This document shows positions 1 through 64,000 of a stretch of 64,000 bases of DNA, in pieces. Made by a program: the position numbers and the translations under genes. The notes beneath the pieces are model-generated. The model ran no database searches and was not told where the DNA came from. It worked only from the letters and a program-made list of their open reading frames with translations. Origin of the DNA: Planotetraspora mira (GTDB lineage Bacteria > Actinomycetota > Actinomycetes > Streptosporangiales > Streptosporangiaceae); assembly GCF_016863275.1 (NCBI RefSeq), contig NZ_BOOO01000041.1:62001-126000 (forward strand). The letters are read 5' to 3'. Numbering within the stretch: the first letter of the stretch is position 1; each line of letters opens with the position of its first letter.

Positions 1-470
1 TGGCGGCCAGGGCCACGGCCCTGTTGCGTACGGCATATTTGACCTGCGGATCGGCGGCCGACGCGGAAGACGTGCTGCAGAGTGCGCTCGAGCGGGCCTA
101 CAGGAACTGGCATCGGCTGCACCGCGACGCCGATCCGGAACCCTACGTGCGGCGGATCATCGTCAACCTGGCCATCAGCCGGGCCCGCCGCCGCGCGATC
201 CTGCGGCTGATCCCCGTGCACGCCCCGCCCGACACGCCCGCTCCCCGCGGGGACGTAGAGCTTCGTCAGGTGCTGCTCGACGCGCTTCGTGTGCTGCCGC
301 CTCGCCAGCGGGCGGTGATGGTGCTGCGGTACTGGGAGGACATGACCGAGGCGCAGACGGCCCGGATCCTCGGGTGCTCGGTCGGAACGGTCAAGAGCCA
401 GGCGTCCAAGGCCCTGGCGCGGCTTCGCGTGCTGCTGGATCGGGAGGTGGTCATCGATGTCGAGGCTTGA
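1..470 (+). CDS. SigE-family ECF RNA polymerase sigma factor (5' end outside window)
   Basis: The reading frame is open from the window edge (codons from base 3), so the true start lies upstream. Visible are sigma region 2 (residues like RTAYLTCGSAADAEDVLQ and YVRRIIVNLAISRARRR) and region 4 with its helix-turn-helix (LPPRQRAVMVLRYWEDM, then GCSVGTVKSQASKALARLR). This order and the wording of region 4 fit the actinobacterial SigE-type ECF group. It would direct RNA polymerase to a small stress or envelope regulon. The last 14 bases overlap the next gene, so the two are probably translationally coupled, as expected for a sigma factor and its membrane-bound partner. Confidence 0.88.
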   Translation, partial: AARATALLRTAYLTCGSAADAEDVLQSALERAYRNWHRLHRDADPEPYVRRIIVNLAISRARRRAILRLIPVHAPPDTPAPRGDVELRQVLLDALRVLPPRQRAVMVLRYWEDMTEAQTARILGCSVGTVKSQASKALARLRVLLDREVVIDVEA

Positions 471-1905
471 GAACGAACTGCGCACGGCCATGGCGGAGGG
501 AACCGCCACGCTACGGGCCGCGCCCGACCTGGTCGACCAGGTCGTACGGCTCTCGCGCCGCCGCAAGGCCCGTCGCCTGAAGCTGGTGGCCGCCGCTGCC
601 GCCGTCGTCGTCGCGGCGGGTGCTGTGCCGGCCTTCGTGACGCTGTCGCGATCCGACCGGTCTGTTTCTGACAGGGTCGTCGCGGAGGTTGATGGGGTCG
701 AGGTGCACTATTTGCCCGCCGACATGGGCGAGCCGGAACGGTTGTCGCTGAAGGAGCGCGACCACGGGGGCACGATCCGCCTCCGGGGGGAAGGGCTGAT
801 GTGGTCGGAGGGAAACCGGTTCGTCCAGGTGTCCGTCTACCGCCCCAAGGACAAGATCACCGACGTTATGGACATCTGGTCACTGAACGTGCTGCCTGAC
901 GTGGACGAGTCGACGTCCCGCCAGGGCTACGCGTCCACCACCGACCACACCGACCGGATATGGGTCGCCCAGCCGGGCGTCTTGCTGAGGATCATCACCT
1001 CGGTGTCGATGAAGGGTGAGATGGACCGCATCGCCAAGGGACTGCGCGTGAGCCGGTCCTCCCCGAGCACGCGGCCCGCCGCCGCACCATCCCGCCGCGC
1101 CGATGATCCGCGCTCGTTCGGAGGTGTACGGCTGGGCCACCTGCCGGACGGCTTCACGGCCGACCAGGGGGATGCGTCCATGATCACCGATGGCATAGGC
1201 CGGTGGTTCAATCGCGGCGGCGGGAGTCTGTCGGTGGAGGTCGTCCGGGGCGACACGGCGCACGACCTTGACGGCTTGCGCGAGGTCACGGCGTGGCCGA
1301 CGGACGAGCGGCTTGTCAAGGTGCGCGAGACCGAGGTGCGCGAGATCGCCATGCCGGGCACACGCGCGCTTGACGGGCGGGTCCTGTCCGCGAACGGGTT
1401 CGGGGACAAGGGCCGGATGCTCCTCTGGGTGATCCGGCCGGGCCTGGGCGTGCGGATATGGGCGTCACCGGATCTCGTGGACACCATGCCGGAGATCGCC
1501 CGCGGCATCGCCCCCATCGCGCCGCTGAAGGGAGACGCGGTCGACGAGGTGCGGGTGCCCTACGTGCCCGAGGGGTTCCGCCCGGGCACGGCGCGTTCGG
1601 CGACGGGACCCGACTGGGTCATGACGGCCCGGCGCTGGCGCTCGCCCGACGATCCGGCGCGTCAAGTGTCTGTGGAGGTCTATCACGGAGCCGCCGTCGA
1701 ATATCGAGACTGGGCGGGCGGCACCGCCGGCGTCGACGCGGAGCCGGACGTCATCGGCGGAGTCGAGGGCATGGTGCGGCGGTCGGCGCGGGAGCAGAGG
1801 TTCGCCTGGCGGGAGGACACGGGCCTGGGCGTCGCCGTCACCGTTGCGGCGGATTCTCAACCCGAACTGGCCCAGGTGGTCGAGGGCATTCACGCGGGGG
1901 GCTGA
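457..1905 (+). CDS. Membrane-anchored partner of the SigE-type sigma factor
   Basis: This 482-residue protein starts inside the sigma gene (ATG at 457). It has a short cytoplasmic N-terminus of about 40 residues with a basic stretch (LSRRRKARRLK), one transmembrane helix at roughly residues 42-62, and a long extracytoplasmic part with no motif I can name. Position and topology match the large single-pass proteins that follow SigE-family sigma genes and are presumed anti-sigma or sensor proteins. The segment around residues 205-215 is Ser/Pro/Ala-rich and looks like a linker between two outer modules. I see no zinc-binding HxxxCxxC anti-sigma motif, so direct sigma inhibition is only an inference from context. 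Confidence 0.72.
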   Translation: MSRLENELRTAMAEGTATLRAAPDLVDQVVRLSRRRKARRLKLVAAAAAVVVAAGAVPAFVTLSRSDRSVSDRVVAEVDGVEVHYLPADMGEPERLSLKERDHGGTIRLRGEGLMWSEGNRFVQVSVYRPKDKITDVMDIWSLNVLPDVDESTSRQGYASTTDHTDRIWVAQPGVLLRIITSVSMKGEMDRIAKGLRVSRSSPSTRPAAAPSRRADDPRSFGGVRLGHLPDGFTADQGDASMITDGIGRWFNRGGGSLSVEVVRGDTAHDLDGLREVTAWPTDERLVKVRETEVREIAMPGTRALDGRVLSANGFGDKGRMLLWVIRPGLGVRIWASPDLVDTMPEIARGIAPIAPLKGDAVDEVRVPYVPEGFRPGTARSATGPDWVMTARRWRSPDDPARQVSVEVYHGAAVEYRDWAGGTAGVDAEPDVIGGVEGMVRRSAREQRFAWREDTGLGVAVTVAADSQPELAQVVEGIHAGG

Positions 1906-1951
1906 CGGGCCGTCTTCGGCTTTCGGGGGCCTGCGGCTGCATGCGCGGCGA

Positions 1952-2017
1952 GAGCCGTACCAAGAAAAAGACCAGCTCAGAGCGCATCTGGGCTGGTCTG
2001 GGGAGCGCGCCCTGCAG
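1952..2017 (-). repeat. Displaced copy of tRNA-Arg 3' end plus terminator (att-like repeat)
   Basis: Bases 1966-2017 are identical over 52 bp to 6823-6874, and the match extends to 66 bp with three mismatches (1952-2017 against 6809-6874). The copy contains the last 12 nucleotides of tRNA-Arg(TCT) (2006-2017) and the hairpin terminator that follows it (1965-1999), in the same orientation as the real tRNA. It stops abruptly at 2017, where the terminal sequence of an IS481-type element begins. Integration at a tRNA 3' end leaves exactly this kind of distant partial copy, on the downstream side of the tRNA. Confidence 0.8.
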
Positions 2018-2245
2018 TGTGCTGGTTCAGGACATAGGAAACGCATGTCTCCAGACATAGGAAACCTCGGCGGTCGAGAGTCTGGCCGTGTCGAAGGCCA
2101 GGCTGGTGATCACGACGGTCGAGTTGATCGTCCGGCTCCGCAAAGAACTGTCGGGCCAGGGCCTGGACGCCGGCCCTGACACGATCGCCTGGCACCTGCG
2201 CATCCACCCCAGCTGACCGTCTCCAACCATCTGCCGATGACTATG
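2018..2245 (+). mobile_element. Remnant of an IS481-family insertion sequence
   Basis: The stretch begins TGTGCTGGTTCAGGACATAG, followed by a near repeat of the GACATAGGAAAC block (2031-2042 and 2054-2065). This resembles the TGT-started ends and subterminal repeats of IS481 elements. A broken transposase frame follows from 2088. No right end or intact transposase is visible, and the DNA after about 2245 is unrelated, so only a left-end fragment remains. It interrupts the tRNA-Arg repeat at 2017/2018, so it arrived after, or together with, the duplication. Confidence 0.68.
2088..2245 (+). pseudogene. IS481-type transposase fragment, internally deleted and frameshifted
   Basis: From GTG 2088 the frame reads VSKARLVITT, the typical start of IS481-family integrases. 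It then jumps to VELIVRLRKELSGQGLDAG and PDTIAWHL, a block that in intact family members lies about 50 residues further on. So the helix-turn-helix segment between them is deleted. The frame ends at TGA 2214-2216, but in the next frame the family sequence continues (LTVSNHL, compare the usual TVSRATI). A deletion plus a frameshift, and the absence of any DDE catalytic region, make it non-functional. Confidence 0.7.
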
Positions 2246-2268
2246 TGATTGTCGGGGCAGTGGAGGGG

Positions 2269-3027
2269 TTACGCGGGTGAGCGTGGATTATCGGTCGCTC
2301 CGACGGGTGTGATGAGGCCGGTCTCGTAGGCCAGCACCACGGCCTGAACCCGATCCCGTAGGTGCAGTTTGCCCAAGATGTGGCCAACGTGGGTCTTGAT
2401 CGTGTGCTCGGATACGACGAGTTCGGCCGCGATATCCGCGTTGGTAAGGCCTTTGGCGACGAGGGTGAGGACCTCAGTTTCTCGTGTGGTCAGGTCGGCC
2501 AACCGCTCGGAGCGCACCGGCGGTGTCGAGCGGTCAGCTCGGATGAAGTCGGCGATGAGCCGCTTGGTCACGGCCGGGGCCAGCAGAGAATCGCCTGCGG
2601 CGATGACCCGCACGGCTGTGACGAGTTCGGTCGCGGTGGCGTCTTTGAGGAGGAATCCGCTAGCGCCCGCGCGGAGCGCCTGGTAGACGTACTCGTCGAG
2701 GTGAAAGGTGGTCAGCACGAGCACCTTGAGCGGCTGGTCGGCCGGCGGCACGAGACCCGATGAGAAGTCCGATGCCGGGTCGTCGTGCGCGGACCGCGCG
2801 AGTAGTCGGCGGGTCGCCTCCAGCCCGTCCAGCTTCGGCATCCGGATGTCCATCATGACCACATCCGGTCGCTCACCCTGCCGGCTGAGCTCCGCAATCG
2901 TCGCCAGTGCCTCCGCACCGTCTCCGGCGGTCCCCACCACGGTCAGATCCGGCTGCGCGTCCAGCAGGAACGTGAATCCTTCCCGCACCATGGCCTGGTC
3001 GTCGACGATGAACACCCGCGTCACCAC
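2269..3027 (-). CDS. NarL/FixJ-type response regulator (LuxR HTH)
   Basis: The 252-residue protein has a receiver domain with the acidic pocket VFIVDDQ (D9, D10), phospho-acceptor D60 in VVMMDIRMPKLDG, and K in FLLKDA. A LuxR-type helix-turn-helix follows (LTTRETEVLTLVAKGLTNADIAAELVVSEHTIKTHV, given here in outline). About 15 extra residues (RSAHDDPASDFSSGLVPPAD) sit between receiver helix 3 and strand 4. The start is GTG at 3027, overlapping the kinase gene by 7 bases, so the pair is one operon with the kinase first. It is the DNA-binding output of the adjacent HPK7 kinase; its targets are not visible, and nothing nearby is an obvious ABC exporter target. Confidence 0.93.
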   Translation of the reverse strand: MVTRVFIVDDQAMVREGFTFLLDAQPDLTVVGTAGDGAEALATIAELSRQGERPDVVMMDIRMPKLDGLEATRRLLARSAHDDPASDFSSGLVPPADQPLKVLVLTTFHLDEYVYQALRAGASGFLLKDATATELVTAVRVIAAGDSLLAPAVTKRLIADFIRADRSTPPVRSERLADLTTRETEVLTLVAKGLTNADIAAELVVSEHTIKTHVGHILGKLHLRDRVQAVVLAYETGLITPVGATDNPRSPA

Positions 3028-4373
3028 AGTGCTCCACGATGGTCGGTGGTCACCGGCACCGCGGCGCTGACGGTGAACCCGCCGTCCGGTCGTGGCGCGG
3101 CGGCCAACTCGCCGCGCACGATCGCCATCCGTTCACGCATCCCCGCGAGACCGTACCCGGACCCTGCCGGTACCGGCCGGACGGGCCGGGGTGGCGGATC
3201 GTTGTCCACGGTGACCCGCACCTGGTCGGCCGCGTGGCGCAGCTCGACGCGCACCGGCGCTCCGGGGGCGTGTCGCCGCGCGTTACTCAGGGCCTCCTGT
3301 ACGACTCGATACAGGACGAGGCCAACGGTGGGCGGCACAGGGAGGGGGTGCCCGTGCACCGTCAGCGTCGCGGGCACGCTGGAGGAGTGAGCCTCGGCCA
3401 CCAAAGCGTCGATGTCACCCAGGCCGGGCTGCGGTGCGAGGTCCACTTCGTCGTCGTCGCGGCGCAGCACGCCGAGGAGTTGGCGGGTCTCGTTGAGCGC
3501 CTGCCGGGTGGCGTCGCCCACCGCGGCGAACTCAGCGCGTATCGGATCATCATCCGTCGCCGCGCGCAGGGCAGCCAGCCGGTACGGCGCGCTCTCCGTC
3601 CGCACCGCGATAAGGGACAGATGGTGCGCGATGATGTCATGCAGCTCACCGACGATGCGGGCGCGCTCCTCCAGCACGGCCCGCCTGGTCTGCTCCTCGG
3701 CCACTGACCGGTTCACCACGTCGAGTTGCTGTTCGATCCGGTCCTGCCGGCCGACGCCCAGGCCTGCCAGTGTGGCGGCGCTCACCGCCAGGATCCCGGA
3801 TATCCCGGCGCCAGACAGCGGCCCGGTGCCCACCGCCATCCCTGCCGGGATGACCAGCAGCAGGCTGATTCCGGCGACGGCCAGGTCGCAGGGAAACGGA
3901 CAGCGCGCGATCGTCATCATCAGGACGGGAAGGTACAGCAGCATTCCGGCTGTCCAGGGTGTCCCGAGGTCGTGCCCGCCATCCCCATGGGTGAGCATCG
4001 CCGCAACGGCCAGTGTCAGCACGGTGCCCGCGACAGTGAATCGCCAGGCGGTCAACGGCCGACGCCGCATGATCAGAACCGGAACCATGTGCAGCAGGAC
4101 GACGATCGGGGCCACCGCGCCCCCGTAGGTGGGGAGGTACCCGTTGCTGATCTCGCTCGCGAACAGCACCGCCATCGCGAGCACGAGAAGCGCCCGCTGG
4201 GCGTACCGTTTCCGGCCGGTGCCCCAGGCGGACGGCGCCAGGTCCCGGTCCCGCCCGGTGATCAGCACGTACCGCAGCGCGTACCCGGCCCGACCGGCAC
4301 GCCCGCCGAGGCCGAGTATGCCTGCCGTGCTGTCCATACCGGCCAGGTTAACGAGCCGAAAATCCGTCGGCAT
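3021..4373 (-). CDS. HPK7-family sensor histidine kinase
   Basis: The N-terminal half has several hydrophobic helices (about residues 60-210). A coiled stretch and the HisKA_3 phosphorylation box follow, ERARIVGELHDIIAHHLSLI, with phospho-acceptor H245. The HATPase domain carries the late N-box (VVQEALSNARRHAP) and GSGYGLAGMRERM glycine box. This is the DesK/NarX-like class that pairs with LuxR-type regulators such as the one directly downstream. Residue 13 is another methionine (MDSTAGILG), a plausible alternative start. The membrane part resembles no ligand-binding domain I can name, so the signal is unknown. Confidence 0.92.
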   Translation of the reverse strand: MPTDFRLVNLAGMDSTAGILGLGGRAGRAGYALRYVLITGRDRDLAPSAWGTGRKRYAQRALLVLAMAVLFASEISNGYLPTYGGAVAPIVVLLHMVPVLIMRRRPLTAWRFTVAGTVLTLAVAAMLTHGDGGHDLGTPWTAGMLLYLPVLMMTIARCPFPCDLAVAGISLLLVIPAGMAVGTGPLSGAGISGILAVSAATLAGLGVGRQDRIEQQLDVVNRSVAEEQTRRAVLEERARIVGELHDIIAHHLSLIAVRTESAPYRLAALRAATDDDPIRAEFAAVGDATRQALNETRQLLGVLRRDDDEVDLAPQPGLGDIDALVAEAHSSSVPATLTVHGHPLPVPPTVGLVLYRVVQEALSNARRHAPGAPVRVELRHAADQVRVTVDNDPPPRPVRPVPAGSGYGLAGMRERMAIVRGELAAAPRPDGGFTVSAAVPVTTDHRGALW

Positions 4374-4473
4374 CGCTCTGTGGGGGGATCCTGAACGTCA
4401 CCATCAGGTCGCACTCCCGCCGCGCGGACGGCGACGCGGATGAGGTGGGAAATCAGTCAGCGGGCCGACGCGG

Positions 4474-5217
4474 ATGAGTCCCCGTGACACCCAGCCTGTC
4501 CGCATGGGCACCGTAGAACCACACGCAACCGCCGTCGTTGATCCCAACCCGCGCCGCCTCGCTCGGATGCTTGCCGGCGTCGGGTCGCTGTGGATCGCTT
4601 GCGCGCTCGCCACCGCGCTCGCCGGCGAACTGGGCCGGCCGGGCGGCATTGACCTGATCCGCCCCACCTTCAGTGAGCTGATCTTCACCAGCCTCGGCGC
4701 GCGTCTAGTCGGCATCAGCATGATCGCGCTCGCTTTCGCGTCGATCTGCATCGCTTTCGCGTTGGTCGACCTGCGAGCGCCTGCCGACCGCCTCGCCTGG
4801 GTGCTGATCACCGGCTGGACCGGCGCTCTGGTGCTGGCCGCGATCTTTCCGATGGCGCCGGTGGGAGCGCCGCCGATCTGGCATGACACGCTGCACCGCT
4901 ACACCGCGCTGGTCGGGTTCATCTGCCTGCCGGTGGCCGGGCTGCGGCTGGCCCGTCGATTCCGAACCGATCCCCGCTGGCGATCGACAGTGGCCCTCGT
5001 CCGGCTGCTCTCCACGGCGAGCCTTCTCGGCATCGCCGCGTTCGTTGCCACGTTCATTCCTATCGATGACTCTATGTGGCTGCTCGGCGCACGCCAGTTC
5101 AGCGGCATCACCGAGCGCGTACCGCTGGTCACCAACATCGCGTTGCTGGCCACGCTGGCGGCGGCAGTACTGCGCGCCGACCATGGCATTCCCGATGACC
5201 AAGACACGCTGCCCTGA
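4474..5217 (+). CDS. DUF998-like integral membrane protein
   Basis: The 247-residue protein has about six hydrophobic helices: near the N-terminus after RRLARMLAGVGSLW, then around GISMIALAFASICIAFALVDL, WVLITGWTGALVLAAIFPM, YTALVGFICLPVAGLRL, STASLLGIAAFVATFIPI and LVTNIALLATLAAAVL. The arrangement and motifs such as AIFPM and the H-bearing loop (WHDTLHRYTALVGF) resemble the DUF998 family of uncharacterised membrane proteins. No strong ribosome binding site decides the start; ATG 4504 (MGTVEPHATAV) is an alternative. It lies within the putative island, facing away from the kinase gene. Function unknown. Confidence 0.75.
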   Translation: MSPRDTQPVRMGTVEPHATAVVDPNPRRLARMLAGVGSLWIACALATALAGELGRPGGIDLIRPTFSELIFTSLGARLVGISMIALAFASICIAFALVDLRAPADRLAWVLITGWTGALVLAAIFPMAPVGAPPIWHDTLHRYTALVGFICLPVAGLRLARRFRTDPRWRSTVALVRLLSTASLLGIAAFVATFIPIDDSMWLLGARQFSGITERVPLVTNIALLATLAAAVLRADHGIPDDQDTLP

Positions 5218-5387
5218 CCCGCCATCTGGAGACTGTCCTATTCGCACCGTGTTCTATGACGTCGGATCTCCGTCTCAGGGTCTCGGATCACTCCGGGGCC
5301 CTTCGGCGTGCTCTGGGAGCATCCCGCAGGGCTCGCAGCTGGGTTCTAGGTGGGACGATCCTTCGGGGGTTGGTAGCCGCTGCGACG

Positions 5388-6110
5388 TCAGAGCTGCTCG
5401 CGTTCCCAGGACGGCCCCGCAATGTTCGGCGGCGTAGTCACCCAGCCCTTGACGGAATGCCAAGTGGCGGGCCACTCATGAGGAGGACGCGCCAGGATCG
5501 CGCAGACCTCGCGCGCCAGTTCGGTCGGGCTGCGGCCGCGCCAGGGAGTGGCGACGAAGATCTGGTAGTCATCCTCGATCTCAAGCCAGACCTCGAACAG
5601 ATCAGGATCTCGGGGGACGGCTCTCTTGGCGCTGAGGCCGTAAGTCAGCAGTCGGTCGTGGTCAATGCTCGTCAGGACCAGCCGCCCCGCGGTGCGCATC
5701 GGGGTCTCCCACGAATGATCTGCGGCGACCCGCGCGACCTCCAGCTCGTACTGAGTGGCCGAGAAGCAGGCGCCTCGGTCCGCGGGCACCTCTCTCGACC
5801 ATTCCCAGCGCACCAGGTCCCCATCACGGGTGATGGTGACGTCCGTGCCCCCGCAGTCGTAGACGCCGCATGCGCCGCAGCGAGCGATCGCGACAGTGTG
5901 CGGCCGGGAATCGGCCAGCAGTCGATCGGCCGGGACCAGGACGTCGTACGGATCCATCCCCAGCCCCGCCCCGGCGGAGGTCATCTCCGCGCCGTTGACG
6001 TAGACCTGCAGCTGGAATGATTCGCTGCCTGGCCTGCTGGACGCGGGCGCGACCGCCAAACGGAGAAGGTCGACGCCCAGTTCTCCGCCGTTCCCGTTCA
6101 CACCACTCAT
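5388..6110 (-). CDS. Unrecognised actinomycete protein, 240 aa
   Basis: A soluble protein with no signal peptide or membrane helix. It has a cysteine pair in RCGACGVYDCGG near residue 80, reminiscent of proteins that describe a hydrophilic ligand by CxxC, and a Trp-rich C-terminal half (VWLEIEDDYQIFV, ARPPHEWPATWHSVKGW). ATG 6110 has a GGTGG ribosome binding site, supporting the start. I do not recognise the family. Similar proteins appear sporadically in actinomycete genomes as hypotheticals, which fits its place inside the putative tRNA-Arg island. Confidence 0.6.
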   Translation of the reverse strand: MSGVNGNGGELGVDLLRLAVAPASSRPGSESFQLQVYVNGAEMTSAGAGLGMDPYDVLVPADRLLADSRPHTVAIARCGACGVYDCGGTDVTITRDGDLVRWEWSREVPADRGACFSATQYELEVARVAADHSWETPMRTAGRLVLTSIDHDRLLTYGLSAKRAVPRDPDLFEVWLEIEDDYQIFVATPWRGRSPTELAREVCAILARPPHEWPATWHSVKGWVTTPPNIAGPSWEREQL

Positions 6111-6195
6111 GATCCACCATCACGACGGCCTGACCGCCCCGCTTTCAGCGATAACCCCTGTGGGGACGGCTCGGACGATCGTCAGGATCCATGGA

Positions 6196-6513
6196 TCAAC
6201 TACTCGCGTCGAGGGCGAATGAGTCCCGGTTCTGCGCGACTGCTGCGATGAGATCGCCAAGATCACACTCCACAGAAGCGTTGACGACGGATTCGAAGTC
6301 ATGGACCGTCGCCGTCTCAGCGAAGTCAGAAGGGGAGAAGCTCCACCCCTCGATGCTGCTCCACCCTGCCTCAACGGTGGTTTGGCTTCCGTTCGGCGAC
6401 GAGACGCGCAACCAGGCCGTGCACTGGTCCGAGAAATCGAAGGGCAGGAAGATGGTAACTCCGGTGAGCCGCACTCGCTGGAGATGCTCAGCCCACTGGT
6501 CGAGAAGCCGCAC
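6196..6513 (-). CDS. Unrecognised small protein, 105 aa
   Basis: The frame starts at GTG 6513 just after an in-frame stop and encodes an acidic protein without membrane segments (features include FLPFDFSDQCTAWLRV and VECDLGDLIAAVAQNRD). Base composition is visibly less GC-rich than the surroundings, and third positions are less biased than in neighbouring genes, as in recently acquired DNA. Size, acidity and an isolated position resemble immunity-type or orphan accessory proteins, but I see no motif that proves this. The start has only a weak ribosome binding site. Confidence 0.45.
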   Translation of the reverse strand: MRLLDQWAEHLQRVRLTGVTIFLPFDFSDQCTAWLRVSSPNGSQTTVEAGWSSIEGWSFSPSDFAETATVHDFESVVNASVECDLGDLIAAVAQNRDSFALDASS

Positions 6514-6822
6514 GAGGCCATCCGAGACCTTTGATCCCAGGGATTACACCACCGGATGAGGCGCTTGCGTCGCCGCACGGCGATCAACCACATGGCACAG
6601 GGAGCCAGGGTGAGGAACGAACCCTGGATCGTAGGGCTGCATCTGTGCGGCGGCGCGGCAACCCCGGTCGGGGCGTTCGGTTGGTACGGCGAGAACGGCG
6701 CGCGGTGTCCTGCCGCCGTCCGGGACCGGCCTCCAGGCCGCATGCCCGGACGGCGGGCGGGCGGAGGGCCGGGGGTACGGCGGCGCGCCGCGCCGCCGCT
6801 TGATTCAGGAGCCGTACCACAT
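6514..6822. other. Intergenic stretch without recognised gene
   Basis: Between the 105-aa gene and the tRNA-Arg terminator I see no convincing coding frame. The frames that are open show no family resemblance, and the GC-rich block around 6740-6800 is low-complexity (CGG/GCC runs). It is probably the decayed right end of the island. Confidence 0.4.
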
Positions 6823-6857
6823 AAAAGACCAGCTCAGAGCGCATCTGGGCTGGTCTG
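6823..6857 (-). terminator. Rho-independent terminator of tRNA-Arg
   Basis: On the minus strand, just after the tRNA 3' end, AGACCAGCCCAG pairs with CTGAGCTGGTCT around a short loop, followed by TTTT. It is a classical intrinsic terminator. The same hairpin is duplicated at 1965-1999. Confidence 0.85.
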
Positions 6858-6862
6858 GGGAG

Positions 6863-6936
6863 CGCGCCCTGCAGGATTCGAACCTGCGACCGTCGGATTA
6901 GAAGTCCGATGCTCTATCCGGCTGAGCTAAGGGCGC
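6863..6936 (-). tRNA. tRNA-Arg (anticodon TCT)
   Basis: Read on the minus strand from 6936: acceptor GCGCCCT pairs with AGGGCGC; D arm GCTC..GAGC; anticodon stem TCGGA/TCCGA with loop CTTCTAA, so the anticodon is TCT; variable loop CGGTC; T arm GCAGG TTCGAAT CCTGC; discriminator G. The total is 74 nucleotides, and CCA is not encoded. Its 3' end is the right boundary of the putative island, a typical integration target. Confidence 0.97.
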
Positions 6937-6995
6937 TCGTGCCTAATTCTGCATGATCCCACGAGTGCGTGAACAACTGGTATTCGGCCGGAGGC

Positions 6996-7976
6996 TCAGA
7001 TCGTGCCGCGCGGGGCCAGTCCTGCCTTGCGGTAGATCTCGTCGATGACCGCCATGTTGGCGATCGAGTCGGACGGGGGCGTGAGGTTGCCCTCCCCGGT
7101 CTCCACGGCCGATACGAACGCGCGGAGCTGGTAGGTGTACGTCGCATCGCCGGCTACCCGCTCCCGCTTCGTGACGCCGTCCACCGTGTACGACAGGCGG
7201 TGGAAGGCCTGGGGGGCGATGAAATTGAACACACGCATCTGCCCGCGCGAGCCGACGACCCTGGCGGAGATTCTCAACAGCTGTGACGACCACAACGAGG
7301 CGTTGACCCGGCCGGCCGCCCCCGAGGGGAACTCCAGCGAGGCCGACATCGCCCGATCCACTCCCGGTGAGCGCAGCAGTGCCCGCGCCGCCCGGACGGT
7401 CGGCTCTCCGCCGCCCAGAAGACGCGCCAGGTGTACGGCGTAGCAGCCTGCGTCCATGAGCGCCCCGCCGGAGAGGGGCAGCGAATACCGGATGTCCGAG
7501 AAGCGGGGGAGCGGGAAGCAGAGCCACGTCTCGATCTGCTTGATCTCGCCGAGTTCCCCGACGATCGACACCATCCGGTCGGCGAGCGGGTGATACCGGT
7601 AGTGGAAGGCCTCCATCACGACGAGACCGTGCTTTTCGGCCGCTTCGGCCACCGACCGGGCCTCGGGCTCGTTCGACGCGAGCGGTTTCTCGCACAACAC
7701 GTGCTTGCCGGCCTCCAGCGCGCGGAGAGTCCATTCGGCGTGCCGGGCGTTCGGCAGCGGGTTGTAGACCGCGTCGATCGACGGGTCGCCGATCAGGACC
7801 TCGTAGGACTCGTGAACGACCGGTATGCCGTGTTTCGCGGCGAAGGCTTCGGCACGCGATCGGTCTCGGGCGGCCACTGCCGCGACCTCGACGCCCGGCA
7901 CCAGCTTCGCGGGCTTGATCAAGGCGGACGGGGTGATCCGGGCGGCTCCGAGCGTTCCGATTCGCACGCGGATCAT
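6996..7976 (-). CDS. Gfo/Idh/MocA-family NAD(P)-dependent oxidoreductase
   Basis: The 326-residue protein begins with a Rossmann fold (RIGTLGAARITPSALI) and has the family hallmark EKPLA (GKHVLCEKPLA, near residue 97) with the usual NPLPNARHAEWTLRALEAG before it. The C-terminal half (MEAFHYRYHPLADR, then GGALMDAGCYAVHLARLLGG) is the substrate-binding domain with the conserved DxGCY motif. Enzymes of this family oxidise or reduce sugars, inositols, or dihydrodiols (this sequence leans toward the dihydrodiol-dehydrogenase-like group). It stands alone, divergent from the kinase-like gene at 8104, so the substrate is unknown. Confidence 0.9.
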   Translation of the reverse strand: MIRVRIGTLGAARITPSALIKPAKLVPGVEVAAVAARDRSRAEAFAAKHGIPVVHESYEVLIGDPSIDAVYNPLPNARHAEWTLRALEAGKHVLCEKPLASNEPEARSVAEAAEKHGLVVMEAFHYRYHPLADRMVSIVGELGEIKQIETWLCFPLPRFSDIRYSLPLSGGALMDAGCYAVHLARLLGGGEPTVRAARALLRSPGVDRAMSASLEFPSGAAGRVNASLWSSQLLRISARVVGSRGQMRVFNFIAPQAFHRLSYTVDGVTKRERVAGDATYTYQLRAFVSAVETGEGNLTPPSDSIANMAVIDEIYRKAGLAPRGTI

Positions 7977-8103
7977 CTTAAATGTTGATTCCTACCGGGA
8001 TGTGACCAGTGATCGACATTTCCGGCTTGGACCGTCAGAACATGCTGAAAGGTGTGACCGAAATAGGGGCAAGGCCGGATCCTCACCGCTAAGGTGAATC
8101 GCT

Positions 8104-8925
8104 ATGGTCGTGCGATCGACTCCTTCGGCGGTCTTCCTCGGCGGTGAAATCACCGAAGGAGTTCTGCGGGTGGGCGCCAGTGTCCGGCGCCCGATGAGGG
8201 CCTGTTCACCGTCGGTCCACGCGCTGCTGCGCCACCTCGAATCGGCCGGCTTCGCCGGGGCGCCCCGCGTGCTCGGCGTCGAAGGGCAGACGGAGATCCT
8301 CTCCTATGTCCAGGGTGAGGTCCCCGCGCGTCCCCTTCCGGGCTACGCCGTGAGCGGCGACACTCTCGTCGCGCTCGCCGGTCTCCTGCGAAGGTTCCAC
8401 GACGCCGCCGCGTCCTTCGAACCGGCTTCCGGGGCGGTCTGGGAGGACGGTTCCGCTCTCGACGACGATCCCGAACTCGTCGGCCACTGTGACGTCACAC
8501 CCGCGAATGTCGTCTTCCGCGAAGAGCCCTCTCCGGATGGGCAGGCACGGCTTGTGCCGTACGCGCTGATCGATTTCGACCTGGCGAGGCCGACGACCCG
8601 GCTGTTCGACGTGGTCACCACGTTGCGGCATTGGGCGCCGATCGCCGACCCGCTCGATCGGGACCCGCTTCAGCGCGGCCTCGACGTCGGTGCGCGGTTG
8701 CGGCTGTTCTGCGACGCGTACGGCCTGGCCCCGCGCGACAGGTTGCGACTGGTGGAGACGGCCAGGACCCGGTTCGACCGGTCCTACCTGGCGATGCGCG
8801 AGAAGGCGGAGACCCGCGGCGGAGGCTGGGCGCGCATGTGGGAAGAGGGTGCGGGGCAGCGGATCAGAAGGGCCGCCCGCTGGCTCGACGCCAACGAGGA
8901 CGCCCTCCACCAATACCTCATCTGA
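8104..8925 (+). CDS. APH-fold phosphotransferase
   Basis: The 273-residue protein has the aminoglycoside/choline-kinase-like catalytic block HCDVTPANVVF (catalytic Asp, then Asn) and the magnesium-binding IDFDLARP. Upstream, SYVQGEVPARPLP and LLRRFHDAA are typical of small APH-family kinases in actinomycetes. These proteins phosphorylate small molecules such as homoserine, choline or aminoglycosides; no resistance-specific sequence is visible, so a housekeeping or unknown substrate is more likely. It is followed by the first 53-bp repeat array rather than by another gene. Confidence 0.85.
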   Translation: MVVRSTPSAVFLGGEITEGVLRVGASVRRPMRACSPSVHALLRHLESAGFAGAPRVLGVEGQTEILSYVQGEVPARPLPGYAVSGDTLVALAGLLRRFHDAAASFEPASGAVWEDGSALDDDPELVGHCDVTPANVVFREEPSPDGQARLVPYALIDFDLARPTTRLFDVVTTLRHWAPIADPLDRDPLQRGLDVGARLRLFCDAYGLAPRDRLRLVETARTRFDRSYLAMREKAETRGGGWARMWEEGAGQRIRRAARWLDANEDALHQYLI

Positions 8926-8947
8926 TCCCATCCCCCGCAACCTTGCC

Positions 8948-9175
8948 GTGATCATGCACAGGTTCGGAAAGAGCATTCGTGACCTGCGCCATCTTGGCCC
9001 GTGATCATGCACACCTTCGGGAATCTGTGCCGTGACCTGCTCCGTCGCCGGCCGTGATCATGCACGCATTCGGAAACTTGCCTCGCGACCTGGTGTTTCA
9101 CCGGTCGTGATCATGCACACCTTCGCGGACGCGCCCACCGGCCTGGGCGAACTCTCGCCGTGATCATGCACGCGC
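8948..9175 (+). repeat. 53-bp repeat array A (five units)
   Basis: The core GTGATCATGCAC begins at 8948, 9001, 9054, 9107 and 9160, exactly 53 bp apart each time. Within each unit TTCGG follows at positions 16-20 and GACCTG at 34-39 (the fourth unit has TTCGC and GGCCTG; the fifth keeps only the core). The bases between the boxes vary. The array fills the space between the phosphotransferase gene and cobD and points toward cobD. Its last core touches the region just upstream of the cobD start. Confidence 0.95.
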
Positions 9176-9204
9176 CCCTCCCCGCATGCCGTACAAGAAC
9201 GGAA

Positions 9205-10176
9205 ATGCGCCAGAATGCCCAGGTGATCAGGGGAAGTGGCACGACGGCAGGGATCTTTCTGGGCGCGGCGGTAGACGCGGTCGTGGGGGATCCGCGGCGC
9301 GGCCATCCGGTGGCGGTGTTCGGCGGCCGCGTCTCCGCCCTGGAAAAGCGCATATATCAGGACTCAAGGCTTGCTGGAACGGCGTTCACCGTGATCTGCG
9401 TCGGTGCCGTCGGAGGCCTCGGGCTGTTGGCCGACCGGCTGACCCGCTCGCGTCCTCTCGCGCGTACGGCCGTCACGGCCGCCGCGACCTGGGCCGTCCT
9501 CGGGGGGACGACTCTGGCCGAAGAGGGCGCGCACATGGCCGGCTCTCTGGAATCGGGCGATCTCCGCGCGGCCCGTGAACGGCTGCCGCACCTGTGCGGC
9601 CGCGACCCCGCCGGTCTCGACGCCGAGGAGCTCGCCAGGGCGACCGTCGAGTCGATCGCGGAGAACACCTCCGACGCCGTCGTCGCGCCGCTCGTGTGGG
9701 GAGCGGTCGCGGGCGTGCCCGGCCTGGTGGCCTACCGCGCGATCAACACTCTGGACGCCATGGTCGGCCACCGGTCGCCGCGTTACAACCGGTTCGGCTG
9801 GGCGTCCGCGCGGCTCGACGACGTCGCCAACTTCGTCCCCGCGCGGCTGACCGGCCTGCTCACGGCCGCCCTCGCCCCGGTCGTCGACGGCTCCCCCCGG
9901 GGTGCGCTCGCCGTGCTGCGGCGCGACGGACACCGCCACCCCAGCCCCAACGCCGGGCGGTGCGAGGCCGCCTTCGCCGGCGCCCTCGGCGTACGGCTCG
10001 GCGGCGCCAACAATTACGGCGGTCGCGTGGAACGCCGCCCCGAGCTGGGTGACGGCCCGCGACCCGCGGTGGCGGACGTCCGCAGGTCTGTACGGCTGGC
10101 CCGGGCGGTGTCGTACTCGGCGGTGGCATTGGCGGTGGGCGCGAGGCTGCTGCGCCGTACGAACCGTGGTGCATGA
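9205..10176 (+). CDS. cobD: Adenosylcobinamide-phosphate synthase CobD/CbiB
   Basis: An integral membrane protein of cobalamin biosynthesis that attaches the aminopropanol arm to adenosylcobyric acid. Family hallmarks are visible: DAVVGDPRRGHPVAVFG near the N-terminus, ARATVESIAENTSDAVVAPL, YRAINTLDAMVGHRSPRYNRFGWASARLDDVANFVPARL, and SPNAGRCEAAFAGALGVRLGG (quoted in parts). I chose ATG 9205 (323 aa); the frame stays open upstream into array A, and GTG 9223 is another option. The stop codon TGA (10174-10176) lies within the core of the first unit of array B. No other cobalamin gene is adjacent; cbiX-cobT-cobA lie 25 kb away. Confidence 0.93.
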   Translation: MRQNAQVIRGSGTTAGIFLGAAVDAVVGDPRRGHPVAVFGGRVSALEKRIYQDSRLAGTAFTVICVGAVGGLGLLADRLTRSRPLARTAVTAAATWAVLGGTTLAEEGAHMAGSLESGDLRAARERLPHLCGRDPAGLDAEELARATVESIAENTSDAVVAPLVWGAVAGVPGLVAYRAINTLDAMVGHRSPRYNRFGWASARLDDVANFVPARLTGLLTAALAPVVDGSPRGALAVLRRDGHRHPSPNAGRCEAAFAGALGVRLGGANNYGGRVERRPELGDGPRPAVADVRRSVRLARAVSYSAVALAVGARLLRRTNRGA

Positions 10177-10339
10177 TCACGGCCGGTGAAACACCAGATC
10201 ACGCGGCACATCAACGAAGGTGCGCATGATCACGAATCGGGAACGCCCAGGTCAGGGCAGAGATTTCCGAAAGTGTGCATGATCACGGCAAGAAGACGCG
10301 CAGGTCGTGGGCGCTCTTCACGAACCTGTGCATGATCAC
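10169..10339 (-). repeat. 53-bp repeat array B (four units, inverted)
   Basis: Read on the minus strand, GTGATCATGCAC starts at 10339, 10286, 10233 (one change, GCGC) and 10180, again exactly 53 bp apart. TTCG follows at unit position 16 in the first three, and GACCTG (or GATCTG in the third) at 34. The unit starting at 10233 shares the 12-base tail TGGTGTTTCACC with a unit of array A (around 9091-9102), so A and B derive from common units. A and B face each other across cobD. The last core overlaps the cobD stop codon. Confidence 0.95.
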
Positions 10340-10429
10340 GCCCGAGGGGCGTTGCCGGATGTGGGAAGGGAATCGGCTGCCGAGTTGTCCGACCTCGGGC
10401 ATATCGCCGTACCGGGCCGTGGCAGGAAC

Positions 10430-11344
10430 ATGGCGAGCATGACAGCAGTGGTGGAGGCCGAAGGGCTGACCAAGTTCTACGGCAGGCGCAAGGGCCTGGA
10501 GGACCTCACCCTCCAGATCCAGCCGGGGGAGGTCTTCGGATACCTCGGGCCCAACGGCGCGGGGAAGACGACGACGATCCGGCTGCTCCTCGATGTGATC
10601 CGGCCGACCTCCGGCCGGGCGACCGTGCTCGGGGCGGACACCCGCGACACCGCGGTGCGCGCCCGGATCGGGTACCTTCCCGGCGAGCTCGCGCTCGAAG
10701 GGCGGGACAGGGCCCATGACTTCCTGAACTTCATGGCCGACGTCAGGGGCGGGGTGAGCCGCGGCCGGATCGACGAGCTCGCCGAGCGGCTGGACGCCGA
10801 CCTGTCGATCAGGATGGGCCAGCTCTCCAAGGGCAACAAGCAGAAGGTCGGCCTCATCCAGGCGTTCATGCACGAGCCGGAGCTGCTCATCCTCGACGAG
10901 CCGACGAGCGGCCTCGACCCATTGGTCCAGCAGGAGTTCCTGACCATGGTCAGAGAGGTCCGTACGGCCGGCCGCACCGTGCTGATGTCGTCCCACGTGC
11001 TGGCCGAGGTCCAGAACGTGGCCGACCGCGTCGGCATCGTCCGCGGCGGACGCCTGGTCGCGGTGGAGGACGTGGCGGCCCTGCGGGAGCGGGCCGTCCG
11101 GCACGTCGAGTTCCACTTCGACGCGCCCGTCCCCACGGAGGCGTTCGAGGGCCTGCCCGGCGTGCGGGACGTCGTGGTGACGGGCGCGAGCCTCCGCTGC
11201 ACGATCGACGGCCGGCCGGACGCCCTCATCAAGGCCGCGGCGAAGTTCACCGTGGTCCACATGGTCAGCTCCGAGCCCGACCTCGAAGAGATCTTCCTCA
11301 CCTACTACAGCGAGGAGGCCCCCCGTGCCCGCGTTGGTGCATAA
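10430..11344 (+). CDS. ABC transporter ATP-binding protein (exporter type)
   Basis: The ATPase has Walker A GPNGAGKTTT, signature LSKGNKQKVGL (the degenerate K form seen in drug- and peptide-export ATPases), Walker B LLILDEPTSGLDPL, and H-loop SSHVLAEV. The C-terminal 80 residues form the extra domain of DrrA/CcmA-like exporters. ATG 10430 has an AGGA ribosome binding site (GGCAGGAAC) and gives 304 aa. It overlaps the permease gene by 20 bases. Together with the permease and the PucR-type regulator it forms a three-gene operon; the exported substrate is unknown. Confidence 0.92.
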   Translation: MASMTAVVEAEGLTKFYGRRKGLEDLTLQIQPGEVFGYLGPNGAGKTTTIRLLLDVIRPTSGRATVLGADTRDTAVRARIGYLPGELALEGRDRAHDFLNFMADVRGGVSRGRIDELAERLDADLSIRMGQLSKGNKQKVGLIQAFMHEPELLILDEPTSGLDPLVQQEFLTMVREVRTAGRTVLMSSHVLAEVQNVADRVGIVRGGRLVAVEDVAALRERAVRHVEFHFDAPVPTEAFEGLPGVRDVVVTGASLRCTIDGRPDALIKAAAKFTVVHMVSSEPDLEEIFLTYYSEEAPRARVGA

Positions 11345-12125
11345 GACCCTCCGCGACTACCGCCGGAGCGTCATCGGCTGGCTGATCGGCATCTCGGCCT
11401 TCCTGTCGCTCTACCTGTCGATCTATCCGAGCATCCGGAACAATCCGGAGTTCTACCAGCAGGCCGCCCTGTCGAAGTACCCCGGCCCGCTGAAGGACCT
11501 CATGGGCGGGCTCGCCGACATCGCGTCGGGCACCGGCTACCTCCAGACGGTCGTCTACCAGCTCCTCGTCCCGCTGCTCCTGATCATGTTCGCGATGACC
11601 CTCGGGACCCGGGCGATCGCCGTCCCCGAGGAGGAGGGGACGCTGGAGCTCACGATGACGCTGCCGATCGACCGCAGGCGGCTCGTCCTGGAGCGCTGGG
11701 CGGCCTTCGCGCTCAGCCTGCTGGCCGTCGCGCTGGTGACGATGGTCCTGGTTCTGGCGCTGGCGGCGGTGGGCGGCCTCAAGGTGCCGGCGGGCAACAT
11801 CGTCGCCGCGCACGCCGGGCTGTTCCTGATCGCCCTCTTCTTCGGCACACTGGCGCTGGGCTTGGGCGCGGCGACGGGCAAGAGGGCCCTCGCGCTCGCG
11901 GTGGGCGGAGGCTACGCCGTCGGGGGCTACGTGATCGAGACGCTCGGCAAGAGCGTCGATGCGATCTCGTGGCTGCGCTGGGTCTCTCCGTTCCACTATT
12001 ACCTGGACGGCCGGCCGGTCTTCCAGGGCTGGCCGGTGGGGGACTACCTCGTGCTCCTCGGCGCGACCGCCGTGCTCGCGATGACGGCGATGCTCGCCTT
12101 CGAGCGGCGCGACGTAGGGGTCTGA
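11325..12125 (+). CDS. ABC-2 type permease
   Basis: The 266-residue membrane protein has six hydrophobic helices (first in VIGWLIGISAFLSLYLSIYP, last in VLLGATAVLAMTAMLAF). The long extracytoplasmic loop after the first helix includes YPGPLKDLMGGLADIASGTGYL in outline. The mid-protein cytoplasmic loop EEEGTLELTMTLPIDRRRLV is the typical ABC-2 coupling segment (E..GTLE..L..P..R). GTG 11325 lies inside the ATPase gene. It forms the channel of the exporter with the preceding ATPase. Confidence 0.9.
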   Translation: MPALVHKTLRDYRRSVIGWLIGISAFLSLYLSIYPSIRNNPEFYQQAALSKYPGPLKDLMGGLADIASGTGYLQTVVYQLLVPLLLIMFAMTLGTRAIAVPEEEGTLELTMTLPIDRRRLVLERWAAFALSLLAVALVTMVLVLALAAVGGLKVPAGNIVAAHAGLFLIALFFGTLALGLGAATGKRALALAVGGGYAVGGYVIETLGKSVDAISWLRWVSPFHYYLDGRPVFQGWPVGDYLVLLGATAVLAMTAMLAFERRDVGV

Positions 12126-13177
12126 TGGACGACGTTCTCGCTCGGGTGAGTGAGGCGACCGGGGTGCCCACCGATCTTCTCGGCGGGTACCTCTCGGTGC
12201 TCGCGGCCACGGCCGCGACCGGACGGTTACCCGGCCGGGCCGAAGTGGACGACTTGAGGGCCTGCGGCGCGCTCGCGGCCGAGCGCGGCATCCCCCTGCG
12301 CGTGCTCGCCGACGCCTGCCTGCACGCCGCCGAGCTCACGGCGGGTGGTGCCTTCGGCGCCGTACGGCGGAGCATGGCGGCCTTCGCGGAGGGCTACGAG
12401 GAGGCGCAGTTCACGGCCATCCGGAAGGAAGAGGAAGGCCGCCGGGAGTTCGTCGCCGACCTGTTGCAGGGCCGGGCCGACGCCCGGCGGGCCGAACACT
12501 TCGGGTTGCGGCTGGCCGAGGCCTACATGGCGACCGTCGTCAAGGCCGACAGGCCACTGGCGGGAGGCGACCCGCTGATCCGGAGGATCGAGCAGGCTCT
12601 GATCGCCAGGTTCGGTTCGCACAACATCCTGGTGGCCGCGCGGGACGGCCTGCTCGTGTGCGTCTCCCCGGGCTCGCTGAGCGCTGCCGGAGGCGAGTTC
12701 GTCCACCACGTGCGGTCGGCGCTGACGACCTGGCGGGCGGGTGTGGGCAGGCCGCACTCGGGTCCCGGCGGGATCGTCACCTCCTACCAGGAGGCCGCCG
12801 GCGCCATCGAGCTCGGCGAGCGGCTCGGCCTCCGCCCACAGGTGCTGAAGGCCGCGGACCTGCTCGTCTTCCCCGTCCTGCTCCGGGACAGGAGCGCCAT
12901 CGTCGACCTCGTCTCCACCGTGCTCGAGCCGCTCACCAAGGCCCGCGGCGGGCCCGAGGCCCTGCTGGAGACGTTGGAGGCGGTCTTCGCGTCCCAGGGG
13001 AACCACACCGCCGCCGCACGCAGGCTCGGCATCAGCACCCGGACCATCACCTACCGGCTGGAGCGCATCCGCAGGCTGACGGGGTTCTCCCCGACCGACC
13101 CCACTCAGCGGTTCACCCTGGAGACGGCGGTGCTCGGAGCCCGTTTGCTGGAGTGGCCCGCTCAGCCGCTGCCGTAG
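12125..13177 (+). CDS. PucR/CdaR-type transcriptional regulator
   Basis: The start ATG 12125 overlaps the permease stop (TGATG), giving 350 aa. The N-terminal part is helical with an RsbRD-like look (ADACLHAAELTAGGAFG, AFAEGYEEAQFTAIRKEEEGRREF in pieces). The middle is a GGDEF-like CdaR domain, and the C-terminus carries the PucR helix-turn-helix (FASQGNHTAAARRLGISTRT, then ITYRLERIRRLTG). Such proteins respond to small metabolites. As the third gene of the exporter operon, it probably controls that operon or senses its substrate. Confidence 0.85.
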   Translation: MDDVLARVSEATGVPTDLLGGYLSVLAATAATGRLPGRAEVDDLRACGALAAERGIPLRVLADACLHAAELTAGGAFGAVRRSMAAFAEGYEEAQFTAIRKEEEGRREFVADLLQGRADARRAEHFGLRLAEAYMATVVKADRPLAGGDPLIRRIEQALIARFGSHNILVAARDGLLVCVSPGSLSAAGGEFVHHVRSALTTWRAGVGRPHSGPGGIVTSYQEAAGAIELGERLGLRPQVLKAADLLVFPVLLRDRSAIVDLVSTVLEPLTKARGGPEALLETLEAVFASQGNHTAAARRLGISTRTITYRLERIRRLTGFSPTDPTQRFTLETAVLGARLLEWPAQPLP

Positions 13178-13247
13178 ATCGGATGAGGTGGATCGAAACA
13201 GGATCATGCCCCCGTGCGGCCGCCCGTTCCTGTCTTATATTCGAGCC

Positions 13248-13976
13248 ATGCTCACCCCCCTCCGGCTCATCCGGCGGTCCATCGGGCTGCTCATCGGGCT
13301 CGGCGCGCTGAGCTGCGCGCTCACCCTGCTCTACCTCGGCTCGAGCGCGGTCATGTCGATCGGCGGCAGCTGCGGGTCCGGCGGGCCGTACGTCGTCGAG
13401 ACGCCCTGCCCGACGGGCATCTCCTGGATCATCCCCGTCTCGATCCTGGGCGGCCTGGCCGCGCTCGGCGTCTACGCGGCGAACCTGCTCCCCGTGGGCC
13501 CGAGGCTCGTCGTGCTGGCATGGCCGGCGCTGTTCCTGAGCCTCGGCTGGGCCTTCCTCGATTCGGCGATCGATCCCGAGCTCGGCGTCGAGTGGGGCTT
13601 CATGGTCTGCGCCGTGGTGTTCATCCTCATGGGCGGCCTCCCGCTGCTGTTCCTGGCGAAACGTGACGCGGCCCGGCGCGTCTTCTGGGGTGCCGCCCCA
13701 CCGGAGGCGGCGCCACCCGGGAACGTCCCCCGCCCCGGGGAGGTCCGCTGGATCACCAGCGTCGAGCTCCCCGGAGACCGGGACAGGGAGCGTGAGCGGG
13801 AGCGGGAACGACATCGGGACGGACACGATCACCGGCCGTCCGCCCCGGCCTCCGCTGAGCCGAGCCCGCCGTCCGCACTCGTGGGCGAGCTCGAACGGCT
13901 GGCCGCCCTGCGTGAGGCGGGGCGGCTCGACGAGGCCGAGTACTCCGCCGCCAAGAAGCGCCTGCTGAACGGATGA
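13248..13976 (+). CDS. Membrane protein with C-terminal SHOCT domain
   Basis: With ATG 13248 the protein has 242 residues and begins at a basic N-terminus followed by about four hydrophobic helices (LLIGLGALSCALTLLYLG; ISWIIPVSILGGLAALGVY; LVVLAWPALFLSLGWAFL; MVCAVVFILMGGLPLLFL). A hydrophilic linker follows with a Arg/Glu/His/Asp low-complexity run (DRDRERERERERHRDGHD). The last 34 residues match the short SHOCT helix-turn-helix-like domain (LERLAALREAGRLDEAEYSA, AKKRLL), thought to aid oligomerisation. GTG/ATG codons upstream of 13248 would add an unlikely N-terminus. Function unknown. Confidence 0.72.
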   Translation: MLTPLRLIRRSIGLLIGLGALSCALTLLYLGSSAVMSIGGSCGSGGPYVVETPCPTGISWIIPVSILGGLAALGVYAANLLPVGPRLVVLAWPALFLSLGWAFLDSAIDPELGVEWGFMVCAVVFILMGGLPLLFLAKRDAARRVFWGAAPPEAAPPGNVPRPGEVRWITSVELPGDRDRERERERERHRDGHDHRPSAPASAEPSPPSALVGELERLAALREAGRLDEAEYSAAKKRLLNG

Positions 13977-13981
13977 CGCCG

Positions 13982-14083
13982 ATGAACGCCACCGCTGTCC
14001 GTGTGCTGTCGATCGTCCTTCACGTCGTCGCCGTGGCCGGCGGCGTCTACCTCGGTGTGCTGATCTTCCACGCGGCCACGTGA
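13982..14083 (+). CDS. 33-aa single-pass membrane peptide
   Basis: ATG 13982 opens 33 codons ending TGA 14081-14083. The product is one hydrophobic helix with short polar ends (MNATAVRVLSIVLHVVAVAG, then GVYLGVLIFHAAT). It begins 5 bases after the SHOCT gene, so it is probably translated from the same message. Codon third positions are GC-rich as in real genes. Its size and pattern fit the many small membrane peptides of actinomycetes, but no function can be assigned. Confidence 0.5.
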   Translation: MNATAVRVLSIVLHVVAVAGGVYLGVLIFHAAT

Positions 14084-14162
14084 CGCCGTGACCCCGTGAC
14101 CCCGTGACGCCGGGAGGCCGGCGAGGGCATGCCCACCGACGACCGCCCTCCCGGCCGGGCGG

Positions 14163-15122
14163 CTAGGGGATCAGCAGCACCTTGCCGGTCGTACGGCGGG
14201 CCTCCAGGTCGTCGTGCGCCCGCCGGACGTCCTCGAGCGGATACCGCTGGGAGACGTGCACCTTGAGCGCGCCTGACGCGACCCAGCCGAACAGCTCGTC
14301 CGCCCGTGCGAGCAACTCCTCGCGGGTCGAGGTGTACCAGCCGAGAGAGGGCCGGGTGACGAACAGGCCGCCCGCCTGGTTCAGCCGCTGGAGGTCGAAC
14401 GGCGGGACCGGCCCGCTGGCCGCGCCGTAGAGAGCGAGCAGACCGCGCGGCCGGAGCGACGCCAGGGAGCCCTCGAAGGTGGCGGCGCCGACGCCGTCGT
14501 AGACGACGTGGACGCCGGAGCCGGTGAGATCCTTGACGCACTCGGCGAAGCCGTCGTAGCCGAACACCTCGTCGGCGCCGGCCGCCCGCGCGAGCTTCTC
14601 CTTCTCGGCGGTGGACACCGTGCCGAGGACCCGCGCGCCGCGCAGCTTGGCCACCTGCGTCAGCAGCAGGCCCATCCCGCCCGCCGCCGCGTGCACGAGC
14701 ACGTCGTCGCCCTGCCGGATCTCGTGCGTCGAGTGCGTGAGGTAGTGGGTGGTGAGCCCCTGGAGGAGCACCGCCGCCGCCACCTCGGGCGACACCCCGC
14801 CGGGCAGCACGATCGCCCTCGCCGCGGGGATCACGGCCTTCTCGGCGTAGGAGCCGAGGATGTTGACCCATCCCACCCGGTCGCCGACCACGATGTCGGT
14901 CACGCCGTCGCCGACGGCCGACACCGTGCCGGCGCCCTCGGAGCCGACCACACGCGGCGGCGGCAGGGGATAGCGGCCCTCGCGGTGGTAGACGTCGATG
15001 AAGTTGACCCCGCTCGCGGCCACCTCGACGAGGACCTCTCCCGGTCCGGGCACCGGATCGGGGACCTCGGTCACTTCCATGGCCGACGAATCGCCGTGGG
15101 AGGGAACGACGACGGCACGCAT
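14163..15122 (-). CDS. NADPH:quinone oxidoreductase (zinc-independent MDR family)
   Basis: The 319-residue protein has the GroES-like N-terminal domain with PGPGEVLVEVAASGVNFIDVY and YHREGRYPLPPPRVVGSEGAG in outline. The Rossmann fold follows, VLVHAAAGGMGLLLTQVAKL, with the AAGGxG motif typical of quinone reductases (QOR type). No catalytic zinc cysteines are present, as expected for this subgroup. It would reduce quinones by one electron using NADPH. It lies downstream of the HAD gene on the same strand but with a 91-bp gap, so co-transcription is uncertain. Confidence 0.92.
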   Translation of the reverse strand: MRAVVVPSHGDSSAMEVTEVPDPVPGPGEVLVEVAASGVNFIDVYHREGRYPLPPPRVVGSEGAGTVSAVGDGVTDIVVGDRVGWVNILGSYAEKAVIPAARAIVLPGGVSPEVAAAVLLQGLTTHYLTHSTHEIRQGDDVLVHAAAGGMGLLLTQVAKLRGARVLGTVSTAEKEKLARAAGADEVFGYDGFAECVKDLTGSGVHVVYDGVGAATFEGSLASLRPRGLLALYGAASGPVPPFDLQRLNQAGGLFVTRPSLGWYTSTREELLARADELFGWVASGALKVHVSQRYPLEDVRRAHDDLEARRTTGKVLLIP

Positions 15123-15213
15123 GTGCGACTCCTGTCTTCAGGCTTCACCTATGATCATGCCCAACCGGCGTCACGTCACCGGTTGTTCCCGTGTTCCCGC
15201 CCCCGGGATCCGT

Positions 15214-15891
15214 TCAGTCGCGGCGCGACACGAGCAGCCGCAGCAGCGGCAGGTCCACGCTCTCCAGCGTGGACACCCTGGCCACCCCCGCAGGCGCGGC
15301 CTCCGCGCCGCCCGTCAGGATGACCGCGCAACCGGCGGCGCGGGCCGAGGCCACCCCCGTGGGGCTGTCCTCCACCGCGACGCAGCCGTCCGGATCGACC
15401 CCGAGCTTCCTCGCGGCCGTCAGGTAGGGGTCGGGCGCCGGCTTGTTCCTGGCGCTCTCCCCGGCCGCGATCGACAACTCGAACCGGTGGGCGCCGATCG
15501 TCTCCAGCACGATGTCGACGATCCGCCGGGGAGACGCGCTGACCAGGGCCGCCGGCACTCCCGCCGCCTTCAGGGAGTCGAGCAACGGGAGCGCTCCCGG
15601 CAGTGCGGTGACGCCGGCCTCGACCCGGACGGTGAAGGCCTTGGTGATCATGCTCTCCACCTCCCGTCGCGCCGGTGCGCCGTCGGCCATCCGGACGAGG
15701 CGCTCCGCGGCGTCCTCGATCGACAGGCCGAGCAGGGCATGCTGATCTGAAGCCGCCAGGGCGGACCCGAGGTGGAGGGCGACCTCGAAGCAGGCCGCCC
15801 ACCACAGTCCCTCGGTGTCCACGACGGTGCCGTCCATGTCGAACAGGACGGCACCCAACTCCATGGACGGCTTCGGTGGCTCAGACGACAT
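15214..15891 (-). CDS. HAD-superfamily (subfamily IA) phosphatase
   Basis: HAD motif I is AVLFDMDGTVVDTE (nucleophile Asp and acid Asp), motif II is VSAS (AALVSASPRR), motif III Lys is in NKPAPDPYL, and motif IV is CVAVEDSPTGVASARAAG. The cap insertion and the EDSPTG wording resemble beta-phosphoglucomutase-like phosphatases. The gene starts inside the 3' end of the ABC ATPase gene (11-bp overlap) and is the last gene of the transport operon. It may dephosphorylate an imported phosphorylated compound, but substrate and direction are inference. ATG 15864 is an alternative start. Confidence 0.88.
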   Translation of the reverse strand: MSSEPPKPSMELGAVLFDMDGTVVDTEGLWWAACFEVALHLGSALAASDQHALLGLSIEDAAERLVRMADGAPARREVESMITKAFTVRVEAGVTALPGALPLLDSLKAAGVPAALVSASPRRIVDIVLETIGAHRFELSIAAGESARNKPAPDPYLTAARKLGVDPDGCVAVEDSPTGVASARAAGCAVILTGGAEAAPAGVARVSTLESVDLPLLRLLVSRRD

Positions 15892-16960
15892 CGTGCTCGG
15901 AGACCGGAACCGCCGCCGCGACGTCCGAGGACGCCGAGACCAGTACGGGCCGTTCCACGAGCTCGACCCGCACGCGAGTGCCGGGCGCGAGCCGTACGGT
16001 GTCGTGACCGGGCACGTCGGCGAGCATCTCGAGGTCGCCGAGCTGGACCCGCAGCCGTGAGGTCGACCCGCGGAACGAGGAGACCAGGATCATCGCCTCG
16101 GAGCTCGGGTCCGGCGTGACGATCACGGTCTCCGGGCGGACGAGCACCTCGACGTCGGACGTCGCGGGGACGTCGCCCTCCACGGGCAGGTCCTGACCGA
16201 GGACGGTCACCGTACGCCCGGACAGCTTGCCGGGAATGCGGTTCATCGTGCCGACGAACTCCGCCACGAACGCCGTCGTGGGCCGGTCGTACAGCGTCGC
16301 CGGGTCGGCCACCTGCTCCAGGCGGCCCGCTCGCAGCACGGCGACCCGGTCGGCCATGGACAGGGCCTCCTCCTGGTCGTGCGTCACGAAGATCGTCGTG
16401 ATGCCGAGCGAGAGCTGCAGCCGCCGGATCTCCTCGCGGAGGGTGACCCGGACCTTGGCGTCGAGCGCGGACAGCGGCTCGTCGAGCAGCAGCACGCGCG
16501 GCTCCAGGGCGAGCGCACGGGCGAGCGCCACCCGCTGCTGCTGTCCACCCGACAACTGGTGCGGGTACCGCTCACCGATCTGCGGCAGGCCGATCAGTTC
16601 CAGCAGTTCCTGGGCGCGGGCGTGCCGCTTCGCGGCGGCGACCTTGCGGACCCGCAGGCCGAAGGCCACGTTGTCCCGGATGCTCAGGTTCGGGAAGAGG
16701 CTGTAGGACTGGAAGACCATGCCCGCGTCACGCCGGTTGGCGGGCACCCGGGTGATGTCGGCGCCGTCGATCAGCACGGCGCCCTCATCCGGCTGCTCGA
16801 AACCCGCGACGCACCGCAGGGCGGTGGTCTTGCCGCATCCCGACGGCCCGAGCAGGGCGATCAGCTCGCCCGGCTCGATGGTGAGATCCAGCCCGTCCAG
16901 CGCGGTGGTGCCGGAGAAATTCCGGCGCAGCCCGCGCAGCTCCACCTTGGCCCCGTTCAT
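15881..16960 (-). CDS. ABC importer ATPase (PotA/FbpC-like)
   Basis: The 359-residue protein has Walker A GPSGCGKTT, Q-loop MVFQSYSLFP, signature LSGGQQQRVAL, Walker B VLLLDEPLSALD, and H-loop FVTHDQEEAL. A C-terminal TOBE-like domain follows (residues 240-350). This is the architecture of the ATPases for spermidine/putrescine, ferric iron, phosphonate and thiamine importers. It overlaps the preceding permease gene by 4 bp (ATGA) and energises the two permeases upstream in the operon. Confidence 0.93.
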   Translation of the reverse strand: MNGAKVELRGLRRNFSGTTALDGLDLTIEPGELIALLGPSGCGKTTALRCVAGFEQPDEGAVLIDGADITRVPANRRDAGMVFQSYSLFPNLSIRDNVAFGLRVRKVAAAKRHARAQELLELIGLPQIGERYPHQLSGGQQQRVALARALALEPRVLLLDEPLSALDAKVRVTLREEIRRLQLSLGITTIFVTHDQEEALSMADRVAVLRAGRLEQVADPATLYDRPTTAFVAEFVGTMNRIPGKLSGRTVTVLGQDLPVEGDVPATSDVEVLVRPETVIVTPDPSSEAMILVSSFRGSTSRLRVQLGDLEMLADVPGHDTVRLAPGTRVRVELVERPVLVSASSDVAAAVPVSEHDVV

Positions 16961-17847
16961 GAGCCACTCCTTTGCCTAGCGCCGGCGGACGACAGGACGA
17001 GCAGCAGCAGCCAGGTGATCAGGAGGCTGAACACCGAGACGGCCACGGAGACCTGCGCCTGTGAGCCGGAGATCGTGTAGATCCAGACGGGGAAGGTCTG
17101 GTAGTGGAGAAGCGACGCGATCGTGAACTCTCCGAGGACGAGCGCCAGCGTGAGGAAGGACGCACTGGCCAAGGCGGACCTCAGGTTGGGCACGATCACC
17201 CGGAAGAGCAGGTGCGGCCACGAGGCGCCGAGATTCCTGGCCGCCTCCACGAGGGTGCGCGCGTCGAGGGCGCCCAATCCCGCGTCGAGGGCCCGGTAGA
17301 CGAACGGCAGCGCCAGGATGACGTAGGCCAGCACCAGCACCACGGGGAAGTCGGGATTCTGCGCCGCGATGATGGTCTGGAAGAACGGGGTGTCCGCCAG
17401 ATGGTCGGGTCCCCACTGCAGGATCGTGGTGATGCCGGCGACGAAGGTGATCGGCGGCACGACCAGGGGGAGCGTGCAGAGGATCTCCAGGACCGGCTTC
17501 AGCTTCGGCACGCTGAGCCGTACGGCCAGCATGGCGGGCAACGTCAGCAGCAGGACCACCACGATCGTGGCGACGCCGAGCCCGAGCGAGAGCAGCAGCG
17601 ACTTGCCGAAGCCCTCGGCCGACAGGATCTGCCCGTAGGCGTCCAGCGTGAAGCCCTTGCTGGCGTCCTTGACGGTGAACGTGAACGAGGCGATCAGCGG
17701 GACCAGGAAGTAGACCGCCGCCACCAGGAGGACCACGCCGCGCCACACCCGGATCCGGCGTGGCCTGCCGGCCCTGCCGCCGGGTCCTGCGGCGATGGCC
17801 GGGGGAGTGACCGGAGCCATCGGGCCCGCGGGAGTCAGCGCAGCCAT
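16957..17847 (-). CDS. ABC importer permease 2
   Basis: The 296-residue protein has six helices and the EAA loop of binding-protein-dependent permeases (LVEAARNLGASWPHLLFRVIVP, in outline), which contacts the ATPase. It begins with a Pro/Gly/Ala-rich cytoplasmic stretch. It overlaps the upstream permease gene by 13 bp and the ATPase gene by 4 bp. The two permeases form the heterodimeric channel. Confidence 0.92.
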   Translation of the reverse strand: MAALTPAGPMAPVTPPAIAAGPGGRAGRPRRIRVWRGVVLLVAAVYFLVPLIASFTFTVKDASKGFTLDAYGQILSAEGFGKSLLLSLGLGVATIVVVLLLTLPAMLAVRLSVPKLKPVLEILCTLPLVVPPITFVAGITTILQWGPDHLADTPFFQTIIAAQNPDFPVVLVLAYVILALPFVYRALDAGLGALDARTLVEAARNLGASWPHLLFRVIVPNLRSALASASFLTLALVLGEFTIASLLHYQTFPVWIYTISGSQAQVSVAVSVFSLLITWLLLLVLSSAGARQRSGS

Positions 17848-18716
17848 CGGGCGCTCCTTCGCTGCAGCGGCAGGTAGACCGCCATGACGAGCCCCGCGAC
17901 GACGATCATGTCCAGGCTGAGGGCCAGCGCGACGTTCTCGTGGCCGATGAGGACGTTGCCGGACAGCGCGTTGGCGATCTGCAGGGTGACCAGGGGGACG
18001 GTCCCTCCGACCATCGCCGCCGCCGTCGCGTAGGCCGCGAAGGCGCCGCCGAACAGCAGGACGACCCCGCCCAGCAGTGTCGGCGTCAGCACCGGGATCC
18101 CGACGTGCCGCCAGTACTGCCAGGTGTTCGCGCCGTTGTTCTGGGCCGCCTCACGCCACTGCGGGCGCAGGCCGTCCAGTGCCGGCACGACCACGACGAC
18201 CATCAGCGGGATGGAGAAGTACAGATAGACCAGGGTGAGGCCCCAGAAGTTGTAGAGGCTCCACCCGGCCGAGTCGAGGCCGAGGGCGGAGGTGACCACG
18301 CCGGAGTTGCCGAGCGTGGCGATCCAGGCGAAGGCCAGGGGGATGCCGCCGAAGTTGGACAGCACTCCCGACGCCGTGAGCACCGCCTCGCGCAGCAGCC
18401 GGAACCGCGAGGTGACCACGGCCTGGGCGAGGAACGTGCCCAGTAGCGCGCCGACGACCGCGACGAGCGCCGAAAGCTTCACGCTTCCGAGCAGGGCGGT
18501 GAGGTAGGCGCCCTGCAGCGAGTCGGTGACGTTCGCGGCGCTGAGCGTGCCCTCCCGGGTGAACGTCCCGCCAAGGATGATCACGAGGGGCACGCCGAAG
18601 ACGAGGACGACGAAGGCCAGCAGCGGCACGGTCGCGAGCCAGCTCTTCGACTTCTTCGGGCGGCTCCCGCCGCCGGCGGCGGCGGGAGCGGTATGGACGG
18701 GGGACTGGACCGTCAT
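17835..18716 (-). CDS. ABC importer permease 1
   Basis: The 293-residue permease has a Ser/Pro/Gly-rich N-terminus, then six hydrophobic helices. The EAA-type loop (LRPQWREAAQNNGANTWQYW) is followed by RHVGIPVLTPTLLGGVVLLF. It is PotB-like. Its start overlaps the stop of the binding-protein gene by one base (TGATG), so expression is tightly coupled. Confidence 0.92.
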   Translation of the reverse strand: MTVQSPVHTAPAAAGGGSRPKKSKSWLATVPLLAFVVLVFGVPLVIILGGTFTREGTLSAANVTDSLQGAYLTALLGSVKLSALVAVVGALLGTFLAQAVVTSRFRLLREAVLTASGVLSNFGGIPLAFAWIATLGNSGVVTSALGLDSAGWSLYNFWGLTLVYLYFSIPLMVVVVVPALDGLRPQWREAAQNNGANTWQYWRHVGIPVLTPTLLGGVVLLFGGAFAAYATAAAMVGGTVPLVTLQIANALSGNVLIGHENVALALSLDMIVVAGLVMAVYLPLQRRSARWLR

Positions 18717-19870
18717 CAGCCGGAGACCGCCGCGCCCCAGCCGCTCGCCAGGGCCGCCTTGGCCTTGTCGACCTGCTCAGGCGTGGGGAAGGTCGGGGTG
18801 CCGTCGACCTGGGGAAGCTGGGCGACCAGGGTGGCGTCGGCGGTGCCGTCGGCCTGCATCGCGGGCAGCAGCACCGGGCGGGCGTAGCCCTTCAGCCACA
18901 GGTTCTGGCCCTCGGCGCTGTAGAGGAACTCCTCCCAGAGGCGGGCGGCCGCGGGGTGGGGAGCCGACTTGTTGATCGCCTGGGAGTAGTAGCTGGCGTA
19001 CTTGCCGTCGGTCGGGATGGCGATCTTCCAGTCGACGCCCTTGCCGGCGAACTCCTTGGAGTAGCTCGCGTTGAGGTAGTCCCAGTCGATGCTGATCGGC
19101 GTCTCACCCTTCTCGACCGTGGCCGGGGTGGACTCGACGGGGTTGTAGTTGCCGGACTGCTTGAGCTTCTTGAAGAAGTCGAGGCCGGGCTGGATGTCGT
19201 CGAAGGAGCCCTGGTTGGCCAGCGCGGCGGCGTACACGCCGGCGAAGGCCGAACCCGACTTGGTCGGGTCGCCGTTCATGGCGACCTTGCCCTTGTACTC
19301 GGGCTTCAGCAGGTCCGCGAAGGTCGCCGGGCAGGTGGTGACCTTCTTGGCGTCGCAGCCGATGGAGACGTAGCCGCCGTAGTCGTAGAACCAGGCGCCG
19401 TTCGTGTCCTTCTGGCCGTCGGGGATCTTGTCCCAGCTCTGCACCTTGTAGTTCGCGAACAGGCCCTCCTGCGCGCCGCTGAGGGCGAAGGCGGCGCCGA
19501 GGTCGAGGACGTCGGGGGCGCGGTCCTGGCCCTTCAGGGTCTTGACGGCGTTGATCTCGTCCTGGCTGGAGCCGTCAGGGTTGTCGCTGTTGACCTTGAT
19601 ACCGTACTTGGTCGTGAAGGCCTGGATGATCTCGCCGTAGTTCGCCCAGTCCGGCGGAAGGGTGATGACGTTGAGCTGGCCTTCCTTCTTGGCGGCCTCA
19701 ACCAGCTTGTCGAGCCCGCCGAGGTCCGCGGCGGAGGTCGCCGTGGCGGCGCTGGGGCCGGTGCCACCGGAAGCGGTCGTCGTGTCCGACTTCGGGGCGG
19801 AGCCGCATGCGGCGGCTGTCAAGGTGGCTACGGTTAGCGCGGCCATAACGCCGGCGATACGAGTGGACAA
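18716..19870 (-). CDS. ABC importer substrate-binding lipoprotein
   Basis: The start is TTG 19870, supported by GGGAGG six bases upstream. A lipoprotein signal peptide (VATLTAAACGS, lipobox Cys near residue 22) would anchor it outside the membrane. The body resembles the family-1 binding proteins for iron, thiamine, phosphonate or sugar phosphates (VITLPPDWANYGEII, VLDLGAAFALSG, KGETPISIDWDYL). First gene of the operon. With a phosphatase at the operon end and a UTRA-domain regulator opposite, a phosphorylated or phosphonate ligand is a reasonable guess, but nothing in the sequence proves it. Confidence 0.9.
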   Translation of the reverse strand: MSTRIAGVMAALTVATLTAAACGSAPKSDTTTASGGTGPSAATATSAADLGGLDKLVEAAKKEGQLNVITLPPDWANYGEIIQAFTTKYGIKVNSDNPDGSSQDEINAVKTLKGQDRAPDVLDLGAAFALSGAQEGLFANYKVQSWDKIPDGQKDTNGAWFYDYGGYVSIGCDAKKVTTCPATFADLLKPEYKGKVAMNGDPTKSGSAFAGVYAAALANQGSFDDIQPGLDFFKKLKQSGNYNPVESTPATVEKGETPISIDWDYLNASYSKEFAGKGVDWKIAIPTDGKYASYYSQAINKSAPHPAAARLWEEFLYSAEGQNLWLKGYARPVLLPAMQADGTADATLVAQLPQVDGTPTFPTPEQVDKAKAALASGWGAAVSG

Positions 19871-19912
19871 CGGGTGCCTCCCACTGAGATATGTGGATCG
19901 AACCTAAAGCAA

Positions 19913-19926
19913 CTTGTACAAACAAG
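19913..19926. promoter_or_regulatory. Candidate GntR operator between divergent genes
   Basis: CTTGTACAAACAAG contains the perfect palindrome TTGTACAA and the arms CTTGT/ACAAG. It lies in the 113-bp gap between the TTG start of the binding-protein gene and the GntR gene, 43 bp from one and 57 bp from the other, which suits repression of both directions by the GntR protein. Confidence 0.5.
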
Positions 19927-19983
19927 CGAGACCAGTAAGTCGCACATTGATGTCAATAATGTGAACGGAGAGGTACCGGAACG

Positions 19984-20721
19984 ATGGCGCGTTATGAACA
20001 CATCGCGGGAGAACTGCGGGACGCGATCGTCCGGGGCGATTATCCGATCGGGGCTCAGCTCCCCACGGAGGCTGAGCTGGCCTCCCGTTTCAACGCGGCG
20101 CGCGGAACGGTCCGCCAGGCCGTCGCCGTACTGGTCGCGGAAGGGCTCGTCGGCACCCGGCAGGGTGCGCGGCGGATCGTGCTCGGCAGCGAGCGCAGCC
20201 AGAGCTTCGCCGAGTTGCACAGCTTCGCCCAGTGGGCGCGCTCGGTCGGCCACCAGGCCGGCGGCCTCGTGCTGGACTCCCATCGCCGTCCGTCCACCCC
20301 GTCTGAGGCGGTACGGCTCGCGATCACACCCGGCGAGGAGGTCCTCGTCGTGGTCCGGCTTCGCCGTCTCGACGGCGAGCCCGTCCTGGTGGAGCGGACC
20401 GTTTACGCGAGCTGGATCGCGCCGGCCGTGGAGAAGCTCGACCCGGCCTGCGAGTCCGTCACCCAGGAACTCTACGAGGCGGTCGGCCTCGTCTTCGCCT
20501 ACGGCGAGCACCTGATCGACGCCGTCGCCGCGGGGGCCGAGGACGCGCGACTGCTCGGCGTCCGCCGCGGCAGCCCCCTGCTGCGCCAGCGGCGCACGAC
20601 CACGAGTCAGGAGGGGCGCCCGGTCGAGTGCTCCGACGACCGTTATCGGGCGGGCAGCGTCACCTTCAGCATCCGGAACTCCACGACCGCGAACTCCCTG
20701 GTCCGCAGGGCTGGAGACTGA
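19984..20721 (+). CDS. GntR-family (HutC/UTRA) transcriptional regulator
   Basis: The N-terminal winged helix is clear: YEHIAGELRDAIVRGDYPIG, QLPTEAELASRFNAARGTVR, then VLVAEGLVGTRQGARRIV. The C-terminal UTRA domain (VVVRLRRLDGEPVLVERTVY; the tail SPLLRQRRTTTSQEGRPVEC; DRYRAGSVTFSIRN) binds small ligands, often phosphorylated sugars or phosphonates. It is divergent from the ABC/HAD operon and is presumably its repressor. The length, 245 aa, is normal. Confidence 0.92.
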   Translation: MARYEHIAGELRDAIVRGDYPIGAQLPTEAELASRFNAARGTVRQAVAVLVAEGLVGTRQGARRIVLGSERSQSFAELHSFAQWARSVGHQAGGLVLDSHRRPSTPSEAVRLAITPGEEVLVVVRLRRLDGEPVLVERTVYASWIAPAVEKLDPACESVTQELYEAVGLVFAYGEHLIDAVAAGAEDARLLGVRRGSPLLRQRRTTTSQEGRPVECSDDRYRAGSVTFSIRNSTTANSLVRRAGD

Positions 20722-20787
20722 CCCGCCGCCGGGTCGGGAAGATCCGCGACGCGCGCCGTCGATGTGGCGACTTGCGTTCGATCTCCT

Positions 20788-20803
20788 GGGAACGTATGTT
20801 CGA
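20788..20803. promoter_or_regulatory. LexA (SOS) box
   Basis: GAACGTATGTTCGA matches the actinobacterial SOS box TCGAACRNRYGTTCGA at all positions except the first two. It lies about 75 bp upstream of the DUF6504-dnaE2 pair, where LexA would repress until DNA damage. Confidence 0.85.
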
Positions 20804-20877
20804 AGTAGCGGGCATTCTGCCCGATTGATCCGCCCGTCTTCCCCCGGGTGGCAGTGAAGCCACAGGGAGAAGACGTC

Positions 20878-21144
20878 TTGAGCAGACTCTACGGTGATCC
20901 GATCGAGGTGTGGGTCCGGGACGGTCAGCCTGCTCAGTTCGTCTGGCGGGACCGGCTCTATGCCGTACGGCAGGTGCAGGACCACTGGGTGGTCGCGCGC
21001 GAATGGTGGAAGACCAACGACGCCGACCCCGGCGAGCGGCGGTTCTGGCGGCTCGAGGCTGCCGCGGGCAGGGACGTCGGCACCTACGAACTGCGCTTCG
21101 ACACCGCGAGCGGCGGATGGCTCCTCCTGAGGGCCTGGGACTGA
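20878..21144 (+). CDS. DUF6504-type protein of the dnaE2 mutagenesis cassette
   Basis: A small Trp-rich protein (SRLYGDPIEVWVRDGQPAQF, VWRDRLYAVRQV, WVVAREWW) of the kind that accompanies imuB and dnaE2 in actinomycetes. TTG 20878 has GGGAG 9 bases upstream and gives 88 aa; GTG 20848 in the same frame would add ten residues. It sits between a LexA box and dnaE2, so it is probably part of the damage-induced unit. Its molecular role is unknown. Confidence 0.78.
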   Translation: MSRLYGDPIEVWVRDGQPAQFVWRDRLYAVRQVQDHWVVAREWWKTNDADPGERRFWRLEAAAGRDVGTYELRFDTASGGWLLLRAWD

Positions 21145-21181
21145 TGGGAACGATCCGGGGTTTCCGATCAGGGGGGCTCTG

Positions 21182-24100
21182 ATGACCTCCTTCACCCATC
21201 TGCACGTGGCCTCGGCCTACTCGCTCCGGTACGGCACGGCCTTCCCCGGCGCCCTCGTCCGGAGGGCGGCCGAGCAGGGCATGGACGCCCTCGCGCTGAC
21301 CGACCGCGACGGTCTCTACGGCGCGGTCAAGCACATCCAGGCGTGCCATGCCGACGACATCGACCCGATCGTCGGCGTCGACCTCGCGACCGAGACGCGG
21401 CCGGCCCGGCCGGGGGACGACCCGGCGCGGATCGTCGTGCTCGCCCGCTCCGGCGGCTGGGCCGCCCTGTGCCGTCTGGTCACCGCGGCCCACCACGTGG
21501 GGGAGCGGGGCGAGCCGTACGTGACGCCGGGGATGGTGGCCGAGCACGCGACGGGTCCCGACGGGGACCCCCGGCTGGTGGTGATGCTCGGCCCGCGTTC
21601 CGGCGTCGGCCGTGCGGTCGCGGAGCGGCGGGACGACCAGGCCAGGACCCTGCTGGCCGCCTGGCGCTCCGTGGTGCCCGACCTGGTCGTCGAGTTGTCC
21701 GACCTGTTCGGCTACCACGACGCGAACGTCGCCACCCGGATGCTCGCGCTGGCCGGCTCGATGGGCGTGCCCGCCGTGCTCACCAACGCGGTGCGCTACC
21801 TCGACGCCGCCGGCCACCAGGTCGGCAACGTGCTCGACGCGGCACGCAAGCTCGTGCCCCTGCACACGCGGCACGTCGAGAACCCCACCGCGCACGCCTA
21901 CCTGAAGGACGGCGGCGAGATGGCCCGCATCGCCTTCAAGATCTGCGGGGGAGACGCCGACCGTGCGGCGCGTCTGCTGGCGCAGACGCGCCGCGTCGCG
22001 GACGACTGCCGGCTGGACCCCGTCGAGATCGTCCCGCTTTTGGACGAGGACGACCCCCGGCTGCACCTGCCGGAGATCGGCGAGGATCCGGTCCCGCTGT
22101 TGCGGCACCGGTGCGAGGACGGGCTGATCGACCGCGGCATGGCCCGCTCGCGCGACGCCAGGGACCGTCTCGCCGCCGAGTTGGACATCATCGAGAAGAA
22201 GCGCTTGTCCGGATATTTCATCTCAGTCGCTGGCATCACGGACATGATCCGTTCGATGGGCATCCGCTGCGCGATCCGGGGCTCCGGCGCGGGCAGCCTG
22301 GTCAACCACCTCATCGGCATCGGTGAGGTGAACCCCCTCGAGCACGGCCTGCTGATGGAGCGCTTCCTCTCCGAGGGGCGCCGCGGCCTGCCCGACATCG
22401 ACGTCGACGTGGAGTCCGCCCGCCGCCTCGACTGCTACCGGGCCATCCTCGGCCGGTACGGCGAGGCGCGCGTGGCCTGCGTCTCCATGATGGAGACCTA
22501 CCGCGCCCGCAGCGCGCTCCGCGACGTGGGAGCGGCCATGGGCCTGCCGCCGCACGAGATCGACGTCATCGCCAAGGCGTTTCCGCATGTCAGGGCCAAG
22601 CAGATCCGCGCAGCCCTGTCCGACCTGCCCGAGTTGCGCGACAGCGGGCTCAACGACCGGTCGCTGCAGAACATGTTCCGGCTGGCGGAGAGGCTCGACG
22701 GGCTGCCCCGGCACATCGCGCTCCACCCGTGCGGGGTGCTGATCGGCAACTCCACCCTCCGCGACCGGACGCCCGTGGAGCGCAGCCTGCTCGACTTCCC
22801 GATGTCGCAGTTCGACAAGGACGACGTCGAGGAGGCCGGCCTGCTCAAGCTCGACGTGCTCGGCGTGCGCATGCAGTCGTCGCTGGCCTACTCGCTGCGG
22901 GAGATCGAGAGAGTCGACGGCCGGAAGATCGACCTGGACGCCGTCCCCCATGACGACCAGCCCACCTACGACATGATCCGCACCGGCCGCACGCTCGGCT
23001 GTTTCCAGATCGAGTCACCGGGCCAGCGGGAGTTGGTGGCCAAGCTCGAGCCCCGGACCATGCACGACCTGATCGTGGACATCTCGCTGTTCCGGCCGGG
23101 ACCGGTCAACTCCGACATGGTCACCCCCTACCTGGAGGCCAGGCACGGCTACCGCGAGCCGTACTACCCGCACGAGAGGCTGAGGGGCGCGCTCCGGGAG
23201 ACCAACGGGGTGGTCGTCTTCCACGAGCAGGTCCTGAGGATCATCGATGTGATGACGGGGAAGGGCCTGTCGTTCGCGGAGAAGATGCGCCGCACCCTCG
23301 GGACCCCGGCGGGCCGGGAGATCGTCCGGTCGTGGTTCGTTCCGCTCGCCGGGGAGAACGGCTTCGACGACGCCACGGTCGACAAGGCGTGGAAGGTGCT
23401 CGACGCGTTCGGCGGGTTCGGGTTCTGCAAGGCGCACGCGGCGGCGTTCGCGCTGCCCACCTACCAGTCGGCCTGGCTCAAACGGCACCACGCGGCCGCC
23501 TTCTTCGCCGGAGTGCTCACCCACGAGCCCGGCATGTACCCCAACCGCGTGATCCTCGACGAGGCCCGCCAGTGCGGGGTCGACATCCTTCCGCTGGACA
23601 TCAACCGCTCGGGCAGGGAATGGCTCGTGGAGCGGACGGGTCCCGTCGCGCACGACCGGCCGGGTGAGCTCAGGATCGGTGAGATCGGGCGTGGGTACGG
23701 CCTGCGCGTGCCGTTCTCCGCGGTCAAGGGGGCGAGCGACGCGGAGGTCGACCGGATGGTCGCGGGCCGGCCGTACACCTCGATGGCCGACTTCTGGGAA
23801 CGGGCCCGCCCCTCGCGCCCGACGGCCGAGCGGATCGTCGAGGTCGGCGGCCTCGACGCGCTGTACGGCCTGCGGCCGGGCGAGCCCCGATGGCGTCCCG
23901 GCGAGCTGACGCGGCGCGACCTGGTCGCCCAGGTGGGCGCCCTGGATCGGGCGTCCTCGACGGGCGTGAGCGCGTCCGGAGCGGCCGTGCAGCTTCCGAT
24001 GGGGTTCACCGAACAGGTCACGCCGGGGGAGTTGCCGGAGATGACCGAGGTCGAGGCGGTCGAGGCGGAGCTGTCGATCCTCGGCATGGACGTCAGCCGT

Positions 24101-24679
24101 CACGTGATCGGCTTCCACGACGAGCTTCTCGACGCCATCGGCGTGACCAGGTCGAAGGACCTGCTGAAGCGGCGCAACGGGGCGGAGATCCTGGTCGCGG
24201 GGGTGAAGGTGGCCACCCAGACCCCGGCCGTGCGCTCGGGTCAGCGGGTCATCTTCGCGACACTCGACGACTCGACCGGTCCGATCGACCTGACGTTCTT
24301 CGAGTCGGTGCAGGCGCACACCGCGGCCACGGTGTTCGGGTCGTGGCTCCTGCTGGCCCGGGGCGTGGTCAGGCGCACCGGTGGGAGGGCCGTCTCGCTG
24401 CGGGCCGTCCACTGCTGGAACCTGCACGACCTCGACCGGCTGTGGCGGGCCGAGGGCATCGGCGCCGTCCGCGCAGTGCTGAGCGAGCCGCCTTCCTCCG
24501 GCACGGGTGTGGGCGGGCGGCCCATCGAGTACGGCAACGGCTTCCGGCTCTCGCCCTACTCCGATATCGGGCCGACTCCCGGGGCGCGGGAAGGACGGAT
24601 CCGCGGCCATCCGGCGGAACCCCAGCGCCGGCTCTGGCATGCCAGCTCGGGCAGCTCGGGCCCGGCACCCGGGCGGTGA
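21182..24679 (+). CDS. dnaE2: Error-prone DNA polymerase III alpha subunit DnaE2
   Basis: The 1165-residue protein has the N-terminal PHP domain (FTHLHVASAYSLRYG, ALALTDRDGLYGAVK). The C-family polymerase core contains the catalytic Asp motif PDIDVDVES near residue 404 and GSGAGSLVNHLIGI before it. The finger region includes VDISLFRPGPVNSDMVTPYL and FGFCKAHAAAFALPTYQSAWL in outline, then an OB-fold near the C-terminus. It replicates damaged DNA with mutagenesis and normally works with ImuA' and ImuB; neither is next to it here. The LexA box upstream indicates SOS control. The last 124 bases are overlapped by a gene on the other strand. Confidence 0.95.
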   Translation: MTSFTHLHVASAYSLRYGTAFPGALVRRAAEQGMDALALTDRDGLYGAVKHIQACHADDIDPIVGVDLATETRPARPGDDPARIVVLARSGGWAALCRLVTAAHHVGERGEPYVTPGMVAEHATGPDGDPRLVVMLGPRSGVGRAVAERRDDQARTLLAAWRSVVPDLVVELSDLFGYHDANVATRMLALAGSMGVPAVLTNAVRYLDAAGHQVGNVLDAARKLVPLHTRHVENPTAHAYLKDGGEMARIAFKICGGDADRAARLLAQTRRVADDCRLDPVEIVPLLDEDDPRLHLPEIGEDPVPLLRHRCEDGLIDRGMARSRDARDRLAAELDIIEKKRLSGYFISVAGITDMIRSMGIRCAIRGSGAGSLVNHLIGIGEVNPLEHGLLMERFLSEGRRGLPDIDVDVESARRLDCYRAILGRYGEARVACVSMMETYRARSALRDVGAAMGLPPHEIDVIAKAFPHVRAKQIRAALSDLPELRDSGLNDRSLQNMFRLAERLDGLPRHIALHPCGVLIGNSTLRDRTPVERSLLDFPMSQFDKDDVEEAGLLKLDVLGVRMQSSLAYSLREIERVDGRKIDLDAVPHDDQPTYDMIRTGRTLGCFQIESPGQRELVAKLEPRTMHDLIVDISLFRPGPVNSDMVTPYLEARHGYREPYYPHERLRGALRETNGVVVFHEQVLRIIDVMTGKGLSFAEKMRRTLGTPAGREIVRSWFVPLAGENGFDDATVDKAWKVLDAFGGFGFCKAHAAAFALPTYQSAWLKRHHAAAFFAGVLTHEPGMYPNRVILDEARQCGVDILPLDINRSGREWLVERTGPVAHDRPGELRIGEIGRGYGLRVPFSAVKGASDAEVDRMVAGRPYTSMADFWERARPSRPTAERIVEVGGLDALYGLRPGEPRWRPGELTRRDLVAQVGALDRASSTGVSASGAAVQLPMGFTEQVTPGELPEMTEVEAVEAELSILGMDVSRHVIGFHDELLDAIGVTRSKDLLKRRNGAEILVAGVKVATQTPAVRSGQRVIFATLDDSTGPIDLTFFESVQAHTAATVFGSWLLLARGVVRRTGGRAVSLRAVHCWNLHDLDRLWRAEGIGAVRAVLSEPPSSGTGVGGRPIEYGNGFRLSPYSDIGPTPGAREGRIRGHPAEPQRRLWHASSGSSGPAPGR

Positions 24680-25476
24680 CGGTCTCGGACGACGGGCTCC
24701 GCGGAGCTCGAGGCGGAGCTCGACGACAAGACGTAGCTCGAGTGATGCGCAGGCGGACGGGCCTGGAGCCGCCGCTCCCGGAGCTCCGGGAACTGGTGGT
24801 CACGAGCCCTCGGCGAATGCCTGGTCTGCCCGAGAACGGTGATCTCCCGGACGGTGGCCGCGCAGAGAATGGCGGCGACGATCGTGGCGCCCAACTGGGG
24901 CAGGCCCGCGCCGGTGAGCCCGGCGTGCCCTGGCCGTACGAACACCAGGAACAGCGCCACCAGCCAGCTCGCCCACCAGCAGGCGCCGAGGAGGAGCCAG
25001 CGGGCGCGGCCGTCCTGGCCGGCCCCGGCGGGCCGCCGACCGGCTTCGCTCCAGGTGATCCCGGTGCGGCCGCCTCCGTCGCGGGAGGCTCCGCTTTCGC
25101 CCGCGTCGCGCCAGGCGCGGTCGGCCAGGACGAGCGGGGCCACCAGGTTGACCACGGGCACGAGCCAGGCCGCGACGAGCCCCAGCCTGGAGGTGCCGGG
25201 CAGGGCGCGACGCAGCCAGGTCAGATAGGCGGCTCCCGCCGCGATGGTCGCGATGGTCAGCGCCATCATCAGGATCGCGAACACCGTCACCGCGCCCGCC
25301 ACCTGACGTGCTCCGGGTGCTTCGGGGTTTCCGCCGAACGCCGCGATCTGCTGGGCCAGCCGGTGCCCACGGGCCTCTTCGAAGACCACCAGCGCGGCCA
25401 TCGCGACGACCTGGAGCGTGAGCCAGGCATACACGCCGGAGGCCGCACGGCTCACGGGTGACGAGGTCGACCACAT
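24556..25476 (-). CDS. DUF4328-like membrane protein
   Basis: ATG 25476 follows a strong GGGGGAG ribosome binding site. Residues 1-220 contain four hydrophobic helices and the family-like motifs TWLRRALPGTSRLGLVAAWL, VPVVNLVAPLVLADRAWRDA and LLLGACWWASWLVALFLVFV (each given in part), typical of DUF4328 proteins of actinomycetes. The remaining 85 residues are Arg/Ser/Pro-rich with no family look, and they overlap the 3' end of dnaE2 by 124 bp in antisense. Either the overlap is real or the natural stop was lost, giving a read-through tail. Confidence 0.72.
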   Translation of the reverse strand: MWSTSSPVSRAASGVYAWLTLQVVAMAALVVFEEARGHRLAQQIAAFGGNPEAPGARQVAGAVTVFAILMMALTIATIAAGAAYLTWLRRALPGTSRLGLVAAWLVPVVNLVAPLVLADRAWRDAGESGASRDGGGRTGITWSEAGRRPAGAGQDGRARWLLLGACWWASWLVALFLVFVRPGHAGLTGAGLPQLGATIVAAILCAATVREITVLGQTRHSPRARDHQFPELRERRLQARPPAHHSSYVLSSSSASSSAEPVVRDRHRPGAGPELPELACQSRRWGSAGWPRIRPSRAPGVGPISE

Positions 25477-25763
25477 GTGATTCTCCCCCCGGCGTGCGCG
25501 GAACTTGTATCAGTCCTATCCCGTCAGTGATCCTCTTAATCAGGTGAAGTCGTCCGGCCGGGTGCTGAAGGGGACACTCGCCGGCCGACGCTCTGTCCGG
25601 GCCCGTCACCGTCGGCTCGTGCCCACGGCGTCCCCGGCGTCCACGGAACGATGTCCCCACTGGACGCCCACAGCGGCCACTATGCTGCCGCCTAGCCATA
25701 AGCGCGTATGTATCTAGCCAAACCGGGCTGACGCGCGATATCTGACGACTTCACTGCAGATAG

Positions 25764-27983
25764 GTGATCACACTGAGCAGCCGGGAGACCTCGCCGAGCC
25801 GCACCTCCGGAGCAGGCGGGGACTCGGAACCCGCTTCGCAGGGGCATCTGCTGCTGGAGGGGTCCTCGGGCGATGCCGCGGCGCCCGCGACATCGACGAC
25901 CGTTTCTGAGGGCGCATCCTCCGGAGCGGGCGAGAGGCCTTCGAGCCGTTTCCGCGGCGACATCGAAGGGCTCCGCGCCGTCGCCGTCGGACTCGTGCTG
26001 CTCTACCACGCGGGAGTCTCCTTCCTTCCCGGTGGATTCGTCGGCGTCGACGTCTTCTTCGTCATCTCGGGATTCTTGATCACCACTCAGCTCGTGTCGG
26101 AGATGGGCAGGACCGGGACGATCTCACTCGTCCGGTTCTACGCCCGGCGGGCGAAGCGGCTGTTGCCGGCCGCGGGCATCGTCCTGCTGGCGACCGCGGT
26201 GCTGGCACGCTTGTTCATCCCGTCGACGCGCTGGAACGAGATCGGCGGGGACATCGTCGGCTCGGCTCTCTACGTGGTGAACTGGCGTTTCGCCGACCGG
26301 TCGGTGGACTATCTGGCCGAGGACTCCCAGCCTTCTCCGGTGCAGCACTTCTGGTCGCTGGCGGTGGAGGAGCAGTTCTACCTGGTGTGGCCGCTGCTGA
26401 TCCTCGCCGCCATCGTGGTCGCGAAGATGATCCGCAGAGGGCGGAAGCCGACGCTCTGGGTGGGCCTCGCCCTGGTGGTCATCCCGTCGTTCGCCTGGTC
26501 GCTGAGCGAGACGGCGAACGTCCCGGCCCGCGCGTACTTCGAGACGACCACCCGCATGTGGGAACTGGGCATCGGCGCGGCGGTGGCCCTCGCCGCGGGG
26601 GCGTTCACCCGGCTGCCACGCGGCCTGGCGATCGGCGTCGGCTGGGGCGGTCTGGCCGCGATCGCCGCGGCCGGGTTGCTCATCACCACCGAGACGCCAT
26701 GGCCCGGCTACGCCGCCGCCTTGCCGACGCTCGGGGCCGCGGCGGTCATCGCGGCAGGATTCTCGGTGACCAGAGGAGGGCCGGCGTCGCTCCTCGCCCT
26801 GCGGCCCCTCCGCTGGATCGGCGGCCTGTCGTACTCGCTCTACCTGTGGCACTGGCCGCTGCTCGTGGCGGCGACCGCATACCTGGGCGGGTTGTCGACG
26901 ACGCGCGGCCTGATCGTGGCGGGCGTCTCGGTCATCCCGGCCTGGCTGACCGCCCGTGCCGTGGAGAATCCCCTCAGGCATTCCGCGGCCATCGCGCGCT
27001 CGTCGCGGCTCGCTCTCAGCATGGGCGTCAACTTCACCCTCGTGGGGGTGGCCGCCGGCCTGGTCCTGCTGCTGGGCGTCACGACCTCGCAGGCGCCGGC
27101 CGGTGCCGTCGCGCAGGGCGCGGCCGTCCTCGGTGACAAGCCGCGTAACGCCCCGGCCGGAGCCGTGGTGGACCACGTCGGGTGGATGACGCCGACTCCC
27201 GCCGAGGCGACGGCCGATGTTCCGGCGGCCTACGCCGACGGATGTCAGCAGGTCACGAACAAGACCGAGGTGGCCACCTGCGAATACGGAGACCGGGACG
27301 GACAGGTCGACGTGGCGGTGGTCGGCGACTCCAAGATGGTCCAGTGGATGCCGGCGCTGCAGCCGCTCGCCGACCAGAACGGCTGGCATGTGGTCACGTA
27401 CTTCAAGTCCGCGTGCGCCTTCTCCCTGGCGACCACCCGATACGACGGCAAGCCGTACCAGTCGTGCCGTGACTGGACCGATGAGGTGCGCCGGCGGCTG
27501 AAGTCGGATCCGCCGGACTTCGTGATCACCTCGCAGGGGCAGGGCAACGCGCTCGACGCCGGCGGCAAGGAGACCCAGCAGGCCATGACCGCCGGTCTGC
27601 GTGGCGTCTGGTCCGAGCTCACGGCGCTGGGGACGAAGGTCGTGGTGGTGGCCGACAACGGGTCCCCGGGCACCAACGTCTACGAGTGCGTGGAGAAGAA
27701 CCCCGAGAAGTTGTCGGCCTGCGCGTTCGACCGCGCGCGATACGCCGTGAGTGCGGCGCCCACCCAGCATCTGGCGGTCAAGGGCCAGCCGAATGTGCGG
27801 ATCGTCGACCTGTTCGACGCCATCTGCCCCGCCGACCGGTGCGCGCCCGTGATCGGCAACGTGCTCGTCTACCGTCAGGGGTCGCACATCACGGCGACGT
27901 ACGTCAAGTCGCTGACTCCGCAGCTCGCCGCGGCCCTGTCGAAGGCGAAACTTCCCGCCACGTATCAGTCGGGAACGAGCTGA
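25764..27983 (+). CDS. Acyltransferase-3 / SGNH-domain peptidoglycan or polysaccharide O-acyltransferase
   Basis: After a 60-residue Ser/Ala/Gly-rich N-terminus comes the acyltransferase-3 membrane domain. It carries FRGDIEGLRAVAVGLVLLYH (catalytic His), GGFVGVDVFFVISGFLITTQ, and the loop VQHFWSLAVEEQFYLVWPL with its conserved WSLAVEEQFY. An extracytoplasmic SGNH domain (from about residue 480) begins VAVVGDSKMVQW. It is an OatA-like architecture, transferring acyl groups to cell-wall or surface glycans. The terminal block reads YRQGSHITATY, where family members usually have YRDxxHxTATY, so the Asp of the SGNH dyad seems replaced by Gln. Confidence 0.9.
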   Translation: MITLSSRETSPSRTSGAGGDSEPASQGHLLLEGSSGDAAAPATSTTVSEGASSGAGERPSSRFRGDIEGLRAVAVGLVLLYHAGVSFLPGGFVGVDVFFVISGFLITTQLVSEMGRTGTISLVRFYARRAKRLLPAAGIVLLATAVLARLFIPSTRWNEIGGDIVGSALYVVNWRFADRSVDYLAEDSQPSPVQHFWSLAVEEQFYLVWPLLILAAIVVAKMIRRGRKPTLWVGLALVVIPSFAWSLSETANVPARAYFETTTRMWELGIGAAVALAAGAFTRLPRGLAIGVGWGGLAAIAAAGLLITTETPWPGYAAALPTLGAAAVIAAGFSVTRGGPASLLALRPLRWIGGLSYSLYLWHWPLLVAATAYLGGLSTTRGLIVAGVSVIPAWLTARAVENPLRHSAAIARSSRLALSMGVNFTLVGVAAGLVLLLGVTTSQAPAGAVAQGAAVLGDKPRNAPAGAVVDHVGWMTPTPAEATADVPAAYADGCQQVTNKTEVATCEYGDRDGQVDVAVVGDSKMVQWMPALQPLADQNGWHVVTYFKSACAFSLATTRYDGKPYQSCRDWTDEVRRRLKSDPPDFVITSQGQGNALDAGGKETQQAMTAGLRGVWSELTALGTKVVVVADNGSPGTNVYECVEKNPEKLSACAFDRARYAVSAAPTQHLAVKGQPNVRIVDLFDAICPADRCAPVIGNVLVYRQGSHITATYVKSLTPQLAAALSKAKLPATYQSGTS

Positions 27984-27993
27984 GACGCCCGCC

Positions 27994-28446
27994 TCAGCCG
28001 ACGGTCCATTCGATGCGCGGAGGCCGTACGGCGGCGCAGAGCGGCTCGCCCCTGCCGTCGGTGAGCCCGAGACGCCCGAGGAGCCGTCCTGAGCGGACCG
28101 CGGCGTCGACGGTCCCCGCGTCGACGGCGTCGAGCATCAGCTTGGCCCGGCGGAACATGCTGAAGACGCCCGCGTCGTCGACCGTGCCCCAGGACAGGTA
28201 GATGAACCGGCTGCCGGGACGGCCCTGGATGTGCGGCCCCCTGAGGTCCACGCCGCCTGGCGTGGGGGTCGCGGTGCACTCCAGCGTCCAGGCCGCCGAC
28301 GTCGCGTCACCGGGATGGAGGCCGAGCAACTCGTCGCGGCGGTCCCGCCGCTGGACGCCGACATGGACGCCGGAGTAGCCGGGGAAGCCGGCACCGGGCG
28401 GGCACGTGCGGCCGGGCAGGTCCGACGCTTCGATGTGGATCCTCAC
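27994..28446 (-). CDS. DUF5990 family protein
   Basis: With GTG 28446 the 150-residue protein begins VRIHIEASDLPGRTCPP, as family members do. It continues with HVGVQRRDRRDELLGLHPGD, AAWTLECTAT, DLRGPHIQGRPGSRFIYLSW and MFRRAKLMLDAV. The frame extends upstream but the family homology starts here. Function is unknown. It lies convergent with the acyltransferase gene (10 bp between stops) and its start is 33 bp from the stop of the F420 gene on the same strand. Confidence 0.85.
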   Translation of the reverse strand: MRIHIEASDLPGRTCPPGAGFPGYSGVHVGVQRRDRRDELLGLHPGDATSAAWTLECTATPTPGGVDLRGPHIQGRPGSRFIYLSWGTVDDAGVFSMFRRAKLMLDAVDAGTVDAAVRSGRLLGRLGLTDGRGEPLCAAVRPPRIEWTVG

Positions 28447-28478
28447 ACCGCAATCATCCGCCTCGCGACGACCGCCTG

Positions 28479-29492
28479 CTAACCGAGCACCAGGTCCCGG
28501 ATGTCCCTCAGCGTGGGCTCGTCGCGCGGACCCATGACCAGCAGATTCGTCACCGGGCTCTTGCGCCACAACTCGAGCCGTTCGCGGATGCGGCCGATGG
28601 GACCGACCAGGGAGATGCCGTCGGCGAGTTCGTCGGGGATCGCGTCGAACGCCTCGTCCCTGCGCCCCGCCAGATAGAGCGCCTGAATCCGCTCCGCGGC
28701 TTCGGCATACCCCATCCGGCCCACGATGTCGGCGTGGAAGTTGCGCGCCTTGGCGCCCATGCCGCCGATGTAGAGGGTGAGCATCATCTTCACCCCGTCG
28801 ATGGCGGCGCGCACGTCGTCGGTCACGATGACGTTCACCATGGCCGCGACGTCGAAGCCGGGTGCCGCGCCGGCGAGCGCCTCGCCGTACATCGCCTCGA
28901 TCTTCTCGGGGAAGACGAAGAGCGGGAGCCAGCCCTGGGCGACCTCGGTCGCGAGCGTGACGTTCTTCGGGCCCTCCGCGCCGAGGTAGACGGGGATGTC
29001 GTTCCGGAGGGGATGAGTGATCAGCTTGAGCGGCTTGCCCAGGCCGCCGGGGAACGGCAGGGGATAGTGCGGTCCCGGAGCGGTGACGGGCTCCTCCCGC
29101 CGCCAGACCTTCCGCATGATCTCGACATACTCACGGGTTCTCGCGAGAGGCCGGGGGAACGGCTGGCCGTACCAGCCCTCGACCACCTGGGGCCCTGACG
29201 CGCCCACGCCGAGGAGCAGCCGCCCGCCGGTGAGGTGGTCGAGCGTCATCGCGGTCATCGCGGTGGTGACGGGAGGCCGCGCGGACAGCTGGGCGACGCT
29301 GGTGCCGAGCTTGATCCTGCTGGTGCGCGCGCCGTACCAGGCGAGGGGGGTGAAGGCGTCGCTTCCGTAGGCCTCGGCCGTCCACACCGACTCGTAGCCG
29401 AGCCGTTCGGCCGTCTGGACCAGCTCGGTCGCGTCGTCCGCGTTCCGCTGCCAGTATCCGAGGTTCAGTCCCAGTCTGAGATCGTCCGCCAC
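28479..29492 (-). CDS. LLM-class F420-dependent oxidoreductase
   Basis: The 337-residue TIM-barrel protein starts at GTG 29492. Typical luciferase-like motifs are ADDLRLGLNLGYW, ERLGYESVWTAEAYGSD, SRIKLGTSVAQLSARPPVTT, LDHLTGGRLLLGVGASGPQV and VEGWYGQPFPRPLARTREY. This subgroup uses coenzyme F420 rather than FMN and reduces or oxidises varied substrates. A KstR-like palindrome sits immediately upstream of the start, hinting at lipid or steroid-related control. DUF5990 follows on the same strand. Confidence 0.92.
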   Translation of the reverse strand: MADDLRLGLNLGYWQRNADDATELVQTAERLGYESVWTAEAYGSDAFTPLAWYGARTSRIKLGTSVAQLSARPPVTTAMTAMTLDHLTGGRLLLGVGASGPQVVEGWYGQPFPRPLARTREYVEIMRKVWRREEPVTAPGPHYPLPFPGGLGKPLKLITHPLRNDIPVYLGAEGPKNVTLATEVAQGWLPLFVFPEKIEAMYGEALAGAAPGFDVAAMVNVIVTDDVRAAIDGVKMMLTLYIGGMGAKARNFHADIVGRMGYAEAAERIQALYLAGRRDEAFDAIPDELADGISLVGPIGRIRERLELWRKSPVTNLLVMGPRDEPTLRDIRDLVLG

Positions 29493-29500
29493 GCCACAAG

Positions 29501-29514
29501 TAGAACACGTTCTA
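29501..29514. promoter_or_regulatory. KstR-like palindrome (TAGAACACGTTCTA)
   Basis: The sequence matches the KstR consensus TNNAACNNGTTNNA at every fixed position and has 6-bp perfect arms. It lies 8 bp upstream of the GTG of the F420 oxidoreductase and overlaps the stop codon of the FCD regulator, so it could act only on a start very close to the F420 gene. The regulator itself is not in the window. Confidence 0.55.
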
Positions 29515-30225
29515 GCCGAGTCGGCCAGCCGGAGGCGGATATGCGCGCTCCAGATGCACGGCGATCGCCTCCACCGCCGTCGCGGCGTCGCCGTCCCTGA
29601 TCGCGCCGTAGATCCGGCGATGGTCGGCCTGGAGATCCCCGGTGTCGCCCAGCCGTACGACGGCGTCGATGGCGAAGCGCTGGACGGCCCCGCGCAGCGC
29701 CTGCATGATCGCCGACGTGAGCCGGTTGCCCGAGGCCTCGGCGATGGCGGCGTGGAAGGCGATGTCGTGCTCCACGAACTCCTCCGGGCTCCGCGCCGCG
29801 TCCATGGCCCCGAGGGCTTGCGCCATGGCCTCCAGTCCCGTCCGCGAACGGGCCGCGTGCTCGGCGGACCACTGCTCGATCATCAGCCGGGTGTCGACCA
29901 CCTCGCGCATCGACAGCGTGGCCAGGCCGAGGTGCAGGCGCAGCAGACCGGTGAGCGCGCTGCCGGGCCGCGAGGTCAGTACGGCTCCCGCATCCGGGCC
30001 ACGTCCCACCTGCGACGACACCACGCCCAGACTCTCCAGCACGCGGAGGGCCTCGCGGACCGACGACCGGCTCACCCCCAGTTGCTCGGCGAGTTGGCGT
30101 TCACCCGGCAGCCGGTCGCCCACGGTGAGGCCGTCGGCCGCGATCCGCTCCTCGATCCGCGCGAGGACTCCCTCGAAGGCGCGTACGCGAGCGGGATGCT
30201 GCGCCTGCCCGCCGGGCTCACTCAC
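29512..30225 (-). CDS. FadR/LldR-type (FCD) GntR regulator of lutABC
   Basis: GTG 30225 (VSEPGGQAQHPARVRAFEGV) gives 237 aa. The winged helix is RIEERIAADGLTVGDRLPGE, RQLAEQLGVSRSSVREALRV, LESLGVVSSQVG. The all-helical FCD domain follows, with the metal-binding His-type motifs EHDIAFHAAIAEASGNR and DHRRIYGAIRDGDA. It is divergent from lutABC across two TGGTCTGACCA operators. FCD regulators of this position (LldR) sense lactate or a related hydroxy acid and repress its use. The open frame continues upstream over the operator and lutA, but that extension is not coding. Confidence 0.9.
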   Translation of the reverse strand: MSEPGGQAQHPARVRAFEGVLARIEERIAADGLTVGDRLPGERQLAEQLGVSRSSVREALRVLESLGVVSSQVGRGPDAGAVLTSRPGSALTGLLRLHLGLATLSMREVVDTRLMIEQWSAEHAARSRTGLEAMAQALGAMDAARSPEEFVEHDIAFHAAIAEASGNRLTSAIMQALRGAVQRFAIDAVVRLGDTGDLQADHRRIYGAIRDGDAATAVEAIAVHLERAYPPPAGRLG

Positions 30226-30267
30226 GGGGCCTCCTCGGTCTCGCGTGGTACGGATGTGATGATGATG

Positions 30268-30299
30268 TATGGTCTGACCATATTTGGTCTGACCATATA
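30268..30299. promoter_or_regulatory. Tandem FCD-regulator operators
   Basis: TGGTCTGACCA occurs twice, at 30270-30280 and 30285-30295, each within a longer AT-flanked palindrome (TATGGTCTGACCATA). It fits the FadR-family consensus TNGTNNNACNA. The centres are 15 bp apart, between the regulator start (30225) and the lutA start (30313). Confidence 0.85.
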
Positions 30300-30312
30300 C
30301 GCGGGAGGGCAT

Positions 30313-31065
30313 GTGCGGGTCGCCCTGTTCATCACCTGTGTCAACGACACGCTTTTTCCGGGCACCGGGAAGGCGGTCGTGACCCTGCTCCGGAGGCTCG
30401 GCGTCGACGTCGACTTCCCGGAGGCGCAGACCTGTTGCGGGCAGATGCACCTCAACACGGGCTACCGCGAGGAGGGCGCACGGCTGGCGCACCACTTCGT
30501 GGACGTGTTCCGCGGCTACGACGCCGTCGTCGTCCCCTCGGGGTCGTGCGGCGCGATGGTGCGGGAGCAGTACCCCAAGCTGGCGGACGGCGGCGCCTTC
30601 GGTGAGGCGGTGGCCGCGACGGTCCCGCGGGTGTACGACCTGTCGGAGTTCCTGATCGACGTGCTCGGGGTCACCGATGTCGGCGCCTACTTCCCCCATC
30701 GGGTCACCTACCATCCGACCTGCCACTCGCTCCGGGGGCTCCACCTGGGTGACCGGCCGAGAAGGCTGCTCGAGCAGGTCAAGGGCCTGGAGCTCGTCCC
30801 GCTGCCGGGTGCCGAGGAGTGTTGCGGCTTCGGCGGCACCTTTGCCGTGAAAAATCCGGATATATCGGCGGCCATGTGCGGCGACAAGGTCCGCAACGTG
30901 CTGGACACGGGCGCCGAGGTGCTCTGCGCGGCCGACAACTCCTGCCTGATGCACATCGGCGGAACGCTCACCCGTCAGAAGGCGGGCGTGCGGGTCATGC
31001 ATCTCGCTGAGATCCTGGCGTCCACCGCACCGGGCGACACCCACGAGCGGGGAGACTCACGATGA
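30313..31065 (+). CDS. lutA: L-lactate utilisation protein LutA (Fe-S)
   Basis: GTG 30313, preceded by GGGAGG, gives 250 aa. Two CCG domains are visible (QTCCGQMHLNTGYR near residue 38 and EECCGFGGTFAVKN near 171, with TYHPTCHSLRG before the second). They bind iron-sulfur clusters and act as in glycolate oxidase/heterodisulfide reductase-like subunits. LutABC oxidises L-lactate to pyruvate at the membrane. It overlaps lutB by 4 bp. Confidence 0.95.
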   Translation: MRVALFITCVNDTLFPGTGKAVVTLLRRLGVDVDFPEAQTCCGQMHLNTGYREEGARLAHHFVDVFRGYDAVVVPSGSCGAMVREQYPKLADGGAFGEAVAATVPRVYDLSEFLIDVLGVTDVGAYFPHRVTYHPTCHSLRGLHLGDRPRRLLEQVKGLELVPLPGAEECCGFGGTFAVKNPDISAAMCGDKVRNVLDTGAEVLCAADNSCLMHIGGTLTRQKAGVRVMHLAEILASTAPGDTHERGDSR

Positions 31066-32504
31066 GCCGCACCTTCCTCGGCATGCCGGGAACCGTCTCC
31101 ATGATGGGCTACTCCGGCAAGGAGGGCTTCCCCGAGAACGCCGCGAAAGCCGTACGGAACTCCCAGCTCAGGTTCAACCTGCGCAAGGCGACCGGGACGA
31201 TCCGCGGCAGGCGGGCGAGCGTCGTGGGGGAGCTGCCCGACTGGCCGGACCTGCGCCAGGCCGGCAAGGCGATCAAGGACCACACCCTTCGCAACCTGGA
31301 CACCTACCTCGTCGAACTCGAGGAGGCCGTCACGAGGGCCGGGGGCCACGTGCACTGGGCACGTGACGCCGCCGAGGCCAACAGGATCGTCACCGACCTC
31401 GTCAAGGCCACGGGCGAGACGCAGGTGGTCAAGGTCAAGTCGATGGCCACCCAGGAGATCGGGCTCAACGAGGCCCTGCACGACGAGGGCATCACCGCGT
31501 ACGAGACGGACCTGGCCGAGCTGATCGTCCAGCTCGGGGACGACTGGCCCTCCCACATCCTGGTCCCGGCCATCCACAGGAACCGGTCGGAGATCCGCGA
31601 GATCTTCGTCCGGCACATGTCCGAGTGGGGCCGTCCCGCGCCGGAGAAGCTCACCGACGACCCCGCCGCCCTGGCCGAGGCCGCCCGCCTGCACCTGCGG
31701 GAACGCTTCCTGGCCACCAAGGTGGCCATCTCCGGGGCCAACTTCATGGTCGCGGAGACCGGGACGCTGGTCGTGCTGGAGTCCGAGGGCAACGGCCGGA
31801 TGTGCCTGACCCTCCCCGAGACGCTGATCAGCGTGGTGGGCATCGAGAAGCTGCTGCCGACCTGGCGCGATCTGGAGGTGTTCCTCCAACTGCTGCCCAG
31901 GAGCTCGACTGGCGAGCGGATGAATCCGTACACCTCGATGTGGACCGGCGCGACCGAAGGCCAGGAGTTCCACCTCGTCCTGCTCGACAACGGCCGCACC
32001 CGCGTGCTCGCCGACGACCTCGGCCGCCAGGCGCTGCGCTGCATCCGCTGCTCGGCGTGCCTCAACGTCTGCCCCGTCTACGAACGCTCAGGCGGCCACG
32101 CGTACGGATCGGTCTATCCGGGGCCGATCGGTGCGATCCTCACCCCGCAGCTTCGCGGGATGGAGTCCGAGCTCGACCGGTCGCTGCCGTACGCCAGTTC
32201 GCTCTGCGGCGCGTGCTACGAGGTGTGCCCGGTCGCCATCGACATCCCGTCGGTCCTGGTCGAACTCCGCGGCAGGAGCCGTCACCCGATGGCGGAACGC
32301 GCGGGCATGGCCGCCGCCGGGTGGGTCCTCAACCGGTCGGGGCGACTGGCCCGGGCCCAGCGGATGGGCGGCCGGATGCGCCGCCTCGTCCCGAAGCGGC
32401 TGCCGGGGCCGCTCGGCGGATGGACGGACACCCGCGACCTCCCCGACATCCCGAAGGAGTCGTTCCGCGACTGGTGGAACCGTACGGACGGAGGCTCACG
32501 ATGA
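31062..32504 (+). CDS. lutB: L-lactate utilisation iron-sulfur protein LutB
   Basis: The 480-residue protein has an N-terminal LUD domain (VKVKSMATQEIGLNEALHDE; AISGANFMVAETGTLVVLES). A ferredoxin region follows with CIRCSACLNVCPVYERSGGH and CGACYEVCPVAIDIP, enough cysteines for two 4Fe-4S clusters. It is the electron-transfer subunit of the lactate oxidation complex. ATGA overlaps join it to lutA and lutC. Confidence 0.95.
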   Translation: MSRTFLGMPGTVSMMGYSGKEGFPENAAKAVRNSQLRFNLRKATGTIRGRRASVVGELPDWPDLRQAGKAIKDHTLRNLDTYLVELEEAVTRAGGHVHWARDAAEANRIVTDLVKATGETQVVKVKSMATQEIGLNEALHDEGITAYETDLAELIVQLGDDWPSHILVPAIHRNRSEIREIFVRHMSEWGRPAPEKLTDDPAALAEAARLHLRERFLATKVAISGANFMVAETGTLVVLESEGNGRMCLTLPETLISVVGIEKLLPTWRDLEVFLQLLPRSSTGERMNPYTSMWTGATEGQEFHLVLLDNGRTRVLADDLGRQALRCIRCSACLNVCPVYERSGGHAYGSVYPGPIGAILTPQLRGMESELDRSLPYASSLCGACYEVCPVAIDIPSVLVELRGRSRHPMAERAGMAAAGWVLNRSGRLARAQRMGGRMRRLVPKRLPGPLGGWTDTRDLPDIPKESFRDWWNRTDGGSR

Positions 32505-33127
32505 GCGCCCGCGATGTGATCCTCGCGCGCGTCCGCGCCGCGGTCGAGGGCGTCCCCGACGTCGAGATCCCCCGGTCCTACCGCGGTGCGGCTCCCGCCT
32601 CCGAGGGGCTGGTGGACCTGCTGGCGGAGCGTGTGCGCCATTACAAGGCCGCCGTCCACGTCGTGGCGGAGACCGGGGTCGCGGACCTCGTCGCCGCGTC
32701 GCTGGCCGAGCGCCGCGCCCGGCGGCTCGTCGTGCCCGAGGGGTTCCCGGAGCCCTGGCTGCCGGCCCAGGGCTTCGAGCGGATCGCCGACGAGCCGAGG
32801 CTGAGCGCGTCCGACCTCGACACGGCCGACGGGATCCTGACGACGTGCGCCGTCGCGATAGCGGAGACGGGGACGATCGTGCTGGACGCCGGGGCGGGCC
32901 AGGGCCGGCGGGCGCTCACGCTCCTGCCGGACTTCCACCTGTGCGTCGTACGGCAGGACCAGATCGTGGCGAACGTCCCCGACGCCGTCGCCCGCCTCGA
33001 CCCGGGGCGCCCCCTGACCTGGATCAGCGGCCCGTCCGCCACCAGCGACATCGAGCTCAACCGGGTCGAGGGCGTCCACGGTCCCCGGATCCTCGAGGTG
33101 GTCATCGTGACCCCGGCCGCCACCTGA
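32501..33127 (+). CDS. lutC: L-lactate utilisation protein LutC
   Basis: ATG 32501 overlaps the lutB stop (ATGA), giving 208 aa. The LUD domain shows CAVAIAETGTIVLDAGAGQG, LTLLPDFHLCVVRQDQIV and the C-terminal SGPSATSDIELNRVEGVHGP signature of LutC/YkgG. It is the third subunit of the complex, encoded last in the operon and followed by a hairpin terminator. Confidence 0.95.
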   Translation: MSARDVILARVRAAVEGVPDVEIPRSYRGAAPASEGLVDLLAERVRHYKAAVHVVAETGVADLVAASLAERRARRLVVPEGFPEPWLPAQGFERIADEPRLSASDLDTADGILTTCAVAIAETGTIVLDAGAGQGRRALTLLPDFHLCVVRQDQIVANVPDAVARLDPGRPLTWISGPSATSDIELNRVEGVHGPRILEVVIVTPAAT

Positions 33128-33130
33128 CGG

Positions 33131-33172
33131 CCGCCGCAGACGGGCGCGCTTCTCGCGCCGGACGAGCGGCGG
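33131..33172. terminator. Nested hairpin between lutC and the DUF2795 gene
   Basis: Outer arms CCGCCGC/GCGGCGG (33131-33137, 33166-33172) enclose inner arms GGCGCG/CGCGCC around a CTTCT loop. It lies 3 bp after the lutC stop, between convergent genes, and probably ends transcription from both; it has no T tract. Confidence 0.5.
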
Positions 33173-33214
33173 GACCACGTGAGGAACCCCGTCCGCGGTT
33201 TCCGGCGGCCCTCA

Positions 33215-33508
33215 CTAGTGGCGTTCCACCCCCAGCCCGAGCGCCTCGGCGACCTGGCCGACGTTCTGGTACCTGAGGTCGGGCAGGTCGCGTACGGCCC
33301 GCAGCACGGCGTCGGGGGCGTTCTTGGCCTCGGCGTGGGTGAGGAGGTCGTGCGCGGCCGCCGGGTAGCGGGCGTCACTGAGCCATTTCGCGAGGTTGCT
33401 GCGGCGTTCCACGTCAGCGGGCGTGATGCCGATCGGGGTGCCGGTCTCGTGTTTCCGCTCATCATCGAGACGGGGGCCGTGCTTGGCGCTGCCACGTTGG
33501 ATACTCAT
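33215..33508 (-). CDS. DUF2795 family small protein
   Basis: The 97-residue hydrophilic protein has the typical start SIQRGSAKHGPRLDDERKHE and a C-terminal helical domain (LAKWLSDARYPAAAHDLLTH, then RAVRDLPDLRYQNVGQVAEA) with the (L)P..xYxNVxxVxxAL pattern of DUF2795 proteins. Function is unknown. It lies convergent with lutC. Confidence 0.8.
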   Translation of the reverse strand: MSIQRGSAKHGPRLDDERKHETGTPIGITPADVERRSNLAKWLSDARYPAAAHDLLTHAEAKNAPDAVLRAVRDLPDLRYQNVGQVAEALGLGVERH

Positions 33509-33604
33509 GACCTCACCTCCCGAATAGGGTCATGAGGTGCCTCGTACCCGGCCGGGCCGCCCCAAACATCGGCGACGGCCTGCCCGGAACGTGCGGAGGC
33601 CCTG

Positions 33605-34729
33605 GTGGGCGAACAAACAGACGAGGAATCGGCATCCCCCTGGAGTGGCGCTGTGTTCGACGAGCAGCTGACGATCAACACCGAACGACTGGTCCTGCGG
33701 CCGTTCGGGCCCCAGGACGCCGTCATGGTCCGGACGGTCATCAACGAGGGGGCGTACTCCACTGCGCTGCCGCCCGGCGCCCCCGGGCATCCGGCGGGGA
33801 TACCGCAGTGGTTGTCCCAGGGCGTCCATGAGCTGTGGCGTTCCGGTCAGGGGATCCACCTCGCCATGGAGACCTCCGGGGCCCTCGTCGGCGCGATCAG
33901 CCTGTTCAAGACGCAGTGGGGCGCCGCCACCTCGGAGGTGGGGTACGGCGTGCATCCGGCGCACCGCGGCCGTGGCTACGCGACCGAGGCCGTCAGGGGT
34001 CTCACCGGCCGCCTGCTCCGGCCGGGCGCCCTGCGCCGGATCGAGTTGCGGGCCAACGCCGACAACGTCGCGTCCATCCGGGTGGCGGAGAAGGCCGGCT
34101 TCACCCGCGAGGGGTTGCTGCGCGGTGCGGGGTTCGAGGACGACGGCCCGCACGACCTGGTGGTCTTCGGCATGCTCCGCGGCGACACCAGCGTGGAGCG
34201 CCGTCTGGAGAGCGACCGGCTGATCCTGCGGCCCTTCGTCAAGCGCGACGCCTTCGACCTGCTGGCCGCGGTGCGGGACGACGCCGAGATCGGCCGCTGG
34301 ATGCCGTGGGCGGAGGGCTTCACGCTCGAGCGGGCGCTCGACTGGTGCACCCGTGTCGCGCACTCCGGAGGCGCGGCCATCGGCGGCAACTTCGCCATCG
34401 AGCCGCGCGAGGGCGGACGCCTGGCCGGCGCCATCGGCGTCCAGCGCGAGGACCACGAGCGGGGCGACGTCGAGGTCGGGTACTGGATCTCGCCCTGGGC
34501 CCGGCGGCAGGGATACGCGGCGGAGGCGACCAGGACCGTCACCACGCACCTGCTCGACGCGGGGTTCCACCGCGTCCACCTGCTGGTGGCGACGGGCAAC
34601 CACGCCAGCCAGGCGGTCGCCAGGAGGGCCGGTTTCATCGAGGAGGGCATCCTGCGCAAGGCGCTTCCCGTGCATGGCGGGCGGGCCGATGCCGTACTGT
34701 TCAGTGTCCTTAAAGGGGAAATTAAGTGA
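33605..34729 (+). CDS. Tandem GNAT acetyltransferase (two RimJ/RimL-type domains)
   Basis: The 374-residue protein contains two complete GNAT domains. The first (from TINTERLVLRPFGPQD) has VGYGVHPAHRGRGYATEAVR as acetyl-CoA loop and ELRANADNVASIRVAEKAGF. The second (from LESDRLILRPFVKRDA) has VGYWISPWARRQGYAAEATR and VATGNHASQAVARRAGF. Each thus keeps the RGxGYA/RQGYAA binding loop. Such fusions acetylate protein N-termini or small amines; no target is evident. Start at GTG 33605; GTG 33652 is possible. Confidence 0.9.
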   Translation: MGEQTDEESASPWSGAVFDEQLTINTERLVLRPFGPQDAVMVRTVINEGAYSTALPPGAPGHPAGIPQWLSQGVHELWRSGQGIHLAMETSGALVGAISLFKTQWGAATSEVGYGVHPAHRGRGYATEAVRGLTGRLLRPGALRRIELRANADNVASIRVAEKAGFTREGLLRGAGFEDDGPHDLVVFGMLRGDTSVERRLESDRLILRPFVKRDAFDLLAAVRDDAEIGRWMPWAEGFTLERALDWCTRVAHSGGAAIGGNFAIEPREGGRLAGAIGVQREDHERGDVEVGYWISPWARRQGYAAEATRTVTTHLLDAGFHRVHLLVATGNHASQAVARRAGFIEEGILRKALPVHGGRADAVLFSVLKGEIK

Positions 34730-34854
34730 GAAAAGGTAAAAAATTTCCTCGCCACCTGGGCCTATCGGTCAAGAGGCGCCCATGATTGGGCCCGGAGGGT
34801 TATCCTCACGAGCCGGATCACGTCTCCGCAGGTCAAGGCATGGGAGATCAGTAC

Positions 34855-35871
34855 ATGAAACCGCCGCTGTTGCTCATCGGTCACGGTACCCACGATGAGA
34901 CCGGCGTGGCCGAGTTCGGCAGATTCGTACACCGTCTCCGCTGCCGCCTCGACGCACTGCCCGCGGAGGTGAGCGGCGGTTTCATCACCAACGCCCGCCC
35001 TCCGCTGAGCGAATCCGTCTCCTCTCTCGTGGCACGTGGGCACCACCACGTGATCGCGGTGCCCCTGAGCCTCACCGGCGACCGTCACGCCCTCGGCGAC
35101 GTCCCCGGCACGATGGCGCTCGAGCAGGAGCGGCACCCGACGCTCGAATACGACCTCGGCCGGCCGCTGGGCGCCGACCCCCGCGTGCTCGACATCCTCG
35201 CGGAGAGGCTCGCGGACGCCCGCGCGGAGATGCCCAGGCTGGTGACCGACGAGGTGCCCGAGTTCATCGGCCCGGCGGAGACCGCCGTGGTGCTGGTCGG
35301 CCACGGCTCCGCCGATCCCGAGGTGAACGCCGAGGTCCACCGCGTCTCCCGGCTCTTCTGGGAGACGCACGCGCCCGACCTGCTCACGGTCGAGACGGCC
35401 TACGTCTCGCACGCCCGTCCCGGGGTCCCCGGTGGTCTGGAGCGCTGCCGCAGGCTCGGCGCCAAGCGGGTGATCGTCCTGCCGTACATCCTGTTCGCCG
35501 GGGCGGTGCTGGAGCGCATCTGGGCGCAGGCCCTGGCCTACGGCGCCAACCACGAGGGTCTCGACATCCGCTGCGCCGAGGTCATCGGCGACTGCGAAGG
35601 CCTCGCCGACGTCGTGATCGACCGTTACGAGGAGGCCCTGGCCGGCGCGGGTGATTGGCCGGCGTCGCGCCGCTACCATGACATGCTCACGATCGAATCG
35701 CCCGCGCGCGCCACGCTCGTCGTGTCCCCCGACGCCGGAGCAGGCGCCGACCGCGAGCCCGGCCTCGAGGCCGAGTTCGACGCGGAGATCGGCGCCGAAC
35801 TCGAGGCGGAGTTCGACGCGGAGATCGAGCCGGGGCTCGATGCCGGGACGGGGATCCCCAGCGCCGTCTGA
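34855..35871 (+). CDS. cbiX: Sirohydrochlorin chelatase-like protein with acidic C-terminal tail
   Basis: ATG 34855 follows GGGAGA and gives 338 aa. Two CbiX/CobN-like half-domains are present: LLLIGHGTHDETGVAEF with its metal-site His, and VVLVGHGSADPEVNAEVHRV, plus the second-half motifs RLGAKRVIVLPYILFAGAVL. It inserts cobalt (or iron) into sirohydrochlorin, an early step toward cobalamin or siroheme. The last 45 residues are a Glu/Asp-rich repeat (EFDAEIGAELEAEFDAEIEP) not needed for the fold. Directly upstream of cobT (10-bp gap). Confidence 0.87.
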   Translation: MKPPLLLIGHGTHDETGVAEFGRFVHRLRCRLDALPAEVSGGFITNARPPLSESVSSLVARGHHHVIAVPLSLTGDRHALGDVPGTMALEQERHPTLEYDLGRPLGADPRVLDILAERLADARAEMPRLVTDEVPEFIGPAETAVVLVGHGSADPEVNAEVHRVSRLFWETHAPDLLTVETAYVSHARPGVPGGLERCRRLGAKRVIVLPYILFAGAVLERIWAQALAYGANHEGLDIRCAEVIGDCEGLADVVIDRYEEALAGAGDWPASRRYHDMLTIESPARATLVVSPDAGAGADREPGLEAEFDAEIGAELEAEFDAEIEPGLDAGTGIPSAV

Positions 35872-35881
35872 AGGAGTGAGC

Positions 35882-36967
35882 ATGACCCTGCTCGACGCGA
35901 CAGTCGCCGCCATCTGGCCGGTGGACCCGGTCGCGATGGCTGAGGCACGGACTCATCAGGACCGTCTCACGAAGCCGCGGGGCTCCCTCGGCGCCCTCGA
36001 GGACGTCGCGGTACGGCTCGCCGGAGTCGCCGCGTCCTGCCCCCCGCCGCTCCCCGCGCCCGCCGCACTGGCGATCTTCGCCGCCGACCACGGTGTCCAC
36101 GCCCAGGGGGTCAGTCCCTGGCCGCAGGAGGTCACCGCCCAGATGGTGGCCAACTTCGCCGCGGGCGGCGCCGTCGCCAACGCGTTCGCCGCGCAGGTCG
36201 GCGCCTCGGTGACGGTGGTCGACGTCGGTGTGGCCGCTGATCTTCCCTCGATGCCCGGAGTGTCGTCCCGCAAGGTCGCGTACGGCACGGCCGACCTGTC
36301 CCAGGGCCCCGCGATGACGCGCGAGCAGGCCCTCCAGGCGCTCGCCGCCGGCATCGAGACCGCCGGGGATCTCGTCGCGGCGGGCAACCGCTGCCTGATC
36401 ACCGGTGACATGGGGATCGCCAACACCACCGCCTCGGCCGCGCTGATCAGCGTGTTCACCGGCCGCGACCCTGCGTCCGCCACGGGACGCGGCACCGGCG
36501 TGGACGACGCCATGTACCAGCACAAGATCGATGTGGTCCGCCGTGCGCTCACGGCCAACGGCTACGCGGAGGCGGGAGCCGTACCGCGGGGGCAGGATGC
36601 CGTCATCCAGGCGCTCGCGGCCGTCGGCGGCTTCGAGCACGCGGGGATCGCCGGGCTGATCCTCGGCGCGGCGGCGGCCCGGGTGCCCGTCATCCTCGAC
36701 GGCGTGATCGCGGGAGCGGCCGCCCTCGTCGCGGCGGCGCTCGCCCCCGAGGCGGCGGGCTACTGCGTCGCCGGCCACCGCTCGGCCGAGCCCGGCCACT
36801 CGGTGGCGCTCTCCTACCTCGGGCTCCGCCCCCTGGTCGACCTCGAACTCCGTCTCGGGGAGGGCACGGGCGGGCTGCTCGCGCATCCGCTCGTCAGCGC
36901 CGCGGTGCGGGTCATGCACGACGTGGCCACGTTCGACTCCGCAGGGGTGGCGGACAAGGAGCGTTGA
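35882..36967 (+). CDS. cobT: Nicotinate-nucleotide--dimethylbenzimidazole phosphoribosyltransferase
   Basis: ATG 35882 has AAGGAG 6 bases upstream and gives 361 aa. Hallmarks are LTKPRGSLGALEDVAVRLAG, AIFAADHGVHAQGVSPWPQE, the VTAQMVANFAAGGAVANAFA block, GDMGIANTTASAAL, and the GTGVDD segment, in which the catalytic-site loop follows. It makes the alpha-ribazole phosphate for the lower ligand of cobalamin. It lies between cbiX and cobA on the same strand, 125 bp before cobA. Confidence 0.95.
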   Translation: MTLLDATVAAIWPVDPVAMAEARTHQDRLTKPRGSLGALEDVAVRLAGVAASCPPPLPAPAALAIFAADHGVHAQGVSPWPQEVTAQMVANFAAGGAVANAFAAQVGASVTVVDVGVAADLPSMPGVSSRKVAYGTADLSQGPAMTREQALQALAAGIETAGDLVAAGNRCLITGDMGIANTTASAALISVFTGRDPASATGRGTGVDDAMYQHKIDVVRRALTANGYAEAGAVPRGQDAVIQALAAVGGFEHAGIAGLILGAAAARVPVILDGVIAGAAALVAAALAPEAAGYCVAGHRSAEPGHSVALSYLGLRPLVDLELRLGEGTGGLLAHPLVSAAVRVMHDVATFDSAGVADKER

Positions 36968-37092
36968 CTCCCGGAATCCACCCATGACCTGACGGACTAC
37001 CGATAAGTCTCATCCGGTGAGTGCCGTCACAGGTCAACGGGTAGGTTTGCCTCTTAACAGATCACGCTTGACGCATTAGGGAGACTGGGGTC

Positions 37093-38325
37093 ATGGCGCC
37101 CTACCTGCTCGGCCTCCGCCTTGACGGGCGGCGGGTACTCGTCGTCGGGGGCGGACACGTCGCCCAGCGACGGGTTCCCACGCTGCTCGACGCCGGAGCG
37201 TCGGTCACCCTGGTCTCGCCGAGCGTCACCCCGGCGCTCGACGACCTCATCGCCGACGGCCGGGTGACGTGGGAGCGCCGGCCGTACCAGGTCGGCGATT
37301 GCGACGGCGCCTGGCTGGTGCACGCCTGCACCGATCACCGCGAGGTCAACACGGCGATCGCCGCGGAGGCCGACGCCAAGCGCATCTGGTGTGTGCGGGC
37401 CGACGACAAGGACGCCTCCGCCGCCTGGACTCCGGCCAGCGGCCGGGTGGACGAGGTGAGCGTCGCCATCACCGCCGGGGGCGACCCCCGCCGTGCCGCG
37501 GGGATCCGCGACGCCGTCGTCGGCGCCCTGCGCGACGGCACCGTCGACGCCCGCCGTCACCGCACCAAGCCCGTCGGTGTCGCGCTCGTCGGCGGAGGTC
37601 CCGGAGATCCGGGCCTGATCACCGTCAGGGGCCGCCAGTTGCTGGCCCAGGCCGACGTCGTCGTGGCCGACCGCCTCGCGCCGCGGGCCCTGCTCGACGA
37701 ACTGCCCGCCGACGTCGAGCTCATCGACGCCGCGAAGATCCCTTATGGCCGGGCGCTCGCCCAAGAGAAGATCAATGAGCTGCTCATCGAGCATGCCCGC
37801 AAGGGCAAGTTCGTCGTCCGGCTGAAGGGCGGCGACTCCTTCGTCTTCGGCCGCGGCGGCGAGGAGATGATCGCGTGCGCGAAGGCGGGCATCCCCGTGA
37901 CCGTGGTCCCGGGCATCACGAGCGCCGTCGCCGTTCCCGCGGCCGCAGGCGTCCCCGTCACGCACAGAGGGGTCAGCCAGGAGTTCCACGTGATCTCCGT
38001 CCACGTGGCTCCGGACGACCCTCGATCCACCGTCGACTGGCCCGGACTGGCGAGGTCGCAGGGGACTCTGGTGCTGCTGATGGGAGTTGAGCGCATCGGC
38101 GAGCTCGCCCGAACGCTGATTCGAGACGGACGTTCGCCGGAAACTCCCGTAATGGTGGTACAGGACGGTACTCTTCCCACCCAGCGAGCTATCACCGCCA
38201 CGCTCGCGACGGTGGCGGAACGCGTGACCGCGGCGGGGATACGGCCGCCTGCGATCGTGATCGTCGGCGAGGTCGTCAGAGTCGGCCAGGAGATCGAGAT
38301 GGTGCGAGCGGAGCGGGTCCCGTGA
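37093..38325 (+). CDS. cobA: Uroporphyrinogen-III C-methyltransferase with Met8-like N-terminal domain
   Basis: The 410-residue protein joins a precorrin-2 dehydrogenase-type NAD domain ([20 protein letters not shown]) to a SUMT domain: [20 protein letters not shown], [26 protein letters not shown] in outline, and [20 protein letters not shown]. It methylates uroporphyrinogen III twice with SAM and may oxidise the product, giving (siro)hydrochlorin for CbiX. The central dimerisation segment of CysG is short here (410 aa against about 457), so ferrochelatase-like activity is probably absent. Overlaps the following GTPase gene by 4 bp. Confidence 0.93.
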
Positions 38326-40547
38326 AATCGGCTGCCAAGAACACGCCCGACCCCGAGGCCGTCGAGCAGTCCGGCGAGACCGCGGAGCCGGTCATCGAAG
38401 GGCAGCCCGAGAGTCCGGGGGAACAGACCATCACGTTCCGCTCGATCCGTGATGAGGATTCCGGCGGACCCGAGCCGGACGAAGGGCCGGACGATGACGA
38501 GCCGGACGCCGGGGGGCCCGGCATCACGGAGTCCGGCGCGGTGGAGTCCGGCATGGTGGAGTCCGGCGCGGTAGAGGACACGGGCGGTTCCTCCGGTGAC
38601 GAGCAGGACAGCGGTGCGGATTCCGCCGGAAGCGCCGACTCCGCGGACGCGCCTGACGTCTCCTCTGCGGACGCGCCTGACGTCTCCTCCGCGGACGTGC
38701 CCGACGTCTCCTCTACGGACGGGCCCGACGCCTCGGGTGAGACCTCCGGGGGGACGGATCCTCCGGGCGAGCCCGCCGACGAGGAGGTCTCCGAGACGCC
38801 GTCGGAGGAGCCCGCTGGTGATGGGTCCCCTGAGGGGACCCCGTCCCCGAACGGTGGACCCGTGCGGGAGATCCCGCTGCCCGAGCCGGTGTCGGCGGCG
38901 CTGACCGCCGCACTCGCCCAGCTTCGCGTGGCTGTGAAGGGCCTGCACTTCGGCCTCGACGTCCCCGGCTCCGACGAGGCGCGCAAGACCCAGAACGCCG
39001 TGCTGGCCCAGATCGACGATTACGTCATCCCGCGTGTCCACATGAGCACGGCCCCCGCACTGATCGTCGTGGCCGGTTCCACCGGAGCGGGCAAGTCCAC
39101 CCTGGTCAACACGCTGGCCGCGCAGAACGTGACGAAGACGGGTGTGCGGCGCCCGACCACCGGAACCCCCGTGCTCGCCTGCCACCCCGACGACTACGAG
39201 TGGTTCGCCAAGGGCGACCTGCTCGGCGGCCTGACCAGGGTCGACAAGCTGAGCGAGGACACGGGACCGGATTCCGTCGTGCTCGTGCCGACCCCCCGGC
39301 TGCCGCAGGGCGTGGCGCTGCTCGACACACCGGACATCGACTCCGTCGTCGAGGAGCACCAGGACATCGCCCACCGCATGCTGGACGCGGCCGACCTGTG
39401 GGTGTTCGTCACCACCGCCGCCCGCTACGCGGACGCGCCGTCCTGGGGACTCCTGCGTCGCGCGAAGGAACGCGGAGCGCGCCTGGTCATCGTCTTGTCC
39501 CGGGTCCCGATGAAGTCCCGCGACGTCATCGTCAAGCACTTCGGCCGCATGCTCGACGAGTACGGCCTGGCCGACGTCGAGCGGTTCGTCATCAACGAGA
39601 CGGCCGTACGCGAGGGCCGGCTGGCCGATGAGGAGGTCACCGACCTCCGCCTGTGGATGGCGGAGTTGTCGGTCGACGACGAGGGTCGCGCCGAGGCCGT
39701 GCAGGCGACGCTGAACGGCGTCTTCGACAGCTTCAGAACCCGCCTGCCCGCCCTGGCCAGGCATCTGGAGACGCAGGTGGCGCTCCGCGCGGACCTGCGC
39801 TCCGACGTCGACTCGGCCTACATGGCGGCTCTCGCGGAGATCGACGAGGCGACCAGGAACGGCTCGCTGCTCAGGGGCGAGGTGCTCGCCCGCTGGCAGG
39901 ACTTCGCAGGCTCCGGCGATCTCATGCGCACCCTCCAGTTGCGGCGCGGCGGAAAGGCCCAGCACAAGGGCCCGGAACGGCTCCGCGCTCTGAAGTCCGC
40001 CCTGCGCACCGGCCTCGAGTCGGTGATCACCTCAGCGGTGCAGCGGGCGTCGGAGGAGGTCGTCGTCCGGTGGCGCCAGCGCGCCGGCGCCGGAGACCGG
40101 CTCGCCGCGACTCCCGGGCTCGGCCGCCCCTCCGACGAGATCGTGCGGAGGACGGTGCGGACCATCACGGCATGGCAGGACCACGTGACCGAGCTGATCA
40201 GGACCGAGGGCGTCACCAAGCGGTCCGTGGCCAGGCTGGTCTCCTTCGACGTCGAGTCCCTGTCCCTGATCTTCACCGTCGGGCTGCTCGGCTACGGCAC
40301 CACCGACGTCTCGGTGGGCGCCGGCAACAGCGCCCTGCCCCAGCGGCTGCTGCGCGGTCTGCTCGGCGCGGAATCCCTGCGCAGCATCAGCGCCAAGGCC
40401 CGCAGCGATCTCCGCGCGCGGATCGGCCTGCTCTTCGACGAGGAGACCCTGCGCTACGTCGACGAGCTCGACAGCGCCGGCATCCCCGACGAGGCCGCCG
40501 CCACCCGGCTCTACCAGGCCACGTACAACCTCGAGGTCGCACGATGA
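38322..40547 (+). CDS. Large GTPase with disordered acidic N-terminus (first of pair)
   Basis: The first ~185 residues are low-complexity (Glu/Asp/Ser/Gly/Pro) and built from DNA repeats, such as three near-copies of a 24-bp unit encoding DAPDVSSA at about 38650-38720. The GTPase core starts near residue 245: P-loop GSTGAGKST, switch DTPDID near 335, no transmembrane helix. The C-terminal half is long and alpha-helical, as in dynamin-like GTPases (COG0699-like). It starts 4 bp inside cobA and is followed 37 bp later by a second GTPase. The pair resembles the Streptomyces sporulation dynamins DynA/DynB in layout, but identity is not established. Confidence 0.78.
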
Positions 40548-40584
40548 CTCCGGCGACGTTCCCCGGCACCACGGTGGGAGATCG

Positions 40585-42216
40585 ATGAGCACTGTCAGCA
40601 CCGCCGAGACGCGGCACGGGCTGGGCACTCGGCTCGCCGCCCTCGCCAGGATCGTCGAGCTCGGCCAGGGCAGGATCGACCCCGCGCTGATCACCGAGGC
40701 CGCCCAGCTGCTCCTGCGGGCGGGCGACCGCCTCAAACTCTCCCCTGACCACACCGTGGTGGCCCTCGCCGGAGGGACGGGCAGCGGCAAGTCGTCCCTG
40801 TTCAACTCGATCTCCGGGCTGGAGCTGTCACCCATCGGGGTGCGCAGGCCGACCACCGCCCGCACCCACGCCTGCGTGTGGGGCCTGGAGGGCGCGGGGC
40901 CTCTGCTCGACTGGCTGCAGATCCAGTGGCGGCACCGGTTCGCCCGGGCGAGCGCGCTCGACAAGGGCGAGAGCCAGCTCCACGGGCTCATCCTGCTCGA
41001 CCTGCCCGACCACGACTCGATTCGAGCGCTCACCGACCCGGAGGCCAACCGGCTGATCCAGGTGGCCGACCTCGTCGTGTGGGTGCTCGACCCGCAGAAG
41101 TATGCCGACGCGTCCGTGCACCGGCGCTACGTGACCGACCTCGCCGGGCACGACGCCGTGACGGTCTTCGTGCTCAACCAGTCCGACCGGTTGAGCCACG
41201 AGGAGCAGGCCGAGTGCGTCGCCGACCTCGAGGACCTGCTCAAGCGGGAGGGGGTGACCGACCCCCAGGTCGTCGCCACGTCCGCTCTCACGGGCAAGGG
41301 CATCGACGGGCTCAAGGCCGTGCTCGCCAAGTCGGTGTCCACCCGGCGGGCGGCCTACCAGCGACTGGAGGCCGACCTTGACCGGCTCATGGCGCGCCTG
41401 GCGAAGAACGTGCCCGACCTGCTGCACGTCGATCCCACGGTGGACGGCGCCCGCAAGGCCGGCCTCACCGACGCCTTGTGCGACGCGGTGGGCGTCTCAG
41501 CCCTCGGCGAGGCGATGGAGAACGTCTACGGTGTGCGCTCGGTCGACTGGGTCGGCTGGCCGTACGCGCGGTGGGCCGCGAAGTTCCGGCGTGATCCGCT
41601 GAGCAGCCTCCGTCTCGGTGCCGTGAAGGACGACATCCGCAGTCTGGTGGGCAGCGCGGTCAGCGCGCAGCCGGCCGAGGTGGACAACGCCGTCCAGGCC
41701 CTCGCCGACGGTCTCACCGCCGGGATGCCGGAGGTCTGGCAGAACGGCGTCCGTCAGGCGGCACGGGGACGGTCGGCGCAGTTGCCCAAGGCGCTGTCCG
41801 GCGAGCTGTCCGAGGTCGCGCCGCCGCTCGACCGGGTGCCCGGCTGGTGGTGGCTGTTGAAGATCTGGCAGTACGTGCTGGTCGCGCTCTTCGTGGTGGG
41901 GCTGGCCTGGATCGGCTCGATCCTCGCGTACGGCGTGTTCAAGGTCGGCAAGCCCCCCATGAACATTCTCGGCGACGTCGGAGCCCTGCCCTGGGTGGGG
42001 CTGATGCTGGTCAGCGTCCTCGGCCTGGGCATCCTGTCGGCCGTGGCGAGCCGGAACTTCGTCATCCTGGGTGCGAGCAACGAGCGTGACCGCCTAGAGC
42101 GCGACATGCGCCGCCGGGTGACGACGGTCGCGCAGGAGACGGTGATCCAACCGGTCGAGCGTGAGTTGCAGCGCTACAACGACTACTTCGCCGCGATCAC
42201 CGAAGCCAAACGCTGA
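40585..42216 (+). CDS. Membrane-anchored large GTPase (second of pair)
   Basis: The 543-residue protein has P-loop GGTGSGKSS near residue 62, G3-type DLPDHDS near 141, G4 NQSD near 197. A C-terminal pair of transmembrane helices (about 422-452 and 465-488) is separated by a short loop (KPPMNILGDVG), then about 50 more helical residues. Soluble GTPase plus membrane GTPase in tandem is the layout of actinomycete dynamin-like pairs, which remodel membranes at division septa. Array C starts 12 bp after its stop. Confidence 0.82.
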   Translation: MSTVSTAETRHGLGTRLAALARIVELGQGRIDPALITEAAQLLLRAGDRLKLSPDHTVVALAGGTGSGKSSLFNSISGLELSPIGVRRPTTARTHACVWGLEGAGPLLDWLQIQWRHRFARASALDKGESQLHGLILLDLPDHDSIRALTDPEANRLIQVADLVVWVLDPQKYADASVHRRYVTDLAGHDAVTVFVLNQSDRLSHEEQAECVADLEDLLKREGVTDPQVVATSALTGKGIDGLKAVLAKSVSTRRAAYQRLEADLDRLMARLAKNVPDLLHVDPTVDGARKAGLTDALCDAVGVSALGEAMENVYGVRSVDWVGWPYARWAAKFRRDPLSSLRLGAVKDDIRSLVGSAVSAQPAEVDNAVQALADGLTAGMPEVWQNGVRQAARGRSAQLPKALSGELSEVAPPLDRVPGWWWLLKIWQYVLVALFVVGLAWIGSILAYGVFKVGKPPMNILGDVGALPWVGLMLVSVLGLGILSAVASRNFVILGASNERDRLERDMRRRVTTVAQETVIQPVERELQRYNDYFAAITEAKR

Positions 42217-42228
42217 CCTTCTTTGCCC

Positions 42229-42460
42229 GTGATCATGCACAGGTTCGGGAATGTGCCCCCCGACCTGCTCGTCCGTGAGCCGTGATCATGCACAGGTTCG
42301 GCGATATGCCCTTCGACCTGCGACACCACCGGGCGTGATCATGCACGGATTCGGAGACGTGGTCGTCGACCTGCGTAAACGCATTTCGTGATCATGCATC
42401 AATTCGGGCGATTGCGAGTTGACCTGCGGTGACATCGGTCGTGATCATGCATGAACCCGC
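42229..42460 (+). repeat. 53-bp repeat array C (five units)
   Basis: GTGATCATGCAC begins at 42229, 42282 and 42335, and GTGATCATGCAT at 42388 and 42441, always 53 bp apart. The first four units have TTCGG at position 16 and GACCTG at 34, the same register as arrays A and B. The fifth unit has only the core. In the first unit CAGGTTCGGG can pair with CCCGACCTG. It follows the GTPase pair and is followed by a strong terminator. Confidence 0.95.
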
Positions 42461-42476
42461 TCGATCGCGATGGCGT

Positions 42477-42512
42477 AAGGCCCGCATCCGCCCCTGTCAG
42501 AATGCGGGCCTT
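42477..42512. terminator. Strong bidirectional terminator
   Basis: AAGGCCCGCAT (42477-42487) and ATGCGGGCCTT (42502-42512) form an 11-bp perfect stem with a 14-base loop, between convergent GTPase and LCP genes. Confidence 0.8.
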
Positions 42513-42541
42513 CCATCCCGGTGCCCGTCGTACGGCCGGCC

Positions 42542-42576
42542 CCGTCGTACGGCCGCGTGAGTCAGCCGTACGACGG
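42542..42576. terminator. Second hairpin with TCGTACGG repeats
   Basis: CCGTCGTACGGC (42542-42553) pairs perfectly with GCCGTACGACGG (42565-42576) around an 11-base loop. A third copy of the arm (GTCGTACGGCC, 42527-42537) precedes it. It may add to termination of the LCP gene or be a binding site. Confidence 0.55.
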
Positions 42577-42605
42577 CGCGAGGCGTAATGGAGCTCCGGA
42601 CTCGC

Positions 42606-43658
42606 TCATCGGGCCTTCTTGCCGGCCTTCTTCGGAGGGGTGCCGCCCAGACTGGCGAAGAGCTTGTCGGCGGACGGCTGCTTCATCTCGACCCGGTTGG
42701 GATCGGGCGGATAAGGACGCCACGGAACAGTGACGGAGCGGATGTCCCGCGATTCGACCGTCGCCAGGCTGCGGGCGATGTCGAACATCGCCCGCGCGTC
42801 GAGCCCGGGGCTGATTTTGATCGCCTTGCTGGATTCGTGCAGCAGGACGGGCAGCCGGATCGGATCAGCCAGCACCGGCCTGACCTTCTTGAACATCGCG
42901 ATCAGGAACTGCTGCTGCCGTTCGATCCGGCTCAGGTCCGACCCGTCGCCCAGACTGTGGCGGGTTCGCACGTAGGCCAGCGCCTGATCGCCTTGCACGA
43001 CCTGCTTCCCCGCAGGGAGATCGAGGCCCGCGGCCTTGTCCTTGACGGCCTTTGGCAGCGTGATCTCGACTCCGCCGAGGGCATTCACCATGGTCTTCAA
43101 CCCGGTGAAATGGACCTCGACCACGTGATCGATCCGCATGCCCGTGATGGACTCGACGGTCTTCGCCGAGCAGGAGGAGCCCCCTTCAGTGAACGCCGAG
43201 TTGATGAGGCCCAGGTGGGTCGGAATGGTTTCTCCAAGGGCCTTGCACGGTGGGATCAGAACCATGAGGTCCCGGGGGAGCGAGACGACCGTGGTCTTCT
43301 TTCGGTCGGCAGGCAGATGTACGAGCATCATCGTGTCGCTTCGGACGTCACCTGGCGCGCCCCCGCGCCGGTCGACGCCAAGGACCAGCAGGTTGAGCTC
43401 CTTGATCGGCCGGGCGGCGTCAGGCTGGTTGACGGCCACCTGCGCGGAACGCGGGTGGAGGATCAGCACCGGCACGACGATGGCGGCGGCCGTGACCACG
43501 GCCGCGAGCCCGATCAACACCCAGCCGCGCATGAGGCGGGGGAGACGGCGGTGCGGGCGGGCGCCTTCGAGCAGTCGCTGCCGCTGCCGTACGAGTGACG
43601 GAGGGGGCTCGTGCTCCAGGGTGCGCCCGAGGTCGCGGAGCATCGTCAGATCGTCCAT
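42606..43658 (-). CDS. LytR-CpsA-Psr family protein
   Basis: ATG 43658, after a GAGGAG ribosome binding site inside the sigma gene, gives 350 aa. One transmembrane helix (MRGWVLIGLAAVVTAAAIVV) is followed by the LCP domain: LLVLGVDRRGGAPGDVRSDT, MMLVHLPADRKKTTVVSLPR, DLMV, KALGETIPTHLGLINSAFTE, and YVRTRHSLGDGSDLSRIERQ. LCP enzymes attach wall polymers to peptidoglycan. It lies immediately downstream of an ECF sigma gene (3-bp gap) and is likely co-transcribed with it. Confidence 0.93.
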   Translation of the reverse strand: MDDLTMLRDLGRTLEHEPPPSLVRQRQRLLEGARPHRRLPRLMRGWVLIGLAAVVTAAAIVVPVLILHPRSAQVAVNQPDAARPIKELNLLVLGVDRRGGAPGDVRSDTMMLVHLPADRKKTTVVSLPRDLMVLIPPCKALGETIPTHLGLINSAFTEGGSSCSAKTVESITGMRIDHVVEVHFTGLKTMVNALGGVEITLPKAVKDKAAGLDLPAGKQVVQGDQALAYVRTRHSLGDGSDLSRIERQQQFLIAMFKKVRPVLADPIRLPVLLHESSKAIKISPGLDARAMFDIARSLATVESRDIRSVTVPWRPYPPDPNRVEMKQPSADKLFASLGGTPPKKAGKKAR

Positions 43659-43659
43659 G

Positions 43660-44241
43660 TCAGTTCTCCTCGTGCATCGGGTTGCTGTCACCGAGCACCG
43701 CGCGGACCTTGCGCCTGGCCCGGTTGAGCCGGGACCGCACGGTGCCTATCGGCACGCCCAGCGCCTGGGCGACCTCCTCGTACGACAGGTCGCTCCAGGC
43801 GACCAGTAACAGGACGTTGCGATCCCTGGCGGGGAGCCCGGCCAGGGCGCGGGCGAGCAGCGGCCGCGCCGCCCGTGCGGTGACCCCGTTGGCCACCCGG
43901 TCGTCGTCGCTCTGGGCGACGTCCTCGATCGGGCTGCGCTGCAGGGCCCGGTAGTGCGCGGCCTCCGTACGGCGATGCCGGGAGACGAGGTTCGTGATGA
44001 TGCCGAACAGCCACGGCCGGGCGTCGGCGTACGACAGGTCATAACCGGACCTGCCGGCGAAGGCCACGAGGAACGTCTCGCCGACGAGGTCCTCGGCGAT
44101 CTCCGGACCCATGCGCCGGGACACGTAGCGATAGAGCATGCCGGCGTAGCGGTCGAACAGGACCGCGAAGGCCTCTGGCTCGGTCCGCGAGTCGGCTATC
44201 AGGTCGGAGTCCCGTGGTACGGCTGTGGTTGGAACAGTCAT
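43660..44241 (-). CDS. ECF RNA polymerase sigma factor
   Basis: With ATG 44241 (MTVPTTAVPRDSDLIADSRT) the protein has 193 aa. Region 2: AFAVLFDRYAGMLYRYVSRR, MGPEIAEDLVGETFLVAFAG, PWLFGIITNLVSRHRR. Region 4: LPARDRNVLLLVAWSDLSYE, EVAQALGVPIGTVRSRLNRA. An upstream ATG (44325) would add 28 residues. It is coupled to the LCP gene downstream, as often seen for envelope-stress sigma factors; no anti-sigma gene is adjacent. Confidence 0.9.
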   Translation of the reverse strand: MTVPTTAVPRDSDLIADSRTEPEAFAVLFDRYAGMLYRYVSRRMGPEIAEDLVGETFLVAFAGRSGYDLSYADARPWLFGIITNLVSRHRRTEAAHYRALQRSPIEDVAQSDDDRVANGVTARAARPLLARALAGLPARDRNVLLLVAWSDLSYEEVAQALGVPIGTVRSRLNRARRKVRAVLGDSNPMHEEN

Positions 44242-44442
44242 CGCGGGCACCGTTGCATGAAACGCGGCCTTTCGTGGGTTACGGGGGACACCGATGTCTT
44301 GCCACTGCGGCCCGTTCGGGTTCACGCCCGTCCACAGGCCGCCGGCAATCCCCAGAACGCCGTTCGGAAGCCTAGGGCCGGCGGGTGGCGGGCCACTGTG
44401 TCATCGGAGTCCGGCGAGTGCCCGGACCCTGGAAGGCGCGTC

Positions 44443-45054
44443 ATGAGCGACATCTACGTCACGCTGAGCGGGAACGTCACCGACGACCCACGGCAGTACC
44501 AGTTCAAGGACGGCGCCCGCGTCACCTCGATGCGGATGGCCGTCAACAGGCGGGTCCTCGACCAGCAGACCAACACCTGGCAGACCAGGGACACCACCTA
44601 TTACACGGTCCGCTGCTATCGGGGCCTGGCCGACAACGTCCATCAGTCCGTCGCCAAGGGCCAGCCCGTCGTCGTGTACGGCAGGCTGCGGATCAAGCAG
44701 TTCGAGCGCGACGGGGAACACCGGTTTTGGGCCGAGATCGAGGCCGTCTCCGTCGGTCACGACCTGAAGTGGGGCATCGCCACGTTCGAGAAGCCGGCCC
44801 GCACCTATTCCGGTGTCGTCGCCGGCGACGATCGGCAGGGCATGGAGGACGCCACCAGGGAATGGGAGCTCGCCACGCCCGCGGCGTCGAGAGGGCACCT
44901 GCAGGAGGGGCTGAGGGCCCTGGAGGGTGGAGGGGCGGGAGGGGAGGCGGACAGCGCTGAGCGCCCTGAGATCGGCGAGGTCGCGGAGAACCATGAGCAG
45001 GAGGGGGACGACGGGGCCGCTGATTCCTGGCTCACGGGCACTCGGGCGGCGTAG
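44443..45054 (+). CDS. Single-stranded DNA-binding protein, second type (SsbB-like)
   Basis: The OB-fold runs over the first 110 residues (DIYVTLSGNVTDDPRQYQFK, MRMAVNRRVLDQQTNTWQTR, YGRLRIKQFERDGEHRFWAE). The rest is hydrophilic and ends GTRAA, without the acidic DDxPF tip by which the essential SSB recruits repair proteins. In actinomycetes such paralogues (SsbB) serve chromosome segregation or competence rather than replication. GGAAGG upstream of ATG 44443 supports the start. Isolated gene. Confidence 0.85.
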   Translation: MSDIYVTLSGNVTDDPRQYQFKDGARVTSMRMAVNRRVLDQQTNTWQTRDTTYYTVRCYRGLADNVHQSVAKGQPVVVYGRLRIKQFERDGEHRFWAEIEAVSVGHDLKWGIATFEKPARTYSGVVAGDDRQGMEDATREWELATPAASRGHLQEGLRALEGGGAGGEADSAERPEIGEVAENHEQEGDDGAADSWLTGTRAA

Positions 45055-45402
45055 CAGCGCGTCAGTCGACAGTGTGGAGGGGCATCGGCCGTGCGCGGCC
45101 GGTGCCCGCTATGGGGGAGTTCCCGGGGATCGGCCGATGGCGACTTCCGCGTCGCTGCAAGAGCACCAACTCAGGTCCAGGTCACACCCCGCACCATGGC
45201 TGCTCCTTTCCCAACAGCCCGCTCCGAATGGAGCGGATTTCCACCGGATAGGTCTCCGGCCAAATCGCCGCAGACCAACCCTTAGGCCATCAGATGCAGA
45301 TAGCCACCGTGCCAAGGTAGCGGTTCCCGTCGCGCGCCGCACACTCCGCAACTATTGTGTTACACATCGTGAGACGCCGTTTTGGTTGCGTTGGGGGGCG
45401 GG
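45055..45402. other. Intergenic region before the GGDEF gene
   Basis: No convincing gene. A small hairpin (CCGCTCC, GAAT loop, GGAGCGG, 45219-45236) may end the ssb transcript. An AT-richer patch, CAACTATTGTGTTACAC near 45351, probably holds the promoter of the downstream gene. Confidence 0.4.
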
Positions 45403-46704
45403 ATGACGGGGCCCAGTCATACCTCGGCCAAGCCGCGAGAAGCGATCCTCTCGCGAGGCCGGTGGCCCCTGCTCGCCCTGCCACGCCCACTCAAGACCTA
45501 TCTGTGCGGGATCATCGCCCTCGACCTGGTCGCCATCTGTGTCATCGCGCTCCGGACCGATCTGCGCGGCCATGATCTCCTCACGTTCGCGGCGCTGACG
45601 TTCTGCGGCGTCGTCTGCATCGAGGCGACACGGCGGCTGGGCATGCCCGCCGGAGTCTCCCGGGACCTGTTGTCGGCCTGGTGGCTTCCCGCGGCACTCC
45701 TGCTGCCCCCGCTCTACGCCCTGCTCGCCCCGATTCCCCTGCAGTTCCTGCTCCAGGCCCGGGTGCGGGCGACGGTTCTGTACAGGCGGGTGTTCAGTGC
45801 GGCGGCGATCGGCCTCGCGGCCTGCGCGGCGTCCGCGGCCTTCCACGGATGGATCGGTGATCCGGCCCTGCTGAGCGGCGGCGGTGCCGGGCCCATCGCG
45901 GTCGCCATCGCCTGCGCGGTCCTGTTCACCATCCTCAACACGGCGCTGATCGCCGTCGCCGCGCACACCGCCGATCCGAAGAGCCGCTGGAGCGCGGTCC
46001 TGTGGGACCGAGAGCGGCTCCTGCTCGACGCGGTGGAGCTGTGCCTCGGGGTGCTGGTCGCCGTGGTCTGCGGGCTCAATCTGGGGCTGTTGCTCCTCGT
46101 GCTCCCGCCGGTCGTGCTCCTGCAGCGCAGCCTGCTGCACGCCCAGCTCCAGGCGGCCGCCCGCACCGACCCGAAGACCGGGCTGCTCAACGCGGCGGCC
46201 TGGCAGCTCGAGGCGGACACGGAGATCGTCCGGGCCCAGCGGACCGGCGAGACGCTCGCCCTGATCATCGTCGACATCGACCACTTCAAGCGGGTGAACG
46301 ACACTCACGGGCATCTGGTCGGCGACCAGGTGCTGATCGAGGTCGCCGCCACCCTGCGGAGCCAGCTGCGTGAGTACGACGTGGTGGGCCGGTTCGGCGG
46401 GGAGGAGTTCGTGGTCCTGCTCCCGCGCGCCGACCTCACCGAGGCCCGCAGGATCGCCGAACGCCTCCGCACCCGGGTGGGCCGGATGGCCGTGGCCGCC
46501 GACCATGTGATGGTGTCGGTCACCGTCTCGGCCGGCGTCGCCATCATGAACACGCACGGCGAGGACCTGATCGAGCTGCTCGCGGCCGCCGACCTGGCTC
46601 TCTACCGGGCCAAGGCGCTGGGCCGGGACCGGATCTGCCTTCCGGCGACCCCGATTCCCCCGCGCCAACGTGGAGCGGACGGCACCACCGGCGCGATCCC
46701 CTAG
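45403..46704 (+). CDS. GGDEF-domain diguanylate cyclase, membrane-bound
   Basis: ATG 45403 follows a run of seven G (433 aa); a TTG at 45382 is the other option. The N-terminal part has six or more hydrophobic helices. A GGDEF domain follows (about residues 265-420): DPKTGLLNAAAWQLEADTEI, ALIIVDIDHFKRVNDTHGHL, then the signature RFGGEEFVVLLPRADL. The intact GGEEF, metal-binding Asp and DxLT-like features indicate an active c-di-GMP synthase. No EAL domain. c-di-GMP governs development in actinomycetes; the sensed signal is not visible. Confidence 0.9.
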   Translation: MTGPSHTSAKPREAILSRGRWPLLALPRPLKTYLCGIIALDLVAICVIALRTDLRGHDLLTFAALTFCGVVCIEATRRLGMPAGVSRDLLSAWWLPAALLLPPLYALLAPIPLQFLLQARVRATVLYRRVFSAAAIGLAACAASAAFHGWIGDPALLSGGGAGPIAVAIACAVLFTILNTALIAVAAHTADPKSRWSAVLWDRERLLLDAVELCLGVLVAVVCGLNLGLLLLVLPPVVLLQRSLLHAQLQAAARTDPKTGLLNAAAWQLEADTEIVRAQRTGETLALIIVDIDHFKRVNDTHGHLVGDQVLIEVAATLRSQLREYDVVGRFGGEEFVVLLPRADLTEARRIAERLRTRVGRMAVAADHVMVSVTVSAGVAIMNTHGEDLIELLAAADLALYRAKALGRDRICLPATPIPPRQRGADGTTGAIP

Positions 46705-46714
46705 TCTTAGGGGC

Positions 46715-48379
<1,665 letters not shown>

Positions 48380-48413
48380 GGCAGCGAGCCACCCGCGGAT
48401 GAACCCGTGGGTC

Positions 48414-48444
48414 CACGGCCGGGACGTCCATCGTCCCGGCCGTG
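48414..48444. terminator. Perfect hairpin between ettA and the glucosidase gene
   Basis: CACGGCCGGGACG and CGTCCCGGCCGTG pair over 13 bp around TCCAT, between convergent genes. A 17-bp direct repeat (TCGTCGACCGTCAGCGG) follows at 48456-48472 and 48493-48509. Confidence 0.75.
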
Positions 48445-48509
48445 ACCATTACCGGTCGTCGACCGTCAGCGGCGGTCCTGGGGCGGCACCGCTCGTCGAC
48501 CGTCAGCGG

Positions 48510-50063
48510 TCATTCCGCGGTGAGGAGCCAGGCCGCCGTGTCCGGCGGGAGGTCCTGCCCGTCGACGAGGCCACTGGAGATCAGGACCTGTTCGTGCGGC
48601 GGGAGCCGCACGGGATCGGTCCCGCAGTTGATCGCACAGATGAGCGGGCCGCGAGAGAAGAACAGGGCGTCGCCCGGCGCTTCCAGCCAGGCCATCGCAT
48701 CCGGCAGGGTCTCCCGGAGGCTACGGCGGGCGGCCAGGGCCCTCCGGTAGAACGCCAGCGTCGAGGACGGGTCGGCGGCCTGCCGTTCGGCGGTGAGCCC
48801 GGCCCACTCCACCGGTTGGGGGAGCCAGGACCCTCCGGTCCCGAATCCGTACGGCGGGGCCGTACCGGACCACGGAATCGGGACGCGGCAGCCGTCCCGG
48901 CCGAGAACCTCGCCTTTGGAGCGGAAGAAGATGGGGTCCTGGCGGGCCTCCGGGGGAAGGTTCTTCACCTCGGGTAAGCCCAATTCCTCCCCCTGGTAGA
49001 GATATGCCGACCCGGGGAGGGCGAGCATCGCCAGCAGGGCGGCGTGACCGCGGGCGAGGCCGACGGACGGGTCGGGCGCGCCCTCGCCGTACCGAGTGGT
49101 GTGCCGGACGACGTCGTGGTTGGACAACACCCAGGTGGGCGCGGGAACGGCGCGCAGGGTCTCGTCGATGACCTTGCGGAACGCCGTCGCCGACCACGGC
49201 GCCTCGAGCCAGGCGAAGTTGAAGCTCTGATGAAGCTCGTCCGGCCGCACGTAGAGGGCGAGGTCCTCGGCCGAGTCGGTCCAGACCTCGCCGACGGCCG
49301 CCCGCACGCCGGGATAGGAGTCGAGCACCCGCCGCCAGTCGCGGTAGATGTCGTGGACCTCCGGCCGGCTCCAGGTCGGGGACTTCGCGCCGAATCCGGG
49401 GTCGGTGTCGGGCAGGCCGGGGGCTTTGATGAGGCCCATCGCCACGTCGATCCGGAATCCGTCGATCCCGCGATCCAGCCAGAAGCGCAGGATGTCGAGG
49501 AACTCCTGGCGGACCTCGGGATTGCGCCAGTTGAAGTCGGGCTGCTCCGGTGCGAACAGGTGGAGATACCACTGCCCGTCGGCCACCTGTGTCCAGGCGG
49601 GCCCGCCGAACACCGAGACCCAGTTGTTGGGCTCCTGGCGGGCACCGTCGCCGGTCGAGGGTGTCACGTCGCGGAACATGTAGCGGTCGCGCTCCTCGGA
49701 GCCACTGGGAGCCGCCAGGGCCTTCTGGAACCACGGATGCGCGGAGGAACTGTGGTTGGGGACGATGTCCACCATCAACCGCAGGCCGTGGGCGTGGGCG
49801 TCCGCCACGAGGGCGTCGAAGTCGGCGAGCGACCCGAAGAGCGGGTCCACGTCGCGGTAGTCGGCGACGTCGTAGCCGCCGTCGGCCATGGGGGAGGGGT
49901 AGAAGGGCGTCAGCCAGATCGCGTCGACACCCAGGGCCGCCAGGTACGGCAGGCGGCTCCGGATTCCGGCCAGATCACCCACGCCGTCACCGGAGGCATC
50001 GGCGAAACTGCGGACATAGATCTCGTAGACGACGGCGTCGCGCCACCAGGGGGAGTCTTCCAT
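48510..50063 (-). CDS. GH13 alpha-glucosidase / oligo-1,6-glucosidase-like enzyme
   Basis: The 517-residue (beta/alpha)8 enzyme shows the four GH13 regions: LMVDIVPNHSS, GFRIDVAMGL (nucleophile Asp), AVGEVW (acid/base Glu) and LSNHDVVRHTT (stabilising Asp). Intracellular, with no signal peptide. The N-terminus (DAVVYEIYVRSFADASGDGV) is typical for alpha-glucosidases that hydrolyse short alpha-1,4 or alpha-1,6 glucosides; trehalose synthase-like activity is less likely given the short length. Convergent with ettA. Confidence 0.92.
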   Translation of the reverse strand: MEDSPWWRDAVVYEIYVRSFADASGDGVGDLAGIRSRLPYLAALGVDAIWLTPFYPSPMADGGYDVADYRDVDPLFGSLADFDALVADAHAHGLRLMVDIVPNHSSSAHPWFQKALAAPSGSEERDRYMFRDVTPSTGDGARQEPNNWVSVFGGPAWTQVADGQWYLHLFAPEQPDFNWRNPEVRQEFLDILRFWLDRGIDGFRIDVAMGLIKAPGLPDTDPGFGAKSPTWSRPEVHDIYRDWRRVLDSYPGVRAAVGEVWTDSAEDLALYVRPDELHQSFNFAWLEAPWSATAFRKVIDETLRAVPAPTWVLSNHDVVRHTTRYGEGAPDPSVGLARGHAALLAMLALPGSAYLYQGEELGLPEVKNLPPEARQDPIFFRSKGEVLGRDGCRVPIPWSGTAPPYGFGTGGSWLPQPVEWAGLTAERQAADPSSTLAFYRRALAARRSLRETLPDAMAWLEAPGDALFFSRGPLICAINCGTDPVRLPPHEQVLISSGLVDGQDLPPDTAAWLLTAE

Positions 50064-50093
50064 GGGTCAATCGCTGCCCGTCGTTTCCCTGAC

Positions 50094-50477
50094 TTATGCG
50101 TTGATCATGCTGTGGGCGGCGTAGACGAGGTAGTCCCACAACCGCTTCTCCTGCTCCGGCGGCAGGTCCAGCGACTGCACGGCGTCGCCCATGTGCTTGA
50201 GCCACGCGTCCCGCTGGGGCTCGCCGATCACGAACGGCGAGTGCCGCATGCGCAGCCGGGGGTGGCCGCGCTGCTGGCTGTAGTCATTGGGGCCGCCCCA
50301 GTACTGGACGAGGAACATGCGCAGGCGCTCCTCGGCTCCGTCGAGGTCGTCCTCAGGGTAGAGGGGCCGCAGCAGGGGATCTTCGACCACGCCCTCATAG
50401 AACCTGTGGACCAGTCGCTGGAAGGTCTCCTCGCCACCGACGGCCTCGAAGAAGGAGTCGGTCTGCTCGCTTGTCAC
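50094..50477 (-). CDS. glbO: Truncated haemoglobin, group II (GlbO type)
   Basis: The 127-residue globin (GTG 50477) has [20 protein letters not shown] (TyrB10 region), [20 protein letters not shown] with the GlbO loop, and [20 protein letters not shown] (proximal His and TrpG8). It binds haem and oxygen, and probably detoxifies NO or reactive oxygen. It is encoded just before the glucosidase gene on the same strand. Confidence 0.93.
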
Positions 50478-50512
50478 GGTTCAAGCCTAGGTCAGGTGGA
50501 GGCCCGGTCGGT

Positions 50513-51547
50513 TCACGTGGCGGGGCTGGCGAACGCCAGGCCTCTGTCGTCGAAGGCCCGCTTGATGCGCAGGCGGAGCTCGCGCGCCACCTCGAGACGC
50601 GTGGCGGGCACGGTCTTGACGCTTAACCGGAAGATGATGGTCGTCCCCGAGATCTGCTCGAGCCCGTAGACCTGCGGCTCTTCGACGATCATGGTGTCAC
50701 GGAGGTCGGGGTCGGCCCAGACCTCCGCGGCGATGCCCTTGAGTAACTCGCGGACCGCCGAGACATCAGCCTCGTATGGAACCGGGATGTCGATGAGTGC
50801 CCGCGACCAGCCCTGGGACTCGTTGCCCACCCGCGTGATCGTGCCGTTGCGGATGTACCAGACCGTGCCGTCCGCGTCACGGAGGCGGGTGATCCGCAGC
50901 GTCACCGCCTCGACCGTGCCGGTGGCCACCCCGGTGTCGATCACGTCGCCCACGCCGTACTGGTCCTCCAGCAACATGAACATGCCGGCGATGAAGTCCT
51001 TGACCAGTTCCTGGGCGCCGAAGCCGACGGCGACGCCGATGATGCCGACGCTGGTCAGCAGGGGCGCGAGCTCCACCCCGAGCCGCGCCATGATCATCAG
51101 GGCGGCGGTGCCGAGGATGACCACCGAGGCGAGGCTCCGCAACACCGAGCCCATCGTCTCGGCCCGCTGCCTGCGCCGCTCGGTGAGGATCGCCGACGTG
51201 GCGTCGGTGACGAGGAGGGTCTTGTTCCTGAGCCGCTCGGGCAGCACGCCTTCGCTCGCCCGGAGGGTGACCCGGGTGATCAGCCGGTGCGACACGCTCC
51301 GCACGATGAGCGCGACGACGAGGATCAGCCCCAGCGCCAGCAACACGTCCGTGGCGCCCGCCAGGAGAGGCACCCAGGAGGGGAGCACCTTGTCGGGGAA
51401 CGACGCGTTGAGGATCGAGCAGATGAGACCGTCACTCTTCGCGCAATTGTCCATGAGCGTCTTCATTGCGGTATCGGGATTGGGGGCAATCCCCGAGCCC
51501 ACAGGTGCGGGCGTCAACGAGAACAACGTGGACGACAGCGGGAACAA
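50513..51547 (-). CDS. Small-conductance mechanosensitive channel (MscS family)
   Basis: Two to three N-terminal membrane helices (LLALGLILVVALIVRSV; VVILGTAALMIMARLG) lead to the pore helix and beta domain with LLTSVGIIGVAVGFGAQELV, KDFIAGMFMLLEDQYGVGDV and IRNGTITRVGNESQGWSRAL. It opens under membrane tension to release solutes. The start chosen is TTG 51547; ATG 51466 (MKTLMDNCAKSD) would be 27 residues shorter, and no strong ribosome binding site decides between them. Confidence 0.88.
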   Translation of the reverse strand: MFPLSSTLFSLTPAPVGSGIAPNPDTAMKTLMDNCAKSDGLICSILNASFPDKVLPSWVPLLAGATDVLLALGLILVVALIVRSVSHRLITRVTLRASEGVLPERLRNKTLLVTDATSAILTERRRQRAETMGSVLRSLASVVILGTAALMIMARLGVELAPLLTSVGIIGVAVGFGAQELVKDFIAGMFMLLEDQYGVGDVIDTGVATGTVEAVTLRITRLRDADGTVWYIRNGTITRVGNESQGWSRALIDIPVPYEADVSAVRELLKGIAAEVWADPDLRDTMIVEEPQVYGLEQISGTTIIFRLSVKTVPATRLEVARELRLRIKRAFDDRGLAFASPAT

Positions 51548-52021
51548 TAGGTGGATCCCCCTCGGATCGGTTCGGCGACAGCAGCAGGCAGGGAAAACCT
51601 AACCCATGCCGCCGACCGAACCGGCCACCGTCACATCGCCGGGGAAGACGGAAGCGTCCATCGATCCGGGGCCGCGGAGGGCGGACCGGGAACGCTCCAG
51701 TGACGTGAGGCAGGGCTGGGACACGCACCCGGAAGCATGTCCCTGGCCGTTCTCCGAGGGGGGGATCCCCCCGATAGCCCTCCAGTCCGACCTCGTCGGT
51801 CGTGCCGGACGGCAGTCCAATGTGTACGGCCGCTCATGCGCGCCGCCCTTCGGGTCCGGGCGGCGCCTGCCGTACATGTGTCCGAGCGGGTGACGCGGAA
51901 CCGGCGGGGTGCCGCAACGTTCCGATGGGAACGTTCCGCACCGGGCATCCCGCCGGCCCCACGTAGCCGCGGTGGGGGCGGCGGCCGGCGTGGCTGAGCG
52001 TCATCCGGTCCACCGCCTCGC
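51548..52021. other. Intergenic region, 474 bases
   Basis: Long open frames exist on both strands but their translations are irregular (Arg/Pro/Gly-rich, no family look). An inverted repeat AACGTTCC-GATG-GGAACGTT (51916-51935) may be a regulator site. I see no other feature. Confidence 0.4.
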
Positions 52022-52282
52022 CTACTCGCTCACCGCGGCGAGCACGCGGGCGACCTTGGTGGCCGCGCCGGCGGGGTCGTCGGCCTGATGCATCCGCTCC
52101 CCCCATGACCACCAGTAGTCGGCGGCCTGGCAGACGACGTTCTCGGTGAGGCTGGTCGCGTTCGGGTTGATGACGCGCACGTAGGCGCGCCCCGAGGGTG
52201 CGCGCACGACACGCGCGCTCAGCCCCCGGGCATCTAGCTCAGAGACCAGTCGCTCCAGTCGTCGCACATCGTCCTCGCCCAC
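52022..52282 (-). CDS. Small hypothetical protein, divergent from the TPR regulator
   Basis: GTG 52282 with GGAGG 9 bases upstream gives 86 aa: VRRLERLVSELDARGLSARV, SGRAYVRVINPNATSLTENV, VCQAADYWWSWGERMHQADD. It is soluble, with a Trp cluster. The same type of protein occurs next to helix-turn-helix/TPR regulators in actinomycetes, so it may be a partner or target of the divergent gene. Family name and function unknown. Confidence 0.62.
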   Translation of the reverse strand: MGEDDVRRLERLVSELDARGLSARVVRAPSGRAYVRVINPNATSLTENVVCQAADYWWSWGERMHQADDPAGAATKVARVLAAVSE

Positions 52283-52621
52283 CTCGCCGCCTCCTCCTTG
52301 ATTTCGGCTTCGACCCGAATTGCACGGTTTGCAATCCTGCATCTTCGGCCTGGTGCGCCCACCATGACTCACCGAACTGAATGGGTCAACGAGTGCAAGA
52401 GGGCCCTGTGGTGGAGGAAACCCCAAGTGGGTTGAAAGAAACCCCCCGTCGGAGGACGATCCTTAGTCAGCATGTTCAGTCCTGGGGCTTGGCCAGATAA
52501 CGCTTGGGCCATCATTATTAGGTAGGCGGAGCGCGACATCCGTGTCACACTCCGTTAACAGATGAGGACCGGTCGGGACACGTGAGCGGCGAGCGCGGCC
52601 GGTCACGAGAGAGGGGCCGGA
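52283..52621. other. Divergent regulatory region of the TPR regulator
   Basis: The 339-bp gap holds the promoters of both divergent genes. AACCC-CAAGT-GGGTT (52419-52433) is an inverted repeat, and GAAACCCC occurs twice (near 52417 and 52438), a candidate operator. A 17-codon frame from ATG 52472 is present but lacks a well-spaced ribosome binding site. Confidence 0.4.
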
Positions 52622-54211
52622 ATGTCCGGCAGGCAGCACAGGGAGACGGAGATCGCCCGTCAGGTCCGGGCTCGCGGCCTGGCGGCCGGGCGTGACCTGG
52701 CTCTGATCGCCGACGAGATCCACGAGGTGTGCGGACCGCAGTTCGGCACCACGAAGATCAAGTCGCATCGTCTCTCGAACGGCATCGCCCTCGCCGATGT
52801 GATCGAACAGGTGCGAGCCCTGTTCGAGAGGGACGGCAAGCCCGTTCCCGGCATCGGTGAGACTCTTCTGTCCGCGTACGAGTCGGGCATGAAGAGGCCT
52901 GGCCCCGAGTATCTTCACTACCTGTGTTCGGTCTACCGGGTCGAGCCGGCCGCCTTGGGATTCGAAGGTCCCTGCATCTGCGGCCATGCCCACCTGGCGC
53001 CCGGCGGTCCCGGTGGTGGGGACTCGAAAGAAGAACGACCCGACACTTCCCCCGGGCTGCGTCAGCTGCTGGTCTCTTCGGACAGCGGTTGCCCTCCCAC
53101 CGACGGGGGCGAGGAGGACGAGAACGTGCTACGCAGGACGCTGTTGAAGCTTCTCGCCGGCAGTGCTGGTGTCACTGCCGGCGTCGGCATGGACAGCCAG
53201 TTGCTCGGCGCGGTGGACAACGTCCGGCGGAAGATGGACGACACCATGGTGTCGGCCACCGTTTCCCCGGCGATGCTCGACCAGTGGGAGCAGTCCACCA
53301 CCGGCTTCGGTCGGCAATATATGAACACCCCGCCCCTACGGCTCCTCTGCGACGTCCTGCTGGAGTTCTCCACGGTCCGCAAGGCCATGGAGCGCCGCCA
53401 GCCCGTCGACGTGCAGGAACGACTGTGCCGGATGGCCGCCCAGCTCTCCGGGCTGTGCGGGATGATCATGATCGACCTCGGCGACCACCGCCTGGCCCGC
53501 TCGTTCTTCCGTACCGGGCGCACCGCTGCCGACGAGACCGGCGACCGCGCGCTCCGCGCCTGGGTCACCGCTCGTGAGGCGCTGGTGCCGCTCTACTACG
53601 GCGACCCGCGCGAGGCGCTGTCGCTGGCGAAGAAGAGCCGCGACATGGCGGGGCACACTCCCTGTGCGGCCAGGACGATGGCACCCGTCGTCGAGGCCAG
53701 GGCCCTGGCGATGCTGGCGGGCTCCAACGGGTCCCGGCAGGACGTGGTGGAGCAGGCCAAGCGGGCGCTGCACCGGGCCAGACAGGCTTTCTCCCAGATG
53801 AGCGCGGACGACCAGGAGGACGCGGCCTTCGGGTACACCGAGCGCCAGCTCTACTTCTACCAGGGCGACGTCCTGGTGAAGCTGGGCCAGACGCTGGAGG
53901 CCGACGTGGTCCTGGAACAGGCGCTGGGAAAGTATTCGGGCGAGGATCTTCTCGACCAGACGCTCATCCGGTTCGACCGCGCGATGTGCCGCTTCATCGA
54001 GGGCGACATCGAGGAGGCGCTGCACATGGCCAGTCAGGCCGTCGAGGCCTTCGCTCCCGACGACATCCCCCAACTGGCCATGCGACCGGCCGCTGATCTG
54101 ATCAAGGCCATCCAGGCCAAGCACGGCGACCTGCCGCAACTGCGGGCCTTCCGTGACAGTCTCATGCCGGGGGAGTCCAACCCGTCGGCACCCGGCGTCG
54201 ACGTCCTGTAA
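52622..54211 (+). CDS. XRE-type helix-turn-helix regulator with TPR repeats
   Basis: The 529-residue protein has an N-terminal DNA-binding part (residues ~20-115; ETLLSAYESGMKRPGPEYLH, LCSVYRVEPAALGF), a Gly/Ser/Asp-rich linker with several Cys (CICGHAH), and a hydrophobic segment VLRRTLLKLLAGSAGVTAG near 171-190. A long alpha-helical TPR-like region follows (LARSFFRTGRTAADETGDRA, FYQGDVLVKLGQTLEADVVL). HTH plus TPR is the plan of peptide-responsive regulators (RRNPP type) and of actinomycete developmental regulators. Three genes follow on the same strand, including a 24-codon gene, so it may respond to a peptide. Confidence 0.82.
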   Translation: MSGRQHRETEIARQVRARGLAAGRDLALIADEIHEVCGPQFGTTKIKSHRLSNGIALADVIEQVRALFERDGKPVPGIGETLLSAYESGMKRPGPEYLHYLCSVYRVEPAALGFEGPCICGHAHLAPGGPGGGDSKEERPDTSPGLRQLLVSSDSGCPPTDGGEEDENVLRRTLLKLLAGSAGVTAGVGMDSQLLGAVDNVRRKMDDTMVSATVSPAMLDQWEQSTTGFGRQYMNTPPLRLLCDVLLEFSTVRKAMERRQPVDVQERLCRMAAQLSGLCGMIMIDLGDHRLARSFFRTGRTAADETGDRALRAWVTAREALVPLYYGDPREALSLAKKSRDMAGHTPCAARTMAPVVEARALAMLAGSNGSRQDVVEQAKRALHRARQAFSQMSADDQEDAAFGYTERQLYFYQGDVLVKLGQTLEADVVLEQALGKYSGEDLLDQTLIRFDRAMCRFIEGDIEEALHMASQAVEAFAPDDIPQLAMRPAADLIKAIQAKHGDLPQLRAFRDSLMPGESNPSAPGVDVL

Positions 54212-54233
54212 CGGGACCTGTGAAGGGCACGAC

Positions 54234-54737
54234 ATGGTGGCGGTCCTGAAGATCCGGCAGTACCGCTGGTCCGATCTCGACGCGGTCTGGACGCTGCATC
54301 AGATCGGCCTGGCCCAGGTGGGTCTCCTGCCGGGGGACGGCGTCTACTACGACGACGACTTCCCGAGGATCAGTGAGGTCTACCTGGCCGATCGCGGCGA
54401 CTTCCTCATCGGCGAGGTGGCCGGCTCAGGAATCGTCGCGATGGGGGGCCTGCGCCGGGTCGACGACCAGACGGCGGAGATGTGCAGGCTTCGGGTGCAT
54501 CCGGAGTACCAGCGCCGGGGCTTCGGCGCCCAGATCATGGAGGCGCTGGAGCAGCGGGCCGGTCAACTCGGCTACACACTGCTGCGCGGTGACACCACTC
54601 TGCAACAGGTCGCAGCTCTGGAGCTCTACCGCAAGTCGGGCTGGCGTGAGCTCCGCAGGGAGGCCCGAGGCGACACCGTGGTGCTTTATGGCGAAAAGCG
54701 ACTCAATGCCGAGGTTTCGCGACTTTTCACCCGATAG
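54234..54737 (+). CDS. GNAT-family N-acetyltransferase
   Basis: ATG 54234 gives 167 aa. The acetyl-CoA loop is RVHPEYQRRGFGAQIMEALE, followed by LRGDTTLQQVAALELYRKSG with the conserved AxxLYxKxGW ending. It lies 22 bp after the TPR regulator and 80 bp before the 24-codon gene, so it may belong to the same transcription unit. Its substrate could be the small peptide or an unrelated amine; nothing in the sequence decides. Confidence 0.87.
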   Translation: MVAVLKIRQYRWSDLDAVWTLHQIGLAQVGLLPGDGVYYDDDFPRISEVYLADRGDFLIGEVAGSGIVAMGGLRRVDDQTAEMCRLRVHPEYQRRGFGAQIMEALEQRAGQLGYTLLRGDTTLQQVAALELYRKSGWRELRREARGDTVVLYGEKRLNAEVSRLFTR

Positions 54738-54817
54738 AGAATGCCTTTGAGGCCTTGGCGGATCGCTGATTTGTACTAATACTTGTGCCTTATCCGTTAA
54801 ACGGGGAAAGAGGCATA

Positions 54818-54892
54818 ATGAAGAAGATCATTGTCCGCAAGCCCGGCACGATGAAGCTCACAGGAACATCGAGCGTCATCCACAAGGGGTGA
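54818..54892 (+). CDS. 24-aa cationic peptide gene coupled to a TPR protein
   Basis: ATG 54818 follows the strong ribosome binding site AAAGAGG five bases upstream. It encodes 24 residues beginning MKKIIVRKPGTMKLT and ending SSVIHKG, basic throughout and without a transmembrane helix. The TGA (54890-54892) overlaps the GTG start (54889) of the TPR gene, so both are translationally coupled. The size, ribosome binding site and coupling mark it as a real gene: a precursor, signalling or leader peptide. Too short to compare by eye with known families; no Cys, so not a thioether precursor. Confidence 0.7.
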   Translation: MKKIIVRKPGTMKLTGTSSVIHKG

Positions 54893-56895
54893 AGGAGAAC
54901 CTTCGCCACATCTGGGTTCGGGGGAACCTCTCCCGCGATCGCGTGGCGGCGCTCCGCTCTCTGGAGTTGCCCGCCCTCCTGACGCCCGTGATCAACGGGC
55001 ATCGACGGCTGCGCGGTCCGTACTCGGTCGGCAGCGTCATTTTGCGCGAGCTCGTACCGGTCGCATTGGAGCGTTCCCCTGACCTGGTGGCACGACACGA
55101 CATCGAGATCCGCGCCGCCGCACCTGATCTGCGGCACCTGGTGCCCCTACGGCGGGAGCCCATCGAGGCCCGCCTGCCGGAGAACGAGCGGATCCTCGTG
55201 CCGGCCCCGCGCCGGACGTTGCGCATCGCCAATGGACTCGCCGAGTTCATCCGCGACTGCCTGCCCGGCCCGCGCTCACTGGTCGTGGACAACCTGCATC
55301 AGGCTGATCCCACCGACCGCGAGTTGCTGACCGTGCTGGCGCGCCGGGTGGGTCGGCTCACCCTCGCGGTGGGCTCCCCGGAGCGACCGTTCAGCGGGTC
55401 AGGCGAACCGGTCGTCGTCGACGCCGTAGCCCAGGAGGGCGACACCGGCGGCTCACCCGAGGACTACGTGAGGTCCGACGGCACCTCCGACGACTCCCCG
55501 GCCTATCAGGCGTATCTCGCCCTCTCCCCGGACGAGCGGGCGAACCTGCATGATCGGCGGGCCGTCGAGCTGACCGGCGAGTTCGCGCTGGGTGCCGTGC
55601 CGTACCACCTGGAGCACGGCAGTGACCCCGAGGCCGCGGTGCGGGCCTTGTGGGAGGCCGTGGACCACTGCATCACCGAGGGGTTCCTGGACGCCGTCGC
55701 CGAACTGGGCCCGCGCGGCCTGCGCCTCGCCGAGAGCGGCTCCGATCTCTGGTGGCGGTTCACGCAGCGCACGGCGACCGCGCTGGGCGGACTGGGCCGC
55801 CGTGACCGGGCCCTGGACCTCTACGAGCAGGCACGGCGCGAGAGCATGGATCCGGTCGTCCACGCGGCCTCCGCGTACGGCACGGCCATGCTGGACGCCC
55901 GCCATCCGGACCCGGAGAAGCGGGATCTGGGCCGGGCCACCGGCTGGATCAACGAGGCTGTGGCGATCTCCACACTGCTGCCCGACCGGAGTGAACGGGC
56001 CTTCAAGCTCGGGTTCGACCAGAACGGCCGTGCGCTGATCGAGCTCCGGCAGGGCCGGGTCGCGTCCGCTCTCCACCTCGTGGAGTCGGCGATCGACCTC
56101 GCTGAGCGCGACCTGCCCGAGGGCGTGCACCCGGTGCATCGCATGGTTCTGTTCGCCAACCGCGCCCAGTTGCTCGCGCGGACCGGCCGGGCCAAGGACG
56201 CGCTGCGTGATCTCGACCGGGCCATCGCCATCGATCCCTGTTTCCCCGACCACTACCTCGACCGGGGCAACCTGCTGCTGGAGCTCGGTCGCCCGGACGA
56301 CGCGCTGGCCGACTACGAGACCGCGATGCGGGTGAGCCCGCCCCTGCCCGAGGCGTACTACAACCGGGCCGAGCTGCGCCTGGCGGCCGGCGATCTGGAG
56401 TCGGCCAGGGCCGACCTCGATCACGTGCTGGAGCTGGATCCGGGCTACCTCAACGCATATGTGAACCGCGCCGGGATCCTGGAGATGCTGGGCGAGCACG
56501 ACGCGGCTCGCGAGGACGTGGCGGCGGGACTGGCCCTCGACCCCGGGAACGCCCACCTGCACGGCGTCCTCGGCCAGCTGGAGACGGCGGCGGGCCGGTT
56601 CGCGGACGCCGGGAAGGCGTTCGACGCGGCGGTGGAGGCCGATCCCGGCCTGGCGTCGGCCTGGGCCAACCGGGCCATTCTGCGTTACGAGAGCGGGGAC
56701 GCCGCCGGCGCCGTCGACGATCTCACCCGGGCGATCGAGCTGGGGGACGACCCCGCGCTCTACTTCAACCGGGCCACCGCCCTGGACGCCCTGGGACGTG
56801 CGGAGGAGGCCGGGCTCGACCTGCGCCGGGCCTGCGATCTCGCGCCTGACGACCCCGACATCCGGGAGGCGCTCGAACGGCACGTGGCCGGCTGA
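54889..56895 (+). CDS. TPR protein with degenerate STAND/AAA-like N-terminal domain
   Basis: The 668-residue protein begins MKENLRHIWVRGNLSRDRVA. Residues 1-190 look like the ATPase part of a STAND/LuxR-type protein: HRRLRGPYSVGSVILRELVP, RTLRIANGLAEFIRDCLPGP, and a Walker-B-like SLVVDNLHQADPTDRELLTV. But no Walker A (GxxxxGK[ST]) is present, so it is probably a pseudo-ATPase. Residues 420-660 hold about seven TPR repeats (DALRDLDRAIAIDPCFPDHY, DDALADYETAMRVSPPLPEA and similar). TPRs bind peptides; the coupled 24-aa peptide is the obvious candidate ligand. Confidence 0.8.
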   Translation: MKENLRHIWVRGNLSRDRVAALRSLELPALLTPVINGHRRLRGPYSVGSVILRELVPVALERSPDLVARHDIEIRAAAPDLRHLVPLRREPIEARLPENERILVPAPRRTLRIANGLAEFIRDCLPGPRSLVVDNLHQADPTDRELLTVLARRVGRLTLAVGSPERPFSGSGEPVVVDAVAQEGDTGGSPEDYVRSDGTSDDSPAYQAYLALSPDERANLHDRRAVELTGEFALGAVPYHLEHGSDPEAAVRALWEAVDHCITEGFLDAVAELGPRGLRLAESGSDLWWRFTQRTATALGGLGRRDRALDLYEQARRESMDPVVHAASAYGTAMLDARHPDPEKRDLGRATGWINEAVAISTLLPDRSERAFKLGFDQNGRALIELRQGRVASALHLVESAIDLAERDLPEGVHPVHRMVLFANRAQLLARTGRAKDALRDLDRAIAIDPCFPDHYLDRGNLLLELGRPDDALADYETAMRVSPPLPEAYYNRAELRLAAGDLESARADLDHVLELDPGYLNAYVNRAGILEMLGEHDAAREDVAAGLALDPGNAHLHGVLGQLETAAGRFADAGKAFDAAVEADPGLASAWANRAILRYESGDAAGAVDDLTRAIELGDDPALYFNRATALDALGRAEEAGLDLRRACDLAPDDPDIREALERHVAG

Positions 56896-56987
56896 TCGGG
56901 TGTCGGGCCAAGGTCGCTCCCGGCCGTCCCAGGCCGTACCCCTAGGCTGGGTCGAGTCGTAACGCACCCCTCGCCGAGGACCAACGT

Positions 56988-57836
56988 ATGAGTGCTGAGT
57001 ATGTGCTGACCCTGTCCTGCCCGGACCGTCCCGGAGTGGTCGCCGCCGTCTCCGGGATCCTGGCGGGGCATGACTGCAATATCACCGAGAGCCAGCAGTT
57101 CGGCGACCCGATCGCGCAGCGCTTCTTCATGCGCGTGCAGTTCGTCAGCGGGCTGGGGCTCGACGAGCTCCGTACGGCTTTCGCCGTGCTCATTCCGGAG
57201 TTCAGCATGGAGCTCCAGCTGTTCGACCGGGCGGTGAAGACGCGGGCGCTCGTGCTGGTCAGCAAGTTCGACCACTGTCTCAACGATCTTCTTTACCGGG
57301 TGCGCTCCGGCCTGCTGGCCGTCGACATCGTCGGCGTGGCCTCCAACCACCCCGACCTGCGGCCGCTGACCCAGTCGTACGGCGTCGACTACCACCACCT
57401 CCCGGTCACGCCCGACACCCGGGCGAAGCAGGAGGCCGAGATCCTCACCCTGGTCGACCACTACCAGGCCGACGTGGTCGTGCTCGCCCGCTACATGCAG
57501 GTGCTGTCCGACGACGTGTGCGCGAAGCTCGCCGGGCGGATGATCAACATCCACCACTCGTTCCTGCCGTCGTTCAAGGGCGCCAAGCCGTACCACCAGG
57601 CGCATTCGCGCGGAGTCAAGCTGATCGGCGCGACCGCGCACTATGTGACCACGGACCTCGACGAGGGGCCGATCATCGAGCAGGAGGTCGCCCGGGTGAA
57701 CCACACGCATTCCCCGGACGACCTGGTCGCGATGGGCCGTGACGTCGAGAGCCGGGCCCTGGCCCGGGCCGTCGGCTGGCACGCGGAGCACCGCGTGCTG
57801 CTCGACGGCCACAAGACGGTCATCTTCCCGCGCTGA
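56988..57836 (+). CDS. purU: Formyltetrahydrofolate deformylase
   Basis: The 282-residue protein has an N-terminal ACT domain (VLTLSCPDRPGVVAAVSGIL, GHDCNITESQQFGDP) and a C-terminal formyltransferase-type domain: VVLARYMQVLSDDVCAKLAG, INIHHSFLPSFKGAKPYHQA, GATAHYVTTDLDEGPIIEQE, with catalytic His in IHHSFLP and Asp in TDLDEGPI. It releases formate from 10-formyl-THF for purine synthesis and folate balance. Its stop is overlapped by 17 bp by the convergent peptidase gene. Confidence 0.95.
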   Translation: MSAEYVLTLSCPDRPGVVAAVSGILAGHDCNITESQQFGDPIAQRFFMRVQFVSGLGLDELRTAFAVLIPEFSMELQLFDRAVKTRALVLVSKFDHCLNDLLYRVRSGLLAVDIVGVASNHPDLRPLTQSYGVDYHHLPVTPDTRAKQEAEILTLVDHYQADVVVLARYMQVLSDDVCAKLAGRMINIHHSFLPSFKGAKPYHQAHSRGVKLIGATAHYVTTDLDEGPIIEQEVARVNHTHSPDDLVAMGRDVESRALARAVGWHAEHRVLLDGHKTVIFPR

Positions 57837-59892
57837 CCTCCAGGCCCGTGTGACGGGCCAGGAAGGCGAGTTGGTCGGCCGCGAGCTCCACGGACTTGCT
57901 CACGGCACGGGCGCCGTGGCCGACCTCGGTCTCGTTGCGCAGGAGGATCGGGCGGTCCCCGGCCTGGGCGTGCTGGAGGGCCGCCGCCATCTTCCAGGCG
58001 TGCAGCGGATGCACCCGCGTGTCCGAGCCGAAGACGGTGAACAACGTGGCCGGGTAGGACACGCCCTCGCGGATGCGGTGGAGGGGCGAATAGCCCCACA
58101 ACCAGCCGAACTCCTCGGGGACGTCGGCCGAGCCGTACTCGACGTTCCAGGTCGCGCCGAGGCCGAACTTCTCGTAGCGGATCATGTCGAGCAGCGGGGC
58201 GGAGCACACCACCGCCGCGTACAGGTCGGGCCGTTGGGTCAGGGCCGCGCCCACGAGGAGGCCTCCGTTGGAGCCGCCGGAGATCGCGAGCCGGTCGGAC
58301 GCGGTCACGCCCGTCTCGATCAGATGCTCGGCCGCCGCGTGGAGATCGTCGAAGACGTTCTGCTTGTTGCCGAGCATGCCCGCGCGATGCCAGCGCTCGC
58401 CCTCCTCGCCGCCGCCGCGAAGCTGCGCGATGGCGTAGACGCCACCGGCCTCGACCCAGGCCAGCGTCGAGGCGGAGAATCCGGGGGTCATCGAGATGCC
58501 GAAGCCGCCGTAGCCGTACAGGATGGTGGGCCGGGGCCCCGAGCCCTCGCGGGAGACGACGAGCATGTGGACCTCGGTGCCGTCCTTGGAGCGGTAGACC
58601 ACCTGCTCCGTGCGCACCTGCGGCACCTCGACCGCGCCGGGGGGAGCCTCCCAGAGGGTGGTCTCGCCGGTCAGCACGTCGAACCGGTAGACGGCCGTGG
58701 GGGTGACGTTGTCCGTGTAGCTGAACCAGGCCTCGTGGCCGCCTTCCGGGCGCTCGACGATTCCGCCGATGGAGCCGAGCCCGGGCACCGGGACCTTCCC
58801 GACCCGGTCGCCGCTCTCCAGGGCGTGGATCGAGATCTCGGAGATCGCGTGCCTGGTCCAGCCGACGAGCATGACGGGTTCGGCGGCCTCGTCGAGGATG
58901 GCGAAGTCGGACAGCACGGCCTCGTCGTCCTCGGGGATCAGATCCCGCCAGTGCTCGGGTGTGGGCGTCTCCGGTGAGGTGACGCAGACCCTGCCGCGCG
59001 GGGCGTCGAGGTCGGTGAACACGTAGAGCCTGCCGTCCCTGCCGAACAGCAGCCCGGTCTGGGCGTCCACATCCTGCTGGACGGTGACCAGTTCCGGGGC
59101 CTCGGCCGGCGAGGCCTCCAGGTCGGCCACCCACAGGTCGTTGCGCGGAGCCGTGCCGCGTGACGCGGAGACCGACAGCCACCGGCCGTCACGCGAGACC
59201 GAGACACCGTAGTAGTTGGTCTTCTCCAGGCCGTCACCGAAGATCATCACGTCGTCGTCGGGCGACTGCCCGACCTTGTGGAGGTAGACGCGGCGGTGGA
59301 ACTGCTCCTCGCCCTCGGGAACGGCGGAGGGGGCCAGCTTGCGGACGTAGTAGAACGCCTCGCCGCCGGGCAGCCAGGCGATGGGGGAGTAGCGGCACCG
59401 GTCGATCGGGCCCTCGATGATCGTCCCGTCGGCGACGTCGATCACATAGAGCATCGACTCCTCGTCGCCGCCCACCGAGATCTGGTACGCCAGCCGGTTG
59501 CCCTCCTTGTCCGGCTGGTAGGCGTCCAGCGTGGTGAGGCTGCCGGGGTCGAGGGCGGTGGGGTCGAGCAGCACCCGCTCGCCCCCGGCGTCGCCGACGT
59601 AGAGGACCGGATGCTCCTGATCGGGAGTCCGGCGGGTGAAGAAGCGGCGGTCACCGCGCCACACGGGCGTCCCGATCGAACCCGACTTCAGCAACGCGGC
59701 GACGCGGTCGCGCAGATGGTCGCGGCCGGGGAGGTCGGTGCTCCTGAACAGCGCGTCCTGCGCGTCCAGCCACTCCTTGGTCGCCGGGTCGTCCGGTTCC
59801 TCCAGCCACCGGTACGGATCCGGGACCGGAGTCCCGTGCAGGTCGTCGACGATCTCGTCACGGTGCGCGAGCGGGTAGGGCTGTCGGGTCAT
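57820..59892 (-). CDS. Prolyl oligopeptidase family serine peptidase (S9A)
   Basis: The 690-residue protein begins with the typical POP start (PYPLAHRDEIVDDLHGTPVP, DPYRWLEEPDDPATKEWLDA), then a beta-propeller. The catalytic domain follows: GYGGFGISMTPGFSASTLAW, LRGGGEEGERWHRAGMLGNK (oxyanion region), RLAISGGSNGGLLVGAALTQ with the catalytic Ser. The charge-relay acid is expected in TVFGSDTRVHPLHAWK and the His in EVGHGAR near the C-terminus. No signal peptide, so cytoplasmic; hydrolyses short peptides after proline. Confidence 0.93.
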   Translation of the reverse strand: MTRQPYPLAHRDEIVDDLHGTPVPDPYRWLEEPDDPATKEWLDAQDALFRSTDLPGRDHLRDRVAALLKSGSIGTPVWRGDRRFFTRRTPDQEHPVLYVGDAGGERVLLDPTALDPGSLTTLDAYQPDKEGNRLAYQISVGGDEESMLYVIDVADGTIIEGPIDRCRYSPIAWLPGGEAFYYVRKLAPSAVPEGEEQFHRRVYLHKVGQSPDDDVMIFGDGLEKTNYYGVSVSRDGRWLSVSASRGTAPRNDLWVADLEASPAEAPELVTVQQDVDAQTGLLFGRDGRLYVFTDLDAPRGRVCVTSPETPTPEHWRDLIPEDDEAVLSDFAILDEAAEPVMLVGWTRHAISEISIHALESGDRVGKVPVPGLGSIGGIVERPEGGHEAWFSYTDNVTPTAVYRFDVLTGETTLWEAPPGAVEVPQVRTEQVVYRSKDGTEVHMLVVSREGSGPRPTILYGYGGFGISMTPGFSASTLAWVEAGGVYAIAQLRGGGEEGERWHRAGMLGNKQNVFDDLHAAAEHLIETGVTASDRLAISGGSNGGLLVGAALTQRPDLYAAVVCSAPLLDMIRYEKFGLGATWNVEYGSADVPEEFGWLWGYSPLHRIREGVSYPATLFTVFGSDTRVHPLHAWKMAAALQHAQAGDRPILLRNETEVGHGARAVSKSVELAADQLAFLARHTGLEVSAGR

Positions 59893-60268
59893 GTTCGCAC
59901 TTTAAAGCAGTTGGCGGCTGGGAGCGTACACACGTCCTCACTCGGCCAAGACGGGAGTAAAGGGACGTCAGTCTGGGCATAACGGGCATCAGGCGTCCCA
60001 ATCGTCGACTCCCGGCCAGGTTATGGGGTGGCGGAGTGGCCGCTCTTAAGGCCACACTTTGGTGAAGGGCGGGCCGTGGTGACCATCCGCTGGACCGTCC
60101 GGCGGAGGTCCTTGTGACGGATGCATCCGGGTCCCAACCGACGGGCCCACAACCAGGGCGCACAGCCGTGCCGGTGACTGGAGTCCCCGGCTATCCGGTG
60201 CCGACGTGTGTGACGGTCACTCCAGGCTGTTCCACGCCGACTTCTGAGATAGCTGTGGAGGCCGGCTG
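59893..60268. other. Intergenic region, 376 bases
   Basis: No gene is convincing. GTGGCC-GCTCTTAA-GGCCAC near 60040-60060 is a short hairpin. The TTTAAAG near 59903 may belong to the peptidase promoter. Confidence 0.35.
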
Positions 60269-60778
60269 ATGCGCCAAGTCCTACTTCTCAATGCCACCTA
60301 CGAGCCGCTCACCACGCTTGCCCTGCACCGGGCCGTCATCCTGGTGCTGAGGGAGAAAGCGGAGGTCGTGCATCGTGACGGGCGGGGCGCGGTGCTCCGC
60401 TCGGCCACCCGCACGCTCGACGTGCCCTCGGTGATCCGGCTACGCCGATATGTTCGAATCCCCTACCGGTCCAGGATTCCGCTCACGCGCGCCGCGCTGA
60501 TGCGCCGTGACGATTTCCGCTGCGCCTACTGCGGGCAGCGGGCCGAGACCATCGACCACGTCATTCCACGTTCCAAGGGAGGCCCTCACACCTGGGAGAA
60601 CTGCGTCGCTTCCTGCATGCCGTGCAATCACAGCAAGGCCGACAGACTGCTGGAGGACCTGGGGTGGACGCTACGCGTCGCCCCGGTGGTGCCACACGGC
60701 GTCCACTGGCGGCTCATCGGCGCGCAGTTCGATGGAGACCCCCAGTGGGCGCCCTACCTGTCGGAGTCCGCGGCATGA
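60269..60778 (+). CDS. HNH endonuclease
   Basis: The 169-residue protein carries an HNH core: FRCAYCGQRAETIDHVIPRS, KGGPHTWENCVASCMPCNHS, with the DH of HNH in TIDHVIPRS, the Asn in WENCV and the final His in CNHSK, plus two CxxC zinc pairs. The N-terminus (RQVLLLNATYEPLTTLALHR) is that of a widespread stand-alone actinobacterial HNH protein. Not part of a restriction or phage cluster here; biological role unclear. Confidence 0.92.
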   Translation: MRQVLLLNATYEPLTTLALHRAVILVLREKAEVVHRDGRGAVLRSATRTLDVPSVIRLRRYVRIPYRSRIPLTRAALMRRDDFRCAYCGQRAETIDHVIPRSKGGPHTWENCVASCMPCNHSKADRLLEDLGWTLRVAPVVPHGVHWRLIGAQFDGDPQWAPYLSESAA

Positions 60779-60788
60779 CGATGGCCGG

Positions 60789-61604
60789 ATGAACTGGACG
60801 TTCACCGCCGACGCAGAGGAATACGCGGCGGCGGCGGAGCCATGGCTGCTCCGCGACCCGGTGCGCAACACGGTCCCGCTTACCGTGCTGCGCGGGTTGC
60901 GGAGCGGCCAGTTCGCGGAGGACCCGCTGATGGGCTGGCTGGCCGACGACGACTCCGTCGCCGGCGCGGTGAGCCACACCCCGCCCTACCCCCTGCTTCT
61001 CGGCTGTGTCCCGCCGGAGAGCCTGCCGTCGCTGGCGGCCGGTCTGATCGAGCTCGACCGGGCGATTCCCGGCGTGAGCGGGCCGCTCGCCCTGGTGGAG
61101 GCCTTCGCCCGGGAATGGTGGCGGCCAGAGGTGGGACGCCGTTCCGAGCGCCTCTACCGGCTCGGCTCTCTCGCACCCTGCACCGTCCCCGGCAAGCCCC
61201 GTACGGCTGTCGCGTCCGACCTCCCGGAGGCCACGCGGTGGTTCGTCGCCTTCCAGAACGAGGCCGAGGTGGATGTCGAGGCTGACCCCACGCCGGTGGT
61301 CTCGGCCCGGATCAACCGGGAGGAGCTGATCTGGTGGGAGGACGGCGACCGGCCGGTCGCGCTCGCCGCGGTGTCTTCGCCCATCGCGGGGATGTCCCGG
61401 GTCGGGCCCGTCTATACCCCGCCTGAGCTGCGACGACGGGGGTACGGCTCGGCGGTGACGCATGCGGTCACGCACAAGGCCCTCGACGACGGCGCCGCCG
61501 AGGTCCTGCTGTTCACCGACCTGGACAACCCCACCTCGAACTCGATCTACCAGAGCCTCGGCTACCGTCCGGTCGAGGACTACGCCTCGATCCGTTTCGG
61601 CTAG
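60789..61604 (+). CDS. GNAT-family acetyltransferase with N-terminal extension
   Basis: ATG 60789 is 10 bp after the HNH gene (271 aa). The C-terminal GNAT domain has VGPVYTPPELRRRGYGSAVT and LFTDLDNPTSNSIYQSLGYR, the usual acetyl-CoA binding and YxxLGY motifs. The N-terminal 130 residues are a second, diverged half-domain, as in GCN5-like proteins of actinomycetes. Substrate unknown. Confidence 0.88.
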   Translation: MNWTFTADAEEYAAAAEPWLLRDPVRNTVPLTVLRGLRSGQFAEDPLMGWLADDDSVAGAVSHTPPYPLLLGCVPPESLPSLAAGLIELDRAIPGVSGPLALVEAFAREWWRPEVGRRSERLYRLGSLAPCTVPGKPRTAVASDLPEATRWFVAFQNEAEVDVEADPTPVVSARINREELIWWEDGDRPVALAAVSSPIAGMSRVGPVYTPPELRRRGYGSAVTHAVTHKALDDGAAEVLLFTDLDNPTSNSIYQSLGYRPVEDYASIRFG

Positions 61605-61630
61605 AAGCGGGCGAGCCGTACCCTGAGGGC

Positions 61631-61840
61631 ATGCCGCGTTACGACTACCGCTGCCGCGCCTGCGGATCGACGTTCGAGCTCAACCGGCCCATGGCCGAGT
61701 CCAACGCCCCGGCGGCCTGCCCGTCGGGACACGACGACACCGTGAAGCTGCTGTCCACGGTCGCGGTCACGGGCAAGGCCGCCGCCGCGCCTCGCCCCGC
61801 GTCCGGCGGAGGTTGTTGCGGCGGCGGTTGTTGCGGCTAG
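61631..61840 (+). CDS. FmdB-family zinc ribbon protein
   Basis: The 69-residue protein starts MPRYDYRCRACGSTFELNRP with CxxC and has a second Cys site at ACPSGH. It ends in a Cys/Gly tail GGGCCGGGCCG typical for actinobacterial FmdB proteins. Regulatory or nucleic-acid-binding role presumed. A diverged copy of the tail coding DNA follows the stop codon (see findings). Confidence 0.88.
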   Translation: MPRYDYRCRACGSTFELNRPMAESNAPAACPSGHDDTVKLLSTVAVTGKAAAAPRPASGGGCCGGGCCG

Positions 61841-61883
61841 CCCCGCGTTCGGCGGCGGTTGCTGCGGTCAGCCCTTCGCGGGC

Positions 61884-62366
61884 TCAGGCCGCGGCGCGGC
61901 GCTGGAAGGGCAGGTAGCGCTCGGCCAGATGCGGCCGGGCGGGCACGTCGGTCGGTTCGACCGAGACGATCCGGTCGAACCGGAAGGCCCGGATTCCCCG
62001 GCGCATCCGGCACCAGCCCACCAGATACCAGTGATCGCGGTGGACCAGGCAGGTCACCGGCTCGACGTCGCGGACGGTGAGCCGGCCGCCGGCATCGAGG
62101 TACTGCAGGCGGATCACCAGCCGTGCGCTGATCGCGTTCGCCACGGACCTGGCGCGCCGGGCGACGTCGGGGGGCAGCGGCGTGGTGAGGGTCGACAGGG
62201 TGGTGGCGATGACGTCGTCGTCCAGGTCGAGGTGCTCGAACGCGTGACGGAGCCCGCGACGGGCGGTCACGGATTGCGGCCCTGCCCCCAGATGAGCGAG
62301 GGACAGGGCCAGAGCGGCGAGTTCAGCGGTCGTCAGCGGTGCCGGGTGCCTTGTGACGTTGGCCAT
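61884..62366 (-). CDS. WYL-domain protein without a recognisable HTH
   Basis: The 160-residue protein contains a WYL domain: VANAISARLVIRLQYLDAGG, VTCLVHRDHWYLVGWCRMRR, GIRAFRFDRIVSVEPTDVPA, where the WYL is written WYLVGW. WYL domains bind nucleic acid or small nucleotides and usually follow a helix-turn-helix; here the first 60 residues (TTAELAALALSLAHLGAGPQ) do not look like one. So it is either a truncated regulator or a stand-alone sensor. It follows ilvD by 55 bp on the same strand. Confidence 0.82.
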   Translation of the reverse strand: MANVTRHPAPLTTAELAALALSLAHLGAGPQSVTARRGLRHAFEHLDLDDDVIATTLSTLTTPLPPDVARRARSVANAISARLVIRLQYLDAGGRLTVRDVEPVTCLVHRDHWYLVGWCRMRRGIRAFRFDRIVSVEPTDVPARPHLAERYLPFQRRAAA

Positions 62367-62421
62367 ACCTTGACGATAACTGGCACCACCGACATTTTTC
62401 CGAACGAATTATCGCAATCCG

Positions 62422-64000
62422 CTACCGAGACAGCTGCGTAAGGTCGCGGGACGCCCCGGTGGAGGCCGAGGTCGTCATCGCCGCGTACGCCTGCAGGGCC
62501 ACGGAGACCGGACGGTGCCGGTCGCGCGGGCGGAAGCCGCCGAGGTCGGCGATCAGCCGCTCCCGCCGGCCGGCGAGCTCGTCGTCGGCCACCTTCAGCT
62601 CGATGGAACGGCCCGGGATGTCGATCTCGACGGTGTCGCCGTCCTCCACCAGGGCGATCAGGCCGCCCTCGGCCGCCTCGGGTGAGGCGTGGCCGATGGA
62701 CAGGCCGGACGTCCCGCCGGAGAACCGGCCGTCCGTGACCAGGGCACATGCCTTGCCGAGGCCCTTGCCCTTGAGGAAGCTCGTCGGGTAGAGCATCTCC
62801 TGCATGCCGGGGCCGCCCTTGGGACCCTCGTAGCGGATGACGACCACGTCACCGGCCTTGACCTTGCCGCCGAGGATGCCGTCGACCGCGTCCTCCTGGG
62901 ACTCGAACACGACCGCGGGGCCGGAGAACCGCCAGATCGACTCGTCGACCCCGGCCGTCTTCACGATGCAGCCGTCGGGGGCGATGTTGCCGTACAGCAC
63001 GGCAAGTCCGCCGTCACGGGTGTAGGCGTGCTCCGAGTCGCGGATGCAGCCGTCGGCCCGGTCGAGGTCGAGCGAGTCCCAGCGGGCGCTCTGCGAGTAG
63101 GCCTTCACGGTCCGGACGTTTCCCGGAGCCGCGTGCCACAACTCCATCGCCTCGTCGGTGACCGTCGGGGACTTGGGGTCCCACTGCGAGAGGTGGTCGC
63201 CGAGAGAGGCGGAGTGGATGCTGTGGACACCGCGCTGCAGGAGCCCCGCCCGGTCGAGCTCGCCCAGGATCGCGGGGATGCCGCCCGCGCGGTGCACGTC
63301 CTCGACGTGGTACTTCGCGGTGGCCGGCGCGACCTTGCACAGGCACGGCACGCGCAGTGAGACCTCGTTGATCTCCTTGAGCCCGAAGTCGACCCCCGCC
63401 TCCCTGGCGGCCGCGAGCAGGTGGAGGATCGTGTTGGTCGATCCGCCCATCGCGACGTCGAGGGCCATGGCGTTCTCGAAGGCGTCGCGGGTGGCGATGT
63501 TCTTCGGCAGGACCGACTCGTCGTCCTGCTCGTAGTAGCGCTTGGTGATCTCGACCACCGTGCGGCCGGCCTCTTCGAAGAGCGCCTTGCGGGCGGTGTG
63601 GGTGGCGAGGACGGTCCCGTTTCCCGGCAGGGCCAGTCCGATCGCCTCGGTGAGGCAGTTCATCGAGTTGGCGGTGAACATCCCGCTGCAGGACCCGCAG
63701 GTCGGGCAGGCGTTCTCCTCCATCTCCAGGAGGTCGGCGTCGGAGACGCTGTCGTCGGCCGCGGCGATCATCGGGTCGATCAGGTCGAGTTTGCGGCCCG
63801 GTGTCTTGCCGGCCTCCATGGGGCCGCCGGAGACGAAGACCGTCGGGATGTTCAGCCGGAAGGCGGCGAGCAGCATGCCGGGCGTGATCTTGTCGCAGTT
63901 GGAGATGCAGATCAGCGCGTCCGCGCAGTGCGCGTTGACCATGTACTCGACGGCGTCCGCGATCAGCTCGCGGGACGGCAGCGAGTAGAGCATGCCGCCG
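62422..64000 (-). CDS. ilvD: Dihydroxy-acid dehydratase (5' part outside window)
   Basis: The N-terminal hundred or so residues lie beyond the right edge. Visible are [29 protein letters not shown], the Fe-S ligand region [50 protein letters not shown], and [20 protein letters not shown]. The enzyme converts dihydroxy-acids to keto-acids in branched-chain amino acid synthesis. The visible part is intact. Confidence 0.95.

Follow-up and report, generated by a model that had tools for sequence, protein, structure and literature searches.

Does a reading frame of only 24 codons, placed directly in front of a gene for a tetratricopeptide repeat (TPR) protein, encode a real peptide, and if it does, what could this peptide be doing with its partner? 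The question is raised by two overlapping genes in Planotetraspora mira (genome G000, 9.03 Mb), which are located in the window, i.e. the whole 64,000-nucleotide stretch of DNA that was analysed. Our preferred reading, to which we give a probability of about 0.57 from sequence comparison, is that the frame encodes a real and functional 24-residue peptide with the TPR protein as its partner, that the pair represents a 'domesticated' branch, without an M50 protease, of a larger peptide family, and that the peptide would serve as an intracellular ligand or small subunit of a pseudo-STAND protein.

The peptide gene and its TPR partner

The peptide gene (MKKIIVRKPGTMKLTGTSSVIHKG, type 1 in what follows) is on the forward strand at 54818..54892, starting with the ATG at 54818 and ending with the TGA at 54890-54892. 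A purine-rich, Shine-Dalgarno-like GGGGAAAGAGG (54803..54813, forward strand) can be read from the sequence 4 nt upstream of this ATG, and a similar stretch is found in relatives (Planotetraspora, Microbispora and Herbidospora). The TGA overlaps the GTG start codon of the TPR gene (54889-54891) in a shared GTGA (54889..54892, forward strand). The same 4-nt overlap was found in all 45 type-1 loci, type 1 being defined for this count and for the residue 7 counts below as a peptide ending in HKG with a TPR gene downstream; all of these TPR genes start with GTG, and the bases beyond the overlap vary. The original prediction had described a 24-codon gene with a strong ribosome binding site and a TGA that runs into the GTG start of the gene for a 668-aa TPR protein. 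This description was accurate, including its coordinates, and the 45 loci bear out its expectation that the same pair would be found with a conserved overlap in other actinomycetes. Coupled translation would deliver the peptide and the TPR protein together in the window genome.

The encoded peptide was rightly predicted to be cationic and free of cysteine, as it has no acidic residue and carries five lysines plus Arg7 and His22, with a net charge of about +6 calculated from the sequence. Its C-terminus is SVIHKG. No hydrophobic signal segment could be seen by eye, and Pfam and NCBIfam scans of the peptide gave no family match.

The TPR gene (54889..56895, forward strand) encodes a 668-aa protein that matches Pfam TPR_2 (E=1.4e-33) and, weakly, AAA_16 over residues 79-156. 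The N-terminal part (54889..55623, forward strand, about residues 1-245) is a degenerate STAND/AAA-like domain with a Walker-B-like LVVDNLHQAD (55279..55308, forward strand, residues 131-140) but without a Walker A, as had been noted from the sequence earlier. The residues A139, D140, D143 and E145 are invariant among 20 aligned members. A Walker A motif (GxxxxGK[ST]) was found in 0 of 68 TPR family members when the first 330 residues were scanned, which rules out its retention in some member of this set. The weakly matched, AAA/STAND-like N-terminal domain and the absence of Walker A support the earlier proposal of descent from a STAND-like ATPase, and we refer to the TPR protein as pseudo-STAND in this sense. 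The remainder of the protein (55624..56892, forward strand, about residues 246-668) is predicted to form a TPR superhelix with a net charge of -28 and an Asn at the ladder position in several repeats. Among its nearest structures are peptide-binding TPRs, OGT and YrrB for example, though the fold by itself is no proof of peptide binding. PDB sequence searches with the N-terminal domain, and with the M50 profile described below, returned nothing useful. No HTH was detected in the 668-aa protein by Pfam or NCBIfam scans, and no DNA-binding domain was found in it.

The pair is in a conserved neighbourhood. Upstream are genes for an NsdA-family TPR regulator (52622..54211, forward strand; NCBIfam NF053720, E=7e-44) and a GNAT acetyltransferase (54234..54737, forward strand), both of which are 5' of the pair in all 26 type-1 loci compared for synteny. 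Downstream is a gene with ACT plus formyltransferase domains (56988..57836, forward strand), which we take to be a formyltetrahydrofolate deformylase (PurU)-like gene. It is 3' of the pair in 25 of the 26 loci and was not seen in the 12 kb that cover the remaining one (L028). The NsdA-family regulator is a conserved neighbour, and its membership of the pair is only putative.

Conservation of the peptide frame

In the named-genome scan for TPR loci, a peptide was present 5' of the TPR gene in all 27 loci, and in 26 of them the same small frame overlaps the TPR gene. In the 27th, from Paractinoplanes (L032, TPR identity 44%), a related peptide lies farther upstream with a protease gene in between. 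The frame is under coding selection, with a mean dN of 0.082 and a mean dS of 0.659 (dN/dS about 0.12) among 23 distinct peptide DNA sequences; in the same set, 7, 8 and 18 of 22 columns are variable at codon positions 1, 2 and 3, respectively. On the two strands of the loci of 27 relatives, 5,521 calls of small ORFs (18-60 aa) were made. A peptide HMM, which had some of the peptides from these loci among its seeds, gave 10 bits or more only to calls that share 27 stop codons, with a single such stop in each locus, and the best small ORF outside these reached 8.3 bits.

Of 345 genomes from the order, 149 carry both the peptide and the TPR gene, 10 the TPR gene only, 0 the peptide only and 186 neither; these counts span related genomes, and the cut-offs were E<=0.01 for the peptide, picked after viewing the list, and E<=1e-30 for the TPR protein. 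Six of the ten TPR-only genomes were opened (G012, G032, G230, G251, G258 and G266), and all six have a divergent peptide upstream. For a sample of 394 genomes of the class, TPR gene (E<=1e-20) and peptide (E<=1e-3) were both present in the same 19, the peptide cut-off again being set after viewing the list, with the next weaker match (0.003) in a TPR-less genome.

When loci were fetched by their TPR or M50 gene and not by the peptide, a peptide was found upstream in 27/27, 30/30 and 25/25, sets that share genomes. The peptide itself had been the query for L033-L062 and L063-L082, and these loci were not counted for the rule that a TPR gene implies a peptide. Removing rows with identical 400 bases from the TPR start reduced 172 TPR loci to 108, and a search of the same strand up to 2,300 nt upstream found the peptide in 105 of these. 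The three misses (L069, L071 and L080) are Nonomuraea-like copies, in which the peptide is on the strand opposite the TPR gene and none lies within 2.3 kb upstream. The peptides of these copies are 27-29 aa long with an altered tail; by eye, an MFS-type gene is near L069 and L071, and a transposase-like frame directly follows the L080 peptide.

For L201-L215, the TPR start filter missed five loci, of which L202, L203, L205 and L208 have a peptide by eye and L213 has none. Among the other ten, the peptide is present in nine, and the sequence of L211 ends short of the peptide place. The original prediction had named a small frame missing or broken beside a kept TPR gene in close relatives as evidence against the pair. 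For the most part this was not seen, as all 27 loci of the named-genome scan have the peptide, and the case against it is L213, at the type-2 place (see below) of G090, where no peptide is visible. The only frameshifted type-1 peptide seen (L066/L234, G210) adjoins a remnant of the TPR gene. Both partners are decayed at this type-1 place, and G210 retains a type-2 pair (L206).

A chance small frame has nothing in its favour beyond its shortness and is contradicted by conservation, selection and co-occurrence. It was rejected on the 45/45 overlap, the dN/dS of about 0.12, the 149/10/0 co-occurrence and the specificity of the HMM, and we consider its probability negligible. From these comparisons, the observation of the pair is confirmed.

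Related peptides and the M50 protease clusters

The peptide family has the N-terminus MKKIxVRKxGxVRLT. The window peptide carries the family signature MKKI-x-[VI]-[RH]-K-x-G-x-x-x-L, scores 51 bits against the family HMM, which was seeded with it, and is followed by a homologous pseudo-STAND TPR gene. The peptide-profile search of the 345 genomes also gave many second matches, most of them to the first 18-20 residues only. When 20 of the weaker matches were opened, a second peptide type of 24 aa was recognised (e.g. MKKVIVHKPGTVALSGAASPKHVG), the TPR gene of which is a paralogue with 44-56% identity. In most of 28 type-2 loci, a GC-rich hairpin is predicted by eye after the peptide and before the TPR gene, which could be a leaky terminator or an attenuator. 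The hairpins of L063-L081 and L201-L215 differ in sequence.

Other family members are longer and have variable ends (AACSIYKNVS, SAAQPLYVCYQ, TTAASCYCHGILA, STATPLYATTCIK, SATCSCPYPQAN and AMACYCYGCCCCGGRAAI). In the clusters that carry an M50 gene, the ends are often rich in Cys and Tyr, resembling those of a RiPP precursor, and the gene order is peptide, membrane protein of roughly 400 aa, TPR protein. An M50-type motif (HExxHxLxxRxxG) is present in 44 of 45 membrane-protein loci, some of which are the same gene counted twice. A search with the M50 protein returned 30 loci, 25 of which adjoin a TPR gene, and all 25 of these have a peptide upstream. The other five (L146-L150) are more distant M50 homologues (34-38%) without this TPR gene and probably belong to other peptide systems. 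The middle gene had no convincing Pfam or NCBIfam match, with Peptidase_M50 reaching E=0.066 in one of six members, and an NCBIfam scan of three precursor peptides gave no family. The N-terminus of the M50 protein looks PqqD-like, as a profile comparison of two six-sequence alignments gave a probability of 86 and E 4.6e-6, and one distant member (L246, G341) passes the Pfam PqqD cut-off (32.1 against 23.4 bits). PqqD has the fold of the RiPP recognition elements.

These clusters occur in the same taxonomic order as the window genome, in Paractinoplanes, in three further genomes of the class and on one Streptomyces plasmid. On this linear plasmid of Streptomyces sp. NBC_01450 (L238), the trio (precursor-like, M50 and TPR) is amid transposases, its first two products being annotated merely as hypothetical and the third as a tetratricopeptide repeat protein, and the trio may thus be mobile.

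Profile searches of G000 found a PqqD-M50 gene neither at the window pair nor at any other place: relatives of the M50 protein were absent at E<=1e-8, and so was a PqqD domain at E<=0.001. With no such M50 relative and no hydrophobic signal segment visible by eye, a secreted signal finds no support here. Of the original prediction, the pair, the tight coupling and the STAND-like origin stood, and the kinship with the M50/PqqD clusters and the evidence for action in trans from orphan peptides, described below, had been missed.

In a midpoint-rooted tree of the TPR proteins, with the type-1 rows thinned to 24 of 44, a branch with an SH-aLRT of 94 separates 31 M50-linked rows from the M50-less rows. 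On the M50-less side, type 1 and type 2 form sub-groups, with some long rows being unsure; L089 is labelled type 2 by its spacing though its peptide is type 1. We infer that the M50 gene was lost rather than gained on the branch of the window.

Orphan peptides, residue 7 and a proposed role of the peptide

In ten genomes (loci L220-L227, L077 and L082), the type-1 place has kept the peptide and both of its upstream neighbours, NsdA-type and GNAT, with no TPR match left there at E<=1e-5. Nine of these ten orphan peptides have the usual 24 residues. The orphan peptide of L224 (G205) has lost its stop and has a 6-residue extension with an altered end. Residue 7 is His in all ten orphans, compared with Arg in 43 of the 45 TPR-paired type-1 peptides (the exceptions being His in L013 and Cys in L029), and His is also the residue in 25 of 27 type-2 peptides of 24 aa (exceptions L076, Y7, and L204, R7). 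The 32 rows binned as M50 include one H7, L209, which was binned by distance alone (peptide 1.6 kb upstream) and is probably not M50-linked. All ten orphan genomes, including G205, G309 and G312, carry a type-2 pair with an H7 peptide elsewhere.

The TPR gene was probably lost more than once, as in an NsdA tree of 23 rows the orphan state needs four changes, at least three of which are forced by well-supported branches; four of the 27 loci (L009, L021, L024 and L236) were left out of this tree, the gene being missed by the motif. The R7 rows L028, L228 and L229, which keep the TPR gene, lie among the orphans. As the orphans are from related genomes, their H7 represents three or four events instead of ten, and part of the pattern could be due to drift or common descent. 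It may be that the orphan peptides have come to act on the type-2 TPR protein alongside the peptide already paired with it, with residue 7 helping to determine which peptide fits, and what a second peptide would do on the same TPR protein is a guess. Comparison of TPR columns between R7 and H7 rows, with only seven M50-linked full-length proteins, gave candidates and no clear contact site.

Retention of the peptide at loci without the TPR gene, with H7 as in type 2, fits a peptide that acts in trans on some TPR protein better than it fits a simple leader. On our preferred reading, the window pair would be the M50-less, 'domesticated' branch of a RiPP-like family that has a leader-type peptide, a PqqD-like M50 protease and a TPR protein. 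The basic peptide (about +6) would be made, would stay in the cell and most likely bind the acidic superhelix (-28), and the bound peptide, as ligand or small subunit, would set the state of the pseudo-STAND protein. A broader version, which we hold more tentatively and place somewhat short of even odds, is that natural-product-like clusters of MKKI leader peptide, PqqD-M50 protease and pseudo-STAND TPR receptor, present across actinomycetes, are the source of a branch passed on vertically, where the former precursor has turned into a constant intracellular TPR ligand and residue 7 is part of a code pairing each peptide with its TPR type.

The main rival, though an unlikely one, is that the peptide is still a RiPP precursor, which enzymes from other loci would modify, cleave and possibly export, while the TPR protein would serve as a scaffold, immunity or control factor. 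The window peptide shares its leader-like N-terminus with the M50-cluster precursors, and hairpins after most type-2 peptide genes recall the leaky terminators behind precursor genes. M50 proteases do mature RiPPs such as the epipeptide, according to a review (PMC10885120). However, the G000 genome has neither an M50 relative nor a PqqD domain at the cut-offs given above, and the type-1 C-terminus is nearly invariant where a variable one would suit a RiPP. No known RiPP tailoring enzyme is among the conserved neighbours (NsdA-type regulator, GNAT and PurU), although the GNAT could in principle modify the peptide.

We consider it less probable still that the peptide has no role of its own and that translation of the small frame, as a cis-acting leader, controls the translation or transcription of the TPR gene. 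The GTGA overlap in 45/45 loci, the hairpin predicted in the peptide-TPR spacer of most type-2 loci, and the invariant residues beside the stop, which could act on the ribosome, are all in keeping with such a leader. The type-2 peptide that orphan genomes also carry slightly strengthens it and slightly weakens our preferred reading. A purely cis-acting leader is nevertheless hard to reconcile with a peptide that persists in ten loci without a TPR gene (albeit with an altered end in L224). In 31 rows of the TPR tree, the M50 gene separates the peptide from the TPR gene, residue 7 tracks the TPR type, and dN/dS is low across the whole peptide. Very improbable is a -1 slip at GGGGTGA that would make the peptide the N-terminal end of the TPR protein. 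The TPR frame is indeed the -1 frame and GGG TGA is kept in 45/45 type-1 loci, but the GGG is already imposed by the Gly codon plus the GTG start, no full slippery heptamer could be seen by eye, the overlap is missing in 22 of 28 type-2 loci and in the M50 loci, and the orphan peptides have no adjacent TPR gene.

A short peptide with a TPR partner, and RiPP-like ancestry, are things of an already known kind. In RRNPP systems (Rgg, PlcR, PrgX and NprR), a short peptide and a TPR protein are encoded together as in the window; these systems have an N-terminal HTH or Rap domain, a C-terminal TPR that binds the peptide and a peptide export signal. Unlike these, the window TPR protein lacks an HTH match and has a STAND-like N-terminal domain, and nothing in the window peptide resembles an export signal. 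STAND proteins with repeat sensors (MalT and 6mfv) have an AAA/STAND-like core followed by TPR-type repeats, a layout that the window protein, with its weak Pfam AAA_16 match, may share; the window family differs by the missing Walker A (68/68), the lack of a DNA-binding domain and the dedicated peptide gene. A small peptide and a TPR protein are also found in the actinomycete FxSxx-COOH (Fxs) systems, which are defined by a peptide ending in FxSxx and the radical SAM protein FxsB, whereas the window peptide ends in SVIHKG, with no radical SAM gene among the neighbours read and no such NCBIfam match.

M50-protease RiPPs, namely the epipeptide (EpeX/EpeP) and 3-thiaglutamate (TglA/TglG) systems, resemble the related clusters in having a short precursor and a membrane M50 protease, and are unlike the window locus, where neither an M50 gene nor any known tailoring enzyme was seen. 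Neither TPR nor tetratricopeptide is used as a word in the main text of the M50/RiPP review (PMC10885120), and a term search of PMC6511847 and PMC7794033 gave no TPR, M50 or MKKI-type string. No description of the trio or of the peptide strings was found in the literature searched, which left out most subscription journals. The closest relatives of the window pair are therefore the precursor/PqqD-M50/TPR clusters themselves, with the same N-terminal peptide signature and a homologous TPR protein; the window pair is unlike them in its lack of an M50 gene and its constant C-terminus.

If our preferred reading is true, these peptides would form an actinomycete small-peptide family without a model in Pfam and NCBIfam (window peptide) or NCBIfam (three precursors), and would show a route from a RiPP-like precursor to a regulatory peptide. 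The TPR gene, lost several times while the peptide changed to match, would offer a natural experiment, and the three-gene cluster type (precursor, PqqD-M50 and TPR) with its varied, Cys/Tyr-rich cores could be used for natural-product mining. By eye, the M50 clusters L109-L111 and L162 have a SARP-type regulator near one end, and downstream of the TPR gene is an old-yellow-enzyme gene in L109-L111 and a flavin-reductase-domain gene in L162, L163 and L166. In Paractinoplanes (L161, G698:C64), the trio is directly preceded by YcaO, TfuA and cobalamin-type radical SAM genes, beside which there are three nitrile-hydratase-leader-like precursor genes (also by eye), and this arrangement could be either an adjacent cluster or a single hybrid cluster.
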